Shown here: one piece after another, positions 1 to 64,000 of the stretch
Position numbering within the stretch: position 1 is the stretch's first letter
Layout of the letters: every line of letters starts with the position of its first letter
NCBI GenBank assembly: GCA_018710945.1
Contig: DVIW01000039.1
Location: 1 to 64,000 of the forward strand
Direction of reading: 5' to 3'
Source: Candidatus Aphodovivens avistercoris
GTDB lineage: Bacteria > Actinomycetota > Coriobacteriia > Coriobacteriales > Eggerthellaceae
Length of the DNA stretch: 64,000 nt
Notes under the pieces: model-generated
The model's input: the letters and a program-made list of their open reading frames with translations, nothing else
Databases searched by the model: none
Told to the model about the DNA's origin: nothing
Position numbers and translations under genes: made by a program

Positions 1-114
1 CAGCCGTGCACCCACCCGCGCCGCTCGCGCGGCAGGCGCGCCGCCCACCGCGCGCTTCTGTAAAAAGCAGGTCAAGCCATCCGTCGCCCTGCCCAGCCGC
101 CGCCGCGCTTGCCC

Positions 115-120
115 TACAAT
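115..120 (+). promoter_or_regulatory. putative -10 box for ppx-ppk1
   Basis: A TACAAT hexamer lies 46 bp before the chosen ppx start. No good -35 hexamer is visible at 16-18 bp. The same CTACAATG context precedes rubrerythrin (20776) and the MBL hydrolase (25212), which mildly supports a real -10. The rest of bases 1-165 is GC-rich and shows nothing else. Confidence 0.4.
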
Positions 121-165
121 GATCGGTTGGAACTGACCCCCTCGCACTGAAGGATGCGAACCGCC

Positions 166-1089
166 ATGCCCAACTACGCCGTCATCGACTTGGGATCCAA
201 CTCGATCCGCCTCGTGGTGTACGAGGTGCGCAACGACAAGAAGCGCGCCTACACCAACAAGGACTTCCGCAGCCTCATCAACGACAAGGTGATGGCCGGC
301 CTAGCCGCCTACGTGGAGGACGGCGTGTTCACGAAGGCGGGCGTCAAGCGCGCCGTCAGCGTGCTGAAGGGGCACCTGAAGCGCTCCAAGTACTTCCAGT
401 GCAAGCGCGTGGACGTGTTCGCCACCGCCGTGCTGCGCAACGCTTCCAACTGCGACGAGGCCATCGCCGCCATCGAGAAGGACACCGGGCTTCCCGTCAC
501 CCTGCTCTCCGCGCGCGACGAGGCGCATCTGGGCTTCGTCGGCGCCACCTGCGACCGCGCCATCGAGCGCGGCACGCTCATCGACATCGGCGGCGGCTCC
601 ACCGAGCTCACCCGCATTGAGGGCGGCAAGCAGCGCGACAACGTCAGCCTGGGCCAGGGGTCGCTGTCGTCCTACGCGCAGTTCGTGAAGGACATCCTGC
701 CCACGCCGGAAGAGGCCGCCGCCATCCGCGAAGCGTTCTGGAAGCACGTCGAGGCGCTGCCGAACCGCGAGGCGTTCCGCGCCGAGACCTTCTACGGCAT
801 CGGCGGCACTGCGCGCGCCGCGGCGAAGATGTACGCCCAGACCCACGGCGAGGGCGTCCGCCCCAAGACGCTCTCGCCCGAGCAGGTCCGCGACATCCTG
901 GCGCTGCGCCGCCAGAACGCCTCGGCCTACGCCCACAGCGCGCTGAAGGCCTCGGCCGAACGCATCCACACCCTCACGCCCGGATGTTTGATCTTGGAAT
1001 CGTTGCTAACCGGGCTGGGTGCCACTAAACTGGAGATATGCAAATACGGCGTGCGCGAGGGCTACCTCATCGAGCGCATGCTGGGCTAG
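166..1089 (+). CDS. ppx: Ppx/GppA family exopolyphosphatase
   Basis: Predicted cytosolic phosphatase of the ASKHA fold, 307 aa. Family members release phosphate from polyphosphate or the 5' phosphate of pppGpp. The N-terminus carries the phosphate-1 motif VIDLGSNSIRLVV, then FATAVLRNA, the phosphate-2 motif LIDIGGGSTELT near residue 145, and a GIGGTARA loop. The length fits the short actinobacterial form, which lacks the C-terminal HD domain of E. coli Ppx. I chose the ATG at 166 because GAAGGA ends 11 bp upstream; the in-frame ATG at 154 overlaps that ribosome-binding site. ppk1 follows 109 bp later on the same strand, so synthesis and breakdown of polyphosphate are probably co-expressed. 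PPX versus GppA specificity cannot be decided from sequence. Confidence 0.9.
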   Translation: MPNYAVIDLGSNSIRLVVYEVRNDKKRAYTNKDFRSLINDKVMAGLAAYVEDGVFTKAGVKRAVSVLKGHLKRSKYFQCKRVDVFATAVLRNASNCDEAIAAIEKDTGLPVTLLSARDEAHLGFVGATCDRAIERGTLIDIGGGSTELTRIEGGKQRDNVSLGQGSLSSYAQFVKDILPTPEEAAAIREAFWKHVEALPNREAFRAETFYGIGGTARAAAKMYAQTHGEGVRPKTLSPEQVRDILALRRQNASAYAHSALKASAERIHTLTPGCLILESLLTGLGATKLEICKYGVREGYLIERMLG

Positions 1090-1198
1090 CGGGCCTTATC
1101 GCCTGCAGGCCGCCAGCGGGGCGGGAGGGTCCCGGGGCGGCGCATTCGCGCTTTTCTGCGCATCCATGTTCCGGGAACGCCCGGAGAAAGGGGAACCC

Positions 1199-3775
1199 AT
1201 GGCCGATCAGCCGACCACCCTCGCCAACCAAACGACAAGCAGCCTGCGCAAGGAGGGGTATCCCCCCTACCTGCAGAACCGCGAGCTGTCCTGGCTCACC
1301 TTCGACGAGCGCGTGCTTGACCAGGGCGCCGACCCGTCGGTGCCGCTGCTGGAGCGCCTGAACTTCATCTCGATCTTCTGGAGCAACCTGCAGGAGTTCT
1401 TCATGGTGCGCGTGGGCAGCCTGACCGACCTGTCGCTGGCCAAGCGCGAGATCATCGACTCGAAGTCGGGCATGACCCCCGCAGAGCAGATCGCCGCCAT
1501 CCACGAGCGCTGCCACCAGCTCTACCCCATCCAAGAACGCGTGTTCGAGGACGTGCGCGCCCAGCTGGCCGACCACGGCGTGCGCCACCTGCGCCCCGAG
1601 GACCTTAACGACGACCAGCGCTCCTTCCTGCGCGAATACTTCCGCGTGAACGTGGAGCCGTTCCTTTCGCCGCAGATCATCAACTCGCGCCACCCCTTCC
1701 CCCACCTGGAGAACGGCGCGCTGTACGTGGTGGTGCGCCTTGACGAGGAGGCCGAGGTCGAAAAGGCCGACAAGCCCGCCAAGGGCAAGAAGGCGAAGGC
1801 CGACGCGAAGGGCGCCAAGAACATGGCCGCCGAGGGCGTGACGATGGGCCTCATCCCGCTGCCGCGCCAGAGCCAGCGCGTCATCAAGCTGCCGGGCGAG
1901 GGCTTCTCGTTCATCCTGCTGGAGCACGTCATCGAGATGGAAGCCGCGCAGGTGTTCAGCATGTACACGGTGAAGCACACCAACGTCATCTGCGTCACCC
2001 GCAACGCCGACCTTGACGCCACCGAGGGCGCCGACGAGAGCGACGACGACTACCGCGAGCACATGAAGCGCATCCTCAAGCGCCGCGGCCGTTTGGCCCC
2101 CGTGCGCCTGGAGTGCGAGCGCCCGCTGTCCAGCACGCTGAACAAGCTGCTGCTTAAGCGCTTGGAGCTCAAGCCCCACCAGGCCTACGTCACCACGGTG
2201 CCGCTGGACATGAGCTACACCTGGGGCTTGGCCTCGCTCGTGTCGAAGAAAGCCCGCGCCGCGCTGACCCACCCCCCGTTCACGCCGCAGTGGCCCGCCT
2301 CGCTGGACCGCAGCCGTTCCATCATCGAGCAGGTGTGCGAGCACGAGGTGCTGCTGAACTACCCCTACGAGAGCATGGACGCCTTCGTGCAGCTGCTGCG
2401 CGAGGCGGCGCACGACCCCAGCGTCATCTCCATCAAGATAACCCTCTACCGCCTGGCCAGCCAGTCGCACCTGGCCGAGGCCCTCATCAGCGCTGCCGAG
2501 CACGGCAAGCAGGTGACGGCCCTGTTCGAGCTGCGCGCCCGCTTCGACGAGAACAACAACATCGAGTGGTCGCAGCGCTTCGAAGAGGCCGGCTGCAACG
2601 TCATCTACGGCTTCCGCGACTTCAAGGTGCACAGCAAGATCTGCTGCATCACGCGCCAGACCGAAAACGGCCTGCAGCACATCACGCAGCTGGGCACGGG
2701 CAACTACAACGAGAAGACGGCGAAGCTCTACACCGACTTCTCGTTCATCACCACCGACGAGGCCTTCGGGCGCGACGCCACCGACTTCTTCCGCAACATG
2801 GCGCTGGAGAACGTCTCGGATGACTACGACATCCTGTGGGTGGCGCCGCTGCAGATCAAGCCCTACATCATCGCCGGCATCGAGGCGCAGATCGCGCTGG
2901 CGAAGCGCGGCGAGCCGTGCGGGCTCATCTTCAAGACGAACTCCATCACCGACCGCGGCATCATCGACAAGCTGGCCGAAGCCTCGCAGGCCGGCGTGCC
3001 CGTCACGCTGCTCGTGCGCGGCATCAGCTGCATCGTGCCCGGCGTGCCCGGCTACACCGACAACGTGCGCGTGGTGTCCATCGTCGGCCGCCAGCTGGAG
3101 CACAGCCGCATCTACGGCTTCGGCCCGCACGACAGCATGCGCCTGTACCTGGCCAGCGCCGACCTGATGACGCGCAACATGGAAAAACGCGTGGAGATCG
3201 CCTGGCCGGTGCTCAACGAGAAGCTGCGCCAGAAGATCCTGGACTACTTCGACACCTGCCTGGCCGACACCGCCAAGCTGCGCGAGCTTCTGCCCGACGG
3301 CACCTACACCCCGCTGCGCGCGTTCGCGCAGGAAGGGGAAGAACCCTTCGACTCGCAGGAACACCTCATCAAGCAGGCGCAGATCGCGCGTGCCGAGGCC
3401 GTGCGCGAAGAGGTGGAGCGCGGCGCGAACAAGCGCGCGGGCGAGCAGATGACCCGCGAGGAAGCGGCGGGCATCATCTCCGAGAAGATCGCCTCGGCCG
3501 AGGCCGACCCGGCGTCCGGCCTGCCCGCCACCGCCGGCGCGGCGGTCGAGCCCGCAGCCGTCGCTGCGACGGCTGCTGCGGCGGCGCCCGCCAGCGCTCC
3601 GGCAGAGGTCGTCTCCGCGACGCCGGCTCCCGCTCCCGCCCAGCCCGCCGCCCCGGCCGCCCCGACGCTCCGCCCGGCCGCGCCTTCGAACGGTGCAGCG
3701 CCGCGCAAGGGCGGCCTGGTGAAGGACGTGCTCACCATCCTGTTCGCACCCCGCGGCAAGGGCCCGCGCCGCTAG
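1199..3775 (+). CDS. ppk1: polyphosphate kinase 1
   Basis: PPK1 reversibly transfers the gamma phosphate of ATP onto polyphosphate. The 858-aa protein begins with the family signature NRELSWLTFDERVLDQ and has the full N, head and two C-terminal phospholipase-D-like domains. The predicted autophosphorylated histidine is His478 in FKVHSKIC, and the second active-site histidine is His635 in LEHSRIYGF; GTGNYNEKTA is also present. The start at 1199 follows GAGAAAGGGGAA; an in-frame ATG at 1166 is less well placed. After about residue 700 there is a charged helix and then an Ala/Pro-rich low-complexity tail ending in basic residues, which makes it longer than the usual ~690 aa. It lies downstream of ppx. 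Confidence 0.95.
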   Translation: MADQPTTLANQTTSSLRKEGYPPYLQNRELSWLTFDERVLDQGADPSVPLLERLNFISIFWSNLQEFFMVRVGSLTDLSLAKREIIDSKSGMTPAEQIAAIHERCHQLYPIQERVFEDVRAQLADHGVRHLRPEDLNDDQRSFLREYFRVNVEPFLSPQIINSRHPFPHLENGALYVVVRLDEEAEVEKADKPAKGKKAKADAKGAKNMAAEGVTMGLIPLPRQSQRVIKLPGEGFSFILLEHVIEMEAAQVFSMYTVKHTNVICVTRNADLDATEGADESDDDYREHMKRILKRRGRLAPVRLECERPLSSTLNKLLLKRLELKPHQAYVTTVPLDMSYTWGLASLVSKKARAALTHPPFTPQWPASLDRSRSIIEQVCEHEVLLNYPYESMDAFVQLLREAAHDPSVISIKITLYRLASQSHLAEALISAAEHGKQVTALFELRARFDENNNIEWSQRFEEAGCNVIYGFRDFKVHSKICCITRQTENGLQHITQLGTGNYNEKTAKLYTDFSFITTDEAFGRDATDFFRNMALENVSDDYDILWVAPLQIKPYIIAGIEAQIALAKRGEPCGLIFKTNSITDRGIIDKLAEASQAGVPVTLLVRGISCIVPGVPGYTDNVRVVSIVGRQLEHSRIYGFGPHDSMRLYLASADLMTRNMEKRVEIAWPVLNEKLRQKILDYFDTCLADTAKLRELLPDGTYTPLRAFAQEGEEPFDSQEHLIKQAQIARAEAVREEVERGANKRAGEQMTREEAAGIISEKIASAEADPASGLPATAGAAVEPAAVAATAAAAAPASAPAEVVSATPAPAPAQPAAPAAPTLRPAAPSNGAAPRKGGLVKDVLTILFAPRGKGPRR

Positions 3776-3796
3776 GGTGCCCCCCAAGCACGACGA

Positions 3797-3847
3797 AGGC
3801 CCCCAGGGCTTCCGGCTTCCCGCCGATGCCCTGGGGGCCTCTTCGTT
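3797..3847 (+). terminator. terminator between convergent ppk1 and the LRR gene
   Basis: A perfect 13-bp stem (3797-3809 with 3828-3840), core CCCCCAGGGC / GCCCTGGGGG, with an 18-nt loop is followed by CTTCGTTTC. It lies 21 bp after ppk1. Stem symmetry would let it also stop the gene on the other strand. Confidence 0.75.
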
Positions 3848-3925
3848 TCGGTACGCGCACGGGACAGGGCGCAGCGCGCGTCACGTGGCGCTGCCGCATC
3901 TGCGCCCGCAGCCCGGCGCCCGGCG

Positions 3926-4873
3926 CTATTCCGCCAGGTACTCTTCCAGCAGATCGTCGTCGGAAGGGTCGTCCAGCACGGCCAGGCGGGCGCGCACGTC
4001 GCGCATGCGCTTGCGCGTGCGGTCGATGCGGGCGCGCGCCTGGGAGGCCAGATCGCTGTCAGCTCCCTCCAGCAGCGCCTCGGCGTCGCGCCGCTCCTCG
4101 CGCAGGTAGGCCAGCTCGTCGGCCAGCTCGGCGCGCTCCTCCTCGTGGCGTGCGCGGAAGTCCTCTTCCAGCTGCGCGCGGTGCGCCTCCTTCACGTACC
4201 CGAAACGCCCGATGACCTCCTGCGGGAAGGCGTCGGGGAACTCCCACATCAGATGCTCGGGGATGGCGGAGAAGTCCAACGCGTCGCAACCGGCGAACAC
4301 GTCGCGCTCCATCGTCTGCAGCGTCTCGGGAAGCGCGACACGCCGCAGCGACGAGCAGCCGAAGAACGCCTCGCGGCCAAGGTGGGAAAGCGTTTCGGGA
4401 AGCTCCACGGCCTCCAGCGCCGCGCACTGCGAGAACGCGCGGTACCCGACGGACTCCAGCCGCTCGAAGGGGCCGACGCGCTTCAGGCTGCCGCACTGCG
4501 AGAACGCCCGCGCGCCGATGGCGGTCACGCCGCGCCCCCCATCGGCCGCCTCCAGCTTGCGGCAGCCGGAAAACGCCGCGTCAGGCACAGCCCCCAACGC
4601 GTCCGGCAGCTTCACCGCGCGCAGCGACCGGCAGCTTTCGAACGCGCCCTCGCCCAGCTCTTCAAGCGACGCGGGAAGCGACACGGCGGAAAGCCGCGCG
4701 CAGCCGGCGAACGCGCGCTCGCCCACCCGCGTCACCGAGGCGGGCAGCACGGCGCTCTCGATGCCGTCCTGCTTGCGGAACGCCTCGCGGCCCACCGACA
4801 CGCATCCTTCAGGGATCTCCACCGCCGTCGCGCCCTCTTCGGGCACGTAGCCGGTCACCTCCAGCAGAAACAC
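3926..4873 (-). CDS. BspA-type leucine-rich repeat protein, apparently intracellular
   Basis: 315 aa. Residues ~15-200 hold about eight LRR_5 units of roughly 23 aa with the recurrent pattern (I/V)xxxAFxxCxxLxxVxLPxxL, for example VGERAFAGCARLSAVSLP. The C-terminal ~95 aa are highly charged, rich in E and R, and look like a long helix or coiled coil. There is no signal peptide or membrane segment, unlike most BspA-like surface proteins, so a cytosolic scaffold or binding role is inferred. The GTG start at 4873 is supported by AAGGAG about 6 bp upstream. It lies 39 bp downstream of glmM on the same strand and probably ends the hisE-glmM transcription unit. Ligand unknown. Confidence 0.8.
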   Translation of the reverse strand: MFLLEVTGYVPEEGATAVEIPEGCVSVGREAFRKQDGIESAVLPASVTRVGERAFAGCARLSAVSLPASLEELGEGAFESCRSLRAVKLPDALGAVPDAAFSGCRKLEAADGGRGVTAIGARAFSQCGSLKRVGPFERLESVGYRAFSQCAALEAVELPETLSHLGREAFFGCSSLRRVALPETLQTMERDVFAGCDALDFSAIPEHLMWEFPDAFPQEVIGRFGYVKEAHRAQLEEDFRARHEEERAELADELAYLREERRDAEALLEGADSDLASQARARIDRTRKRMRDVRARLAVLDDPSDDDLLEEYLAE

Positions 4874-4912
4874 CGCTTCTCCTTCCGCAGACAGCCCCGT
4901 CCCGAACGGCGC

Positions 4913-6283
4913 CTAGCCCTCGCGCTCCACCACGTCGGCGATGGCGCGGGCGTGCGTCTCCGCGTCCTCGGCGGAAAGCGCCTCCACCATCACGCGCACC
5001 ACCGGCTCGGTGCCGGAGGGGCGCAAAAGCACGCGGCCGTTCTCGCCGAGCGCCGCCTCGGCCGCGGCCACGGCCTCCTTCACGGCGGGCTGCTCGCTTG
5101 CCGTGTGCTTGTCGGCCACACGCACGTTGATGAGCGTCTGCGGGAAGCGCGTCATCACCTTCACGGCCTCCGAGACGCTCTTGCCGCTGCGCTTCACCGC
5201 AGCCAGGAACTGCACGGCGGTCATGAGACCGTCGCCCGTCGAGTTGTGCTCGAGCAGGATCATGTGCCCGGATTGCTCGCCGCCGATGGCAAAGCCGTGC
5301 GCGCGCATCTCTTCCAGCACGTAGCGGTCGCCCACCTTGGTCTGCACCACGTCGATGCCCGCATCGCGCATCGCATGCACGAAGCCCAGGTTGCACATCA
5401 CCGTGCTCACCACCGTGTTGCCGGCCAGCACGCCGCGCTGCTTCATGTCCAGCGCGCACACCGCCTCCACGATGTCGCCGTCGATCTCGTCGCCCTCGGG
5501 CGTCATCAGCATCACGCGGTCGGCGTCGCCGTCGTGCGCGATGCCCACGTCGGCGCCCGTCTCCTCCATGAGCTCGCGCAGCGGGCCCAGATGCGTCGAG
5601 CCGCACTCCACGTTGATGTCGGTGCCGTTGAAGTCGTCGTTGATGACGATCACCTCGGCGCCGAGGCGCTTGAGCGCCGCCGGGCTCGTAAGCGACGAAG
5701 CGCCATGCCCCGTGTCCAGCGCGATCGTCATGCCGGAGAAGTCGATGCCCTGCTCGCGGATGGAGCGCACCGCATGCTCGATGTAGATCTCGCACGCCTC
5801 CTCCACCTCCACGGCGACGCCCAGCTCGGGGCCGCTCGGCATGGCGGCATCGGCGTCGCCCGCCGCACGGGCGCGCTCGACGGCGCCCTCCAGGCCGCCG
5901 TCCTTGATGAACGCCTCGATCTCGTCCTCCACCGCGTCGGGCAGCTTGAAGCCCTCGGCGTCGAACAGCTTGATGCCGTTGTACTCCGGCGGGTTGTGCG
6001 AGGCGGAGATCACCGCGCCGCCCGCCGCGTTCAGCTCGCGCACGAGCAGCGCCACCCCCGGCGTGGGGATGATGCCGGCTGCCAGCGCCGTGCCGCCCGC
6101 GCTCGCGATGCCGGCCACCAGCGCCGCCTCCAGCATGTCGCCCGACAGGCGCGTGTCCTTGCCCACCACGATGGCCTTGCCCAGAAACGTCACCGCCGCC
6201 TGGCCCAACCGGTACGCCAGCTCGCAGGTCAGCTCGGTGTTCGCCACGCCGCGAACGCCGTCGGTCCCGAAAAGTCGTGCCAT
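4913..6283 (-). CDS. glmM: phosphoglucosamine mutase
   Basis: Converts glucosamine-6-phosphate to glucosamine-1-phosphate for UDP-GlcNAc and peptidoglycan synthesis in the cytosol. At 456 aa the length is standard. It starts with the family signature MARLFGTDGVRGVAN. The catalytic phosphoserine is Ser95 in SASHNPPEYNG; the Mg-binding loop is DGDADR; the sugar-binding loop GGEQSGH and the phosphate-binding loop RPSGTEPVVRVM are intact. hisE lies 48 bp upstream and the LRR gene 39 bp downstream, all on -, so one transcript is likely. The linkage of glmM to hisE is not a pathway connection. Confidence 0.95.
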   Translation of the reverse strand: MARLFGTDGVRGVANTELTCELAYRLGQAAVTFLGKAIVVGKDTRLSGDMLEAALVAGIASAGGTALAAGIIPTPGVALLVRELNAAGGAVISASHNPPEYNGIKLFDAEGFKLPDAVEDEIEAFIKDGGLEGAVERARAAGDADAAMPSGPELGVAVEVEEACEIYIEHAVRSIREQGIDFSGMTIALDTGHGASSLTSPAALKRLGAEVIVINDDFNGTDINVECGSTHLGPLRELMEETGADVGIAHDGDADRVMLMTPEGDEIDGDIVEAVCALDMKQRGVLAGNTVVSTVMCNLGFVHAMRDAGIDVVQTKVGDRYVLEEMRAHGFAIGGEQSGHMILLEHNSTGDGLMTAVQFLAAVKRSGKSVSEAVKVMTRFPQTLINVRVADKHTASEQPAVKEAVAAAEAALGENGRVLLRPSGTEPVVRVMVEALSAEDAETHARAIADVVEREG

Positions 6284-6331
6284 GGTCTCCCCCTTGCAGA
6301 ATCGTGCCCGCCGCCCCTGCGGCGGATCGCG

Positions 6332-6820
6332 CTACTTCCCGCGCTTCACGTGCTCTTCGTGAAGGCGAACCGCCCCGACGGGGCGCTCCTCCTCGGTCAT
6401 GCGGTTGTTCAGCTCCGCGGCGAACTCGTCCAGCGAGACGCCGAAGCGCTCCAAAACCACCAGCAAATGGTACACCACGTCGGCCGCCTCGTAGCGCAGA
6501 TGGTCGATCGCGGCATCGTACTCGGGCGGCAGCGCCACGTCCAGGCGCTCCGCCTCGCCGTCGCCCGCCAGCGCCAGCGCGGCCGCGATGGCCGACGCCG
6601 ACCGCGCTTCCACGTCCTTTGCAGCCAGCCCCACTTCCACGGCCTCTTCCGCCACCTTCTTCAGCGGCGCGTCCAGCGGCCCGGCAAGCAGACGGTGCGT
6701 GTAGCTTTCCTCCCCCGCGTCGCGGCGCGCCGCGATGGTGGCGGCCAGCGCCTCCAGGGTGGCCCCGATCTGCGAAGTGGGCGCCGCCTCGCCTTCGGGG
6801 ATGTAGGTCTTTGAATGCAT
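6332..6820 (-). CDS. hisE: phosphoribosyl-ATP pyrophosphatase
   Basis: HisE hydrolyses phosphoribosyl-ATP to phosphoribosyl-AMP, the second step of histidine synthesis. The 162-aa protein has the all-alpha MazG-like metal-binding helices: KKVAEEAVEVGLAAKD (EExxE type) and YEAADVVYHLLVVLE (ExxD type). A roughly 25-aa Ala/Gly-rich segment is inserted between the two helices, making it longer than the usual ~90-110 aa form. AAAGGCCGAGG precedes the ATG. No other his gene is in the window, so the gene is separated from the rest of the pathway here. A generic MazG-type NTP pyrophosphatase is the alternative. Confidence 0.8.
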   Translation of the reverse strand: MHSKTYIPEGEAAPTSQIGATLEALAATIAARRDAGEESYTHRLLAGPLDAPLKKVAEEAVEVGLAAKDVEARSASAIAAALALAGDGEAERLDVALPPEYDAAIDHLRYEAADVVYHLLVVLERFGVSLDEFAAELNNRMTEEERPVGAVRLHEEHVKRGK

Positions 6821-6871
6821 CCTCGGCCTTTCGTCCTTCCCTCCGCCTTTCCCCGGGCAACGCCGCCCGGA

Positions 6872-6904
6872 AACGAAAAGGAGGGCGCGTCGCGCGCGCC
6901 CTCC
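6872..6904 (-). terminator. rpoC terminator
   Basis: On the minus strand a 10-bp stem (6895-6904 with 6880-6889; GGAGGGCGCG paired to CGCGCCCTCC) with a 5-nt loop is followed by TTTTCGTTT. It begins 17 bp after the rpoC stop. Some read-through into hisE-glmM is possible because the next gene starts only 60 bp on and no strong promoter is evident between. Confidence 0.85.
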
Positions 6905-6921
6905 CCCTCTAGCGGTTACGG

Positions 6922-14877
<7,956 letters not shown>

Positions 14878-14932
14878 GAGGTCTTTCCTCCTTCAAGAGC
14901 ATCCGTGAATCTGCGAAAAAATGCAATTTGAT

Positions 14933-14961
14933 AGAATATGACGCAGAAGAAGGCGAGTCAA
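14933..14961 (-). promoter_or_regulatory. rpoBC promoter
   Basis: On the minus strand TTGACT (14956-14961) and TATTCT (14933-14938) are separated by exactly 17 bp, in an AT-rich patch of an otherwise GC-rich region. This is the best vegetative promoter outside the CRISPR locus. The 5' UTR would be about 50 nt. Confidence 0.85.
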
Positions 14962-15026
14962 GGAAAATTTTTACAAGATATGGAAGTTTGCTGTTGATCA
15001 GGCCGAATGGGGGCGGCGGGCTGGGG

Positions 15027-15569
15027 CTAGGGGCGGGGGCGGTCGCGGAGGGCCAGGAGCTTGGCGAGGGTTTCGGGCGGGATGCGCTCGGACACGGTGT
15101 TCTTGCGGGAGACCTTCGGCGTCTCGTCCAGGCGGGCGTCCTCGTAGTGCATGGCAAGCTCGCGGCAGAAGCCCTCGGCGCTCATGCGGTCCACGCCGAA
15201 GCCGAACACGGTGTCTTGGATGGTGGCGTCGCTCGTGACGACGAGGGTTTCCACCTGGCGCTCGCGCGCGTCGTGGGCCAGCTTCTCTATCACCTTGTCG
15301 GCCGACTGCCCCGCCGGCGAGAACACGATGCGCACGCCGCCCACCGTCTGCGCCTCGCCCGCTGAAAACGCGTTGCCGCCACCGTCGAACACCACGATGG
15401 CGCGCCACTCGCGCCCGGCGAAGTTGATGACGTCGTTCACCAGCGCGTCGCGCGCGGCGTTGAACCAGTCGTCGGTGTAGTCCGGGTCGTCGATGCGCTT
15501 GTAGCGGCTGCCCGAGCGCAGCACGTTGTACCCGTCGACGATCAGCAGCTTCTTGCGTTGGCGGGGCAT
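15027..15569 (-). CDS. YacP/Rae1-like NYN-domain ribonuclease
   Basis: 180 aa, PIN-like NYN fold. The first strand LLIVDGYNVL carries the catalytic Asp, VVFDGGGN and VVTSDATIQD give further acidic residues, and FSPAGQSADKVIEKLA is the family signature. Bacillus Rae1 is a ribosome-associated endoribonuclease that cuts mRNA in the A site; equivalent activity here is inferred from family membership only. The ATG at 15569 lies 1 bp from the rlmB stop, so it is translated with rlmB. Gene order TRIC-rlmB-nyn suggests an RNA-maturation operon that ends before the rpoB promoter. Confidence 0.85.
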   Translation of the reverse strand: MPRQRKKLLIVDGYNVLRSGSRYKRIDDPDYTDDWFNAARDALVNDVINFAGREWRAIVVFDGGGNAFSAGEAQTVGGVRIVFSPAGQSADKVIEKLAHDARERQVETLVVTSDATIQDTVFGFGVDRMSAEGFCRELAMHYEDARLDETPKVSRKNTVSERIPPETLAKLLALRDRPRP

Positions 15570-15570
15570 C

Positions 15571-16320
15571 TTAGGCCTGGTTCTGGCGCAACCACTCGTA
15601 CATGCAGGCGGTGGCGGCCTGGGCCACGTTCAGCGAGGCCACCTCGCCCTCCAGCGGCAGCTTCACCAGAAAGTCGCAGCTTTCCATTACCACGCGGGAC
15701 AGCCCGTCGTGCTCGTTGCCCATCACCAGGGCGATCTTGCCCTTCAGGTTCGCGTCCCAGATGGAGCCCTCGGCGTGCTCGGTGGCGCCGGCGATCCAGA
15801 AGCCCTCGTCCTTCAGGCGCGCCATGGTCTGCACGAGGTTGGCCACCTGCGCCACGGGCACGTGCGCGATGGCGCCGGCCGAGCTTTTGTAGGTGGCGGC
15901 CTCCACGCGCGCGCTGCGCTTGTTGGGGATCACCATGCCGCTTGCGCCCACGGCCTCGGCGCTGCGGACGATGGCGCCCAGGTTGCCCGCGTCGGTCAGG
16001 TGGTCCAGCAGCACCACCAGCGCGCGACCGTCGTGGGCCTGCGCGTAGTCGTTCGCCTGTTGGATGAGCTCGTTGATGCCCAGGTAGGAGAACGGGCGCG
16101 CCTCGGCCATGACGCCCTGGTGGCTCCCGCGCTCCGACAGCTCGTCGAGCTTCTTGCGCGGCACCAGCTGCACCTCCACCTGGAAGCGCTTCGCCTTGCG
16201 CTGGATGTCGTTGACCAGCGGATCGCGCTTGACGTTGTCGGCCATCATGATGCGCTTCATGGGCACGCCCGTGCGCAGCGCCTCGATGACCGGGCGCTTG
16301 CCCTCGATGTAGTCTGCCAT
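15571..16320 (-). CDS. rlmB: 23S rRNA 2'-O-methyltransferase, TrmH/SpoU family
   Basis: 249 aa. A short N-terminal RNA-binding domain (IEGKRPVIEALRTGVP) is followed by a trefoil-knot SPOUT methyltransferase domain with motif 1 NLGAIVRSAEAVGASG, motif 2 LVMGNEHDGLS and motif 3 LEGEVASLNVAQAATACMY. E. coli RlmB methylates G2251 of 23S rRNA; the exact site here is inferred. I start at the ATG at 16320, where the domain begins, with AAGGAC upstream; a 33-codon in-frame extension would run into the neighbouring gene. It starts 4 bp after the preceding channel gene and ends 1 bp before the NYN gene. Confidence 0.9.
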   Translation of the reverse strand: MADYIEGKRPVIEALRTGVPMKRIMMADNVKRDPLVNDIQRKAKRFQVEVQLVPRKKLDELSERGSHQGVMAEARPFSYLGINELIQQANDYAQAHDGRALVVLLDHLTDAGNLGAIVRSAEAVGASGMVIPNKRSARVEAATYKSSAGAIAHVPVAQVANLVQTMARLKDEGFWIAGATEHAEGSIWDANLKGKIALVMGNEHDGLSRVVMESCDFLVKLPLEGEVASLNVAQAATACMYEWLRQNQA

Positions 16321-16324
16321 GGAG

Positions 16325-17125
16325 TCAGTCCTTGTCCTTAGAAGTTTCGCTGGGGCCATTATGCGGCATCGGCGCGGGCTGCGTTTCGTTCTGCGCGGTT
16401 TCACCACGAGCCGCGCCATCGTCGGAGCGGCCCAGCAGCGTGCGCACGCGCCTCATCACCGCAGGCGCCAGGTCGGCCTCCTGCTTCGTCTTCAGACCCA
16501 ATCGCACGCTGGCGTAGCGCAGCGTCACCACGGTGGCCACGCACAGCACGCCGGCCAGCGCCAGCGGGCAGGAAAGCTGGGCCAGCACGACGTACACTGC
16601 CGCGCCGCCCAAACCCGCCACGGCGTAGTAGTTCGACGGGCGGAACACCGCCGGCGTCTCGCCCACGCAGATGTCGCGCACCACCCCGCCGCCCACGGCC
16701 GTGATGGCGCCCAGGATGATGGACACCACGATGCCCGAGCCCGCCGCGAACGCCTTGCTGGCGCCGGCCAGCGCGAACAGCGCCACCGACAGCGTGTCGG
16801 CCAGCATCACCGCGCGATCGAGGTTCTTGAACAGCCCGCGGAAGTAGAACACGAACAGGCACAACAGGATGCAGATGACGATGAGGTCGGGATGCTCGGT
16901 GAAGTAGACGCCCTCGTCCTGCAGGATCATGTCGCGGATGAGCCCGCCGCCGTAAGCCGTGACGAGCCCCAGCACCACCGCGCCCACGGTGTCCAGCTTG
17001 CGCTCGCAGGCGAACAGCGCCCCGGTGACGGCGCCCACGATGATGGAGAAGTAGTCGATGCCCCACGGCACGGTGAGCACCTGGCCCGGCGAGAGCAGGG
17101 CGCCTATGATCGCCGCGATGTCCAT
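16325..17125 (-). CDS. TRIC/UPF0126 family membrane channel protein
   Basis: 266 aa. Two tandem UPF0126 repeats, each with three membrane helices and a Gly-Gly-Gly-x-x-Arg-Asp motif (GGGLIRDMIL near residue 60, GGGVVRDICVGETPAVFR near 145), plus a seventh helix; this matches bacterial TRIC-type trimeric cation channels such as YicG. The C-terminal ~50 aa are hydrophilic and probably cytosolic. It is the first gene of the TRIC-rlmB-nyn run. Substrate ion not determinable from sequence. Confidence 0.85.
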   Translation of the reverse strand: MDIAAIIGALLSPGQVLTVPWGIDYFSIIVGAVTGALFACERKLDTVGAVVLGLVTAYGGGLIRDMILQDEGVYFTEHPDLIVICILLCLFVFYFRGLFKNLDRAVMLADTLSVALFALAGASKAFAAGSGIVVSIILGAITAVGGGVVRDICVGETPAVFRPSNYYAVAGLGGAAVYVVLAQLSCPLALAGVLCVATVVTLRYASVRLGLKTKQEADLAPAVMRRVRTLLGRSDDGAARGETAQNETQPAPMPHNGPSETSKDKD

Positions 17126-17241
17126 CCGATAGCCTTTCCGCCCTCTTCTGCTCTTCCGCCCTGCCGTCGAAGCGCCGGCCCGCCGTTGGATCCCCCCTGC
17201 CGGGGCGGCGGGTGCGCCGACGCTTCAGTATAGCAGCGGCA

Positions 17242-17250
17242 TGGTAGAAT
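17242..17250 (+). promoter_or_regulatory. extended -10 promoter for nth
   Basis: TGGTAGAAT fits the extended -10 form TGnTAnnnT. The identical 9-mer occurs at 23428 before the cupin gene. No convincing -35 is visible. Divergent TRIC starts at 17125. Confidence 0.55.
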
Positions 17251-17373
17251 CGCCTGCGGAAAGCCCCGGGCGCGCCGCCGACCCGCAACGCCGCGACGCC
17301 GGCCCGGACGAAGCCGCCCCCACCCCCGCGCGCCGCCGTGCCGGACGGGAGCGCCCAAGCGAAAGGATGCCCG

Positions 17374-18036
17374 ATGCCGCGCGAGAACCTCACCCAGAAG
17401 CGCGAACGCGCCGCCCAGATCGAAGCGCGCATGTTCGCCCACTACGGGGAAGGCGCCTGCTCGCTGGACTACGCCACGCCCTTCACGCTGACCATCGCCG
17501 TCATCCTGTCGGCCCAGTGCACCGACGCGGCGGTGAACAAGGTGACGCCCGCGCTGTTCGAGCGCTACGGCACGCCCGAGAAGATGGCCGCGGCGCGCCT
17601 GGCCGACATCGAGGAGATCATCCACCCGCTGGGCTTCTACCGCACCAAGGCGAAGAACATCATCGCCTGCGCCCAGACCGTGCTCTCGGAGTTCGGCGGA
17701 GAAGTGCCCAACGACCTGGACGCGCTGCAGAAGCTGCCGGGCGTGGGCCGCAAGACCGCCAACGTCGTGATGTGCGAGGCGTTCAAGAACCCCCAGGGCA
17801 TCGCCGTGGACACCCACGTGTTTCGCATCGCGCACCGACTGGGTTTCGCCACGCGCAACGACGACACTCCCGCCAAGGTGGAGGCGAAGCTGCTGAAAAT
17901 CTACCCCCAGCCCGACTGGCTGTTCATCAACCATCAATGGGTGCATTTCGGAAGGGAGTTCTGCAGCGCCCGGAACCCCAAGTGCGGCGAATGCATCATC
18001 TGCGACCTCTGCCCCAGCAGGGGGAAAGAAGCGTAA
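17374..18036 (+). CDS. nth: endonuclease III
   Basis: DNA glycosylase/AP lyase that removes oxidised pyrimidines in base-excision repair. 220 aa. The helix-hairpin-helix LPGVGRKTANVV contains the catalytic Lys, and VDTHVFR contains the catalytic Asp. The C-terminal [4Fe-4S] ligands follow the C-x6-C-x2-C-x5-C spacing (from CSARNPKCGEC to the final CP). The start at 17374 follows GAAAGGA by 6 bp. Single gene, divergent from the TRIC operon. Confidence 0.95.
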   Translation: MPRENLTQKRERAAQIEARMFAHYGEGACSLDYATPFTLTIAVILSAQCTDAAVNKVTPALFERYGTPEKMAAARLADIEEIIHPLGFYRTKAKNIIACAQTVLSEFGGEVPNDLDALQKLPGVGRKTANVVMCEAFKNPQGIAVDTHVFRIAHRLGFATRNDDTPAKVEAKLLKIYPQPDWLFINHQWVHFGREFCSARNPKCGECIICDLCPSRGKEA

Positions 18037-18100
18037 AGGACGGCGAATGCGCGTCGTTGGGGGGCATGCAGCCGCAGGCGCGCATGCCGCGCCGCAGGGG

Positions 18101-18179
18101 TGCGCGCAAGCCAAGCGCAAGCCGCTGGAGACAGCGCAAGTCAGACGCAGGCAGCCGGGATGCGCGCAAGCCAAGCGCA
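18101..18179. repeat. 19-bp direct repeat, 60 bp apart
   Basis: TGCGCGCAAGCCAAGCGCA occurs at 18101-18119 and again at 18161-18179, inside the 295-bp gap between nth and the TetR gene. Further imperfect GCGCA-rich units surround it. No open frame or terminator with a U-tract is visible; function unknown. Confidence 0.6.
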
Positions 18180-18250
18180 GGCAGCGCATTGGCGGTCCGC
18201 AGCACCAGCGCCCGAAGCTAGACGGTTGTGAACGATCGGTGCAGATTGAT

Positions 18251-18311
18251 AATGTACATATGTACATTCATCTGCCATTCGGCTACGATATTAAATGTAC
18301 AAACGTACATT
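18251..18311 (+). promoter_or_regulatory. double palindromic operator and promoter of the tetR-MFS operon
   Basis: Operator 1 is a perfect 18-bp palindrome, AATGTACATATGTACATT (18251-18268). Operator 2 is AATGTACAAACGTACATT (18294-18311), the same half-sites with three changed central bases. Between them TACGAT (18284-18289) is a plausible -10, 17 bp from TGTACA (18261-18266), which overlaps operator 1. Operator 2 would cover the start point. The arrangement fits autorepression by the TetR protein encoded 20 bp downstream. Confidence 0.8.
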
Positions 18312-18331
18312 ACTGATCCGGAGGAGCCCCC

Positions 18332-18910
18332 ATGGCGGAGAAAACCCAGCGCGCCAAACGCGATCCCGAGGGACGGCGACGCGTCATCGTCGAAGCCGCC
18401 GCCGAGGTCATCGCACGCGAAGGCACGCGCAAGTTGACCCACCGCCGCGTTGCGCAGCAGGCAGGCGTGCCGCTCGGATCCACAACGCAGTACTTCTCGA
18501 GCATCGACGAGCTGCGCCGCGCCGCCCTCGCCGAGCTGGCCCGCCTCATCGAAGAGGACTACGACGAGATGTTCCGCGCCATCGACGCGGCGGGAGGCAC
18601 CGCGCAGGCATACGCCTGCGAGCTCAACGCGTATCTTGCGGACGCAGAGCAGATCGCCATCGACACGGCGTTCTACAGCACGGCGGCCAACGATCCGGAG
18701 CTGCGCGAGCTCGCCCGCGCATCGATCGGCATCTCGATCCGCCGCTCCCTCCCCTACGTCGGCGCTTCGCAAGCCAAGGCGCTTACGATGCTGATGGACG
18801 GCGCGATGATGGAGACCTGCCTTTTGGGAGAGCCGGTCGATCCGGACGCGGTCGACCTTGCCGTCAAAGCCATCTTCGCAACGAAGCCGGATCCCGGAGA
18901 CGCGTGCTGA
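18332..18910 (+). CDS. TetR family transcriptional regulator
   Basis: 192 aa. The N-terminal helix-turn-helix (about 20-65) reads IVEAAAEVIAREGTRKLT, HRRVAQQAGVPLGSTTQYF; the rest is the helical ligand-binding domain. GGAGGAG is well placed before the ATG. The gene sits directly behind two near-identical palindromes and is followed 65 bp later by an MFS drug exporter, so it most likely represses itself and the exporter and is released by an exported toxic compound. The ligand cannot be named. Confidence 0.9.
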   Translation: MAEKTQRAKRDPEGRRRVIVEAAAEVIAREGTRKLTHRRVAQQAGVPLGSTTQYFSSIDELRRAALAELARLIEEDYDEMFRAIDAAGGTAQAYACELNAYLADAEQIAIDTAFYSTAANDPELRELARASIGISIRRSLPYVGASQAKALTMLMDGAMMETCLLGEPVDPDAVDLAVKAIFATKPDPGDAC

Positions 18911-18975
18911 CGCGCATCCCGCTCGAACCGACATCCAATTCCCAACCAAAGCTCCTGAAAGACCAGGTGAAACTC

Positions 18976-20517
18976 ATGGACGGCTTGATTCGCGTGAATC
19001 CGCCCAAAATATCCAGAGCCCGTCGCTGGGCGGCGCTGGCAGTGGTGCTTTTCGGACAGTTTGTCGTGTCCATCGACATGACGGTGCTCAACATCGCTCT
19101 GCCCGATCTCACCGCCGAACTGCAACCTACCTCCGACCAGCAGCTTTGGATCATCGACGTGTACTCGCTCGTGTTGGCCGGCCTGCTGGTGGCGGCAAGC
19201 TCGCTTTCGGACCGCTGGGGCCGCAAGCGCATGATGCTGGCGGGCTTCGCCGTGTTCGGCATCGGATCGGGGCTGATCATGTTCGCCGACACCACCGAAG
19301 CCGTCATCGCGCTGCGCGCGCTTCTGGGCGTGGGCGCGGCGATGATCATGCCTACCACCATCTCAATGGTGCGCAGCATCTTTCTGGACGCGAAGGAGCG
19401 CGCGTTCGCCTTGGCGGGATGGTCAGCCATCGGCGGCCTGGGCATGGCGGCGGGCCCGTTGATCGGCGGTTTCCTGCTGGAGCATTTCAGCTGGCATGCG
19501 GCGTTTCTGGTGAACGTGCCGCTGATGGCGCTGTCGTTTCTGGCCGGCGCGTTCATCCTGCCCGAGATACGCGTGAAGAACCCCGGCGGATGGGACATCC
19601 CAGCTGCCATCATGTCGCTTGCAGGGATGACGCTTTTGATGTGGGGCATCAAGCACGTCGCGGCCATCATGGCCTTCGACGCGACGGGCTTGGCGGCGCT
19701 TGCAGCAGGGCTGGGACTCATGACGGCGTTCCTGATAAGGTGCGCTCGCTCCGACAGTCCCCTGCTTGACGTGTCGCTGTTCCGCAGCAAGCCGTTCACC
19801 GCCGGCATTGTGGCTGCGCTGGGCTCGATGTTCGCACTGGCATCGCTGTCGTTTTTGCTGTCGCAGTGGCTGCAGCTGGTGGATGGGTGCAGCCCGATGG
19901 AGGCAGGGGCTCGCCTGGTTCCCATGGCGCTGACCAGCATCATCGGTGGCGTTGCGGCACCGGCGCTGGCGATGCGCTTCAACGCGCGCAACGTGACGGC
20001 GGCGGGACTGGCCGTTGCGGCAGCGGCGATGATCATGCTCGCAGCGTTCCAAGGCAACCTCACCTACCTGCCCGTCATGGTGTCCAGCAGCCTGGTGGGC
20101 CTGGGCACGGGCGCCTTGGCCGTGGGATCGTCGGTCATCATGTGCGAGACGCCGGTGGAGAAGGCCTCCAGCGCGGCCAGCCTCGAAGAGGTCTCCTACG
20201 ACCTGGGTAACGTGCTGGGCGTCGCCATCCTGGGCAGCATGGCGTCCATCGTGTACCGCCTGGGACTCGATCCTTCGGCGCTGGCCGCATCGGGCCTGGA
20301 CGGAGCCTCCATCGACGAGGCTATGCAGTCGTTCGGCGCCGCCGCGCAGATAGCCCGGCAGACCGGCGCGGCGGAGCTGATGAGCGAAGGCGCGGCGGCG
20401 TTCTCGAACTCGATCATCATCACGAGCTTCGCCGGCGGCATCGTGCTTCTGGCGGTGGCCCTCATCGCGTGGAAGCTCATCCCCCGCGACCTGGACATCA
20501 CGGAGGGCGAGCACTAG
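18976..20517 (+). CDS. MFS transporter, DHA2 (14-TMS) drug exporter family
   Basis: 513 aa with about 14 hydrophobic helices. DHA2 signatures: FVVSIDMTVLNIALPDL in TM1 (motif D1), SDRWGRKRMM in the first cytosolic loop (motif A), and a GPLIGGFLLE motif C in TM5. Related to SmvA/QacA/EmrB-type proton-driven exporters of cationic or lipophilic drugs. I use the ATG at 18976 with AGGTG just upstream; an in-frame GTG at 18967 is possible. Co-transcription with the TetR gene is inferred from the 65-bp gap. Substrate unknown. Confidence 0.9.
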   Translation: MDGLIRVNPPKISRARRWAALAVVLFGQFVVSIDMTVLNIALPDLTAELQPTSDQQLWIIDVYSLVLAGLLVAASSLSDRWGRKRMMLAGFAVFGIGSGLIMFADTTEAVIALRALLGVGAAMIMPTTISMVRSIFLDAKERAFALAGWSAIGGLGMAAGPLIGGFLLEHFSWHAAFLVNVPLMALSFLAGAFILPEIRVKNPGGWDIPAAIMSLAGMTLLMWGIKHVAAIMAFDATGLAALAAGLGLMTAFLIRCARSDSPLLDVSLFRSKPFTAGIVAALGSMFALASLSFLLSQWLQLVDGCSPMEAGARLVPMALTSIIGGVAAPALAMRFNARNVTAAGLAVAAAAMIMLAAFQGNLTYLPVMVSSSLVGLGTGALAVGSSVIMCETPVEKASSAASLEEVSYDLGNVLGVAILGSMASIVYRLGLDPSALAASGLDGASIDEAMQSFGAAAQIARQTGAAELMSEGAAAFSNSIIITSFAGGIVLLAVALIAWKLIPRDLDITEGEH

Positions 20518-20627
20518 GAGGCGAAGCGCGGAAGCGAGCGTGCCGACCGCGCGCCGCTCGTACCCGCCCGAACGGCGACGAGCGGGACGCGCCGGCTGCG
20601 CATCCCCGTCCCGTCGAGCACGCCCCG

Positions 20628-20657
20628 CCCGCCTTCGGCACCGCGACCGAAGGCGGG
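20628..20657 (+). terminator. possible terminator after the MFS gene
   Basis: A perfect 11-bp stem, CCCGCCTTCGG (20628-20638) paired with 20647-20657, has an 8-nt loop but no U-tract. The remainder of the 314-bp gap holds the rubrerythrin promoter. Confidence 0.4.
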
Positions 20658-20752
20658 GCCGCTTCGCGCGCTCCCATGCCCGCCCCCCTTCCTCAACACG
20701 TGTCGCCCGAACGCGTCCCGTCAACGGTTCCCTCACGACGCCGGCCCTGCGT

Positions 20753-20781
20753 TTGCCCCGCACCTCTGCGCACGCTACAAT
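20753..20781 (+). promoter_or_regulatory. rubrerythrin promoter
   Basis: TTGCCC (20753-20758) and TACAAT (20776-20781) are separated by 17 bp. The start codon follows 50 bp later. No obvious PerR-like palindrome is visible. Confidence 0.7.
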
Positions 20782-20831
20782 GGTGACAACCGCGCCCTAT
20801 CGGGAGGGCGCCCGAATAGGAGGGAGCCCCC

Positions 20832-21371
20832 ATGGAGCTCAAAGGAAGCCAGACCGAGAAGAACCTCGAGTACGCGTTCGCCGGCGAGTCGCAGGCGCAC
20901 ACGAAGTACCAGTACTACGCCAGCCAGGCCAAGAAGGACGGCTACGTGCAGATCCAGAACATCTTCCTGGAGACGGCGAAGAACGAGAAGGAGCACGCCA
21001 AGCTCTGGTTCAAGCTGCTGCACGGGGGCGCCGTGCCCTCCACGATGGAGAACCTGGCCGACGCCGCTGCCGGCGAGAACGAGGAATGGACCCAGATGTA
21101 CGCCGAGTTCGCCAAGGTGGCGCGCGAAGAGGGCTTCGCCGACATCGCCGAGCTGTTTGACGGCGTGGCGGGCGTCGAGAAAGAGCACGAGGAGCGCTAC
21201 CGCAAGCTGATGGAGCGCATCGAGGCCGGCGAGGTGTTCCAGCGCGACGACGTGTGCGTGTGGAAGTGCGGCAACTGCGGCCACATCCACATCGGCAAGG
21301 AAGCCCCCGAGGTCTGCCCCGTGTGCGCGCACGGCCGCGAGTACTTCGAGCTGAAGGCCGAGAACTACTAG
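20832..21371 (+). CDS. rbr: rubrerythrin
   Basis: Cytosolic non-haem iron peroxidase that reduces H2O2 in anaerobes. 179 aa in the usual order: an N-terminal four-helix diiron domain with the ferritin-like ligands ([28 protein letters not shown]) and a C-terminal rubredoxin-like iron site CGNC (about 150-153) and CPVC (about 166-169). AGGAGGGA lies 6-8 bp before the ATG. It is a single-gene unit with its own promoter and a perfect-palindrome terminator. It supports an anaerobic lifestyle with oxidative-stress defence. Confidence 0.95.
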
Positions 21372-21390
21372 GATCGAATCCGATCCGCAC

Positions 21391-21423
21391 GGAAGGGCGC
21401 CCCGCGGGGCGCCCTTCCTGTTT
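21391..21423 (+). terminator. rubrerythrin terminator
   Basis: The 28 bases 21391-21418 form a perfect palindrome (arms GGAAGGGCGCCCCG), followed by TGTTT. It begins 19 bp after the stop codon. Confidence 0.85.
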
Positions 21424-21469
21424 ACGGAGGGGCAATCGCTGCGCGCCGCTGCGTCCTGTTCCCCGCGCG

Positions 21470-22984
21470 CTAGTCCCGCTTCTTCCCCTGCGTCAGCTGG
21501 TAGGCCACCAGCAGCACGGCCAGCCAGATGGGGCCGACGATCACGGCCACCAGGTAGCTTGGGCTGAAGCACATCACCACGACGACGCCCGCCAGAAACG
21601 CGAGCACGACGAACGGCATCACGCGCCCAAACGGCAGCTTGAACTGGATGCACTGCACGGCCTCCGCACCCGTGACGCCCGCGAGCTCATGCGGGCCCTC
21701 GCCCGCCGCCACCTTCTTGCGGAACTTGAGGTGCGTCACCATGATCATGGACCAGTTGATGATGGCCGAGATGGTGGCGATGCTCATGAGGTAGTTGAAC
21801 GCGAACTCGGGCCAGAGGAACACCACCACCACGGCCACCACGGTGACCGCCGCCGAGGTGAGCACGCCCGCCGCCGGCACGCCGCGCTTGTTGAGCGTGC
21901 CCAGGTACTTCGGCGCGTTGCCCTGCTGCGCCAGCGAGTAGAGCATGCGCGAGTTCGAGTAGAGCCCCGAGTTGTACACGCTCATGACCGCCGTGAGGCA
22001 CACGAAGTTCAGAATGCCCGCCGCCGCATGGATGCCCACCGTGTCGAAGATCTGCACGAAGGGGCTCGTCGCGCCGTCGAGGGTGTTCCACGGCACCACC
22101 GCCATGATCACGCCGAGCGCGGCGATGTAGAACACGAGGATGCGCCAGATGATGCCGTTGGTGGCCTTCGGGATGGTGCAGCGCGGATTCTCCGTCTCGC
22201 CCGCCGTCACGCCGATGAGCTCGGTGCCACCGAAGCTGAACATCACCACGCACAGCGCCATGAGCAGGCCCGTCCACTGGCCGTCGCCGGTCTGCTCCAT
22301 GAGTCCGTTGGGGAAGAAGCCGCCCGAGAGCCCCGCCGGCGCGAGGAACCAGTTGGCGAACGACGCGGCGATGCCCGACTCGGTGGGCAGCGCGAACGCG
22401 ATGACCGCCAAACCGCCCAGGATCATGGCGATGACCGCTGCGATCTTGATGATGGCGAACCAGAACTCGATCTCGCCGAAGCGCTTCACGCCGAGCAGGT
22501 TGATGCACATGATGAGCACGAGGAAGAACGCCGCCGACACCCACTGCGGGATGGCGGGGAACCAGTAGTTCACGAACGAGCCCACCACCGACAGCTCCAC
22601 CATCGACACAAGGATGTAGTTGAACCAGTAGTTCCACCCCGACACGAAGCCCGCGCGCTTCGACCAGTAGCGCGTGGCGTAATAGCTGAACGCGCCGGCG
22701 CGCGGATCCTCCACCGACATCTCCGACAGCGCGCGCACGATCATGAACATGACGAAGCCGCCGATGGCGTACGCAAGCAGAATGGCCGGACCGGCCAGCG
22801 AGATGGAGTCGCTCGAGCCGTAGAACAGGCCCGTGCCGATGGCGCCGCCGAGCGCGATCAGCTGGATATGGCGGTTTTTCAGCGACCGCCGTAGGTCGCC
22901 GTCGCGCGGCGCCTCCTGCGCATCGCGCACCGCCCCGCCGCGCAGCTGGCGCGCGGCATCGCCCTTCGGATCGCTTCCAACCAT
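21470..22984 (-). CDS. APC superfamily amino-acid permease
   Basis: 504 aa with about 12 membrane helices. TM1 carries the family consensus HIQLIALGGAIGTGLFYG, followed by RALSEMSVEDPRAGAFS in the TM2-3 region and FSFGGTELIGVTAGETENP near residue 245, all characteristic of amino-acid/polyamine/organocation symporters of the AAT group. The N-terminal ~35 aa are hydrophilic. I start at the ATG at 22984, 6 bp after GGGGAG; longer in-frame extensions upstream overlap the palindromic repeat element and are unlikely. Single gene. The transported amino acid cannot be inferred. Confidence 0.9.
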   Translation of the reverse strand: MVGSDPKGDAARQLRGGAVRDAQEAPRDGDLRRSLKNRHIQLIALGGAIGTGLFYGSSDSISLAGPAILLAYAIGGFVMFMIVRALSEMSVEDPRAGAFSYYATRYWSKRAGFVSGWNYWFNYILVSMVELSVVGSFVNYWFPAIPQWVSAAFFLVLIMCINLLGVKRFGEIEFWFAIIKIAAVIAMILGGLAVIAFALPTESGIAASFANWFLAPAGLSGGFFPNGLMEQTGDGQWTGLLMALCVVMFSFGGTELIGVTAGETENPRCTIPKATNGIIWRILVFYIAALGVIMAVVPWNTLDGATSPFVQIFDTVGIHAAAGILNFVCLTAVMSVYNSGLYSNSRMLYSLAQQGNAPKYLGTLNKRGVPAAGVLTSAAVTVVAVVVVFLWPEFAFNYLMSIATISAIINWSMIMVTHLKFRKKVAAGEGPHELAGVTGAEAVQCIQFKLPFGRVMPFVVLAFLAGVVVVMCFSPSYLVAVIVGPIWLAVLLVAYQLTQGKKRD

Positions 22985-23126
22985 GCGAGCTCCCCATCTA
23001 TCCCCATCGGGCCGCCTGCCCCGCGCCCCGCCGCAACGGCAGTGCATGGGGCGCCCTGTGCCGCCCGGCTTGTTCCCTGACCGCGCTATTGTACGGCAGA
23101 GCGCGGGACGCCGGGACAAAAGGCCG

Positions 23127-23366
23127 CCCCAACAAACAGCTTTTTTGCTATTTCGACTAGGTTTTTGCGAATCTTGGGGTGCCGGAGGCCTTCGAACGCG
23201 GGTTTCGCAGCCAACGAGAGGAAGCTGTGCGCGCTGGAATTTTCCCGACCTGGGGTTTTGCGGGCTGCTGCGCCTTCGGCAACGCACCGATGGCGCTCGC
23301 GAGGGCTTTGCGACCCCAACTTTCGCGTTTTTCGTTTCGAAATCTCACTTTTGCTGTTTGTTGGGG
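23127..23366. repeat. dispersed imperfect-palindrome element, copy A
   Basis: A 240-bp element bounded by perfect 14-bp inverted ends CCCCAACAAACAGC / GCTGTTTGTTGGGG. Inner blocks are also inverted relative to each other (ATTTCG, TTTTTGCGAATCTTGGGG on the left against CCCCAACTTTCGCGTTTTT on the right), with a conserved central CGACCTGGGGTTTTGC. A second copy lies at 46221-46459. It occupies the gap between the divergent APC permease and cupin genes. No transposase or convincing target-site duplication is seen. Confidence 0.85.
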
Positions 23367-23427
23367 TTGGAATCGCTGGGGCGACAACGCTGGGACGAGG
23401 AACGCGGAGGGCGGCGCATCTCCAAGA

Positions 23428-23436
23428 TGGTAGAAT
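23428..23436 (+). promoter_or_regulatory. extended -10 promoter for the cupin gene
   Basis: TGGTAGAAT, identical to the nth extended -10 at 17242, lies 78 bp before the start codon and just outside the palindromic element. No clear -35. Confidence 0.5.
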
Positions 23437-23513
23437 CTCGCCAAGCGCACGCCACGGGCCTAGCCAGGCGCGCGGCGCGCCAAGGCGGCGGGCAACCGGA
23501 GAAAGGGGCATTC

Positions 23514-23975
23514 ATGTACGAGAACAACGAAGGCGAGTACGGCAAGTACATCATCCAAGACCTGCAGGCGCCGCAGACCGGCACGCCGGAGTTCCAAGAG
23601 ATGTACAAGCGCTTCTCCAACCGCATCCTGTGGATCGACGGCAACGTGTGCCCCGGCGCGTTCCAGATGAACACCGCCTGGTACTACGCCGTGCCGGAGA
23701 AGGACCCGGTGTTCGAAGAGCATTGCCACGACGCCGACGAGCTGATCGGGTTCTTCGGCAGCGACCCCGACGACCCGTACAACCTGCACGCCGAGCTGGT
23801 GGTGACCATCAACGGCGAAGAGCACCGACTGACGAGAAGCAGCCTGATCTTTTGCCCCGGCGGCATGCCGCACATGCGCATCAGCATCAAGCGCGTGGAC
23901 CGGCCCATCTTCCACTTCTCGGTGGTGACCTCGAGCAACTACGACAACGGCGCCTACGACACCGGCGACGAGTAG
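23514..23975 (+). CDS. cupin-fold protein of unknown function
   Basis: 153 aa, soluble. The stretch EEHCHDADELIGFFG resembles cupin motif 1 (two His and an acidic residue for metal), and FCPGGMPHMRI resembles motif 2 with its His, separated by about 45 aa. I therefore call a single-domain cupin, probably metal-binding. The start follows GGAGAAAGGGG. The lipoprotein nuclease gene begins 38 bp downstream and may be co-transcribed. No substrate can be named. Confidence 0.75.
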   Translation: MYENNEGEYGKYIIQDLQAPQTGTPEFQEMYKRFSNRILWIDGNVCPGAFQMNTAWYYAVPEKDPVFEEHCHDADELIGFFGSDPDDPYNLHAELVVTINGEEHRLTRSSLIFCPGGMPHMRISIKRVDRPIFHFSVVTSSNYDNGAYDTGDE

Positions 23976-24013
23976 CCGCCGCGCGCCGAAGCGAAACGGG
24001 AAAGGAACGCACC

Positions 24014-25069
24014 GTGCCCGAACGGAAACGGCGCCGCCTGACGGCGGCGATGCTGGCGCTGGCTCTGGCGCTGCTCGCCTGCCTGGGAGCGACGGGCTGC
24101 GAAAGCGCCGCGACGACGGCGCAGCCCGGGGCGGCCGAGCAGCAGGCCACGACACAGCAAGCACAGGAGGCGCAAGAGGCGCCCGCCGCAAGCGGCAGTC
24201 CCGCGACGGAGGCCGTCGTCGTCCCCCTCGACTCCGCGGACGGCAGCGCGGCCGACGCGGCGGCCGCCATCGCCGACCGATCGTTTCTCGACCAGGGCAA
24301 CGGCTACGAGTCCGCCGTCGAGCAGCCCGCCGCAGATGACGACGGGGAGCCCTCGTTCACGGAAGCCGAGCTGGACTACGCGCAGCAGAATCCCGGCTAC
24401 GAGTCGTACAGCCCGCTTGACGGCGCGGGCCGCTGCGGCGCCGCCACCGCCTGCTTGGGACCCGAGACGATGCCCGCCGACGGCGAGGAGCGCGGCGACA
24501 TATCGTCGGTGAAGCCCACCGGGTGGGAGCAGGCCTACTACGACAGCATCGCCGGCGAGGCGCTGTGGAACCGCTGCCATTTGATCGCCTGGTCGCTGGC
24601 TGACGAGAACGCCAACGAGCGCAACCTGGTCACGGGCACGCGCAGCATGAACGCCGACGGGATGCTGCCCTACGAGGAAGAGGTGGCCGGCTACATCGAC
24701 GACACCGGCAACCACGTGCTCTACCGCGCCACGCCGCTGTTCGAGGGCTCCGAAGCGGTGTGCCGGGGCGTCGTGCTGGAGGCGCGCTCGCTTGAGGACG
24801 GGGGCGCGGGCATCGCCTTCGCCGTGCTCTGCGTGAACGCCCAGCCCGGCGTCGCCATCGACTACGAGACGGGGGAAAGCCACGCCGAGGGGCAGCCGGC
24901 CCCTTCCGAGCCGCGCGCGTTCGTGCTGAACACCTCGTCGAAGAAGTTCCACCTGCCCGAGTGCGAGTCGGTGGGCGACATGGCGAAGAAGAACCGCCAA
25001 GACGTCACCGCCAGCCGCGACGAGCTGATCGAGCAGGGCTACGAGCCCTGCGGCTCCTGCCGCCCGTAG
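24014..25069 (+). CDS. secreted lipoprotein DNA/RNA non-specific endonuclease
   Basis: 351 aa. The N-terminus has basic residues, a hydrophobic core (MLALALALLACLGA) and a lipobox-like ATGC, so it is probably a lipid-anchored exported protein; a disordered Ala/Gln/Glu linker follows. The nuclease domain resembles streptococcal EndA: WNRCHLIAWSL supplies the general-base His189, and ERNLVTGTRSMN supplies the metal-site Asn. The C-terminal ~45 aa (FHLPECESV ... YEPCGSCRP) form a small CxxC-type domain often attached to such nucleases. A GTG start at 24014 is chosen from AAAGGA 8 bp upstream. Likely roles are nutrient nucleic-acid degradation or DNA uptake. Confidence 0.85.
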   Translation: MPERKRRRLTAAMLALALALLACLGATGCESAATTAQPGAAEQQATTQQAQEAQEAPAASGSPATEAVVVPLDSADGSAADAAAAIADRSFLDQGNGYESAVEQPAADDDGEPSFTEAELDYAQQNPGYESYSPLDGAGRCGAATACLGPETMPADGEERGDISSVKPTGWEQAYYDSIAGEALWNRCHLIAWSLADENANERNLVTGTRSMNADGMLPYEEEVAGYIDDTGNHVLYRATPLFEGSEAVCRGVVLEARSLEDGGAGIAFAVLCVNAQPGVAIDYETGESHAEGQPAPSEPRAFVLNTSSKKFHLPECESVGDMAKKNRQDVTASRDELIEQGYEPCGSCRP

Positions 25070-25211
25070 GCTGCTGACCGCAAGCCGCCGGCAACGTTGC
25101 CGCTGCGCCGCCGTGCCGCCCCAGCGCAGGCGCGCAACAAGCGCCGCGCGGCCGAATCGGCCGCCAGCCGCAGAAGCGCCCTTCGACACGCGACGCAAAG
25201 CGACGAGCAAC

Positions 25212-25217
25212 TACAAT
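25212..25217 (+). promoter_or_regulatory. possible -10 box for the MBL hydrolase and dtd
   Basis: TACAAT in the CTACAATGG context shared with the ppx and rubrerythrin promoters, 77 bp before the start codon. No -35 hexamer at the right spacing. Confidence 0.35.
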
Positions 25218-25293
25218 GGAAGCCAGCGGAAGCGGATGCGCCGGCCCGCACGGCGCGCACCCGCCTGCGCAACCCCGAACCAAGGAGAAGCCC

Positions 25294-25953
25294 ATGTCCC
25301 AGCATGAACCGTTCAGCAACGTGCGCGTGCTCACCCACAGCGCCATCCGCATGGAGTCCGAGTACGGCGCCGTGCTCTACTTCGACCCGTTCGACCTTGC
25401 GGAAGAGTTCCACGACGCCGACGCGGTGGTCATCACGCACTCCCACTACGACCACCTCTCGCCCGCCGACATCGCGAAAGTCGCCAAGGAGGGCACGCTG
25501 CTCATCGCCCCCGAAAGCTGCGCTGCGGAAGTTGCGCCGCTGGGGATGCCCGTCATCACGCTGGCCGCGGGCGAGGCGACCTCCGTCAAGGGCAACGTCG
25601 TGCACGCCGTTCCCGCCTACAACGTCGAGCCGGAGCGTCTGGGCTTCCATCCCAAAGAGAACGGCTGGCTGGGGTATCTGCTGGTGATGGATGACATCAC
25701 CTACTACATCGCCGGCGACACCGACCAGAACCCCGACAACGAGGGCCTGCGCTGCGACGTGGCGCTGATCCCCATCGGCGGCACGTACACCATGGACGCC
25801 GCGCAGGCTGCCGCGTTCGCCAACAAGCTGCGCCCGCGCATCGTCATCCCCACCCACTACGGCACCGCCGTGGGCCCCAAGGAGGCGGTCGACGCGTTCG
25901 AGCCGCTGGTCGATAAGCGCATCGAGGTCATGCGCAAGATGGAGTGGCGCTAG
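25294..25953 (+). CDS. metallo-beta-lactamase-fold hydrolase (UPF0173-like)
   Basis: 219 aa, cytosolic. The di-metal motif THSHYDHLS (HxHxDH) is near residue 49; AGDTDQ and the later THYG provide the remaining ligands. Family members are broadly annotated as metal-dependent hydrolases; the E. coli relative UlaG acts on L-ascorbate-6-phosphate lactone, but no ula context is seen here. AAGGAG lies 6 bp before the ATG. It ends directly before the dtd ATG, so the two are translationally coupled. Substrate unknown. Confidence 0.85.
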   Translation: MSQHEPFSNVRVLTHSAIRMESEYGAVLYFDPFDLAEEFHDADAVVITHSHYDHLSPADIAKVAKEGTLLIAPESCAAEVAPLGMPVITLAAGEATSVKGNVVHAVPAYNVEPERLGFHPKENGWLGYLLVMDDITYYIAGDTDQNPDNEGLRCDVALIPIGGTYTMDAAQAAAFANKLRPRIVIPTHYGTAVGPKEAVDAFEPLVDKRIEVMRKMEWR

Positions 25954-26400
25954 ATGCGCGCCCTTGTCCAGTGCGTGTCTGAAGCCCAGGTGAGCGTGGA
26001 GGGCTCCGTCATCGGGCGCATTGGGAAGGGATTCCTTGTCCTGCTTGGCGTGGGCGCCGGCGACACCGAGGCGCAGGCGGAGAAGCTCTGGCGCAAGATC
26101 GCGCGCATGCGCGTGTTCGAGGACGCCCAGGGCAAGACTAATCTGTCGCTGGCCGACGTGGGCGGGGATGTGCTGGTAGTGTCGCAGTTCACGCTCTACG
26201 CCAACTGCAGGAAGGGCAACCGCCCTTCGTTCACCGACGCCGCGCCGCCCGATGAGGCCCGCCGCCTCTACGAGCGCTTCTGCATGCTGGCCCGCGCCGA
26301 CGTGCCCCGCGTCGAGCAAGGCGCGTTCGGCGCGATGATGGACGTGAGCCTGGTGAACCACGGCCCGTTCACGGTATGGCTCGACACCGACGCGCTGTAG
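25954..26400 (+). CDS. dtd: D-aminoacyl-tRNA deacylase
   Basis: Removes D-amino acids (and glycine from mischarged tRNA-Ala) from tRNA. 148 aa, standard length. [15 protein letters not shown] starts the fold; SQFTLYA holds the catalytic-site strand, and [11 protein letters not shown] contains the Gly-cisPro motif (GP) that excludes L-amino acids. The start codon follows the hydrolase stop with no gap. A strong hairpin follows. Confidence 0.93.
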
Positions 26401-26406
26401 GATCCT

Positions 26407-26435
26407 GCAGGGAAGGCCCCGGGGGTCTTCCCTGC
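26407..26435 (+). terminator. hairpin after dtd
   Basis: GCAGGGAAG (26407-26415) pairs with CTTCCCTGC (26427-26435), with an inner CCCC/GGGG pairing. There is no U-tract, so it may be a terminator or only a 3'-end stabiliser. Confidence 0.45.
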
Positions 26436-26571
26436 CGCCGCTCGCCCGGCCGCGAATCCGCCCGTGCGACGCACGCCGACGCGCGCCCTCCGCCGCACGA
26501 AAGCCAAAGGGCGAGCCAGCACGCGCATGCCAACCTGAGGGAAAAGGCCGGCATGCGCGGAAGGAGCCTTC

Positions 26572-26970
26572 ATGACGGATTCGCCGCTGCTCTCGACCGG
26601 CGAATTCGCGCGCATGTGCTGCGTCAGCCGGGAGCTTCTGGTCCATTACGACAAGATCGGCCTGCTCAAGCCGAAAAAGGTCGAAGGGAACGGCTACCGC
26701 TACTACTCGCTGCGGCAGCTGTACCTCTTCGACGTGATCCGCTTCTTCATCGACACGGGCATGTCCACCAAGGAAGTGCGCGACTACCTGGAGAACCGCT
26801 CGACGGACCTCTTCTTGGACACCATCCAGGAAAGCATCGACGCGCTGGGCCGCCAACGCGACCTGCTGACGGCGCGCATCGGCATGATGGAGAAGATGCG
26901 CTACCTCACCCAGCGCGCGGCCAGCTTTCCCAAGGGGAAGGCGAAGCTGGCGTTCTGGGACGAAACGTGA
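26572..26970 (+). CDS. MerR family transcriptional regulator
   Basis: 132 aa. The N-terminal winged helix-turn-helix is typical: LSTGEFARMCCVSRELLVHY, DKIGLLKPKKV, YRYYSLRQLYLF; a dimerisation coiled coil follows. It is too short for a separate effector domain, although the last ~15 aa are basic. AAGGAG precedes the ATG. It lies between dtd and the convergent acs gene, so no target is suggested by context; autoregulation is usual in the family. Confidence 0.85.
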   Translation: MTDSPLLSTGEFARMCCVSRELLVHYDKIGLLKPKKVEGNGYRYYSLRQLYLFDVIRFFIDTGMSTKEVRDYLENRSTDLFLDTIQESIDALGRQRDLLTARIGMMEKMRYLTQRAASFPKGKAKLAFWDET

Positions 26971-26998
26971 CCGGCGTGGTGGGCAGCCACAGACGCGA

Positions 26999-27028
26999 AA
27001 GCCGCCGCATCGCAGGATGCAGCGGCTT
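26999..27028. terminator. bidirectional terminator between MerR gene and acs
   Basis: AAGCCGC (26999-27005) pairs with GCGGCTT (27022-27028), with an inner GCATC/GATGC pair. On the minus strand it is followed by TTCG, on the plus strand by CGGAAAG. It serves the convergent genes on both sides. Confidence 0.55.
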
Positions 27029-27048
27029 CGGAAAGAAGGAGCAGCGCG

Positions 27049-29043
<1,995 letters not shown>

Positions 29044-29170
29044 GGAAACCTCCTTTGACGGGACGCGCCTGCGCGCAGGGGCGCGGCGGCGGGCGGACAG
29101 GACGACGAAAGGGAAAGCACCGGGGCGTCAGTGGGAGAGGAAAAGGACGCCCCGAGCACGCAAGGGGTCG

Positions 29171-29848
29171 TCAGGCGACGTTGTCGCAACGCGCCCGGCC
29201 GATGAGGGTGATCGCCCGCACCGGAAACGGCTGCAGCGCGGAGGGAAGGAACTGCTCGGGCCGGCAGGCGCGCAGGCAACCCGCCAGATCGGGCCGGTAA
29301 TGCGCAAGCTGCGCGAACGCGTCCTCCACCAGCACTTCCTCGTGGATGCCGACGCAGCTGTACGACGCCGCGCACAAAGCGTCGGCCACGGCGGCGTCGC
29401 TGCGGGCACACCAGTCGAAGCCGGCGGCGTCCATCAGCACCACCGCCCAGGGAAGCAGCGCGCCCTCACGCAGACAGGGAACCAGGCGCTCAAGCTGCGC
29501 GGTCGCAAGCGGCGCGTCCTGCTGCACGGCGTCAAGGCGCTGAAGGGCGTCGCGGCGGGCGGGGATGCGCACGGCGCTCAACGCGATGTCAATCAGGAGC
29601 TCGGCGTCGTCGAGGCGCGAGACGAGGGCGATCTGGACGGCGCGGGAGGCTTCGTCGCCTTCCACCACCGCAAGCAGTCCCTCGCGGAACAGGCCGGCGG
29701 CGGTGCGGGTCGGCTTCTCGCCGCGCAGGCGGCGTGTTTGCCGCTGCGGGCGGTCGCGTTTCAGGGTATCGGTCGGTGAGCGGCGCAGGGCGGCGAAAAG
29801 CCCGTCTCTCGCGGAAGCGGGCTCGGAAGGGAAACGGAGGGCAGACAC
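29171..29848 (-). CDS. unrecognised soluble protein
   Basis: About 225 aa from a GTG at 29848, preceded by GAAGGGCGGGGAAG; the start is uncertain, and the open frame extends further up into the neighbouring gene. The first ~60 aa are basic, the rest predicted helical and acidic/aliphatic (REGLLAVVEGDEASRA, LVSRLDDAELLIDIAL). Third codon positions are strongly G/C as in the neighbours, which argues for real coding. No signal peptide, membrane segment or catalytic motif was recognised. It lies between the enolase-superfamily gene (91 bp) and acs (127 bp), all on -. Confidence 0.5.
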   Translation of the reverse strand: MSALRFPSEPASARDGLFAALRRSPTDTLKRDRPQRQTRRLRGEKPTRTAAGLFREGLLAVVEGDEASRAVQIALVSRLDDAELLIDIALSAVRIPARRDALQRLDAVQQDAPLATAQLERLVPCLREGALLPWAVVLMDAAGFDWCARSDAAVADALCAASYSCVGIHEEVLVEDAFAQLAHYRPDLAGCLRACRPEQFLPSALQPFPVRAITLIGRARCDNVA

Positions 29849-29939
29849 CTTCCCCGCCCTTCCGTTCCGACAGGAGCGGGGCCGACCGCCTCCACAGCAG
29901 CCGGCCTTCCCTGCCGCAAACCGAGGCCGTGCTTTCGCC

Positions 29940-31043
29940 CTACAGCTCCACGGTGTACTTCGCCACGGCGTCCTCGTCAAGCGTCACGCCAAGGCCGGGG
30001 CCGTCCGGTGCGAACAGGCGGCCGTCCTCGAAGCGCAGCGACTCGTTGATGAGGCTCGGGCGGCCCTCCTGCTCGAAGTCCATGAATTCGCAGGGGTACT
30101 CGAACGCCTTCATGCCGCAGGCCATATGCACGATGGCGGTCATGCCCAGGTCGCTCTCCGACTGGCTGCCGATCATCATCGGGCGCTGGAATGCCTCGCA
30201 CAGCGACGCGATCTTGCGGCCGTAGGTGAAGCCCGCGCGCGGGATCTTGATCATGAGGATGGACAGCGCGTCGATGTCGATCTGGTGCGCGATGTCGCCG
30301 ATGGTGAAGTTGCTCTCGTCGCCCGTGATGGGGATGTCGATGGCGTGGGCGAGGCGCACGCGGTCGCGCTCGTTGTGCGCGTCGATGGGCTCCTCGAAGT
30401 AGTCGAGCTCGCCGCGCGTGGCGTCGTACACCTTCTTCGCGCCGAAGTAGGTGTACAGCTGGTTGCCGTCGATGTAGAGCTTCGTGTCGGGCGTGACCAC
30501 CTCGCGCAGCAGGTGGATGCGGCGGATGTCGGCGTCGGGGTCGGCGCCGCCCTTCACCTTGAACGCGCGGTAGCCGCGCTCGTTGAGCTCGCGCGCTTGC
30601 TGGGCCAGCACCTCGTCGGTGGACAGCCACAGGATGCGGCTCGGCGCGATGCTCTCGCGGTAGCCGCCGAGCAGCTTGTGGATGGGCTGGCCGCACGCCT
30701 TGCCGATGATGTCCCACAGCGCCACGTCGATGCCGCCCTTGGCCGCCAGGTTGCTCTTGATGAAGCCCATCTTCTCGTGGATCTTCTCGGTGTCGAAGGG
30801 GTCCATCCCCACGATGAGCGGGGCCAGGTGCTCGTTGATCACGTGCACCATGCCCACCTGCGTCTCGCCGTAAATGTTCTCGCGCGGGATGGCCTCGGCG
30901 ATGCCCTCTATCCCATCGTCGGTCATGATGCGCACGAGCACGTGCGACTGGGCGGTCATGCGCCCGGTGGCCCACTCCATCACATGGGGCAGGGGCAGCT
31001 TGACGGGGATCGCCTTCACGCTTTGGATCTTCATGGAGCTCAT
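29940..31043 (-). CDS. mandelate racemase/muconate lactonizing family enzyme (enolase superfamily)
   Basis: 367 aa. N-terminal capping domain followed by the TIM barrel: FKVKGGADP contains the KxK acid/base pair, YIDGNQ, YFEEPID and ITGDES supply the three Mg ligands (Asp, Glu, Asp/Glu), then LMIKIPRAGG-type Lys and a C-terminal IGSQSESDLG. That ligand order is typical of the MLE subgroup. The reaction (cycloisomerisation, racemisation, epimerisation or dehydration) cannot be fixed. Two ATGs 9 bp apart (31043, 31034) are possible; AAAGG lies before the first. No aromatic-degradation genes are adjacent. Confidence 0.85.
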   Translation of the reverse strand: MSSMKIQSVKAIPVKLPLPHVMEWATGRMTAQSHVLVRIMTDDGIEGIAEAIPRENIYGETQVGMVHVINEHLAPLIVGMDPFDTEKIHEKMGFIKSNLAAKGGIDVALWDIIGKACGQPIHKLLGGYRESIAPSRILWLSTDEVLAQQARELNERGYRAFKVKGGADPDADIRRIHLLREVVTPDTKLYIDGNQLYTYFGAKKVYDATRGELDYFEEPIDAHNERDRVRLAHAIDIPITGDESNFTIGDIAHQIDIDALSILMIKIPRAGFTYGRKIASLCEAFQRPMMIGSQSESDLGMTAIVHMACGMKAFEYPCEFMDFEQEGRPSLINESLRFEDGRLFAPDGPGLGVTLDEDAVAKYTVEL

Positions 31044-31282
31044 CGCCTTTCGGATGACGGTTGCAGTTGCGCGCGGGCGGAAGGCGGGCGACGGAACCGG
31101 GCAGCCAAACGCTGCAGGAAGCACGCGAGCGGGTTTCGTCCGTGCGGTTTCGTTATACCACTGCGAATCGGCAAGGAAGGCGGCGTTTGCAGGGAAGCGC
31201 CTTTGGGGGAATGGAGGCCTCGCTTTCAAAGTTCGCGTCGAAGCCGCTTCGCCGCCTGCGGCGCTCCAATGACTGCCGTGAA

Positions 31283-31402
31283 GCGTTCCAGCGGTCGCCT
31301 CCTCCGCAGCCGATGCTCAGCCGCCGTACCGCCCACCGTGCGGCGTTCCAGCAGTCGCCTCCCCCATAGCCTTAGGCAGCCGCCATGCCGTCCACCGCGC
31401 AA
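31283..31402. repeat. 60-bp tandem repeat, two units
   Basis: Units 31283-31342 and 31343-31402 share GCGTTCCAGC, GTCGCCTCC, AGCC, CAGCCGCC and CCACCG in the same order and spacing; a shorter related piece lies just upstream (GCGCTCCAATGACTGCC at 31261). It sits in the 594-bp gap between the enolase-superfamily gene and the distal end of the CRISPR array. No gene is visible in that gap. Confidence 0.65.
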
Positions 31403-31637
31403 CCGCCGACGGATCCGCGTCCGTTTCGCTCGTTCGAAGGGCACTCAGACGCGCGAAACGGACGACAATGCGTCAAAGCGCGTGTCGTAGGCCGCGGGAA
31501 GAGCGATCTTCGAGCCCGTTCAGCATGCATCTTTGGATTCACGATTGATTCACCCGCAGGCAGAATCCCCCATCTGTACCTTCTGCAAGACAGGCGGATT
31601 GCGGGAAACACGCGACCCCGCAACAACAGATTTCATT

Positions 31638-34600
31638 ATTTCAATCCTTACAACCGTCGATAGGTATGACTTTTCGCGCCGCCTCAAAGCTCGCCAGCCG
31701 TCTTATTTCAATCCACGTTCCCCTTGCGGGGAACGACCACCGTCACAGCCTCGCACGAAACCTCGGTTGGATTTCAATCCACGTTCCCCTTGCGGGGAAC
31801 GACCCTCGACGTCGAGATAGTTCCCCGAACTGTTCACATTTCAACCCACGCTCCCCTTGCGGGGAGCGACCTCCGGCATCGAGGAGGGCGAGACGCCAAC
31901 ATTCGAATTTCAACCCACGCTCCCCTTGCGGGGAGCGACGCGCGCCGCGCTCGTCGCGGAGGTCGCCGCAGAATTTCAACCCACGCTCCCCTTGCGGGGA
32001 GCGACGGCTGCATGAAGGGCAACTCTTTAAGCCTGTTCTATTTCAACCCACGCTCCCCTTGCGGGGAGCGACTCGGCGGCGTCGATGCGGGTGCCGCCCG
32101 TCTGATTTCAACCCACGCTCCCCTTGCGGGGAGCGACCTTTCATGTCCTCTCCAATCAGTCGGTTTTTCTGGATTTCAACCCACGCTCCCCTTGCGGGGA
32201 GCGACGGCATGTGGTCGTATGCTCTCAGCAGCCCCGCCTGTATTTCAACCCACGCTCCCCTTGCGGGGAGCGACGAGAAGGCGGGGATTCAGCTCCGCCT
32301 TTAGCTTAATTTCAACCCACGCTCCCCTTGCGGGGAGCGACATCCTCGTCGTAGGGCAGAAACTTCGCGCCGAAATTTCAACCCACGCTCCCCTTGCGGG
32401 GAGCGACGGTGCACGCCGATGTAGCCGGTCGCGTCGGTCGTATTTCAACCCACGCTCCCCTTGCGGGGAGCGACAAGGCCATGAGGAAAGCTCACGGCTT
32501 GTCCCAATTTCAACCCACGCTCCCCTTGCGGGGAGCGACTTTGGGAGAGCGTCACGTTGCCGTTGGTGCTGCCGATTTCAACCCACGCTCCCCTTGCGGG
32601 GAGCGACCCATGCATGGTTATAGTATGTTGACGCGGTTAGATTTCAACCCACGCTCCCCTTGCGGGGAGCGACCCAAGTCGTCGGGCGTGGTCTCCCAGC
32701 GCACCAGCAATTTCAACCCACGCTCCCCTTGCGGGGAGCGACATCAGGATACACGCCGTCGGTCATGAGCAGGGCAAAATTTCAACCCACGCTCCCCTTG
32801 CGGGGAGCGACTGAGGGCCTTCGCGCCGGAGTCGTAGTCCGTATAATTTCAACCCACGCTCCCCTTGCGGGGAGCGACCTGTGTTTGAGCCGCCCGTTGA
32901 CGTACCCGCGTTATTTCAACCCACGCTCCCCTTGCGGGGAGCGACCGCCGCACATGGACCCGTCGAGGCGGTAGTCGGTATTTCAACCCACGCTCCCCTT
33001 GCGGGGAGCGACGACCCTCCCGACGCTCCGAATCTCCTGCGGTCGAATTTCAACCCACGCTCCCCTTGCGGGGAGCGACCGTCCTGCTCGACGGCGCGCC
33101 AGCGCCCGTGGACGTATTTCAACCCACGCTCCCCTTGCGGGGAGCGACATCTGGGAGTACGGCGTGTACATCCCCTACACCGAGATTTCAACCCACGCTC
33201 CCCTTGCGGGGAGCGACCGACGGGGCCTTGCCTTTTTCAAGCTGGACTATGATTTCAACCCACGCTCCCCTTGCGGGGAGCGACCCATCGGTGGTTCTGC
33301 CAGGTCTCCCTAGGCACATTTCAACCCACGCTCCCCTTGCGGGGAGCGACCGCAGCTCGCCAAGGCGATACCGGACGCCGTCGAGGTATTTCAACCCACG
33401 CTCCCCTTGCGGGGAGCGACTCGATCCACCCGAACGGCCGCCGCGTGGAGTGGGAATTTCAACCCACGCTCCCCTTGCGGGGAGCGACTGATGTGGGCGG
33501 TGGGATGGTGAGGGACTACGGATTTCAACCCACGCTCCCCTTGCGGGGAGCGACGCGCCGTTCGGCTACCAGTGGGACTTCGGCGTCTTATTTCAACCCA
33601 CGCTCCCCTTGCGGGGAGCGACTCGGTGGTGAGCTTGCTGACGCGCCCGGAGCAGCATTTCAACCCACGCTCCCCTTGCGGGGAGCGACCGCGCTGTTAT
33701 GCCTTTCCGCGATCCCGTGGCAATTTCAACCCACGCTCCCCTTGCGGGGAGCGACTGTGGACGCCGAGACGATGGCGTGCTTCCGCAACTTCGATTTCAA
33801 CCCACGCTCCCCTTGCGGGGAGCGACGTACCAGCCGAGCATGGTGTTCGGGTCGGTATGATTTCAACCCACGCTCCCCTTGCGGGGAGCGACATAGCACC
33901 TGGGATTGCGATCCCCGCGCCCCGTGATTTCAACCCACGCTCCCCTTGCGGGGAGCGACCGCTGTCGCTGTGCCTCGGCGGCCACGAGGTCGAGGATTTC
34001 AACCCACGCTCCCCTTGCGGGGAGCGACCACCCCGAAGTCCTGATGGAAGAGTGGGAGTACGGATTTCAACCCACGCTCCCCTTGCGGGGAGCGACGGGC
34101 CGGTTCCAGACGGGGAGGTGGACTGGCGGTATTTCAACCCACGCTCCCCTTGCGGGGAGCGACCGACATCGACGCGCTGCTCTGGCCTTACGGCGAGGAA
34201 TTTCAACCCACGCTCCCCTTGCGGGGAGCGACGAGCGGTGCACCGACCGCATGAGGCGCGTATGGGCCATTTCAACCCACGCTCCCCTTGCGGGGAGCGA
34301 CAACCCGTTCCGCGACGCCATGGGCTCGGCCTATATGATTTCAACCCACGCTCCCCTTGCGGGGAGCGACTCGACGTCGTGGGGCAGGTCTTCGGGGATC
34401 ACCCCGTCATTTCAACCCACGCTCCCCTTGCGGGGAGCGACCGCCTCCTTTGCAAGCGCGCTACTCCAATTCAGATTTCAACCCACGCTCCCCTTGCGGG
34501 GAGCGACTGCGACAACCCGAACGTGACCGATGCTGAAATATTTCAACCCACGCTCCCCTTGCGGGGAGCGACCGGACGGCAGGACAGACATTGCTAATGT

Positions 34601-36519
34601 GGTCGGATTTCAACCCACGCTCCCCTTGCGGGGAGCGACGTTAGGGAAGCGGCGAAAGAGCGAAGTGAGAGATTTCAACCCACGCTCCCCTTGCGGGGAG
34701 CGACTAAGTTGGTTACTACGCTGGCTCTTCAAGAGTCGATTTCAACCCACGCTCCCCTTGCGGGGAGCGACGCAAAGCACCGGAGCTAGCTAAACTGGCA
34801 AAGATTTCAACCCACGCTCCCCTTGCGGGGAGCGACTAAGATCAAGTACGCTCGCGATGACAAGGAGAAGATTTCAACCCACGCTCCCCTTGCGGGGAGC
34901 GACGCATTGCTTCGACCAACTGCGGAACAAAATCCTGATTTCAACCCACGCTCCCCTTGCGGGGAGCGACGTCGGTTCCAAAGCGGATTTGGACGACATG
35001 TCGATTTCAACCCACGCTCCCCTTGCGGGGAGCGACCAATTCCAGAAGATGACGAAACATCCATCTGCCTGATTTCAACCCACGCTCCCCTTGCGGGGAG
35101 CGACCCAGACAAGATCCTTAGTGCAATTGGCAATCTTGATTTCAACCCACGCTCCCCTTGCGGGGAGCGACTCGTGCTGGTGCTGTCCGTTTTCGAGGAT
35201 AGGGATTTCAACCCACGCTCCCCTTGCGGGGAGCGACGGAGGCGCGCGAGAACGTCGAGCGCATCAAGTTAATTTCAACCCACGCTCCCCTTGCGGGGAG
35301 CGACTTGGCGGTGAGGGTCGGGGGATTGCTTCTGCTGGGATTTCAACCCACGCTCCCCTTGCGGGGAGCGACGTGTACGAGGGCGATAACATGACCATCA
35401 GCCAGATTTCAACCCACGCTCCCCTTGCGGGGAGCGACCGTCGACCGGCTTGGAGAAAAGGACGCTATCGAATTTCAACCCACGCTCCCCTTGCGGGGAG
35501 CGACGAGCAGTGCTTTTGCGGCGTTGTCGCAATCGGGCTTATTTCAACCCACGCTCCCCTTGCGGGGAGCGACGCGCTGAACTGCTGGAACTGAGGATTG
35601 TACGGATTGATTTCAACCCACGCTCCCCTTGCGGGGAGCGACTCTCGCCCATCTTCGTGTCGGACGGAAGGCCCATATTTCAACCCACGCTCCCCTTGCG
35701 GGGAGCGACGCAAGGGAAACAGCCGTCTTGGCCTTTTCCATGACATTTCAACCCACGCTCCCCTTGCGGGGAGCGACATATTCACCGGGTCTTATTTGTA
35801 CTTTCGGCCTATTTCAACCCACGCTCCCCTTGCGGGGAGCGACAGAGATCGACGAGCTGAACTTCCAGATTCAGCAATTTCAACCCACGCTCCCCTTGCG
35901 GGGAGCGACGCGACGGTTCCGATCATCGAGCCGATGCCGTCGACATTTCAACCCACGCTCCCCTTGCGGGGAGCGACCGGCGAGGTCGAAATGCTGGCAG
36001 GCGTCGTCCTGAAATTTCAACCCACGCTCCCCTTGCGGGGAGCGACTGCTCCTCGTTCTCCTTTAGGTTCTGATATCCGAATTTCAACCCACGCTCCCCT
36101 TGCGGGGAGCGACGTAGATTATACCACATCGTTAAACTTTCGGTAATAATTTCAACCCACGCTCCCCTTGCGGGGAGCGACGTTGCTTGAGCCTATCGGC
36201 CTTCGCAGTCCGTTCTATTTCAACCCACGCTCCCCTTGCGGGGAGCGACAAGCCCGCCGACCAGTCGCACATCATCTTGAGCATATTTCAACCCACGCTC
36301 CCCTTGCGGGGAGCGACAACTGCTGCAAGCGTAGGTCGCGAATCCTTGTAATTTCAACCCACGCTCCCCTTGCGGGGAGCGACCGAGATCGGGATCGAGC
36401 TTGACGATTCCGGAGTTATTTCAACCCACGCTCCCCTTGCGGGGAGCGACCTACATGGACGCCATAACGGAGTTCATGCGCTCAGAATTTCAACCCACGC
36501 TCCCCTTGCGGGGAGCGAC
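31638..36519 (-). CRISPR. type I-C CRISPR array, 73 repeats by my count
   Basis: 33-bp repeats; on the minus strand each begins GTCGCTCCCCGCAAGGGG and ends AGCGTGGGTTGAAAT, with an 8-bp stem. Spacers are about 33-36 bp. Orientation is set by the 3' GTTGAAAT handle and by degeneration at the low-coordinate end, so the leader is at 36520 and the oldest spacers near 31.7 kb. The terminal unit (31638-31670) is badly decayed. The next two (31705, 31771) carry matched changes on both stem arms (CGTTCCCC / GGGGAACG) that keep the hairpin. Nearly all others are identical, consistent with a recently active array. Transcription runs in the same direction as the cas genes. Confidence 0.98.
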
Positions 36520-36678
36520 CGCAATATATTGTATCCCAAGTATAGGGCGCCCAATATATAGAGTCGCAATCAGCCATTTTGCCTCAAAGAAAGGATGCAA
36601 GAGAAGAACCGCTTCTCGTTTTCGCCGAATTTCGGTGCGAACCTCATTCATGCCTGATGGTCGCTTCATGTTCGCACC
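36520..36678 (-). promoter_or_regulatory. CRISPR leader of the main array
   Basis: AT-rich sequence abutting the newest repeat (CGCAATATATTGTATCCC on +). ATATATTG recurs in the first 50 bp, and TACAAT on the minus strand (just before the first repeat) is a possible -10. A 49-bp block at 36630-36678 with arms GGTGCGAAC / GTTCGCACC is conserved at the same distance in the second leader at 37712-37872. The remaining bases to the hicB stop (36679-36761) show nothing further. Confidence 0.75.
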
Positions 36679-36761
36679 CAAAGGCCATGGAATCCCGAAT
36701 CGCAAAAAGCCCCGCGCGCCTCACGCTTTGTCGGCCAACAGCGCAGCTCTGTCGGCTTCCC

Positions 36762-37223
36762 CTACGCCTGAAGCGCGCCTTTGCGGGGTCTTCCGACTAA
36801 CCGCGGGCTGCTCTTCCTCGCTTCAACGCTCGCCTTCGCCACCCAAGTTCGCCTGCCGCTGCGATAGCCATCAAGCAAGCCGGCATTGAGCATCTGAGTC
36901 ACGCGACCCGCCGACACGCCCAACTCGCGCGCCGCCTGAGCAGCAGAGATCACCGGACCTTCAATGACATAAGACTCGTCCGTTTCGAAAAACACGCACA
37001 GCCGCTCACAACCCGCAGGCGCATCCTCCTTGCGGTACTCCGGCACGCTCTCGCCATGCTTCAGTCTTGATGCCACCCATGTTTTGGCGGCATCCGCAGC
37101 CATCATCGCTGCTTCGCGGTAATCATCGCCGCAAGTGAAGCATCCGGGCAGCGTGGGAAACTCCACACTGTAGCCCCCGTTTTCTTCCGGCGTCATAATT
37201 GCGTCGAATAGGTATTTCCCCAT
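36762..37223 (-). CDS. hicB: HicB antitoxin with DNA-binding domain
   Basis: 153 aa from the ATG at 37223 (AAAGGG upstream; an in-frame GTG at 37238 is the alternative). The N-terminal half is the degenerate RNase-H-like HicB fold: DAIMTPEENGGYSVEFPTL, PGCFTCGDDYREA. The C-terminal half has a helix-turn-helix: SAAQAARELGVSAGRVTQML. The first part would bind HicA and the second the operator. It follows hicA by 26 bp on the same strand. It ends about 240 bp before the first repeat of the main CRISPR array, directly beside its leader. Confidence 0.88.
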   Translation of the reverse strand: MGKYLFDAIMTPEENGGYSVEFPTLPGCFTCGDDYREAAMMAADAAKTWVASRLKHGESVPEYRKEDAPAGCERLCVFFETDESYVIEGPVISAAQAARELGVSAGRVTQMLNAGLLDGYRSGRRTWVAKASVEARKSSPRLVGRPRKGALQA

Positions 37224-37249
37224 CGCCTGCCCTTTCACCCAGTGACGAT

Positions 37250-37438
37250 CTAAAGCCAGCCCGCCATCTTCGCTATGCTCCGGTACGTGCCCGTCGGCAG
37301 CTCCTTCTTTGAAGATGGGACGCTTACTGTTGCGCCGCCTTTGCGAAAGACCCGATGGCTCCCTTTTCCGCCCTCTTCAAGCCACCCTTCTTTCTTGAGT
37401 CGCTTGACGACTTCTCTAACTTCCTGTTCCTTGGGCAT
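37250..37438 (-). CDS. hicA: HicA mRNA interferase toxin
   Basis: 62 aa, the usual size. dsRBD-like fold with the catalytic histidine His28 in GGKGSHRVF, then VSVPSSKKELPTGTYRSIAKMAG, split here as VSVPSSKKELP and GTYRSIAKMAG, matching the HicA consensus. HicA cleaves mRNA independently of ribosomes and is neutralised by HicB. The toxin precedes the antitoxin, the common order. It has its own promoter at 37466-37494. It lies between a decayed CRISPR array and the leader of the active one, an unusual position. Confidence 0.9.
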   Translation of the reverse strand: MPKEQEVREVVKRLKKEGWLEEGGKGSHRVFRKGGATVSVPSSKKELPTGTYRSIAKMAGWL

Positions 37439-37465
37439 CGGGTCTGCTTCCCTTCTGATGAAATA

Positions 37466-37494
37466 AATATAAAGTATTTAGTAATACAAGGCAA
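37466..37494 (-). promoter_or_regulatory. hicAB promoter
   Basis: On the minus strand TTGCCT (37489-37494) and TATATT (37466-37471) are separated by 17 bp in a locally AT-rich stretch. A HicB operator would be expected here, but I cannot define a clean palindrome. Confidence 0.7.
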
Positions 37495-37545
37495 GCGATA
37501 GATCCCAACTGCTCGAATGACGCTCAATCACAATTGGATGGTAGC

Positions 37546-37711
37546 ACTGTCCAGCCTCGTGCCTTTTGGGGAGAGCACTGCCGTCTTGGGTATACTAGGG
37601 CCTTGGACGACGACTCCAATCCCCACCCCCTTACGGGAGCGACTCGGCGACATGCGAGCAGCCAGCCTTCGCCCAAGGATTCCAACCCACGCTCCCCATG
37701 CAGGAAGCGAC
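37546..37711 (-). CRISPR. decayed three-repeat CRISPR array with its own leader
   Basis: Three degenerate repeats in the orientation of the main array: 37679-37711 (29 of 33 bases match the consensus), 37613-37643 (31 bases, recognisable ends and CCCCTTACGGGAGCGAC core) and 37546-37578 (weak; CCTTTTGGGGAGAGCAC). They are separated by spacer-length gaps of 35 and 34 bp, and the starts are 66-67 bp apart as in the main array. In the best unit the stem is kept with one G-T wobble. Decay increases away from the leader, as in natural arrays. Confidence 0.75.
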
Positions 37712-37872
37712 TGCAACATATCGTATTCAAGACACGAAAAGTACTTCATGCGGAACACCCATCAAGCGATTCGCTTCAGGAAGGGAAAAGAAGACGAAAA
37801 CACCGCCCCTCACGCAACCCGTATTTCGGTGCGAGCCCCGCTCACGCCCAAAGATCGCTCCGCGTTCGCACC
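37712..37872 (-). promoter_or_regulatory. paralogous CRISPR leader of the decayed array
   Basis: The bases next to the repeat, TGCAACATATCGTATTC, match the main leader CGCAATATATTGTATCC at most positions. The block 37824-37872 is 37/49 identical to 36630-36678 and lies 113 bp from its repeat against 111 bp in the main leader, with the same inverted arms GGTGCGA / TCGCACC. This shows duplication of a leader-repeat unit. Confidence 0.75.
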
Positions 37873-37906
37873 GCACCAACGCGACGCGACCAACGTTCCC
37901 CAAAAA

Positions 37907-38197
37907 TCAAAGCGCCAGAAAACCCTCGGCGTCATACGACGGCTTCGCTCCATGGTGCTCTACCTTGTTCTCATACGAATTCCCAAGGTTGTAGAACCGG
38001 ATGCTGTCCTTCTCCAAATCGATCAGCTGCACCAAATCATGCTTGATCCTGGCCATCGTCGAAGCATCGGCAACGCACTCGAAAACGGAATGCTGAACCC
38101 GCTGCCCGTAATCCACGCAGTACTTCGCCACCTTGCGAAGACGCCGCCTTCCCGCAGGGGTTTCGGTGTTCACATCGTAGACGATCACCATAAGCAT
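37907..38197 (-). CDS. cas2: CRISPR-associated endonuclease Cas2
   Basis: 96 aa. Adaptation protein that bridges two Cas1 dimers during spacer integration. Ferredoxin-like fold starting MLMVIVYDVNTETPAG, with the conserved Asp8, then RVQHSVFEC. AGGAAAG precedes the ATG, which lies 6 bp after the cas1 stop. Last cas gene of the cas5-cas2 operon; the decayed leader follows immediately. Confidence 0.95.
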   Translation of the reverse strand: MLMVIVYDVNTETPAGRRRLRKVAKYCVDYGQRVQHSVFECVADASTMARIKHDLVQLIDLEKDSIRFYNLGNSYENKVEHHGAKPSYDAEGFLAL

Positions 38198-38203
38198 GCT
38201 TTC

Positions 38204-39235
38204 CTACTTCCACAAAAACGGAGGGTAACCATCCAGATCCCCTCGAATGCATTTCGCAAGAAGACGCGCTTGAATATGAGGAACCAACCCGCGCGGCATC
38301 TTCTCTTTGATGAAGGGGTGGACGATGGGCTCTTTCTTCCGATCCTGCCAAAACCCAAACAGCGCCTTTCTGCCCTCGTCGGAAATGCGCACCTCGCCCG
38401 TTTCCCTTGTGACGAAATGGGAGGGCTTCGCGATGCGGTTGTTGATGGCGGACAAAACGAAGCGGTCGACGAACACCGAGCGCAGCTCTTCCATGAGGTC
38501 AAGCGCAAGGGATTGGCGCCCCGGCCTGTCGGCATGAAGAAGCCCGACATACGAATCCAGGCCAACCCCTTCCAGCGCGGAAGCGCAATCGCGCGACAAA
38601 ACCGTGTAGAACAGCGAAAGCATCGCGTTGACGGGATCGGTCGGCGGTCTCCGCACGCGGCCGCCGAACCCGAACGCCTCCTTGTCTCGCAAGATAAGCT
38701 CGCCGAACACCCCGAAGTACTCCGCTGCCGCATCGCCTTCGATCCCCCTGAGGGTTTCCAAAGATCCGCACGTCCGCGCATGGTCGATGGACGCCTTGAT
38801 CTTCCCGGATGCATCGGACACGGCCTGCACGTCTATCCTCAAGGAATGGTCCCTGATCGCGCGCTCGAGCACCCAGCGACTGTTGAACAGCTTGCCGACG
38901 ATGAAGTTCCTTGCGATGGCCAAGCTCTTCTCCTCGCTGTTGGACGCCTCGTACTGGGCCTTTCTCAACAGCACGTTTCCCTTCGATTCGCCGCACGCCG
39001 CCGCCAGAAACCTCCCTTTTCGGTCGAAGAAATTCAAGGCCACCCCGCACTCGACGCATTTGCCCATAAGCGCAGGGCTTGCCCCCCTGTACGAGAAGCT
39101 GGCAATAGACTCAAGGGTGTGCAGGGGGATGCGCCCTATCTCCTTCCCTTCAGCCTTGACGACGACGTTTTCCCCATCGAGAGCCAGATACGCGTTCTCG
39201 GTGAAAACGTAAAGGGTGTTCAGCAAACGCCTCAT
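38204..39235 (-). CDS. cas1: CRISPR-associated integrase Cas1 (subtype I-C)
   Basis: 343 aa. Metal-dependent integrase that inserts new spacers at the leader-proximal repeat. An N-terminal beta domain is followed by an alpha domain with the catalytic Glu166 in IEGDAAAEYF, His234 in LLHADRPGRQ and the acidic cluster LALDLMEE (about 243-250). All three metal-ligand positions are present, so it should be active. Its ATG overlaps the cas4 stop by 4 bp (ATGA), implying coupled translation. Confidence 0.96.
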   Translation of the reverse strand: MRRLLNTLYVFTENAYLALDGENVVVKAEGKEIGRIPLHTLESIASFSYRGASPALMGKCVECGVALNFFDRKGRFLAAACGESKGNVLLRKAQYEASNSEEKSLAIARNFIVGKLFNSRWVLERAIRDHSLRIDVQAVSDASGKIKASIDHARTCGSLETLRGIEGDAAAEYFGVFGELILRDKEAFGFGGRVRRPPTDPVNAMLSLFYTVLSRDCASALEGVGLDSYVGLLHADRPGRQSLALDLMEELRSVFVDRFVLSAINNRIAKPSHFVTRETGEVRISDEGRKALFGFWQDRKKEPIVHPFIKEKMPRGLVPHIQARLLAKCIRGDLDGYPPFLWK

Positions 39236-39915
39236 GACAACCCACCCTCCCCTTCGCGCAGCATCGCGTCGATGTACGCATCAACCGGTTTCCCCCGCTC
39301 GGAAGAAGAGACTTTGGGCATGCACAGCTCCAGCAGAGAACACGACCGGCACCTCTTCCCGTACTTCACCTTGGGAACGTGGCGGCGCACGTACAGCTCG
39401 TGCATTTCAGAGCAGGCAAGCTCCACCTTCCGCCGCATTTCGTCATCGAACGAAACCGGCTCCCGCCGCTTCGCGCTCCCGTAGTACAGGAACCCTTCCT
39501 GGATGTCGCACCCCAGCATTTCCTCCAAGCAGATGGCCTGCGCGCACAGCTGGAGCTTGTCCGCGTCGAAGTCTTTGGGACGCCCTCTCTTGTACTCGAC
39601 GGGAACGACTCGCCACAAGCCCTCTTCCCCGAAAAGGCTGATTCCCTGTTCGTCGGCGCGGAACTCAACGACATCGCACTGCCCCGCAACGCCCAGCCGA
39701 CGGGAATGGACGCGCAGTCCGCGGACGACCAGCACATCGCCACGGCGCTCCCGCAGCTCCTCGTCGTGGGCGCGCTCGTGAGACAAAGCGCCCAACGTTG
39801 TCAGCAGATTCTCCTGCCACTCCTGCTCAAGATGAATCAACGCCCACTGGCGGCGGCAGAACGCGAAATGCTGGATTCCCGATAACGCCAGATGATCTTG
39901 CTCTTCGTATCCCAC
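39232..39915 (-). CDS. cas4: CRISPR-associated exonuclease Cas4
   Basis: 227 aa. RecB-like nuclease with an iron-sulfur cluster that trims prespacers and selects PAM-bearing ends. N-terminal SGIQHFAFCRRQWALIHLE holds the first cluster Cys; GQCDVVEF and VPVEYKRG supply the D and ExK nuclease residues; the C-terminal CRSCSLLELC gives the other three Cys. Complete for a I-C Cas4. It lies 45 bp after cas7 and overlaps cas1 by 4 bp. Confidence 0.95.
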   Translation of the reverse strand: MGYEEQDHLALSGIQHFAFCRRQWALIHLEQEWQENLLTTLGALSHERAHDEELRERRGDVLVVRGLRVHSRRLGVAGQCDVVEFRADEQGISLFGEEGLWRVVPVEYKRGRPKDFDADKLQLCAQAICLEEMLGCDIQEGFLYYGSAKRREPVSFDDEMRRKVELACSEMHELYVRRHVPKVKYGKRCRSCSLLELCMPKVSSSERGKPVDAYIDAMLREGEGGLS

Positions 39916-39960
39916 CGCCGCCCCTTTCCTCTTGCGCTGCCAGCAGCAAGCAGCACCGAC

Positions 39961-40869
39961 CTACTTCAGCAAGTACTTGACCTCGACGCCCGCGGGAATC
40001 GCCGACTCGTCAACAACGATGTCCCCGTAGTCGGAGAAGGAGCGGGGGGCAACGACGCCTTCACGCTTGGAAACGCTCACCGCGTCGAAAAGCTTGTGCG
40101 CCGGGGCGCATCCAAGCTCGCTGTCGTGCTTGAACACGATCAGCGCACGCGTCGCCATCTTCCCGCGCGCGGCGGAGCGGTCGTTCTCGAACATGTTGAT
40201 GATGGCACTCCACAGCAGTTCGAGGTCGTCGTCGGAAAAGCCCGTCGTCTTCCGGGCAAGGTTGGCGGAAACGAAGCCCTCGCAGCGGTACAGCGCGTAA
40301 GGAACGATGTACTTGCGTCCCATCTCGGTGGTCTTCTTCTCCGCGTCGGCCTCGGTGGTGATGGAAACGCGCGTGATGGTGACCTCCTTGGCGATCACGG
40401 GATCGACGCTTCGGGCGAACGCCAGCTGGACCGGCCCGCGAACCTGGCCGCAGTTGAGGTTGTTCTTGACGAACGTCGTCATGACCGCGCCGAACGTGCG
40501 GACGTCGTAGAACGTCTGGCACATGAAATCGCGCAGCTTCACGTCAAGCGCCGGATCGTCCTTTTTGAGCTTCTTGATCTCGGCAGGACCGACGCCCGGG
40601 TCGATCCCCAGCTCTGCGAAAGCGCGTCCGTCGCTCGTGTTCAGCGGCACGCCGTCTTTGATGTAGATCTCGAACCCCGGATCCCCTTCCTTCACCGTCT
40701 CAACGTAGTTCCGGATCTTGCGCTTCAGGCACACGTCCGTCACGATTCCGTGGGAAGTCTCCGTGTCCACGCGAGGCATGTTGCCCGCATCGGGGTCGCC
40801 GTTGGGGTTTCCGTTCTCGACATCGAAGTACACGACGAAGTCATAGCGGTTTTTGATCGGTTCGGCCAT
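39961..40869 (-). CDS. cas7: Cascade backbone subunit Cas7 (Csd2)
   Basis: 302 aa. Multiple copies line the crRNA in the I-C effector complex. The N-terminus IKNRYDFVVYFDVENGNPNGDPD is the Csd2 hallmark (in two parts: RYDFVVYFDVE, NGNPNGDPDAG), and FYDVRTFGAVM plus GPVQLAFARSVDPV are the family's central motifs. The start lies 11 bp after the cas8c stop. Its RNA-binding thumb flips out every sixth base of the guide, which bears on the self-targeting guide at 43530. Confidence 0.96.
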   Translation of the reverse strand: MAEPIKNRYDFVVYFDVENGNPNGDPDAGNMPRVDTETSHGIVTDVCLKRKIRNYVETVKEGDPGFEIYIKDGVPLNTSDGRAFAELGIDPGVGPAEIKKLKKDDPALDVKLRDFMCQTFYDVRTFGAVMTTFVKNNLNCGQVRGPVQLAFARSVDPVIAKEVTITRVSITTEADAEKKTTEMGRKYIVPYALYRCEGFVSANLARKTTGFSDDDLELLWSAIINMFENDRSAARGKMATRALIVFKHDSELGCAPAHKLFDAVSVSKREGVVAPRSFSDYGDIVVDESAIPAGVEVKYLLK

Positions 40870-40880
40870 GGTTGCATCTC

Positions 40881-43363
<2,483 letters not shown>

Positions 43364-43412
43364 TCAATGTCCTTGCGCGAACCGGAGGTAACTCTTTCTC
43401 CGTCGCGCAAGT

Positions 43413-43450
43413 GCATCATAGCATCTATTATTAACAAAACAAGACATGAA
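43413..43450 (-). promoter_or_regulatory. cas5-cas2 operon promoter overlapping a self-protospacer
   Basis: On the minus strand TTGTTT (43437-43442) and TATGAT (43415-43420) are separated by 16 bp. The -35 lies inside a protospacer-like sequence that starts at 43447, ATGTCTTGTTTTGTT, preceded by the canonical I-C PAM TTC (43450-43448). It matches the guide at 43530-43544 except at positions 6 and 12. Cascade bound here would cover both promoter boxes. Confidence 0.8.
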
Positions 43451-43460
43451 ATATTGTTCT

Positions 43461-43491
43461 TTGCCTGAAGGGAAGCCGAAGAGCTTATAAT
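43461..43491 (+). promoter_or_regulatory. promoter of the self-targeting guide RNA
   Basis: A consensus TATAAT (43486-43491) lies 7 bp before the repeat-like hairpin, so transcription would begin at or next to its first base (about 43498-43499). TTGCCT (43461-43466) is a possible -35 but with a long 19-bp spacing. It is back-to-back with the cas5 promoter. Confidence 0.7.
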
Positions 43492-43498
43492 CCGATGT

Positions 43499-43573
43499 GT
43501 CGCTTTCTGCGGAAAGCGCGGGTTGAAATATGTCCTGTTTCGTTCTGTCACCAAGGCCCCCTGCACGGGGGCC
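43499..43573 (+). ncRNA. CreR-like self-targeting guide RNA (candidate)
   Basis: Bases 43499-43529 form a single stand-alone CRISPR-repeat homologue on the strand opposite the main array. It keeps GTCGCT at the 5' end and the full GGGTTGAAAT 3' handle. The stem bases have changed on both arms (CGCTTTC / GAAAGCG) and still pair perfectly over 7 bp. The following bases, ATGTCCTGTTTCGTT (43530-43544), match the cas5 promoter at 13/15 positions next to a TTC PAM. The RNA appears to end in a GGCCCCC / GGGGGCC hairpin (43555-43573) instead of a second repeat. Cas5 cutting would give a handle identical to that of normal crRNA. Expression is inferred, not shown. Confidence 0.75.
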
Positions 43574-43580
43574 CGGCAGA

Positions 43581-45821
43581 TCAGAGGAAGATCCCCTTCC
43601 CCTCTTCTATCTTCCCGACATCCAAGCCGACTTCTTCTGAATACAGCGTCGAATCGCGCAGCACGTAGACGCCGCCGTTAACCGGCTCGACCGCGCCCGC
43701 TGCAAGCAGCGCCTTAAGGTCGTGCTCGTACACCCCCACCGAATAGCGCGCGAGGCGGCGCATCGCCGCACGGTCGGCGAACCCGCCCACAAGGGCCTCA
43801 ACGTCGTCAAAGGGAGCGTGAGCGGCAACGATCACCGTGTACGACGGATCGTCGATAATGGAAAACGCCTCGGCGATATCCTCGAAGGGGATGGAGCGAA
43901 TCCAAAGCGAGCAGTCCGCATCTTTGACGACGGGAGCCTTGCAGCACATCGCGTAGACGCCCTTCGCGTCAAGCTCTTCGCGGCGGATGTGGTGAAGCCG
44001 CCTGAAATAGCTCTCGATGACGCCAAGATCGCCAATCGGAACGCCCTTTTCCGGATCTTCCGCAACGCCATGCAGAACCAAGCCCGCCATCGTTTGCTTC
44101 TGGTCAACATCGCGCGGAATCCGAAGGGGCTCCAACGGACGGAACACGAAAACCTCTCCCTTCCCTATCATCAGCCCCTCCCTGTTGCAGCGTCCCGCCG
44201 CTTGGACGACGGAATCGATGCCGGCCAAAGCGCGGTACACCACGGGGAAATCGAGGTTCACGCCCGCCTCCACCAAGCTCGTCGCCACCACGCAGCACGG
44301 AACGCCTGCGGCAAGCCGGTCGCGAATCTCGGCGAGGATGCGCTCGCGATGGGCGGGGTGCATGGAGGTGGTCAGGTGGAACGACCCGTCCTGATGCTTG
44401 ATGAGGTCGTACAGCCTGCGCGCCTGCCGCCTGCTGTTGACGACGCACAGCGACCGGCCTGCCTCGCCGAGCCGCAAAGCAAGGTCGTCGTCGCTCAAGC
44501 TGCCCGAATCCCGATACACCACCCGCTCAAGCGAGTCGAAAAGCTCTTGGGGATCAGGGACGATCTCGCGGACGCTGCATCCGAACCGCTCGAACAGCGC
44601 ATCGAGGGACGGCTGCGTCGCGGTGCAGAGCACGACCGAGCATCCGTAGTTCCTCACCAGCTCGACCAGAGCGCGGACGCACGGAACCAGCTGGGCGGTC
44701 GGGATCATCTGGGCCTCGTCGAGCACGATCACGCTTCCCGCAATGTTGTGCAGCTTGCGGCAGCGGGAGGCCTTGTTCGCGAACAGCGACTCGAACAGCT
44801 GCACGTTGGTCGTGACGACCACGGGAGCCTCCCAGTTTTCAGAGGCCAACCGCAAACGGTCGCCAAGCTCCCCTTCGTCATCGAAATCGAAGTTGGCATG
44901 GTGCTCCAGCACGTTCTCCGCGCCAAGCACCTGGCGGAACTCACGCGCATTCTGATCGATGATCGACGTGTAGGGAATCGCGTAGATGACCCGCCGCATG
45001 CCGTCATGCGCCACCGCGTGGCTGAGGGCGAAGCGCAGCGACGCGAACGTCTTCCCTCCCCCCGTCGGCACGGTAAGCGAGAACACGCCCGGCTCCCACG
45101 ACCCAGCCTCCTGGCACGCGTCGAGCACGCCGCATCGTTTCTTGTTGAGCGATGTGCGGGGAGGGTAGAAGCCCGCCAGCTTCTTCTCCAGCTTCTCGCA
45201 CAAGGTCGGGATGCTGTCGCAGGCAAGACGCGCCCGTTCGCCCGCCATGAAGCGCTCGGTGCAAAGGTAGTCCGCATCGACCAGACACGAATACAGCATC
45301 CGAATGAAGAACTGCAAGGAGAACCACACCGAATCGGGATCCCGCTCGTCAGAATCTATGCGCGGCGGTTCGGCGCCTTTTATCAAGCTGTCCAGGTCCA
45401 CCTCGCTCCGAAACGCCTCGTATTTCGGAATGCGCTTGCGCGCGGCGCTCCTCAAGCGGGCGAACAGCGTGCCTCCTTCCACGTCAGAGGCCGCACTTCC
45501 CCCGTTGGGAAGCCCGCCGTGATGCCCGGCAATGCAGTACGCGATCTGGTGCGCCCCGGCAACGCCAAGCTCGAACGCACCCGCCGTGGAATGGTCCACC
45601 TTCCCCGCACCGTGGAGGATGCGATCCTGGAACTCCTCCGAGTATTTCCCGATGTCATGCGCCAGGCCGGCCAAAGCCGCCCAGTCCTCGCCGCCGAACG
45701 GACGGGCGAACTCAGCCGCCATCTGGGAAACCTCGTTGAGGTGGTCTCTAACGGCCTCGTATTGCCCGTCGTCCGAAGCATGGGACACGTATCGGGGAAT
45801 GCGGGATTGGGAGGAATCCAT
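43581..45821 (-). CDS. cas3: CRISPR-associated helicase-nuclease Cas3
   Basis: 746 aa. Recruited by Cascade to nick and degrade target DNA. N-terminal HD nuclease: DHLNEVSQMA, LAHDIGKYSEEF, HSTAGAFE, AGHHGG. SF2 helicase: Walker A VPTGGGKT, DEAQ in motif II, CTATQP (motif III), VATSLVEAGVNLD (motif V) and QAAGRCNREG (motif VI). No signs of decay. AAGGAGG sits 6 bp before the ATG. The gene is separated from cas5 by 250 bp containing two promoters, so its expression is independent of the cas5 operon and of the self-targeting guide. Confidence 0.96.
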   Translation of the reverse strand: MDSSQSRIPRYVSHASDDGQYEAVRDHLNEVSQMAAEFARPFGGEDWAALAGLAHDIGKYSEEFQDRILHGAGKVDHSTAGAFELGVAGAHQIAYCIAGHHGGLPNGGSAASDVEGGTLFARLRSAARKRIPKYEAFRSEVDLDSLIKGAEPPRIDSDERDPDSVWFSLQFFIRMLYSCLVDADYLCTERFMAGERARLACDSIPTLCEKLEKKLAGFYPPRTSLNKKRCGVLDACQEAGSWEPGVFSLTVPTGGGKTFASLRFALSHAVAHDGMRRVIYAIPYTSIIDQNAREFRQVLGAENVLEHHANFDFDDEGELGDRLRLASENWEAPVVVTTNVQLFESLFANKASRCRKLHNIAGSVIVLDEAQMIPTAQLVPCVRALVELVRNYGCSVVLCTATQPSLDALFERFGCSVREIVPDPQELFDSLERVVYRDSGSLSDDDLALRLGEAGRSLCVVNSRRQARRLYDLIKHQDGSFHLTTSMHPAHRERILAEIRDRLAAGVPCCVVATSLVEAGVNLDFPVVYRALAGIDSVVQAAGRCNREGLMIGKGEVFVFRPLEPLRIPRDVDQKQTMAGLVLHGVAEDPEKGVPIGDLGVIESYFRRLHHIRREELDAKGVYAMCCKAPVVKDADCSLWIRSIPFEDIAEAFSIIDDPSYTVIVAAHAPFDDVEALVGGFADRAAMRRLARYSVGVYEHDLKALLAAGAVEPVNGGVYVLRDSTLYSEEVGLDVGKIEEGKGIFL

Positions 45822-45857
45822 GCGCCGCCTCCTTGTCGATCGCTCGTCTGCCGTACC

Positions 45858-45863
45858 ACTATA
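45858..45863 (-). promoter_or_regulatory. possible -10 box of cas3
   Basis: TATAGT on the minus strand, 37 bp before the cas3 start; no recognisable -35. The rest of the 744-bp gap to the HD hydrolase contains the palindromic element copy B and no gene I can support. Confidence 0.45.
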
Positions 45864-46220
45864 GCGGAATCGGAAAGCGCCTTCTCGCCGTTTTTGAACG
45901 CGCCGCCGGTGAGCAGGCAGGATACGGCAGGAGAGGGAGAGCTTCGCGCGCCTGTTCGGGCGAGCTTCTTATCGCCGTCGAAGTGCGCGCTCCCGGCTGA
46001 ACAGGACGCCATGCGTCCGCACGGGCAAGCTTCGCCCGCACGGTTCCATTGCGCCATTGCGAAGGAGGCAGCGTCGCCGGGAACCAGCACGTTCCAGTTC
46101 TTCACCCGCAATCCGCACGGAGGCGGACCCAGCTGCCTGCCAGGTTCCAGCCAAGCCCCGTCGCCTCCGGCACGTCCAGCCATCCCGGCTGGCCCCGGCA
46201 GGCTCTACCCACCCGACCGG

Positions 46221-46459
46221 CCCCAACAAACAGCTTTTTTGCTATTTCGGATACATTTTTGCGAATCTTGGGGTGCCAACGGCTCCCAAACGCCGTTTTT
46301 CCCGCCAACAGGAGGGTGCCACGCGCGCCGTGTTTTCTCCGACCTGGGGTTTTGCAGATCGAAGCTCCTTCCATGGCGTCCGACAGCGCTTTCTGAGGCC
46401 TCGCAACCCCAACTTTCGCGTTTTTCGCTCCGAAATATCAATTTTGCTGTTTGTTGGGG
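46221..46459. repeat. dispersed imperfect-palindrome element, copy B
   Basis: A 239-bp relative of 23127-23366 with the same 14-bp ends CCCCAACAAACAGC / GCTGTTTGTTGGGG. The first 29 bp and last ~20 bp are nearly identical, CGAATCTTGGGGTGCC and CGACCTGGGGTTTTGC are identical, and the loops between them have diverged. The 1-bp length difference and divergent interior mean reading frames are not conserved, so it is a DNA or RNA element rather than a gene. It lies upstream of cas3. Confidence 0.85.
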
Positions 46460-46565
46460 TCGGAAGGCGAAGGCTTCGCCTTCCGACGCAGGCTTGAGGG
46501 CAAGGCGGCCATCCGGAGACGGCCATCCGAGCGCCGCCCCATCGGCAGCCGCTCGCGCGAATCCC

Positions 46566-47009
46566 CTACCCCTGCCCCTCCAACAGGACAGCGCGGGCGG
46601 CGGCGTATTTGCGACGGCGCTTCTCAAGCACGGCGTCGGACGGCAAGCAGCCGGCGTAGCGCGATTCGTCGGCGTTGTGGGCCAGATCCGCCAGCTTCAC
46701 CCGCTCGGCGATGGGATGCCCCTTGATGGCGCGCACGTAGTCCAGGTAGTCCGTCCCCTCTTCGTGCGTGAGCAGCCGCACGCCCTCCACCACCTGGGGC
46801 GGAAACGCGCGTGCCAGATCGTCCAAGGTCACAGCGGTGTCCTCCACCACGTCATGCAGCAGCGCCACGCAAACGGACGTCTCATCGGGCATCTGCTCCG
46901 CCAGATGGAAGGGATGGAACACGTAGGGGTCGCCGCACTTGTCCAACTGCCCGGCATGGGCCTCGTAGGCGAGGCGCATCGCCCTTTTCGTAAGCTCGGT
47001 GTATATCAA
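46566..47009 (-). CDS. small HD-domain hydrolase related to RelA/SpoT (SAH/MESH1-like)
   Basis: 147 aa. HD metal site with YVFHPFHLAEQM, ALLHDVVEDT and KLADLAHN, the pattern of the ppGpp hydrolase half of SpoT. No synthetase, TGS or ACT domain follows, so it may act as a small alarmone hydrolase or on a related nucleotide. A TTG start at 47009 is taken, with AAAAGGGG 7 bp upstream. It is divergent from the molybdoenzyme gene (74 bp). Downstream lies the palindromic element and cas3; no functional link is evident. Confidence 0.8.
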   Translation of the reverse strand: MIYTELTKRAMRLAYEAHAGQLDKCGDPYVFHPFHLAEQMPDETSVCVALLHDVVEDTAVTLDDLARAFPPQVVEGVRLLTHEEGTDYLDYVRAIKGHPIAERVKLADLAHNADESRYAGCLPSDAVLEKRRRKYAAARAVLLEGQG

Positions 47010-47082
47010 TGCGCACCCCTTTTCCGCAGATGTCGCCGTTCGGTCGTATCATGGCGATTATAGCCCCGGCAAGAAAGGCAGG

Positions 47083-49788
47083 ATGGACATGACCACGGAA
47101 ACGCGCCACGCCTGGTGCCAGATGTGCGGCCCGGCGAAAACCCGCTGCTCGCTTCTGTGCCGCATCGAAGACGGCCGTTGGACGCACGTGGAGGGCAACC
47201 CCGCTGCCGGCAACAACGGCGGGCGCGGCGGACGCACGCTGTGCCCCAAAGCGCACGCGTCGCTTCAAACCGTCTCCGACCCTGCGCGCCTGGCCCATCC
47301 CCTGCGGCGGGTGGGACCCAAGGGCGCAGGCCGTGAAGCGTTCGAGCGCTGCAGCTGGGACGAAGCCATCGAAGAGATCGTCCAGCGGCTTTCCGCACTC
47401 AAGCGCGAGCACGGCCCCGAGTGCTTCGGCATTCTCTCGCCCCAGTTTTTCACCGTCCTGGCCACCTTCGGGCGGCGTTTCCTGAACGTGTTCGGCAGCC
47501 CGAACTACCTGCACAGCGGCATCTGCGCGCTGCAGCGGCGCGCCAGCAAGACCGTGTGCATCGGCGACGCCGACTGCGCGCCGGCCCAGCTGGACAAGAC
47601 AAGGCTTCTGGTGTCGTGGGGTTCCAACCCCGAGAACTCCGCCATGAACCTGGGCAAGGCCGCTGACCGCGTGGACGCGCTGGCGCGCGGGACGAAGCTC
47701 ATCGACATCCGCCCGATGTTGGACCCGCTGGCAGCGAAGGCCGACCTGTGGCTGCCCGTGCGCCCCGGCACCGACGGCGCGCTGGCGCTGGCAATCCTGC
47801 ACGTCATCATCGGCGAGAAGCTCTACGATGCCGACTTCGTGCGCGAATGGTGCTACGGCTTCGACGAGTTGGCTGACCATGTGCGCCGGTTCACGCCGGA
47901 ATGGGCCGCCAAGGCGACCGGGGTTCCCGCCGCGCGCATCCGTGAGGCAGCGCGCCTGATGGGCACGGTGCGCCCGATGGGCATCGTCTACGGCAACGGC
48001 ATCGGCGACCAGCAGCGCGACGGAAACGGGACCTGCATCGCCATCTGCCTGATAGAGGCCATCACCGGCAACCTGGACGTGCCCGGAGGCGGCGGAGCGC
48101 CGCGCCCGCGGAAGAAGCCCGCCGTGAAGCTGAACAAGATCGACCTTCTGACCGAGCGCCTGCCGCGCAGCGCGCGCGAGGCTGCCAAAGGCTGGTGCGC
48201 CGGCGCCGAATGCCTGATCGCGCCCGAGATGCCGCGCTGGTACCAAAGCCCCGCCACCTGGGAGTCCGGCCCGAACTCCGCCTACTTCCCTGCCCTGATG
48301 AGCGCGCTGTCCGACAGCCCGCACCGGCTGCGCGCGCTGCTGGGCCAGGCGTCGAACCCGCTGGGCGCCACCCGCCAGCCGAAGCTGGTCGCCAAAGCGC
48401 TGGCAGCTCTGGATCTGTACGTGGTGCACGACACGCACTGGAACCCCTCGTGCGCCTGGGCCGACTTCGTGCTGCCTGCCTGCACGCACTACGAGTGCTC
48501 GCACCAAATCGGCGCGAAGCCGGTGCCGGGCGGCACGTTTTTGGGCATCACCCAGCCCGTGGCGCCGCCGCCGGGCGAGAGCCGCTCGGACTGGCAGCTC
48601 TACCTGGATTTGGCCGTAGCCTTGGGATTCGGCGACGATTTTTGGAACGGCGACATGGACGCTTGCCTGCGCGAGCAGCTGGACGGCACCGGCGTCTCGC
48701 TGGAAGAGCTGCGCGAAAAAGGCTGGGTGGTGGTGAAGCGCGAAGAGGCGGCCGAAGCCGATGGCGAAGAGGCTGGCGCGCCTGGCAACGGCAGTGACGG
48801 CAAGGGAGGGGTCCCCGACGAGGACGAGGGCGCCTGCCGCCGCTACGCGCAGCTGTTCGCGCGCTTGCCGCATGGCAAGGTGCAGTGCGCCAACGAATGG
48901 CTGGGCGGGCGCCCGAACGCGCGCGAGGACGGCGTGCTGCCGCGCCTGCCCGAGTATGTCGGACCGCCGGAGGGCCTGGCCGAGACGCCGCAACTGGCGC
49001 AGGACTACCCCCTCGCGTTCTCCGACGTGCACGCGTACCGGCTGTGCAACCACGGCTACTACGTGGGGCTTCCCTGGCTGCGCGAGCTGCAGCCCTACCC
49101 CTGGGTGAAGATCAACCCGCAAACCGCCGCGCGCTACGGCATCGCAAGCGGCGACTGGATGCGCGTCGAGTCGCCGCACGGCGTGGCGGCGTTCGTGGCG
49201 GAGCTGTTCGAGGGCATCGCGCCTGACGTGCTGATGGCGCGGCGCGGCTGGTGGCAGCCGTGCGATGAGCTGGGGCTTCCCGGCTACGGCTGCTTCGACG
49301 GCGGCAGCGAGCCCGCCGTGCTCTACGACGCGGACCCGAAAAACGCCGACCCGTTCCATTCTGCCCTGGCGAAGCAGACCCTCGTGCGCATCGAGCGGAT
49401 AGCGGACCGCCCGCCCGTGAAGCCGCGCGCCGAGGCGCTGCCCGGACAGGGCTTCGCACAGACAGAGAGCCCAAAAGCCGATGCGGGCACGGACGCCGAA
49501 AACACGGGCGCACGCCGCTCGAACTGCGTCGGCCGCACCGCTGCGCCGCGCGGCTTCACGGTAGACCCCGCACGCTGCATCGGCTGCCAAGCCTGCCTTG
49601 TCGCCTGCAAGCAGAGCCAGGGCATCCCCGCCGGCAAGCCGGCCCCCTGCCGCGTGAACGTGCGGACGGAAGGCGCCTTCCCCAACGTGCGCATGACATT
49701 CGTCCCGCGCCCCTGCGGCCGCTGCGCCGACCCCGCCTGCGCCTGGACCTGCCCCACCGGCGCCATCCGCTTCGAAGCCGCGCGCTGA
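47083..49788 (+). CDS. molybdopterin oxidoreductase fused to a C-terminal ferredoxin domain
   Basis: 901 aa, DMSO-reductase superfamily (Mo/W-bis-MGD). The N-terminal [4Fe-4S] region has WCQMCGPAKTRCSLLC and, further on, GGRTLCPKA. The likely Mo ligand is Cys148 in LHSGICALQRRAS. After the MGD-binding C-terminal domain a linker leads to two tetranuclear cluster motifs, CIGCQACLVACKQ and CGRCADPACAWTCPTGAI, like the first half of a HycB/NrfC-type subunit. No Tat signal, so the enzyme is probably cytosolic, and no separate electron-transfer or membrane subunit is adjacent. The alternative ATG at 47089 has better spacing to AGGCAGGA. Substrate unknown. Confidence 0.88.
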   Translation: MDMTTETRHAWCQMCGPAKTRCSLLCRIEDGRWTHVEGNPAAGNNGGRGGRTLCPKAHASLQTVSDPARLAHPLRRVGPKGAGREAFERCSWDEAIEEIVQRLSALKREHGPECFGILSPQFFTVLATFGRRFLNVFGSPNYLHSGICALQRRASKTVCIGDADCAPAQLDKTRLLVSWGSNPENSAMNLGKAADRVDALARGTKLIDIRPMLDPLAAKADLWLPVRPGTDGALALAILHVIIGEKLYDADFVREWCYGFDELADHVRRFTPEWAAKATGVPAARIREAARLMGTVRPMGIVYGNGIGDQQRDGNGTCIAICLIEAITGNLDVPGGGGAPRPRKKPAVKLNKIDLLTERLPRSAREAAKGWCAGAECLIAPEMPRWYQSPATWESGPNSAYFPALMSALSDSPHRLRALLGQASNPLGATRQPKLVAKALAALDLYVVHDTHWNPSCAWADFVLPACTHYECSHQIGAKPVPGGTFLGITQPVAPPPGESRSDWQLYLDLAVALGFGDDFWNGDMDACLREQLDGTGVSLEELREKGWVVVKREEAAEADGEEAGAPGNGSDGKGGVPDEDEGACRRYAQLFARLPHGKVQCANEWLGGRPNAREDGVLPRLPEYVGPPEGLAETPQLAQDYPLAFSDVHAYRLCNHGYYVGLPWLRELQPYPWVKINPQTAARYGIASGDWMRVESPHGVAAFVAELFEGIAPDVLMARRGWWQPCDELGLPGYGCFDGGSEPAVLYDADPKNADPFHSALAKQTLVRIERIADRPPVKPRAEALPGQGFAQTESPKADAGTDAENTGARRSNCVGRTAAPRGFTVDPARCIGCQACLVACKQSQGIPAGKPAPCRVNVRTEGAFPNVRMTFVPRPCGRCADPACAWTCPTGAIRFEAAR

Positions 49789-49809
49789 CCGGAAGCTGGG
49801 AACCGAAAC

Positions 49810-49849
49810 GCAGGCGGCAGCCCCTTAGCGCGGGCTCCCTGCCGCCTGC
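49810..49849 (+). terminator. hairpin after the molybdoenzyme gene
   Basis: GCAGGCGGCA (49810-49819) pairs with TGCCGCCTGC (49840-49849), with inner GCCC/GGGC. No U-tract. It could serve both this gene and the convergent helicase gene. Confidence 0.45.
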
Positions 49850-49904
49850 AGCACGCCGGCGTTGCCCGACCGATCAGCCGCGCCCGACCGGCGCCCACCC
49901 GGCG

Positions 49905-52900
49905 CTACCGCGCATCGCGAACGCGGCGCGCGCCGAGGATCTCGCCCATCCGCGCCGCAAGGTGCTCGCGCGCCTGCGCGGAGTACACGGGGTAGCGGTA
50001 GCCCTTCTCCCCGTCCTTGCCGCAGCGCACGTCCATCCCCACCTGCCGGCCAAGCTCCGTCGGAACCCGCTGGGACGCGTCGCCGCCTTCCAGGCGCTGG
50101 TAGCCCGCCTCAAGCAGCGCCCGGTTCATCTCGGCCGAATCGACCCCCTGCAGCAGCGGCGCAAGCCGCGGATCCTTCTGCCATTCCCTCAGGGACGCGC
50201 TGATGCTCAAAAATCCGCCGGCCGCGCCCGGAGGGGCCGCCGACAGCGCGCCGTCATCCGAGAAGGCGCGCGCCTCGACGGCGAGCGCCACCCGCAGCGA
50301 AGCCGCAACGCCAGCCTTGAATGCCCGGCGCTGCGCGCGGATGTAGTCCTCGATGGTGGGCGGCGCGAACCCACTGCCCAAGCCGTCCGCCACGCCGCGG
50401 CGCTTCGCCTCGGCGCGCAGGGCATCCACCTCCCAAAACGTGCTTCCGTCAGAGGGGATGCGCAGAAACGTGAACGTCGAGGCGGGCCGCACTTCCCGCG
50501 CGAAGTGGGCCCAATCGTCCCAACCCGTCTGCAGCCGCAGCGGCTTGCGTCCTTCCCCCGCTGCGCCCGCAGCGGCGCCTTCGGCCGAAGCTTCCGCGAC
50601 AGCTCGCGCGAACGACGCCGACCCTCGGTACAGCGAGCCGTCCCTGATGAACCCCAGCCACGCCAGCGTCGCCGCGCACACGTCGCGCACAACGAGGTCC
50701 TTGCGGTCGTCGGCCCTAATCTGGGAATCGTCGAAGCGGCCCTTCTTCCGCTTGAAGCGGTGCCATGCGCCGTCCACCTCGATGGCCAGCACGACCCTCC
50801 GCGTCTCGGCCTCGAACACCACGAAATCGAAATGGGCCTCGTCGGGCGACTCGTACCACTTCCCCACCAGATCGCTCAGGGCCGTCTCGGGCGCCGCAGC
50901 GTCCTTCGAGCCGACCGCGCGGAACAGCAGCTGGTCGAACGAGACGTTCTTCGCCCATGCCAGGCCAGGGAGCGCCATGGCCCCAAGCGCCTGTTCCACG
51001 CACCGCTCGGGCGCGAAGTCCGAGTTCTTCTTCCGCGGATTCTGCAGAAACGGTATCTCGTCGAACACCGAGCGGATGATCGAGCGGTGGAACCCGAACC
51101 CGTCCGCCAGCGCGCCGTCGTCGGTACTCTGCGGCAGACCGCCGACGAAGCGGCGGGTGTAGTCGACCAGCTTGCGAACGAACATCTCCTGGTCGCCCGG
51201 GTCGTCGGCATCCCTCGCCGGCTTCTTCACATAGGCCTGCCGTCCCGTGAGCCATTCTTGCGTGTCGGCGCTCATCAGCTTCGTCGACAGGACCACGCGC
51301 AGCTCCTGCTTGGCGCGCGACGCCGCCACGTTCACCAGCCGACGCCCCTGCGACCAGGGCCATTCCCAGTTGCCGTCCTCCACGGGAAGCAGGTAGACCA
51401 CGTCGAACTCCTGCCCCTGGGATTTGTGGATGGTCAGGGCGTACACCCGGTTCGGATCCGACGGAGAGCGGCCCTCTTCCCCGTCGGTCTCCAGCTCGAT
51501 GGCGCCCTCGTCCACGATGTCGCCCACCAGGCCCCGGACGAGGGTCTGCAGCAGGCCGATCTGCCCGTTGAACGGCGAGAGAATGCAGATGGAGCGCCCT
51601 TCCTGCACGTAGCGGCGCAGGCGCGGTCCCTCTTCCTCCCGCATGATGGCCATCTGCTTGCGGTTCACGCAGGTGGCGCGGCTCTTCTTGTCCGGCTCCT
51701 CCTCACGCGGGGCCAGGCGGGCGATGCGCTCGCGATAGTCGCCCTCGTACCACAGGATGCGGATGGGGCAGGCGGGCGCCGCGGCGTCCACGTGCGTTTT
51801 CACCTCCAGCTCGCCGCCGTAGACCGCCTCGTTGCAGAAGCCGATGATGGCAGGATGGCAGCGGTAGTGCTCGGTGAGCATCGTGCGCAGACGCGAGTTG
51901 CGGCGGCAGAACACCTCGTAGCACGATTCCAGGAAGCTGAAGCCCTCGCGCGCCATGTCGTAGGGGGACGAATCAGCCGCCTCCTTCCCCTCTGAGCGGA
52001 ACAGCCCCAGCTCGTCGGAGGTGCGGCGGGCTGCCGCACAGTCCTCGTCGGACACGACGGGCGGCAGCTGCTCCTCGTCGCCCACCAGCACGATGCGCCG
52101 CGCGCAGCTGAGCGCCACGACGCCCGTCACCAGGTTGGTCTGCGACGCCTCATCCATGATCAGCAGGTCGTACTTCGCCTCGTCGCCATCGCGGAAGCAC
52201 TTCTTCAGCGAATGGATGGTGCTGGTGATGAACGGGAACTTCGCCGTGAATTCGGCGAAGCTCTTGTTCTTCTCCCAGCCGGTCATGGTCGTGCCGTCGG
52301 CGAAATGGTGCGTGCCGGCGTCGAAAGCCAGGTTTGCGCCCGTGAAGGGGTCGCACGCGCCCTCGCGCACCTTCTTCCCGCCCAGAGACGCGTGCTTGAA
52401 CGCAGCGGCGAACGCCAGGTCCCGCCGCACGATGCCCTCCGCCTCGCGTCGGCTGACTTTCCCGTAGAACGAAAGCGCTTCCTCCACCTTCTCCTCGACG
52501 TTCTTGACCGCCGCGCCGTTCGTAGAGACCACCGCAACCGTCTCGCCGCGATCCAGAGCAAGGGCGACGATCCGCAATATCGTCTCGGTCTTGCCCGTGC
52601 CGGGCGGCCCTTTGATGATGGAAACAGGGTAGGAAAGGGCTTTCAGAACCGCTTCGATTTGATAGTTGTTCAGCGGATACTTGCTTTGAGGAAAGAGGCG
52701 GTCAAGCTTGCCGCGCACCAGGGTCGAAGTTCCGTCCTCGACCGGTTCCGGATCGAAGATCTCAGGATCATCGTCGCTCAAATACGCCGCCAATACCGGA
52801 GAGAAACGGGACGAATCGTCGCGGTTGAGGTCATCCTTAAGACAGCTCCTAAAGCACCAATGCAGCGAATAGAACGCCTGACCATCAGCGTAGCAGTTCT

Positions 52901-53018
52901 TCCCCGGCACCGCCTGAGGACCGGCGTCTCCCATCTTTTCCGAGACCTCGCTGAAGTACCTCAGCAGCTTCTTGCGCGACGGCGCTTTCCCCGTGCGCAC
53001 CTTCTTGGTCTTGCCCAT
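49905..53018 (-). CDS. SF1 (UPF1/DNA2-type) helicase with C-terminal Vsr/DUF2726-like nuclease
   Basis: 1037 aa from the ATG at 53018; a TTG-started frame 19 codons longer is possible. Helicase motifs in order: IKGPPGTGKTETI (Walker A, ~120), LLIMDEASQTN (II), VGDEEQLPPV (III), LTEHYRCHPAII (IV), LTIHKSQGQEFDVVYL (V), VNVAASRAKQE (VI). Around residue 730-790 a PD-(D/E)xK-type nuclease signature follows: FVVFEAETRRVVLAIEVDG, WHR, and DDRKDLVVRD. About 250 unrecognised residues make up the C-terminus. Helicase-nuclease fusions of this build are frequent in phage-defence islands; the CRISPR locus 4 kb away fits, but the defence role is inference. Single gene. Confidence 0.85.
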   Translation of the reverse strand: MGKTKKVRTGKAPSRKKLLRYFSEVSEKMGDAGPQAVPGKNCYADGQAFYSLHWCFRSCLKDDLNRDDSSRFSPVLAAYLSDDDPEIFDPEPVEDGTSTLVRGKLDRLFPQSKYPLNNYQIEAVLKALSYPVSIIKGPPGTGKTETILRIVALALDRGETVAVVSTNGAAVKNVEEKVEEALSFYGKVSRREAEGIVRRDLAFAAAFKHASLGGKKVREGACDPFTGANLAFDAGTHHFADGTTMTGWEKNKSFAEFTAKFPFITSTIHSLKKCFRDGDEAKYDLLIMDEASQTNLVTGVVALSCARRIVLVGDEEQLPPVVSDEDCAAARRTSDELGLFRSEGKEAADSSPYDMAREGFSFLESCYEVFCRRNSRLRTMLTEHYRCHPAIIGFCNEAVYGGELEVKTHVDAAAPACPIRILWYEGDYRERIARLAPREEEPDKKSRATCVNRKQMAIMREEEGPRLRRYVQEGRSICILSPFNGQIGLLQTLVRGLVGDIVDEGAIELETDGEEGRSPSDPNRVYALTIHKSQGQEFDVVYLLPVEDGNWEWPWSQGRRLVNVAASRAKQELRVVLSTKLMSADTQEWLTGRQAYVKKPARDADDPGDQEMFVRKLVDYTRRFVGGLPQSTDDGALADGFGFHRSIIRSVFDEIPFLQNPRKKNSDFAPERCVEQALGAMALPGLAWAKNVSFDQLLFRAVGSKDAAAPETALSDLVGKWYESPDEAHFDFVVFEAETRRVVLAIEVDGAWHRFKRKKGRFDDSQIRADDRKDLVVRDVCAATLAWLGFIRDGSLYRGSASFARAVAEASAEGAAAGAAGEGRKPLRLQTGWDDWAHFAREVRPASTFTFLRIPSDGSTFWEVDALRAEAKRRGVADGLGSGFAPPTIEDYIRAQRRAFKAGVAASLRVALAVEARAFSDDGALSAAPPGAAGGFLSISASLREWQKDPRLAPLLQGVDSAEMNRALLEAGYQRLEGGDASQRVPTELGRQVGMDVRCGKDGEKGYRYPVYSAQAREHLAARMGEILGARRVRDAR

Positions 53019-53472
53019 GCCAAGCTCGATTCTCTTCCGCACCAGATCTGCATGAAAGGATAGCGGGAACGCCAAGCCCGCTCAAGGGCGGCCGCTCCGC
53101 CTGCCGCAAAGACGGCGGAAGCGAAGCGACGGCCAGCCGGCACCAACGCCGCAATAATGGAGATTCGCACACATGCTCGGGGTTTGCGCCAGATCAGGGG
53201 GCGAAACGGGCGCGCAAGGCGCATACTGGGCAGGCTTCACTCGAAATACTTTCTCGTTTCTTTTCGCGCAGACGCACGGAGGCGCCGCAAGGACCGCCCC
53301 ACGATGCCGCAAGATTCCGGAAAGCGGCTCGCGTCAAGCACAAGCGCCTGCCTGGGGCGGGCGCGCGCCGGCATGCCGTTGCAAGCGGCCCGGCGTCCAG
53401 AAGAATCGCACGGCGCGAACGCAGGCGGCACGCCCGCCTCTTCCGCCGCGCCCGAAGAGAAACGGATACGTT
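53019..53472. other. intergenic gap between divergent helicase genes
   Basis: 454 bp upstream of both the SF1 helicase-nuclease (-) and the DEAD-box helicase (+). I see no convincing promoter hexamers, RNA gene or repeat; open frames running through it lack ribosome-binding sites and family similarity. Confidence 0.5.
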
Positions 53473-54963
53473 ATGACCTCATTCGCCGAACTCGGCCTGT
53501 CCGACCGCGCCCTGGAAGCCGTCGAGCGCCTGGGCTACGAGAACCCCACGCCCGTGCAGGAGCAGGCCATCCCCTACGTGCTGGAGGGCCGCGACCTCAT
53601 CGCCGCCGCCAGCACCGGCACCGGCAAGACCGCCGCGTTTTTGCTGCCTGCGTTCTCGCAGCTGGCGCCCAAGCCGCGCGGCAAGGAGAGCCGCGGCCGC
53701 GCGCCGCGCGTGCTGGTGGTCAGCCCCACCCGCGAGCTGGCGCAGCAGAGCTCGCGCGTCGCCATGAAGATCTCGCGCTGCACGCGCCACTTCGTCACCA
53801 CGGTGTTCGGCGGCACCCCCTACGGCCCGCAGATCCGCGAGCTGCGCGACGGCACCGACGTGCTCATCGCCACGCCCGGCCGCCTGAAGGACCTCATGGC
53901 GCGCGGCGTGGTGAAGCTCGACCGCATCGAGGTGCTGGTGCTTGACGAGGCCGACCGCATGCTGGACATGGGCTTTCTGCCCGACGTGACCGAGATCGTG
54001 GCCGCCACGCCCGATGAGCGCCAGACGCTGCTGTTCTCCGCCACCATCGACGAGTCCATCCAGAACAACCTCGGCACGCTGCTGCGCGACCCCGCCGTCG
54101 TGGAGATCGCGCGCAACGGCGAGACGGCGAAGTCGGTGGCGCAGTTCCTGCTGCCCATCAAGAACCCCGACAAGCCCGCGCTTCTGCGCGCGGTGCTGGA
54201 AGAGAAGGGCCACAACCGCGTGATCGTGTTCGCCCGCACGAAGACCCGCACCGAGGAATGCGCCCAGATGCTGTGCGAGGCCGGCTATCAGGCGGAGTCC
54301 ATCCACTCCGACAAGTCGCAGGGGCAGCGCCGCCGCGCGCTGGCGAACTTCCGCAACGGCAAGACCGACATCCTGGTGGCCACCGACGTGCTGGCGCGCG
54401 GCATCGACGTGACCGGCGTGGACTACGTGGTGAACTTCGACCTGCCCGACATGCCGGAGGACTACATCCACCGCATCGGCCGCACCGGGCGCGCCGGCGA
54501 GAAGGGCTTCGCCATCTCGTTCGCCACGCGCGAGACGCGCCGCACCCTGGCGGAGATCGTGAAGCTGATCGGCCAGGACATCCCCTTCATGGAGCTTGAG
54601 AACTACGAGACCGACCCCTCCGTGCTGGAAAAGCCCCAGCGCGGCAAGAAGCGCGCCGGCGCCAGCCGCAGCGGCAAGCAGAGCGCCCGCCCCAAGCGCG
54701 GCGGGCGCGGCTTCGGCGAGGGCGGTCCGAACCCCGCCAAGCGCAGCGGCGCCCCCCGCGCCAAGCGCGAGGGCGACGAGGGCGGCTTCCTCACGAAGGG
54801 CGAGCGCCGCGATGGCGGCCGCCGCGGCGGGAAGAAGGCGGGCACGAGCCGCGGCGGGCAGGCGCCCACGGGCAAGAAGGCCGCCAAGGCGCGCCGCGCC
54901 GATGCGCCCCAGAAGCGCTCCGGCAAAGGCGGCGGCTACGACTACAGCCGCTTCGTGAAGTAG
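53473..54963 (+). CDS. DEAD-box RNA helicase, RhlE-like
   Basis: 496 aa. Starts FAELGLSDRALEAVERLGY (Q-motif region NPTPVQEQAIP), STGTGKT (motif I), SPTRELAQQ (Ia), VLDEADRMLDMGF (II), FSATID (III), IVFARTKTR (IV), ILVATDVLARGID (V), HRIGRTGRAG (VI). The last ~115 aa are rich in Lys, Arg and Gly, as in RhlE/CsdA-type helicases that remodel rRNA or mRNA, often induced by cold. The start lies in a weak ribosome-site context (AGAGAAACGGA). Monocistronic. Confidence 0.93.
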   Translation: MTSFAELGLSDRALEAVERLGYENPTPVQEQAIPYVLEGRDLIAAASTGTGKTAAFLLPAFSQLAPKPRGKESRGRAPRVLVVSPTRELAQQSSRVAMKISRCTRHFVTTVFGGTPYGPQIRELRDGTDVLIATPGRLKDLMARGVVKLDRIEVLVLDEADRMLDMGFLPDVTEIVAATPDERQTLLFSATIDESIQNNLGTLLRDPAVVEIARNGETAKSVAQFLLPIKNPDKPALLRAVLEEKGHNRVIVFARTKTRTEECAQMLCEAGYQAESIHSDKSQGQRRRALANFRNGKTDILVATDVLARGIDVTGVDYVVNFDLPDMPEDYIHRIGRTGRAGEKGFAISFATRETRRTLAEIVKLIGQDIPFMELENYETDPSVLEKPQRGKKRAGASRSGKQSARPKRGGRGFGEGGPNPAKRSGAPRAKREGDEGGFLTKGERRDGGRRGGKKAGTSRGGQAPTGKKAAKARRADAPQKRSGKGGGYDYSRFVK

Positions 54964-55018
54964 GTTTCCCGGGCGACCCTCCCAAAACGGGTCCTTTAGC
55001 CGAATAAAGTGGTCGATA

Positions 55019-55055
55019 AGGCGCCATGTAAGCGTTTCGTAACAACATGGCGCCT
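55019..55055 (+). terminator. hairpin between the DEAD-box helicase and ABC transporter genes
   Basis: AGGCGCCATGT (55019-55029) pairs perfectly with 55045-55055 across a 15-nt loop. Little U-tract follows. The segment after it is AT-rich, and TGGTTAAAT (55063-55071) could be an extended -10 for the ABC operon. Confidence 0.5.
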
Positions 55056-55172
55056 CAAATCATGGTTAAATAGGGTCAGATAAGAGTACCTTCACGCTCT
55101 TTTCAAGCCGCACGGCCATCGATTGGGGAACGAGGATCCGTGGGGCGCCCCTTTTCGAGAAAGGAAGAAACC

Positions 55173-55991
55173 ATGAAGCAGCTCACTGCACGACCCTTCG
55201 CGAAAGCCGCCGCGTTCATGGCGGCCGGCGCGCTGGCCGTCTTCGGCCTGTCCGCCTGCAGCGGCGGTTCCGAAGAGCCGGCCGCCGAGGGCGGCGACGA
55301 GGCCGCCAGCAAGACCTACGAGATCGTGGCGGACAACGCCTTCGCCCCGTTCGAGTTCTTGGCCGAAGGCTCCGACGGCGAGTACATCGGCGTCGACATG
55401 GACATCCTCGCGGCCATCGCCGAGGACCAGGGCTTCGAGTACACCGTTGACAACTGCGGTTGGGACGCCGCCATCGGCAACCTGAACACCGGCCAGGCTG
55501 ACGGCATGATCGCCGGCATGTCCATCACCGAAGAGCGCCAGGAGAACTACGATTTCTCCGACCCGTACTACGAGGGCGGCCAGATCATGATCGTGAAGGG
55601 CGACAGCTCTATCGCCTCCTATGAGGACCTCGCCGGCCAGACCGTCGCCGTCAAGACCGGCACGCAGTCCGCGGCCTTCGCCAACAGCATCGCCGAGGAG
55701 TACGGCTTCACCGTGGTCACCTACGACGACTCCCCGGCCGTCTACGCTGCCGTGACCGGCGGCATCGACGCTGCGGGCTTCGAGGACTACGCCGTGATCT
55801 CCTACCAGATCGAGAACCAGGACCTCGATCTGAAGATGGTGGGCGACCAGCAGCAGATCACCCCCTACGGCTTCGCCGTGCTGAAGGGCAGCAACCCCGA
55901 GCTCATCGAGATGTTCAATGCCGGCCTGGCGAACATCACCGAGAGCGGCGAGCTGGCCGAGATCTTCGCCAAGTACGGCATCGAGATCTAG
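55173..55991 (+). CDS. amino-acid ABC transporter substrate-binding lipoprotein
   Basis: 272 aa, SBP_bac_3 family. Signal peptide ending in the lipobox LSAC (Cys about 29), then an acidic linker and two Rossmann-like lobes: YEIVADNAFAPFEF, YIGVDMDILAAIAE, GQADGMIAGMSITEER, YDFSDPYYEGGQ, GQTVAVKTGTQSA. Typical of polar amino-acid (Gln, His, Arg) uptake systems. AAAGGAAG precedes the ATG. It is followed by a strong hairpin and then the permease and ATPase of the same system, giving more binding protein than membrane subunit. Confidence 0.93.
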   Translation: MKQLTARPFAKAAAFMAAGALAVFGLSACSGGSEEPAAEGGDEAASKTYEIVADNAFAPFEFLAEGSDGEYIGVDMDILAAIAEDQGFEYTVDNCGWDAAIGNLNTGQADGMIAGMSITEERQENYDFSDPYYEGGQIMIVKGDSSIASYEDLAGQTVAVKTGTQSAAFANSIAEEYGFTVVTYDDSPAVYAAVTGGIDAAGFEDYAVISYQIENQDLDLKMVGDQQQITPYGFAVLKGSNPELIEMFNAGLANITESGELAEIFAKYGIEI

Positions 55992-56007
55992 TCCGTTGAC
56001 GCCTTGA

Positions 56008-56038
56008 GAAGCGGCCCGCCTCCCCTGCGGGCCGCTTC
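56008..56038 (+). terminator. intra-operon hairpin between binding protein and permease
   Basis: A perfect 12-bp stem, GAAGCGGCCCGC (56008-56019) with 56027-56038, and a 7-nt loop, then CGTTCC. It is placed 17 bp after the binding-protein stop, where partial termination or 3'-end protection would give unequal subunit levels. Confidence 0.6.
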
Positions 56039-56214
56039 CGTTCCAGCCCCGCAGGCATGCGCCATGCCCTGGTTTTTCCCCGCCCGGCCGCGCCCGAAGC
56101 GCCGCAGGGCCGTCGGGCGAGGGAAAACCGCAGGCGCGGCCTGCAGCGAAGCGGTGCAGCCGAAGCGACGGCCGCACCGCCGTTTTGTTCCGCACCGGAT
56201 AGAAGAAGTTGCCC

Positions 56215-56886
56215 ATGAACATATTCGAAACCTTCCGAGAGTCGCTGCCCTACCTCGTCGACGGCTTCCAGATCACGCTTCTGGCCTGGATCGTCTCCAT
56301 CGTCATCGGCGTGGTGCTGGGCCTGGTGGCCTGCCTTCTGCGCCTCTCCAAGATCGCACCCTTGCGCGGCATCGGCTGGCTGTACATCTGGCTGATCCGC
56401 GGTACGCCCATGATCGTGCAGGCCTTCGTCGTGTACTTCGGCTTCTCGCAGGCGCTCGGCATCCGCATGTCGCCCCTGACCGCGGGCATCATCACGCTGA
56501 GCCTGAACTGCGGCGCCTACCTGGCCGAGATCTTCCGCAGCGGTATCCAGGCCGTGCCGAAGGGCCAGGAGGAAGCCGCCCGTAGCTTGGGCATGAGCAA
56601 GGCCCGCACGATGGTGCGCATCATCCTGCCGCAGGCGTTCAAGGTGGCCGTGCCGCCCATGGTGAACCAGTTCATCATCACGCTGAAGGACACCTCCATC
56701 CTCACCGTCATCGGCATGCCCGAGATCGTCAACGAGGCGCAGCAGTACATCATGATCCACCTCGACTACTTCGAGACCTACATCTGCGTGGCCCTGTTCT
56801 ACCTGGTGGTCATCTCGCTGCTGATGCTTTTGTCCAACTACATCGAGAAGAAGATCGGCTACGACCGAAAAGGAAGGCAGGCCTAG
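56215..56886 (+). CDS. amino-acid ABC transporter permease
   Basis: 223 aa, His/Glu/Gln/Arg permease family with about five membrane helices. [16 protein letters not shown] opens the domain, [13 protein letters not shown] is conserved, and the ATPase-contacting EAA loop is [29 protein letters not shown] precedes the ATG at 56215. A single permease gene, so it probably forms a homodimer. It ends 1 bp before the ATPase start. Confidence 0.93.
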
Positions 56887-56887
56887 C

Positions 56888-57772
56888 ATGGCGGAGAACA
56901 ACGCGGCGCGCAACGCCGCCGAAGCGACCCTGGAAACGGACAACACCCCCAAGGCCATGCCCTACGCCACCGGCTACGCCACCGAGGACCCCACGGTCAG
57001 CGATCCGCTGCTGATCGAGGAAGTGTCCCACTCCGGCACCGGCGAGCCCAAGGTGGTCGTGGACGGCCTGGTGAAGAGCTTCGGCGACCTGGCAGTGCTC
57101 AAGGGCATCGACCTGACGGTCACCGAAGGCGAGGTCGTGTGCATCATCGGCCCCTCGGGCGGCGGCAAGTCGTGCTTTTTGCGCTGCCTGAACGGCCTGG
57201 AGCAGGCCAGCAGCGGCTCCATCATGGTGGACGGCGTGGACATCACGAACAAGAAGACCGACATCAACAAGGTGCGCCGCAACATCGGCATGGTGTTCCA
57301 GAGCTTCAACCTGTTCAGCCACATGACGGTGAAGAAGAACATCATGCTGGCGCCGGTGGACTTGAAGGTGATGGACAAGGCGCGCGCCGAGGAAGTGGCC
57401 ATGAAGCTGCTGCGGCGCGTGGGCCTGGAGAGCAAGGCCGACGCCTACCCGCACCAGCTCTCCGGCGGCCAGCAGCAGCGCATCGCCATCGCCCGCGCCC
57501 TGGCGATGGGCCCGGACGTCATGCTGTTCGACGAGCCCACCAGCGCGCTGGACCCCGAGATGGTGGGCGAGGTGCTCAACGTCATGAAGGAGCTGGCGCG
57601 CGAGGGCATGACGATGATCGTGGTCACCCACGAGATGGGCTTCGCCCGCGACGTGGCCGACCGCGTGCTCTTCCTCTCCGAAGGCTACATCGCCGAACAG
57701 GGAACTCCCGAGGAAATCTTCGACCACCCCAAATCAAGCCGTCTCCAAGAATTCCTCGCCGCTGTCCTGTAG
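56888..57772 (+). CDS. amino-acid ABC transporter ATP-binding protein
   Basis: 294 aa. Walker [11 protein letters not shown]-loop [11 protein letters not shown], signature [15 protein letters not shown], Walker [16 protein letters not shown]-loop VVTHEMGF. GlnQ/HisP-type. An extra ~55-aa hydrophilic N-terminal extension precedes the usual start ([11 protein letters not shown]), which is unusual for this family. An alternative later start lacks an obvious ribosome site; AAAAGGAAGGCAGG precedes the first ATG. Ends the operon before a strong terminator. Confidence 0.95.
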
Positions 57773-57801
57773 CGCCCCGCGTCTAAACACGCTGCACCCA
57801 A

Positions 57802-57841
57802 CGGAGCCCCTTCCAACGAAGGGGCTCCGTTATTTTTTTAT
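57802..57841 (+). terminator. terminator of the amino-acid ABC operon
   Basis: CGGAGCCCCTT (57802-57812) pairs with AAGGGGCTCCG (57819-57829) over a 6-nt loop, followed by TTATTTTTTTA. The clearest rho-independent terminator in the window. Confidence 0.95.
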
Positions 57842-57942
57842 TCCGGAACGAAAGAACGCCAGCGCAGCGCCGCGTTCACCCTCCAAACCAGACCATCCCC
57901 CAACCCTCAACACCTTCCACCTCAACGCCCATGATTCCGAGA

Positions 57943-58023
57943 CGCCGGAGGGGGAGGGCTGATGCGGCGGAGCGGACGGTCGAAGATAGGGAGCACAGCC
58001 GTATCGGGCCTCCCCCTCCGGCG
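57943..58023. repeat. 15-bp inverted repeat with 51-bp loop downstream of ubiB
   Basis: CGCCGGAGGGGGAGG (57943-57957) is the exact complement of 58009-58023. It begins 10 bp after the UbiB-family stop codon on -. The loop is too long for a normal terminator and no U-tract follows. Confidence 0.6.
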
Positions 58024-58033
58024 CCCACCAACT

Positions 58034-59692
58034 TCACTTGCGGCGGAAGATGTCGACCAGCACCCAGAGCGACAGCACGAACGCTCCCAGATACCCGAAG
58101 AACGCCAGCACCGGCACGCCCAGAAGCCGCGGCTCCATCGACGAGAGCGACACCATCGACGACCCCACGAACAGCCCCGCCACGATCAGCGCGACGGTCA
58201 GCCGGTTCACGATCTTCGACAGCTTCGCCAGGGGCGCCTCCGATCCCAGCATCTCCATGTTCACCTTCACCTGGCCGCGCGTGAGCATGTGCAGCGCCTC
58301 GCCGGCGAACCGCTGGGCCTCCAGCGTCCCCTTCGCCGCCCCGCGCAAAGCCAGCGCCAGCTCTTCGGCCGCCTCCTTCAGCTTCTCCGCGGGGTCGGCG
58401 GTGTGCTTGATGTGCTCGTTGATGATGGTCACCACGTTGTCGTTGGGGATGAACGGCGCGATGGTGCCCTCCAGCGTCACGATGCCGCGCGACACGCTGG
58501 TGATGGAGGACGGCAGCGTCACCTTGCACGAGCGCGTGAGCTGCAGGATGTCGTTGAGGAACTGCCCGATGTCGATGTCGGCCACGTCGCACGAGCCATA
58601 GTCGGCAAGCAGCGCGTCGAGGTCCGCCAGGAAGCGCGTGTGGTCGATGGCGGCGTTGTCCTTCGACACGGCGAAGGAGATCAGCGCGCTTTTCAGCTCG
58701 GCCGCGTCCTCCTTGCCCACCGCGCTGATGATGTTGCCGAACCCGGCGCGGTCGCGCGGCGAGAGGCGCCCCATGATGCCCAAGTCGATGTAGACGATCT
58801 TCCCGTTGCGGATGAGCAGGTTGCCCGGATGCGGGTCGGCGTGGAAAAAGCCGTGGTCGAGGACCTGCGTGGCGTAGTTGTCCAGGATCTTACGCCCGAT
58901 TTCCTCCAGGTCGTAGCCGGCGGCCCACAGCCGGTCGGTGTCCATGATGGGGATGCCCTCGATGTACTCCATCACCAGCACGAACTCGCTGCACAGCTCG
59001 GGGTAGACCTTCGGGCAGTCGATGAAGGCCACGTCCTGGTTCAGCCGCGCGAACTCCTGCAGGTTCGCCGCCTCGCGACCGAAGTCCGTCTCTTCCAGGA
59101 AGGTGTCCCACAGCTCCTCCACCACTTCCTGGAGGTCGAGCATCTGGTTGTCCTTCATGAAGCGCGACGCCTGGCGCGCCACGATGCGCATGATGTCGAT
59201 ATCCTGCGCCATGGTGGCCTTCACGCCGGGGCGCTGGATCTTCACCGCCACCACATCGCCGTTCACCAGGCGCGCCTTGTGCACCTGGGCCAGCGAGGCG
59301 CTGCCGAGCGGCTTGGGGTCGATGGCGTCGAAGATCTCGTGCTGGCGCTCCCCGAAGATGTCGTGGATGGCCTCCAGAATGCTCTCGAAGGGCAGCGGGT
59401 CGCATTCCGTCTGCAGCTTCGCCAGCTCGTCGCAGAACGCCTTGGGCAGGATCTCCGAACGCGTGGACAGCGTCTGCCCGATCTTCACGAAGCTCGGGCC
59501 AAGGTCCTCCAGCATGCAGCGGAACTCGACCGGCTGGAACCCGCGCAGGAAGTGGTAGCGCTGCAGGATGCCCAGGATCTCGCGCATGCGGCGCGAACGG
59601 CTCTTGCGGTTCAGGTTGAACCGCTTCTCCGGGTCCACCTCGCTGCCAGAAGCGAAGAAATATCTCAACAGCGTGTTCTCTGCCATGGGCAT
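58034..59692 (-). CDS. UbiB/ABC1 (AarF) family atypical kinase
   Basis: 552 aa. Protein-kinase-like fold with the family's KxGQ motif in FVKIGQTLSTR, the Ala-rich loop GSASLAQVHKA, AVKIQRPG, the catalytic HADPHPGN and the metal-binding YIDLGIMG. Two C-terminal hydrophobic helices anchor it in the membrane. UbiB supports quinone-lipid handling; an organism of this type would use menaquinone, so the role is inferred. Start 59692 (GGCGGAGC upstream) or the ATG six bases later. It lies 52 bp after the phasin-like gene, in the same operon. Confidence 0.9.
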   Translation of the reverse strand: MPMAENTLLRYFFASGSEVDPEKRFNLNRKSRSRRMREILGILQRYHFLRGFQPVEFRCMLEDLGPSFVKIGQTLSTRSEILPKAFCDELAKLQTECDPLPFESILEAIHDIFGERQHEIFDAIDPKPLGSASLAQVHKARLVNGDVVAVKIQRPGVKATMAQDIDIMRIVARQASRFMKDNQMLDLQEVVEELWDTFLEETDFGREAANLQEFARLNQDVAFIDCPKVYPELCSEFVLVMEYIEGIPIMDTDRLWAAGYDLEEIGRKILDNYATQVLDHGFFHADPHPGNLLIRNGKIVYIDLGIMGRLSPRDRAGFGNIISAVGKEDAAELKSALISFAVSKDNAAIDHTRFLADLDALLADYGSCDVADIDIGQFLNDILQLTRSCKVTLPSSITSVSRGIVTLEGTIAPFIPNDNVVTIINEHIKHTADPAEKLKEAAEELALALRGAAKGTLEAQRFAGEALHMLTRGQVKVNMEMLGSEAPLAKLSKIVNRLTVALIVAGLFVGSSMVSLSSMEPRLLGVPVLAFFGYLGAFVLSLWVLVDIFRRK

Positions 59693-59744
59693 GCTCCGCC
59701 AGCCACCCCTTCCAATTGTCGCCGCTCAGACGGCGCGAACGAGG

Positions 59745-60119
59745 TTACTGCGCGTCCGCTTCGTCGGCGACGGCCTCGGCCTTCGCCTCCACGGGCTCCT
59801 CTGCAGCAGGCGCGGCGTCCTTAGCGGCGTCGCGCGCGTTGATGGACTGCGCGATCTCGGCCGCCTTCTGCGCGAACGCCGTGCGCTCTTCGGGCGTCAT
59901 CATGGACATGCGCGCCTCCAGCGCGTCGAAGCGCACCGACTCCGCCGCAGCCTCGGCCTTGTGCTTCAGCTCGCTGTTGATCTGCTTGCCCTGGTCAACC
60001 GTGATCTCGCCCTTGGCCACCAGCTGGTCCACCAGCTCCTTGGTCTTCTCGCCCGTGATAGCAAGCGCTCCGATGCCCGCGAAAAAGATGTCCCTGAACC
60101 CATCGCCGATGTTAGCCAT
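59745..60119 (-). CDS. phasin-like coiled-coil protein
   Basis: 124 aa. IGDGFRDIFFAGIGALAIT, then EKTKELVDQLVAKGEITVDQG and a long amphipathic helix with EARMSMMTPEE; acidic Ala-rich tail. It matches the small phasin-superfamily proteins annotated as polyhydroxyalkanoate regulator homologues, many of which sit next to ubiB-type genes. No PHA synthase is in the window, so granule binding is not assumed; regulation of the UbiB partner is a reasonable guess. AAGGAGG precedes the ATG. Confidence 0.8.
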   Translation of the reverse strand: MANIGDGFRDIFFAGIGALAITGEKTKELVDQLVAKGEITVDQGKQINSELKHKAEAAAESVRFDALEARMSMMTPEERTAFAQKAAEIAQSINARDAAKDAAPAAEEPVEAKAEAVADEADAQ

Positions 60120-60198
60120 GACAGCCCTCCTTCGATTGCGGCCGCGCCGCCGGGCCGGACGTGCGCAAGGGAAGCCCGCCCGTCGGCATCATGGTTTC

Positions 60199-60227
60199 AT
60201 AATGCACCAACGGACGCGAAAGGGCAA
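60199..60227 (-). promoter_or_regulatory. promoter of the phasin-ubiB operon
   Basis: TTGCCC (60222-60227) and CATTAT (60199-60204) on the minus strand, 17 bp apart, 80 bp before the phasin start. Confidence 0.6.
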
Positions 60228-60416
60228 CGAGGGGAGCGGATTGTTGCCGAACGGAAAGGCGCGGGCAGCGGCACGGGCGCCGCCTCACATGCGGGACGGC
60301 GGCGAGGGTGAGCACTCCGGCCTTGCGGTAGGCGGAAGTGTCGGCGGTGGAGAGGCGGAAGCGTTAGCGAAGCGGCAGGCGCGGAGAACCTCGGCGTCCC
60401 CAGCACGCTGCAAACG

Positions 60417-61409
60417 CTAGGCGCCGCTGCGGACCAGACGCGCACGCACGCCGGACGCGCCCTCGACGGCAGGGGCCGTCGGAACGGACGGGGCGGAAAC
60501 GGCGGGAGCGGCCGCCGAGGCCTTCGCCGCACGGCCGTCGAGGTAGGTCTCGCCCACCAGGCACGCCACGATGATGGCCGCGCCCGCAAGCCCCACAGGA
60601 GAAAGCGTCTCGCCCAGGATCATCCAGGAAAACGCCGCCGTGAAGATAGGCTCGCCGGTCAGGAGCATCGACACCGTGGACGACTCCAGCTTCGTCAGCG
60701 CGAAGTTCTGCAGCGCGAAGGTGAGGCACGTGCTGGCCAGCGCCAAAAACGCGATGACGCCCCAGGCGGCGGGCTCGACGGCCGCCACGTCCAGCGGCGG
60801 CTCGAACGCAAGCGCGCCCGCCAGCGACGCGATGAAGGTCACGCCCACCTGCGTGGCGGAGATGGTGACCACATCGAGGTTCGCCAACCCCTTCTCGCCG
60901 AACACGAGCGCGCACGCGATGCCCACCGAGCCCATGAGCGCCAGCGCCTCGCCCAGCCCGAACGAGAACGCCCCGCCGTTGGAGCACAGGAAGAACAGCC
61001 CTGCCACCACGGCTGCCTGGAACGGCAGGTGGTAGAGCCGGTAGCGGCGGCGCAGCACGGGAATGGCAATGAACGGCGCGAACACGACGGGCAGCGCTAC
61101 CAAAAAGCCCACGTTGGTGGCGGTGGTCAGGTCGAGCGCGATGTTGGCCCCGATGTAGGATACCGCCATGCCTGCGGCGGCCGGCAGCCAGTCGCGCAGG
61201 CGCGCTGCGCGCAGCGAGCGCACGATGCGCCCGCCGAAGGGAATCAGGAACACGAGCAGGGCGATGCCGAAGCGCAACGCCATGCACCACAGCGGCGTCA
61301 CGCTGTCGTAGGCGATCTTCGTGATGGCGCTCCCCAGCCCGAAGATGAGCGTCTGCAGCACGACGCTGCCCACGAACACCCAGCGGGCGTCTTTCACGAG
61401 CGCTTGCAC
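60417..61409 (-). CDS. EamA/DMT family transporter
   Basis: 330 aa with ten hydrophobic helices arranged as two EamA repeats (LQTLIFGLGSAITKIAYD at the start; FALTKLESSTVSMLLTGEP and FSWMILGETLSPVGLAGA in the second repeat). Drug/metabolite exporters of this type move amino acids or small metabolites. A GTG start at 61409 is chosen from GGGGAGG 9 bp upstream; a longer frame lacks a good site. The last ~50 aa are Ala/Pro-rich. Divergent from a LysR gene that probably controls it. Confidence 0.88.
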   Translation of the reverse strand: MQALVKDARWVFVGSVVLQTLIFGLGSAITKIAYDSVTPLWCMALRFGIALLVFLIPFGGRIVRSLRAARLRDWLPAAAGMAVSYIGANIALDLTTATNVGFLVALPVVFAPFIAIPVLRRRYRLYHLPFQAAVVAGLFFLCSNGGAFSFGLGEALALMGSVGIACALVFGEKGLANLDVVTISATQVGVTFIASLAGALAFEPPLDVAAVEPAAWGVIAFLALASTCLTFALQNFALTKLESSTVSMLLTGEPIFTAAFSWMILGETLSPVGLAGAAIIVACLVGETYLDGRAAKASAAAPAVSAPSVPTAPAVEGASGVRARLVRSGA

Positions 61410-61784
61410 GATGCGGCCTCCCCTGTCGTCTTGAAAACCGGACGGACGGGCGCACGGCCCCTCCGTCACCCGGGCGAGCGCCCCGGCGCATTCCATGGTA
61501 GGGAAACGCTGGGTCTAAGTAAAACGCGATTATCCTATTGTGAATTAAAAAATTTCCTATCATTCCAGATGGAACTTGGGTATGCTGAAGAAAACGAAGC
61601 CCGTGCCTGCCGGCAACGCTCCAGCAGCCGGTCGGCGCGGGCAAATGAACGGCATGCGAACAGACGGCGCGCTCGCCGCCCTCACGGCTCAGACGGGCGC
61701 GCAGACAGTGCGGCCCGCGCAGACGCGAACGTGCGCCAGGCGCCCAAAGCAGCTGCTGCCGAAACGCACGGGAAAAGAGGTCCC
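61410..61784. promoter_or_regulatory. divergent control region of EamA transporter and LysR gene
   Basis: 375 bp holding an AT-rich island at about 61527-61575 with the imperfect dyad GAATTAAAAAATTTC, a plausible LysR binding region. TATCAT and GATAAT-like -10 candidates occur on both strands but no -35 has good spacing. The rest is GC-rich without recognisable features. Confidence 0.4.
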
Positions 61785-62690
61785 ATGGCGAACCAACGGT
61801 ACGAGGCGTTTCTGCACGTGGCGGAGACGGGCAGCTTCAAGGAGGCGGCCCGCGAGATGGGCTACACCCAGGCCGGCGTGAGCTACCTGGTCAACGCGCT
61901 GGAGAAGGAGCTGGGCTGCCCGCTGTTCGTGCGCGACTACGGCGGCGCGCACCTCACCTCCGAAGCGGCCGAGCTGCTGCCGTGGATACAGGATGTCAGC
62001 AACGCCGAGCGCCGCTTGGCAGCGCGGGTGGGCGAAGTGCGGCACCTGGAGGCGGGCACCGTGCACGTGACCACCTTCACCAGCACGGCCATCCAATGGC
62101 TGCCCGGCATCGCCAAGGCGTTCTCGGCCCAGCACCCCGGCATCGAACTGCGCATCACCTTGGACGACGACCAGAACGAGCTGGAAGAGATGCTGTGGCG
62201 CGGCGACGCGGACTGCGGCTTCGTGGTGGCACCCGTCACACGCAAGCTGGAGGCGATCCATCTGCGCGAGGACCCCCTGCTCGTGGCGCTGCCCTGCGAC
62301 CACCCTCTGGCGAACGCCGCCTCCTTCCCCTTGGAGCGCATGGCCGAAGAGCCCTACATCCGCCTGAAAAGCGGCGCGTTCTCGGAGATCGACGCGCTGT
62401 TCAAGCAGCTGGGAGTACAGCCCAAAATGCGCTTCAACATAGACAGCGACTACGCGGTGATGAGCATGGTCAGCGCTGGGCTCGGCTACAGCGTGCTGCC
62501 CGGGCTCATCCTGCGCGACGCGCCGTTCCCCCTGGCGGCCCTGAACCCCGAGAAGCCCGCGCGGCGGCGGGTGGGCATCGCGCTGCGCTCGATGGACGCG
62601 GCCAGCGCCGCCACCCGGGCGTTCCTCGACGTCACGCGCGCCTGGGTGGAGCAAGCCTACGCGGACGCCGCCGACGGGCGCAGCGCCTGA
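61785..62690 (+). CDS. LysR family transcriptional regulator
   Basis: 301 aa. The N-terminal winged HTH (YEAFLHVAETGSFKEAAREM, YTQAGVSYLVNALEKELGC, PLFVRDYGGAHLT) is followed by a linker helix and the substrate-binding domain (VHVTTFTSTAIQWLPGIAKA; DCGFVVAPV; LLVALPCDHPLA). AAGAGG precedes the ATG. Divergent from the EamA transporter, the standard layout for a LysR target. The effector is unknown. Confidence 0.92.
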   Translation: MANQRYEAFLHVAETGSFKEAAREMGYTQAGVSYLVNALEKELGCPLFVRDYGGAHLTSEAAELLPWIQDVSNAERRLAARVGEVRHLEAGTVHVTTFTSTAIQWLPGIAKAFSAQHPGIELRITLDDDQNELEEMLWRGDADCGFVVAPVTRKLEAIHLREDPLLVALPCDHPLANAASFPLERMAEEPYIRLKSGAFSEIDALFKQLGVQPKMRFNIDSDYAVMSMVSAGLGYSVLPGLILRDAPFPLAALNPEKPARRRVGIALRSMDAASAATRAFLDVTRAWVEQAYADAADGRSA

Positions 62691-62801
62691 GCCCCCGAAG
62701 CCGTGCGGCGCGCGCCCAGCGCCCGAACGCCCGCCATCCGACCAGCGCCGACCCCGCGCACCTGCACGCTTGCGCCCGCACGCCGAAATCGCCCGAAAAC
62801 G

Positions 62802-62838
62802 AAAAAGCGGGCGGAAGGCTCTCTCGCCTTCCGCCCGC
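62802..62838 (-). terminator. terminator of the HAD phosphatase gene
   Basis: A perfect 13-bp stem (62826-62838 with 62807-62819, GCGGGCGGAAGGC), 6-nt loop, followed on the minus strand by TTTTTC. It begins 12 bp after the stop codon. Confidence 0.9.
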
Positions 62839-62850
62839 CGCGCATCAGCC

Positions 62851-63516
62851 CTAGCGGTCGCCCAGCAGCAGCGCCGGCAGATCCGCCAGCGCGTCGCAGC
62901 GCAGGTGCGGATGCTGCTCTTCCAGCACCTCCGCCGGGAACATCCCCCAGCGCGCCGCCACGGTCAGGCAACCCGCACCGCCTCCCGCCTGCATGTCGAA
63001 GGGGCTGTCGCCCACGTAGGCGCACGAGTGAGCGTCGATGCCCAGAAGCTCGCAGCCGCGCGTCACCGGGCCGGGCTGCGGCTTGTGCTCCGGCCAATCA
63101 TCGGCTCCCACCAGACATCCGAAGAAGCCGTCCAGCCCGAACAGCGAAAGCCCATGCAACGCGGGCTCATGCCGCTTCGAGGTGACTACGCCCAATCTCA
63201 ACCCTGCGTCCCGCAGCGCCGAGAGCGTCTGCGCGGCACCGGGAAACGCCCGCACCATGTCGTCGTGGATGAGCGCGTTGTGCTCGCGATACGCCCGCAC
63301 CAGCTCGTCATGGGTCGCCTCGTCATCGGTGAAGTCCCACATCTGGGTCACGAGGGGCTGGCCCACCTTCGCCATGAGCACCTCGTCGGGGATGGCCTCG
63401 CCCGCCTCCCCCAGCACCTCGCGCACGGCGAAGCGGAACGTGGCCAGAAGCAGGTCGTGCGTGTCCAGCAGCGTGCCATCCAGGTCGAACAGCACGCCTT
63501 TCAACATCCGGTCCAT
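62851..63516 (-). CDS. HAD-superfamily phosphatase (Gph/PpaX-like)
   Basis: 221 aa. Motif I LFDLDGTLLDTHD with the nucleophile Asp12, motif II VVTSKR, motif III lysine around EHKPQP and motif IV YVGDSPFDM, plus an alpha-helical cap after motif I. Family members act as phosphoglycolate phosphatase or pyrophosphatase; the substrate is not decidable. It starts 10 bp after the proS stop on the same strand and is probably co-transcribed with it. Confidence 0.9.
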   Translation of the reverse strand: MDRMLKGVLFDLDGTLLDTHDLLLATFRFAVREVLGEAGEAIPDEVLMAKVGQPLVTQMWDFTDDEATHDELVRAYREHNALIHDDMVRAFPGAAQTLSALRDAGLRLGVVTSKRHEPALHGLSLFGLDGFFGCLVGADDWPEHKPQPGPVTRGCELLGIDAHSCAYVGDSPFDMQAGGGAGCLTVAARWGMFPAEVLEEQHPHLRCDALADLPALLLGDR

Positions 63517-63526
63517 GCCGCCCCCG

Positions 63527-64000
63527 CTACTTGAACAGCACGTCGAACACGTTCTGCGAACGGCCAGAGCGGCGCGCGCGCTCGGCGTAGGTGAACAGCT
63601 CGGCCAGCACCGACAGCTCCACCTCGCGGCGCTCGCCGGTGCGGCGGCGCTTGATCTCCACCTTGCCTTCGGCCAGGCCGCGCTTGCCCACGATCACCTG
63701 CAGCGGCCAGCCGATCAGATCCGCGTCGGCGAACTTCACGCCCGCGCGCTCCTTGCGGTCGTCGATGGCCACCTCGAAGCCCAGCTTCGCCGCCTCGGCG
63801 GCCAGACGCTCGGCGGCAGGCTGCACCACGTCGTCGCCCGTGGCCAGCGGGATCACGCAGATGTGCGCCGGCGCGATGCCGAACGGCCAGACGATGCCGT
63901 CATCGTCGTGGCTCTGCTCCACCGCCGCGGCCAGCGTGCGCGTGACGCCCACGCCGTAGCAGCCCATGATGAAGTAGCGCTCGGCGCCGTTCTCGTCCAT
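63527..64000 (-). CDS. proS: prolyl-tRNA synthetase, C-terminal part (5' end outside the window)
   Basis: 157 aa of the C-terminus are visible; the gene continues beyond base 64000. MGCYGVGVTRTLAAAVEQS is class II motif 3 of bacterial ProRS, followed by DGIVWPFGIAP and the anticodon-binding domain (VCVIPLATGD-like, FEVAIDDRKERAGVKFADAD, IGWPLQVIVGKRG). The apparent ATG at the window edge is internal, not the true start. Confidence 0.95.
   Translation of the reverse strand: MDENGAERYFIMGCYGVGVTRTLAAAVEQSHDDDGIVWPFGIAPAHICVIPLATGDDVVQPAAERLAAEAAKLGFEVAIDDRKERAGVKFADADLIGWPLQVIVGKRGLAEGKVEIKRRRTGERREVELSVLAELFTYAERARRSGRSQNVFDVLFK

Follow-up and report, generated by a model that had tools for sequence, protein, structure and literature searches.

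The MITEs Correia/NEMIS, RUP and ERIC are small, non-coding, dispersed intergenic elements with terminal inverted repeats; RIP/BIME-1 of E. coli consists of two REPs around an IHF site; and in Hin/Gin inversion with its enhancer, as in gal repressor looping, two inverted sites are accompanied by a third, phased site between them. On the side of the enzymes, the Rpn-type PD-(D/E)XK ‘transposase’ nucleases are tied to DNA mobility. In REPIN/RAYT, intergenic inverted doublets with several arm families per genome, a set spacer length and compensatory changes occur as dispersed non-autonomous copies, and the enzyme gene is linked to its own repeats (PMC3116915).

The elements described here were identified in a 64,000-nucleotide stretch of DNA from Candidatus Aphodovivens avistercoris (Eggerthellaceae; contig DVIW01000039.1 of assembly GCA_018710945.1), hereafter the window, and in related genomes. 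Like the repeats described in PMC3116915, they are inverted doublets in extragenic DNA, with an enzyme gene lying among its own palindromes. They differ from REPIN/RAYT in that the partner is a PD-(D/E)XK-like rather than an HUH enzyme, every arm family has the same constant box at its centre, and the distances step by helical turns, with private arms of mostly 18–60 bp; REPIN/RAYT as described in PMC3116915 has neither this enzyme nor the constant box nor the helical grid. They are likewise small, non-coding, intergenic and dispersed, with terminal inverted repeats, as are Correia/NEMIS, RUP and ERIC, but no target duplication and no IS-type transposase was found here, and the internal box is conserved across unrelated arms, in helical register. 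With RIP/BIME-1 they share inverted palindromes that flank a site where DNA bending is presumed, whereas the sequences, the hosts and the partner enzyme are others, and the arms vary by family around a constant box. The two inverted sites with a third phased site on the intervening DNA are reminiscent of Hin/Gin and gal; however, no recombinase or repressor was found, and the dispersed copies are unrelated to the function of their neighbours. Finally, as with Rpn, a PD-(D/E)XK nuclease is linked to mobility, but the present family is Vsr/DUF559-like and comes with cognate palindromes. Among open-licence PubMed Central papers, there was no match for the box sequence or for DUF559, palindromes and transposase together, and no description of the box-and-arms helical design was found; term counts in PMC3733652 returned none of six actinobacterial terms.

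The two palindromic copies in the window, W1 (23127–23366) and W2 (46221–46459), lie exactly where the initial annotation had placed them, with the 14-bp inverted ends that it described: both are opened by the exact 14-mer CCCCAACAAACAGC and closed by GCTGTTTGTTGGGG. The copies are 77% identical and agree in their end blocks, in the central CGACCTGGGGTTTTGC and in additional TGGGGT/ACCCCA motifs, so that the conserved terminal blocks and TGGGGT-type internal motifs reported earlier are seen in both. Their parts are listed in Table 1; the arm length of ~26–28 bp in this family is our own reading.

Table 1. Parts of the two window copies (positions in the window), other copies of the same family and nuclease genes adjoining elements (G, genomes, with G000 the genome of the window; C, contigs; L, loci)
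Feature	Position	Strand	Remarks
W1 5' outer arm	23127..23154	+	opens with 14-bp end CCCCAACAAACAGC
W1 5' inner arm	23155..23180	+	terminates in AATCTTGGGGT; inner edge 66 bp 5' of box
W1 central box GACCTGGGGTTTTGC	23247..23261	+	constant part of class
W1 3' inner arm	23313..23338	+	begins ACCCCAACTTTCGCG; 51 bp 3' of box
W1 3' outer arm	23339..23366	+	terminates in GCTGTTTGTTGGGG
W2 5' outer arm	46221..46248	+	
W2 5' inner arm	46249..46274	+	inner edge 66 bp 5' of box
W2 central box GACCTGGGGTTTTGC	46341..46355	+	
W2 3' inner arm	46406..46431	+	50 bp 3' of box
W2 3' outer arm	46432..46459	+	
Non-window copies of the family	contigs C11, C17 (four), C19, C25 (two), C34, C39, C45		
Nuclease genes bracketed by two elements	G006 L384; G086 L386; G084 L380 (arm D); G068 L382		
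Nuclease genes with one element	G084 arm E; G086 L385; G088; G460; G000		

The description of a ‘two-copy’ element proved wrong. There are 19 exact matches to the 14-mer in the 2.45 Mb genome (0 for the reversed control), and BLAST combined with a 14-mer search allowing mismatches yields about 13 copies or remnants, so that the family of W1 and W2 is not a two-copy feature; copies with both ends are 228–293 bp long. A match to the 14-mer in another genome (G012) was set aside as due to chance; CRISPR array-like repeats CCAGTCAGAATGTCACTGCTCCAAAAC adjoin it (L002, 1250–1690). The genome of the window also contains two additional members of the class, L091 (C25:95591) and L089 (C17:138239), whose private arms are different (CGCGCTAATCGGGCGAAACG; CGTGCTAATCG); their register, that is, the 5' gap minus the 3' gap between arm and box, is 15 and 5, the same as in the class.

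When W1 is compared by BLAST with 138 genomes of the family Eggerthellaceae, full copies are found in its own genome only and the central box matches other genera. With at most one mismatch, the box GACCTGGGGTTTTGC is present in 77 of the 138 genomes and 30 of the 48 genera (for the reversed box, 10 matches among the matches listed). Most boxes are flanked by long inverted arms, and elements with the box between such arms are widespread in gut Eggerthellaceae. The arm sequences are entirely different between families, and several arm families coexist in one genome. The arm pattern of group A has 35 matches in G086, 74 in G006 (Enterorhabdus sp. P55) and none in G087 (control, 0). Covariation, for which a check had been proposed in the initial annotation, is detectable in this group: most variable arm columns match within a copy above shuffles (p <= 0.001), with the exception of column 12, and mismatches are more, not less, frequent in the unconstrained middle of the arm. 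In L147, L148, L091 and L139, as in the window family, additional arm copies turn the 5' arm into a hairpin of its own. Tandem box-like sequences were also seen inside ORFs, at 1484 and 1553 of L183 (G006:C112) and at 1464 and 1563 of L208 (G002:C16); these matches represent a protein motif (peptide GKVAKPQV) of a phage- or plasmid-like protein and were not counted as class elements.

The distances between the box and the arms step by one helical turn, and both window copies are on this grid. In group A (n = 35), the arm-to-arm distance is 127 (14 elements), 131 (1) or 137–139 bp (20); the 5' gaps are 46, 56 or 66–67 bp with one exception of 50 (34/35 within 1 bp of 46/56/66.5), and the 3' gaps are 31–32 or 41–42 bp (35/35 within 1 bp of 31/41.5). 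The gap steps are the same in groups B, C and E. In the window family, the inner arms are on the grid (66/51 in W1, 66/50 in W2), with steps to 77 and to 61–63 or 92–95 elsewhere in the family. The register, computed for 68 rows with a repeat score of at least 11 and for 61 with at least 13, is concentrated at R = 0.93 near 10.2–10.4 bp in the latter set. Across 31 independent arm families, each represented by one value that we chose as the first listed, R is 0.95 at 10.2 bp, a value that none of 5000 jittered controls reaches. Among the exceptions, L190, with a spacing of 131, is a true outlier, C17b and C17d, the boxes of which differ at six positions, are off the grid, and the tRNA-adjacent L084 is kept in the arm and register table as an off-grid row. 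Because the distances step by whole helical turns, the geometry of the duplex demands that the sites face the same side of the helix. The elements are thus phased like a protein–DNA assembly, in line with the binding platform that had been suggested as one interpretation of the window copies.

The persistence of this geometry can be gleaned from nine orthologous pairs of elements (eight between G006 and G088, one between G006 and G086), with flanks mostly 91–99% identical. The register is preserved within 1 bp in all nine, the arms changed in concert in seven, and in two the orientation of the box relative to the flanks is opposite, with the register preserved. The interiors of most pairs have drifted near background and are too diverged to prove a simple flip. 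That the geometry, the box and the identity of the arms persist while the rest changes implies either selection in place or copying of arm onto arm.

The orthologous W1 site lacks the element in both same-genus genomes (flanks 82–84% identical), the outcome of an empty-site check proposed earlier, and the family is therefore mobile. Two short conserved motifs flank the empty site, the second one in one of the two relatives; the label ‘promoter-like’ that we attach to them is our own reading. Elements of Enterorhabdus sp. P55 are similarly absent at orthologous places in G086, G087 or G088 (genus g5). No target-site duplication was seen by eye in flanks whose divergence blurs the junctions, and no clean insertion junction was found at the empty sites, the flanks being too diverged. 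Of 58 elements, none falls within a called gene; the neighbouring genes are co-directional in 31 cases, convergent in 17, divergent in 6 and one-sided in 4. The neighbours of 79 elements are mostly ordinary genes, as are most of the 128 neighbour proteins scanned, and nothing suggests a meaning for the nearness of W2 to cas3. Among the 25 commonest families in either neighbour set (128 proteins), there is no transposase family that would supply a DDE transposase partner. The MITE-like mobile element of the initial annotation thus fits a family that is multi-copy, intergenic and empty at an orthologous site, with terminal inverted repeats in multiple dispersed copies.

One neighbour recurs, a protein of 310–390 amino acids with weak C-terminal similarity to the DUF559/MTES_1575 Vsr-type nucleases; these matches are mostly below the Pfam cut-off, with one just over that for DUF559, and there is no PDB match. 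Glu, Asp, Glu and His are invariant in all eight aligned sequences and are presumably the catalytic residues of a PD-(D/E)XK enzyme. The name MTES_1575 occurs in four open-licence PubMed Central papers, and in one of them, PMC3710099, it denotes a Vsr-REase domain. In loci chosen for their elements, a profile search identifies nine nuclease genes, all nine adjoining an element, and four of these lie between two elements that have their private arms in common (Table 1). The 22 control loci contain no such gene in 274,416 bases, and a looser count, with duplicates partly removed, finds none in about 1.06 Mb lying >1.5 kb from any element. Contact with a nuclease gene is, however, limited to about a dozen of some 99 elements, in loci selected for elements. 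In the genome of the window, the nuclease gene, on contig C17, carries a frameshift and extends into a half element; with only this broken remnant adjacent, the window family may have lost its mobility. On one replicon of Collinsella aerofaciens (NZ_OY725717.1), each of the two homologues has a private inverted pair of 38–42 bp arms on its 3' side, and neither arm pair encloses a recognizable box. A circular C. aerofaciens record of 1,785 bp (NZ_OY725722.1, L400) contains a nuclease homologue only, and could be an excised form or an assembly fragment. No homologue was found in phages, nor, with two queries, in viral contigs.

Starting from what is observed directly, namely, copy number, empty sites, box conservation, arm covariation, helical phasing and the location of the nuclease genes beside or between elements of identical arms, W1 and W2 are probably (at a rough probability of 0.6) non-autonomous copies of a mobile duplex-DNA element with a dedicated nuclease. 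By analogy, we read the whole as a REPIN/RAYT-like system in which a PD-(D/E)XK nuclease would replace RAYT. We infer who binds what, the looped complex, the cutting and the route of transposition as follows. In an element composed of an arm, whole helical turns, the constant 15-bp box, whole helical turns and the same arm inverted, the cognate Vsr/DUF559-type PD-(D/E)XK endonuclease would bind both private arms, and a conserved host protein would bind, and probably bend, the box. Closure of the complex would require that arms and box face the same side of the helix, and the closed loop would be needed for cutting and spread. The nuclease would then cut, and the element would spread and occasionally invert in place, with the arms becoming homogenized.

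Several of these observations lend themselves to other interpretations. The hairpin itself might be the functional molecule, as in the large structured RNA proposed earlier, and the covariation of the arms is as expected of one. The arm mismatches, however, comprise 37 G·T and 35 A·C (counted without the outer two columns per arm and without eight loci, namely, L156, L122, L124 and those of the window family), and this absence of a G·U bias, or G·U tolerance, indicates a duplex-DNA architecture rather than an RNA. The distances are, moreover, quantized in duplex turns, no Rfam family reaches the gathering score anywhere in the window, and the elements do not clearly favour one strand with respect to genes (13 vs 18), so that a structured RNA has a near-negligible chance of being correct. 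A DNA inversion switch of the Hin/Gin type, in which a recombinase would flip the DNA enclosed by the arms, with the box acting as recombinational enhancer, could account for the inverted, near-identical arms, the helical phasing and the two of nine orthologous pairs with opposite box orientation and preserved register. Against such a switch, the 25 commonest families in either neighbour set (128 proteins) include no recombinase, and the unconstrained arm middle is richer in mismatches; furthermore, there is no obvious promoter output, because the orientation of the elements is unrelated to the flanking genes and 17 of the 54 two-sided sites lie between convergent genes. This interpretation appears improbable.

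The helical phasing is also compatible with a host chromosome-organizing site, at which a conserved nucleoid protein on the box and a loop between the arms would serve DNA topology or regulation, the nuclease genes being passengers. Placements at divergent promoters are few (6 vs 17 convergent), and the register preserved in 9/9 orthologous pairs while the arms changed in 7/9 looks like selection in place. Yet a housekeeping site would need no arms private to each genome or family, the sites are empty in close relatives, and elements of one arm type enclose nuclease genes; a host site is accordingly considered unlikely. As for REPINs moved by a RAYT (Y1 transposase), the general plan is the same, and there is one Y1_Tnp gene in the genome of the window, with others in genus g5. 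However, an element adjoins the RAYT in none of 20 RAYT loci (two box-like matches are >3 kb off), and two of three RAYTs inspected have different flanking repeats of their own, which leaves this variant with very little credence. As a separate observation, the RAYT genes of Adlercreutzia relatives at L270 (3671–4741) and L273 (4519–5467) are flanked by perfect or near-perfect inverted repeats of their own (GGGGACAGTTCT-type; GGGACAACGGGGACG-type) and represent an ordinary REP/RAYT system that shares these genomes.

The mobile duplex-DNA element with a dedicated nuclease leads to a broader proposal, which is put forward tentatively, at slightly less than even odds: the elements could constitute an unrecognized actinobacterial class of mobile DNA, made of phase-locked three-point elements (private arm, constant box, private arm) that would be moved by dedicated Vsr-fold nucleases, diversified into dozens of families by arm specificity, and would all assemble on one conserved host DNA-bending protein. 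If so, the Vsr-like nuclease would join RAYTs and DDE transposases as a new type of enzyme by which small palindromes spread, and the elements would account for unannotated intergenic repeats in gut Eggerthellaceae. The helical grid makes for a sharp prediction, namely, that a shift of +10 bp works and one of +5 bp does not, and the many natural pairs of enzyme and site would be material for learning how nucleases read DNA.

In a sample of the phylum, the box matches 48 of 396 genomes, and outside the order, most of those inspected are without arms. True elements are present in two Coriobacteriaceae-like genomes (G460 and G526), a name that we assign by kinship and a Collinsella-like nuclease. 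Box matches in Acidobacteria, Myxococcales, Opitutaceae, Streptomyces and Deinococcales, all without long arms, were set aside, as was carriage by phages or plasmids, the viral box matches having no long inverted arms. Searches with blastn gave no match in plasmids for a Gordonia or a Corynebacterium element and none in phages for an element of genus g5, and the Corynebacterium pattern of arm and box had no viral match. Gordonia polyisoprenivorans has four box sites with one arm, and in one Corynebacterium genome (G535), most of the eight box sites lie between one arm; no nuclease homologue was found near the Gordonia and Corynebacterium elements (0/9 loci, L390–L398). A second Corynebacterium genome (G534) has 16 box sites in a more complex arrangement: at L350, L356 and L374, many copies of the box are embedded in nested repeats GTTTTGCTGACCTAACATCGCCA, unlike the simple elements.

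Follow-up and report, generated by a model that had tools for sequence, protein, structure and literature searches.

Why does a single CRISPR repeat stand by itself in the cas3-cas5 gap of a complete type I-C locus, followed by bases that resemble the region upstream of cas5? The question arises in a 64,000-nt stretch of the Candidatus Aphodovivens avistercoris genome (contig DVIW01000039.1, positions 1 to 64,000), the whole of which we refer to as the window. Type I-C ranks with the most widespread CRISPR subtypes. Our analysis indicates that the lone repeat very probably belongs to a CreR-type RNA, through which the I-C Cascade would repress its own operon.

The type I-C locus of the window

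The cas5c gene (42665..43330, minus strand; NCBIfam TIGR01876, E 1.2e-49) is the first gene of the operon below the targeted region. On the same strand, it is followed by cas8c (40881..42668; NCBIfam TIGR01863, E 1.2e-123), whose start overlaps the cas5 stop, cas7 (39961..40869; NCBIfam TIGR02589), cas4 (39232..39915; NCBIfam TIGR00372), cas1c (38204..39235; NCBIfam TIGR03640), and cas2 (37907..38197; Pfam PF09827, E 1.9e-23). The cas3 gene (43581..45821, minus strand), recognized by NCBIfam cas3 core and HD models, lies upstream of the targeted promoter, and the cas3-cas5 gap measures 250 nt. The family models for Cas5c, Cas8c, Cas7 (Csd2), and Cas1c confirm the type I-C assignment that was made in the initial annotation. 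The operon has no cas6, and its gene order leaves no room for one. An array with about 70 copies of the repeat GTCGCTCCCCGCAAGGGGAGCGTGGGTTGAAAT (31838..36519, minus strand) would be the source of competing crRNAs.

Other traces of repeats were found near cas2. Two I-C repeats in decay, separated by about 33 nt, lie at 37613-37711 (minus strand), a second, diverged leader-like copy lies at 37712-37880, and a HicA toxin/HicB-like antitoxin pair (Pfam PF07927, PF15919) occupies 36700-37480, between this repeat relic and the live array. The decayed repeats and HicA/HicB were considered as a second CreTA-like unit and rejected, with no TTC-flanked target of their own found near hicA; the matches found for the relic spacer resemble chance or coding sequence.

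Anatomy of the lone repeat

The lone type I-C repeat homologue, GTCGCTTTCTGCGGAAAGCGCGGGTTGAAAT, covers 31 nt of the plus strand (43499..43529). It contains a hairpin, CGCTTTC-TGCG-GAAAGCG (43501-43518), whose 7-bp stem abuts the 11-nt handle CGGGTTGAAAT (43519-43529). An exact TATAAT, the putative -10 of the free-standing repeat RNA, precedes it at 43486..43491. The initial annotation had described this TATAAT, the repeat homologue, and the intact handle, and its coordinates proved exact. The repeat stands alone beside cas genes; a search of the 2.45-Mb genome returned 1 copy of the handle outside the array vs 70 inside it.

From position 43530 on the plus strand, directly 3' of the handle, the guide reads ATGTCCTGTTTCGTT. 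The predicted start of the small RNA's guide is ATGTCCTG, and the segment ATGTCCTGTTTCGTTCT (43530..43546) matches the target at positions 1-5, 7-11, and 13-15. Further downstream, a G+C-rich hairpin, GGCCCCC-TGCAC-GGGGGCC (43555..43573), is a probable terminator common to the RNA (plus strand) and cas3 (minus strand). The fold predicted for 43499-43580 reaches -35.5 kcal/mol (z -2.4). Since this hairpin has no T-run in the window and the promoters are weak by consensus (the -35 of the lone repeat RNA is poor, and a sigma-70 consensus scan called zero promoters in 43320-43620), both the promoter and the terminator of the window's RNA stay putative.

The target upstream of cas5

The guide matches the sequence ATGTCTTGTTTTGTT (43433..43447, minus strand), which lies 117 nt upstream of the cas5 ATG and is flanked by a TTC PAM (43448..43450, minus strand). 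Guide and target agree at 13 of 15 positions, with mismatches just at 6 and 12, and pairing ends after position 15; the mismatches and the TTC are exactly those reported earlier for this site. When any guide position in the window gap was compared with any TTC site, only 1 of 7,095 pairs matched at positions 1-5 and 7-11, so the match is not due to chance. In addition, TTC followed by ATGTCNTGTTT was found once in the 2.45-Mb genome. The partial match thus involves a single TTC-flanked site upstream of cas5.

This site overlaps a putative cas5 promoter (43415..43442, minus strand), which was recognized from sequence only and lies below the threshold of the sigma-70 scan. It comprises a '-35' TTGTTT (43442-43437), a 16-nt spacer, and a '-10' TATGAT (43420-43415), and is weak by consensus. 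The guide of the window has the same sense as the cas5 mRNA.

The cas5 leader (43320-43410, minus strand) also contains a 9-bp inverted repeat, CTTGCGCGA/TCGCGCAAG, around ACCTCC, an anti-SD-like motif complementary to the ribosome-binding site of cas5. The hairpin fold of this leader was no better than that of shuffles (z -0.97).

Occurrence of the element in type I-C loci

Type I-C loci were gathered via Cas5c from the same order, a genome collection, and viral contigs. Lone handles were defined as GG[GA]TTGAAA[TC] not in an array and at most 700 nt upstream of cas5, and guides were not looked at in this step, which yielded 34 distinct lone handles in 129 loci. Relaxed searches added seven elements (L044, L048, L049, L054, L063, L091, and L123), partly found via the guide match. 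The extended table contains 36 elements.

All elements reside in cas3-cas5 gaps of at least 165 nt (36 present, 12 loci without), and none was found in the 68 shorter gaps; the gap measures 165-430 nt in most element loci. In loci without the element, cas3 and cas5 are probably co-transcribed. Among the carriers are Coriobacteriia-like relatives of the window, Lachnospiraceae, Oscillospiraceae, and Eubacterium barkeri, as well as one Veillonellales genome, one Gastranaerophilales genome, and one IMG/VR contig. Cultured bacteria with the element include Eubacterium barkeri VPI 5359 (L071), Faecalibacterium longum CLA-AA-H243 (L124), and Lachnoclostridium sp. An196 (L054). The element is absent from a second Cas5c group of the same order, which has gaps of about 50 nt, and in known I-C systems, those on D. 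vulgaris and Zymomonas plasmids, the gap is 13 and 105 nt, respectively, too small to accommodate it. In a quick Cas5c tree, 33 of 35 elements fell into one well-supported half, where their distribution is patchy, and the overall pattern takes 23 parsimony changes, at least 9 of them forced. Based on these sequence comparisons, our data suggest that such a switch is present in a large share of the I-C systems of gut Clostridia and Coriobacteriia.

Several individual loci have additional features. The 921-nt cas3-cas5 gap of L066 contains an apparent CRISPR array, and in L050 a RelB-like antitoxin ORF (Pfam PF04221) lies on the reverse strand beside the element, in a 711-nt gap. L128 (the IMG/VR contig) and L123 (the Gastranaerophilales genome) have the sole two elements whose repeat is on the cas5 strand. 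L128 is filed as viral and has cas3, cas5, cas8c, and an array, and so is either a phage-borne I-C system or a misfiled one.

Loci with a DUF3990 gene

In two Lachnospiraceae loci (L054 and L044), a DUF3990 gene and its partner lie between the targeted promoter and cas5. The pair was matched to the PADLOC candidate PDC-M10A/B, with L044 assigned by sequence resemblance. L060 retains remnants of the pair, and L074 contains the pair and no element. The L044 contig (MT836695.1) is titled 'Bacteriophage sp.', and its type I-C cas3-cas5-cas8c locus is close to that of Lachnospiraceae; it is probably a bacterial contig.

This arrangement raises the alternative that the RNA acts as a guard of the CreTA/CrePA kind, mainly repressing a toxin, in which case a cell that loses Cascade would be poisoned. 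In L044 and L054, where the targeted promoter precedes the DUF3990 gene and partner ahead of cas5, and in view of the remnants in L060, such a role can be imagined. For the element at large it is quite improbable, however, given that no credible toxin gene or toxin-like gene is found in the window gap, where a small toxic RNA is conceivable, that cas5 is the first complete gene downstream of the target, and that the gaps of 165-430 nt in most element loci are too short for a DUF3990-type pair. The RNA of L044 and L054 would place a toxin-antitoxin-like pair under the same repression as the cas genes, linking CreR and CrePA.

We also put forward, tentatively and with slightly less than even confidence, a broader evolutionary reading. 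Citing gap width (at least 165 nt with the cassette, usually shorter without), it holds that the I-C cassette of promoter, guide, and terminator may have been gained or lost repeatedly, that it may separate Cascade supply from cas3 and re-evolve its guide and target jointly in each lineage, and that some Lachnospiraceae may have placed the DUF3990/PDC-M10 pair under the same Cascade-repressed promoter. If this is true, inhibition of Cascade in DUF3990 loci would raise the toxin and the cas genes at once, and CreR and CrePA would be joined in one operon.

Guides and targets change together

To compare guides with their own loci, a match was defined as a TTC-flanked site in the cas5 upstream region of the same locus with at most one mismatch at ten informative positions (1-5 and 7-11). 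Such a match was found for 28 of the 34 lone handles, and 23 of these were perfect. When the guides were swapped between loci, 4/1122 combinations matched with one mismatch and 0/1122 perfectly. We also tried all 64 trinucleotides as the PAM in the 34 loci, and TTC accounted for 28 of the 31 matches. Chance was therefore rejected as the source of the guide-target match, since the swaps, the PAM permutation, and shuffles all speak against it. In the extended table, 35 of the 36 elements have at most one mismatch at the ten positions, with TTC as the PAM in 34 and TTT in 1. The guides themselves nearly all differ between loci, even between sister loci on the Cas5c tree (L062/L076, L023/L024, and L020/L022). 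Collectively, the match between guide and promoter is conserved in 35 loci despite turnover of the guide.

The features of the RNA recur in the relatives as well. Lone repeats have the handle in common with the repeat of their own array and hardly any of the stem sequence. Directly next to the handle, 20 of 35 elements have a stem of 5 bp or more, vs 18% of shuffles. Cas5c is the crRNA-processing enzyme in type I-C (PMC7684278), and the retention of a stem, as seen in these sequences, fits kept recognition by Cas5c. In addition, 20 of 35 elements have a -10-like hexamer (at most one mismatch) immediately 5' of the repeat, vs 25% of shuffles, and nearly all relatives have a strong hairpin 3' of the guide, near the convergent cas3 stop.

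The lone repeat could instead be a decayed relic, that is, an orphan repeat from a lost array or from recombination whose resemblance to the promoter is accidental. Its stem does differ from that of the array repeat, and decayed array copies exist in the window at 37613-37711. Set against the excess of own-locus matches over swaps, the TTC specificity, stems kept through different sequences, and the 6-nt periodicity described below, this origin is scarcely credible. A CreR-type RNA remains our preferred reading.

An R-loop footprint in the matches

Targets were chosen without the use of positions 6 and 12-24. Of the 35 guide-target pairs, 10 agree at position 6 and 6 at position 12 (chance, 25%), whereas positions 13-15 match in 27-29; the count is 23 at position 16 and 19 at position 17, and positions 18-24 are at chance. 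It had been proposed at the outset that guide and promoter would co-vary in relatives while positions 6 and 12 drift, and both the own-locus matches and the counts at these two positions bear this out. The conserved match thus shows R-loop periodicity across dozens of loci, and the pattern is that expected of Cascade pairing that spans about 17 nt and leaves every sixth base flipped out. What is generally known of Cascade is taken to hold for type I-C too. In type I-E, Cascade binds at short seed matches with no interference following, and the base at position 6 is flipped out (PMC5904413). With chance level reached beyond position 17, the match is too short for interference.

Selection for a mismatch at positions 6 and 12 was also considered and rejected, the counts of 10/35 and 6/35 being no different from 25%. 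As the guide C excess at these two positions parallels that at unpaired positions generally, neutral drift suffices. The comparison supplies about 35 natural guide-target pairs and with them an evolutionary readout of Cascade R-loop geometry, in which positions 1-5, 7-11, and 13-17 are paired and positions 6, 12, and those beyond 17 drift.

Of the 35 guides, 27 are complementary to the cas5 leader strand and 8, including that of the window, are in the mRNA sense. In about a third of the relatives, the target lies 12-24 nt before the cas5 start. The earlier proposal that the target covers the -35/-10 of cas5 stands for the window, with hexamers that are putative and weak, but does not extend to many relatives, where the target falls within the 5' leader, close to the ribosome-binding site, and not over a -35/-10. 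Since a third of the targets are so close to the start, the blocked step may differ between species.

These orientations and distances could also suggest an ordinary antisense RNA that would pair with the leader of the cas5 mRNA and affect translation independently of Cascade. We reject this as extremely improbable because the 8 guides in mRNA sense, that of the window among them, are unable to pair with the mRNA, and because neither a TTC PAM nor free drift at positions 6 and 12 would have any meaning in RNA-RNA pairing.

Proposed autorepression of the cas operon

From these features, we infer how the RNA might be transcribed and processed, how it might repress the operon, and how it might respond to crRNAs or inhibitors. 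Transcription of the RNA would start at a small promoter of its own, located where the repeat begins on its 5' side. The RNA would fold into a Cas5c-type hairpin, be cleaved by Cas5c immediately 5' of the 11-nt handle, and end at the hairpin common with cas3. Cascade loaded with this RNA would bind the TTC-flanked site by a guide match of 15-17 nt, with positions 6 and 12 flipped out; in the window, it would be held over the -35 side of the cas5 promoter. Transcription of cas5-cas8c-cas7-cas4-cas1-cas2 would thereby be blocked, with cas3 outside the regulated operon, and a match of this length would not suffice to license Cas3. In this way, Cascade would keep its own supply in check, and the operon would be less repressed whenever array crRNAs or inhibitors draw Cascade off.

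Indeed, I-C Cascade with TTC-PAM guides represses the promoters at which it is aimed (PMC10865793). In E. coli type I-E, repression by Cascade reportedly drops strongly with a few PAM-distal mismatches (discussion in PMC5904413), and by analogy a match of 15-17 nt may repress only modestly. Such switches would bear on the response of I-C systems to inhibitors and on native I-C Cascade as a tool, the latter because added guides should raise cas expression.

Comparison with known regulatory RNAs

CreR autorepression has been reported for types I-B, I-E, and V-A, the only ones for which the two reviews name it, and the I-C element is like CreR in being a crRNA-like RNA beside cas genes with a partial match to the cas promoter, the effector being reused as an autorepressor (PMC13131331, PMC12737573). 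It differs in that it occurs in a system without Cas6, has a single repeat that is presumably processed by Cas5c, and ends at a hairpin common with cas3 in the cas3-cas5 gap, where it is usually antisense. Shmakov et al. 2023 (NAR 51:8150) reportedly described standalone repeats and mini-arrays partly complementary to cas promoters, predicted mostly in type I and type V-A; two-repeat mini-arrays are reportedly common among them, whereas the I-C element has one repeat.

In CreTA/CrePA, a degenerate repeat RNA guides Cascade to a promoter by a short match (PMC9458426, PMC12737573). The I-C element resembles these systems in that respect, but its repressed unit is the cas operon, and a toxin-like pair lies under the targeted promoter in L044 and L054 alone (with remnants in L060). 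Likewise, the long-form tracrRNA represses Cas9 (Workman et al. 2021, as cited in PMC10651486); an effector programmed by a cellular RNA represses its own promoter by a short match, as would the I-C element, but this is a type II system with a tracrRNA-based single guide.

Racrs are phage-encoded solitary repeat units with their own promoters that serve as decoys for I-F and I-C, one type I-C case being included (PMC10651486), and a decoy that merely ties up Cas5c/Cas7 without guiding repression has next to no probability here, as the element sits in the cas3-cas5 gap of a complete system, neither in a prophage nor encoded by a mobile element, and its guide is under selection to match the promoter at exactly the paired positions. 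In contrast to a Racr, the I-C element would be a promoter-matching regulator within the cas locus.

Regulation of this kind is therefore already known from CreR, and I-C elements may already be listed in Liu 2023 or Shmakov 2023. To this, the present comparison adds the presence of the element in subtype I-C, a form with one repeat and a hairpin as its end, a broad distribution among gut bacteria, the turnover of its guide with R-loop periodicity, and a toxin-linked branch.
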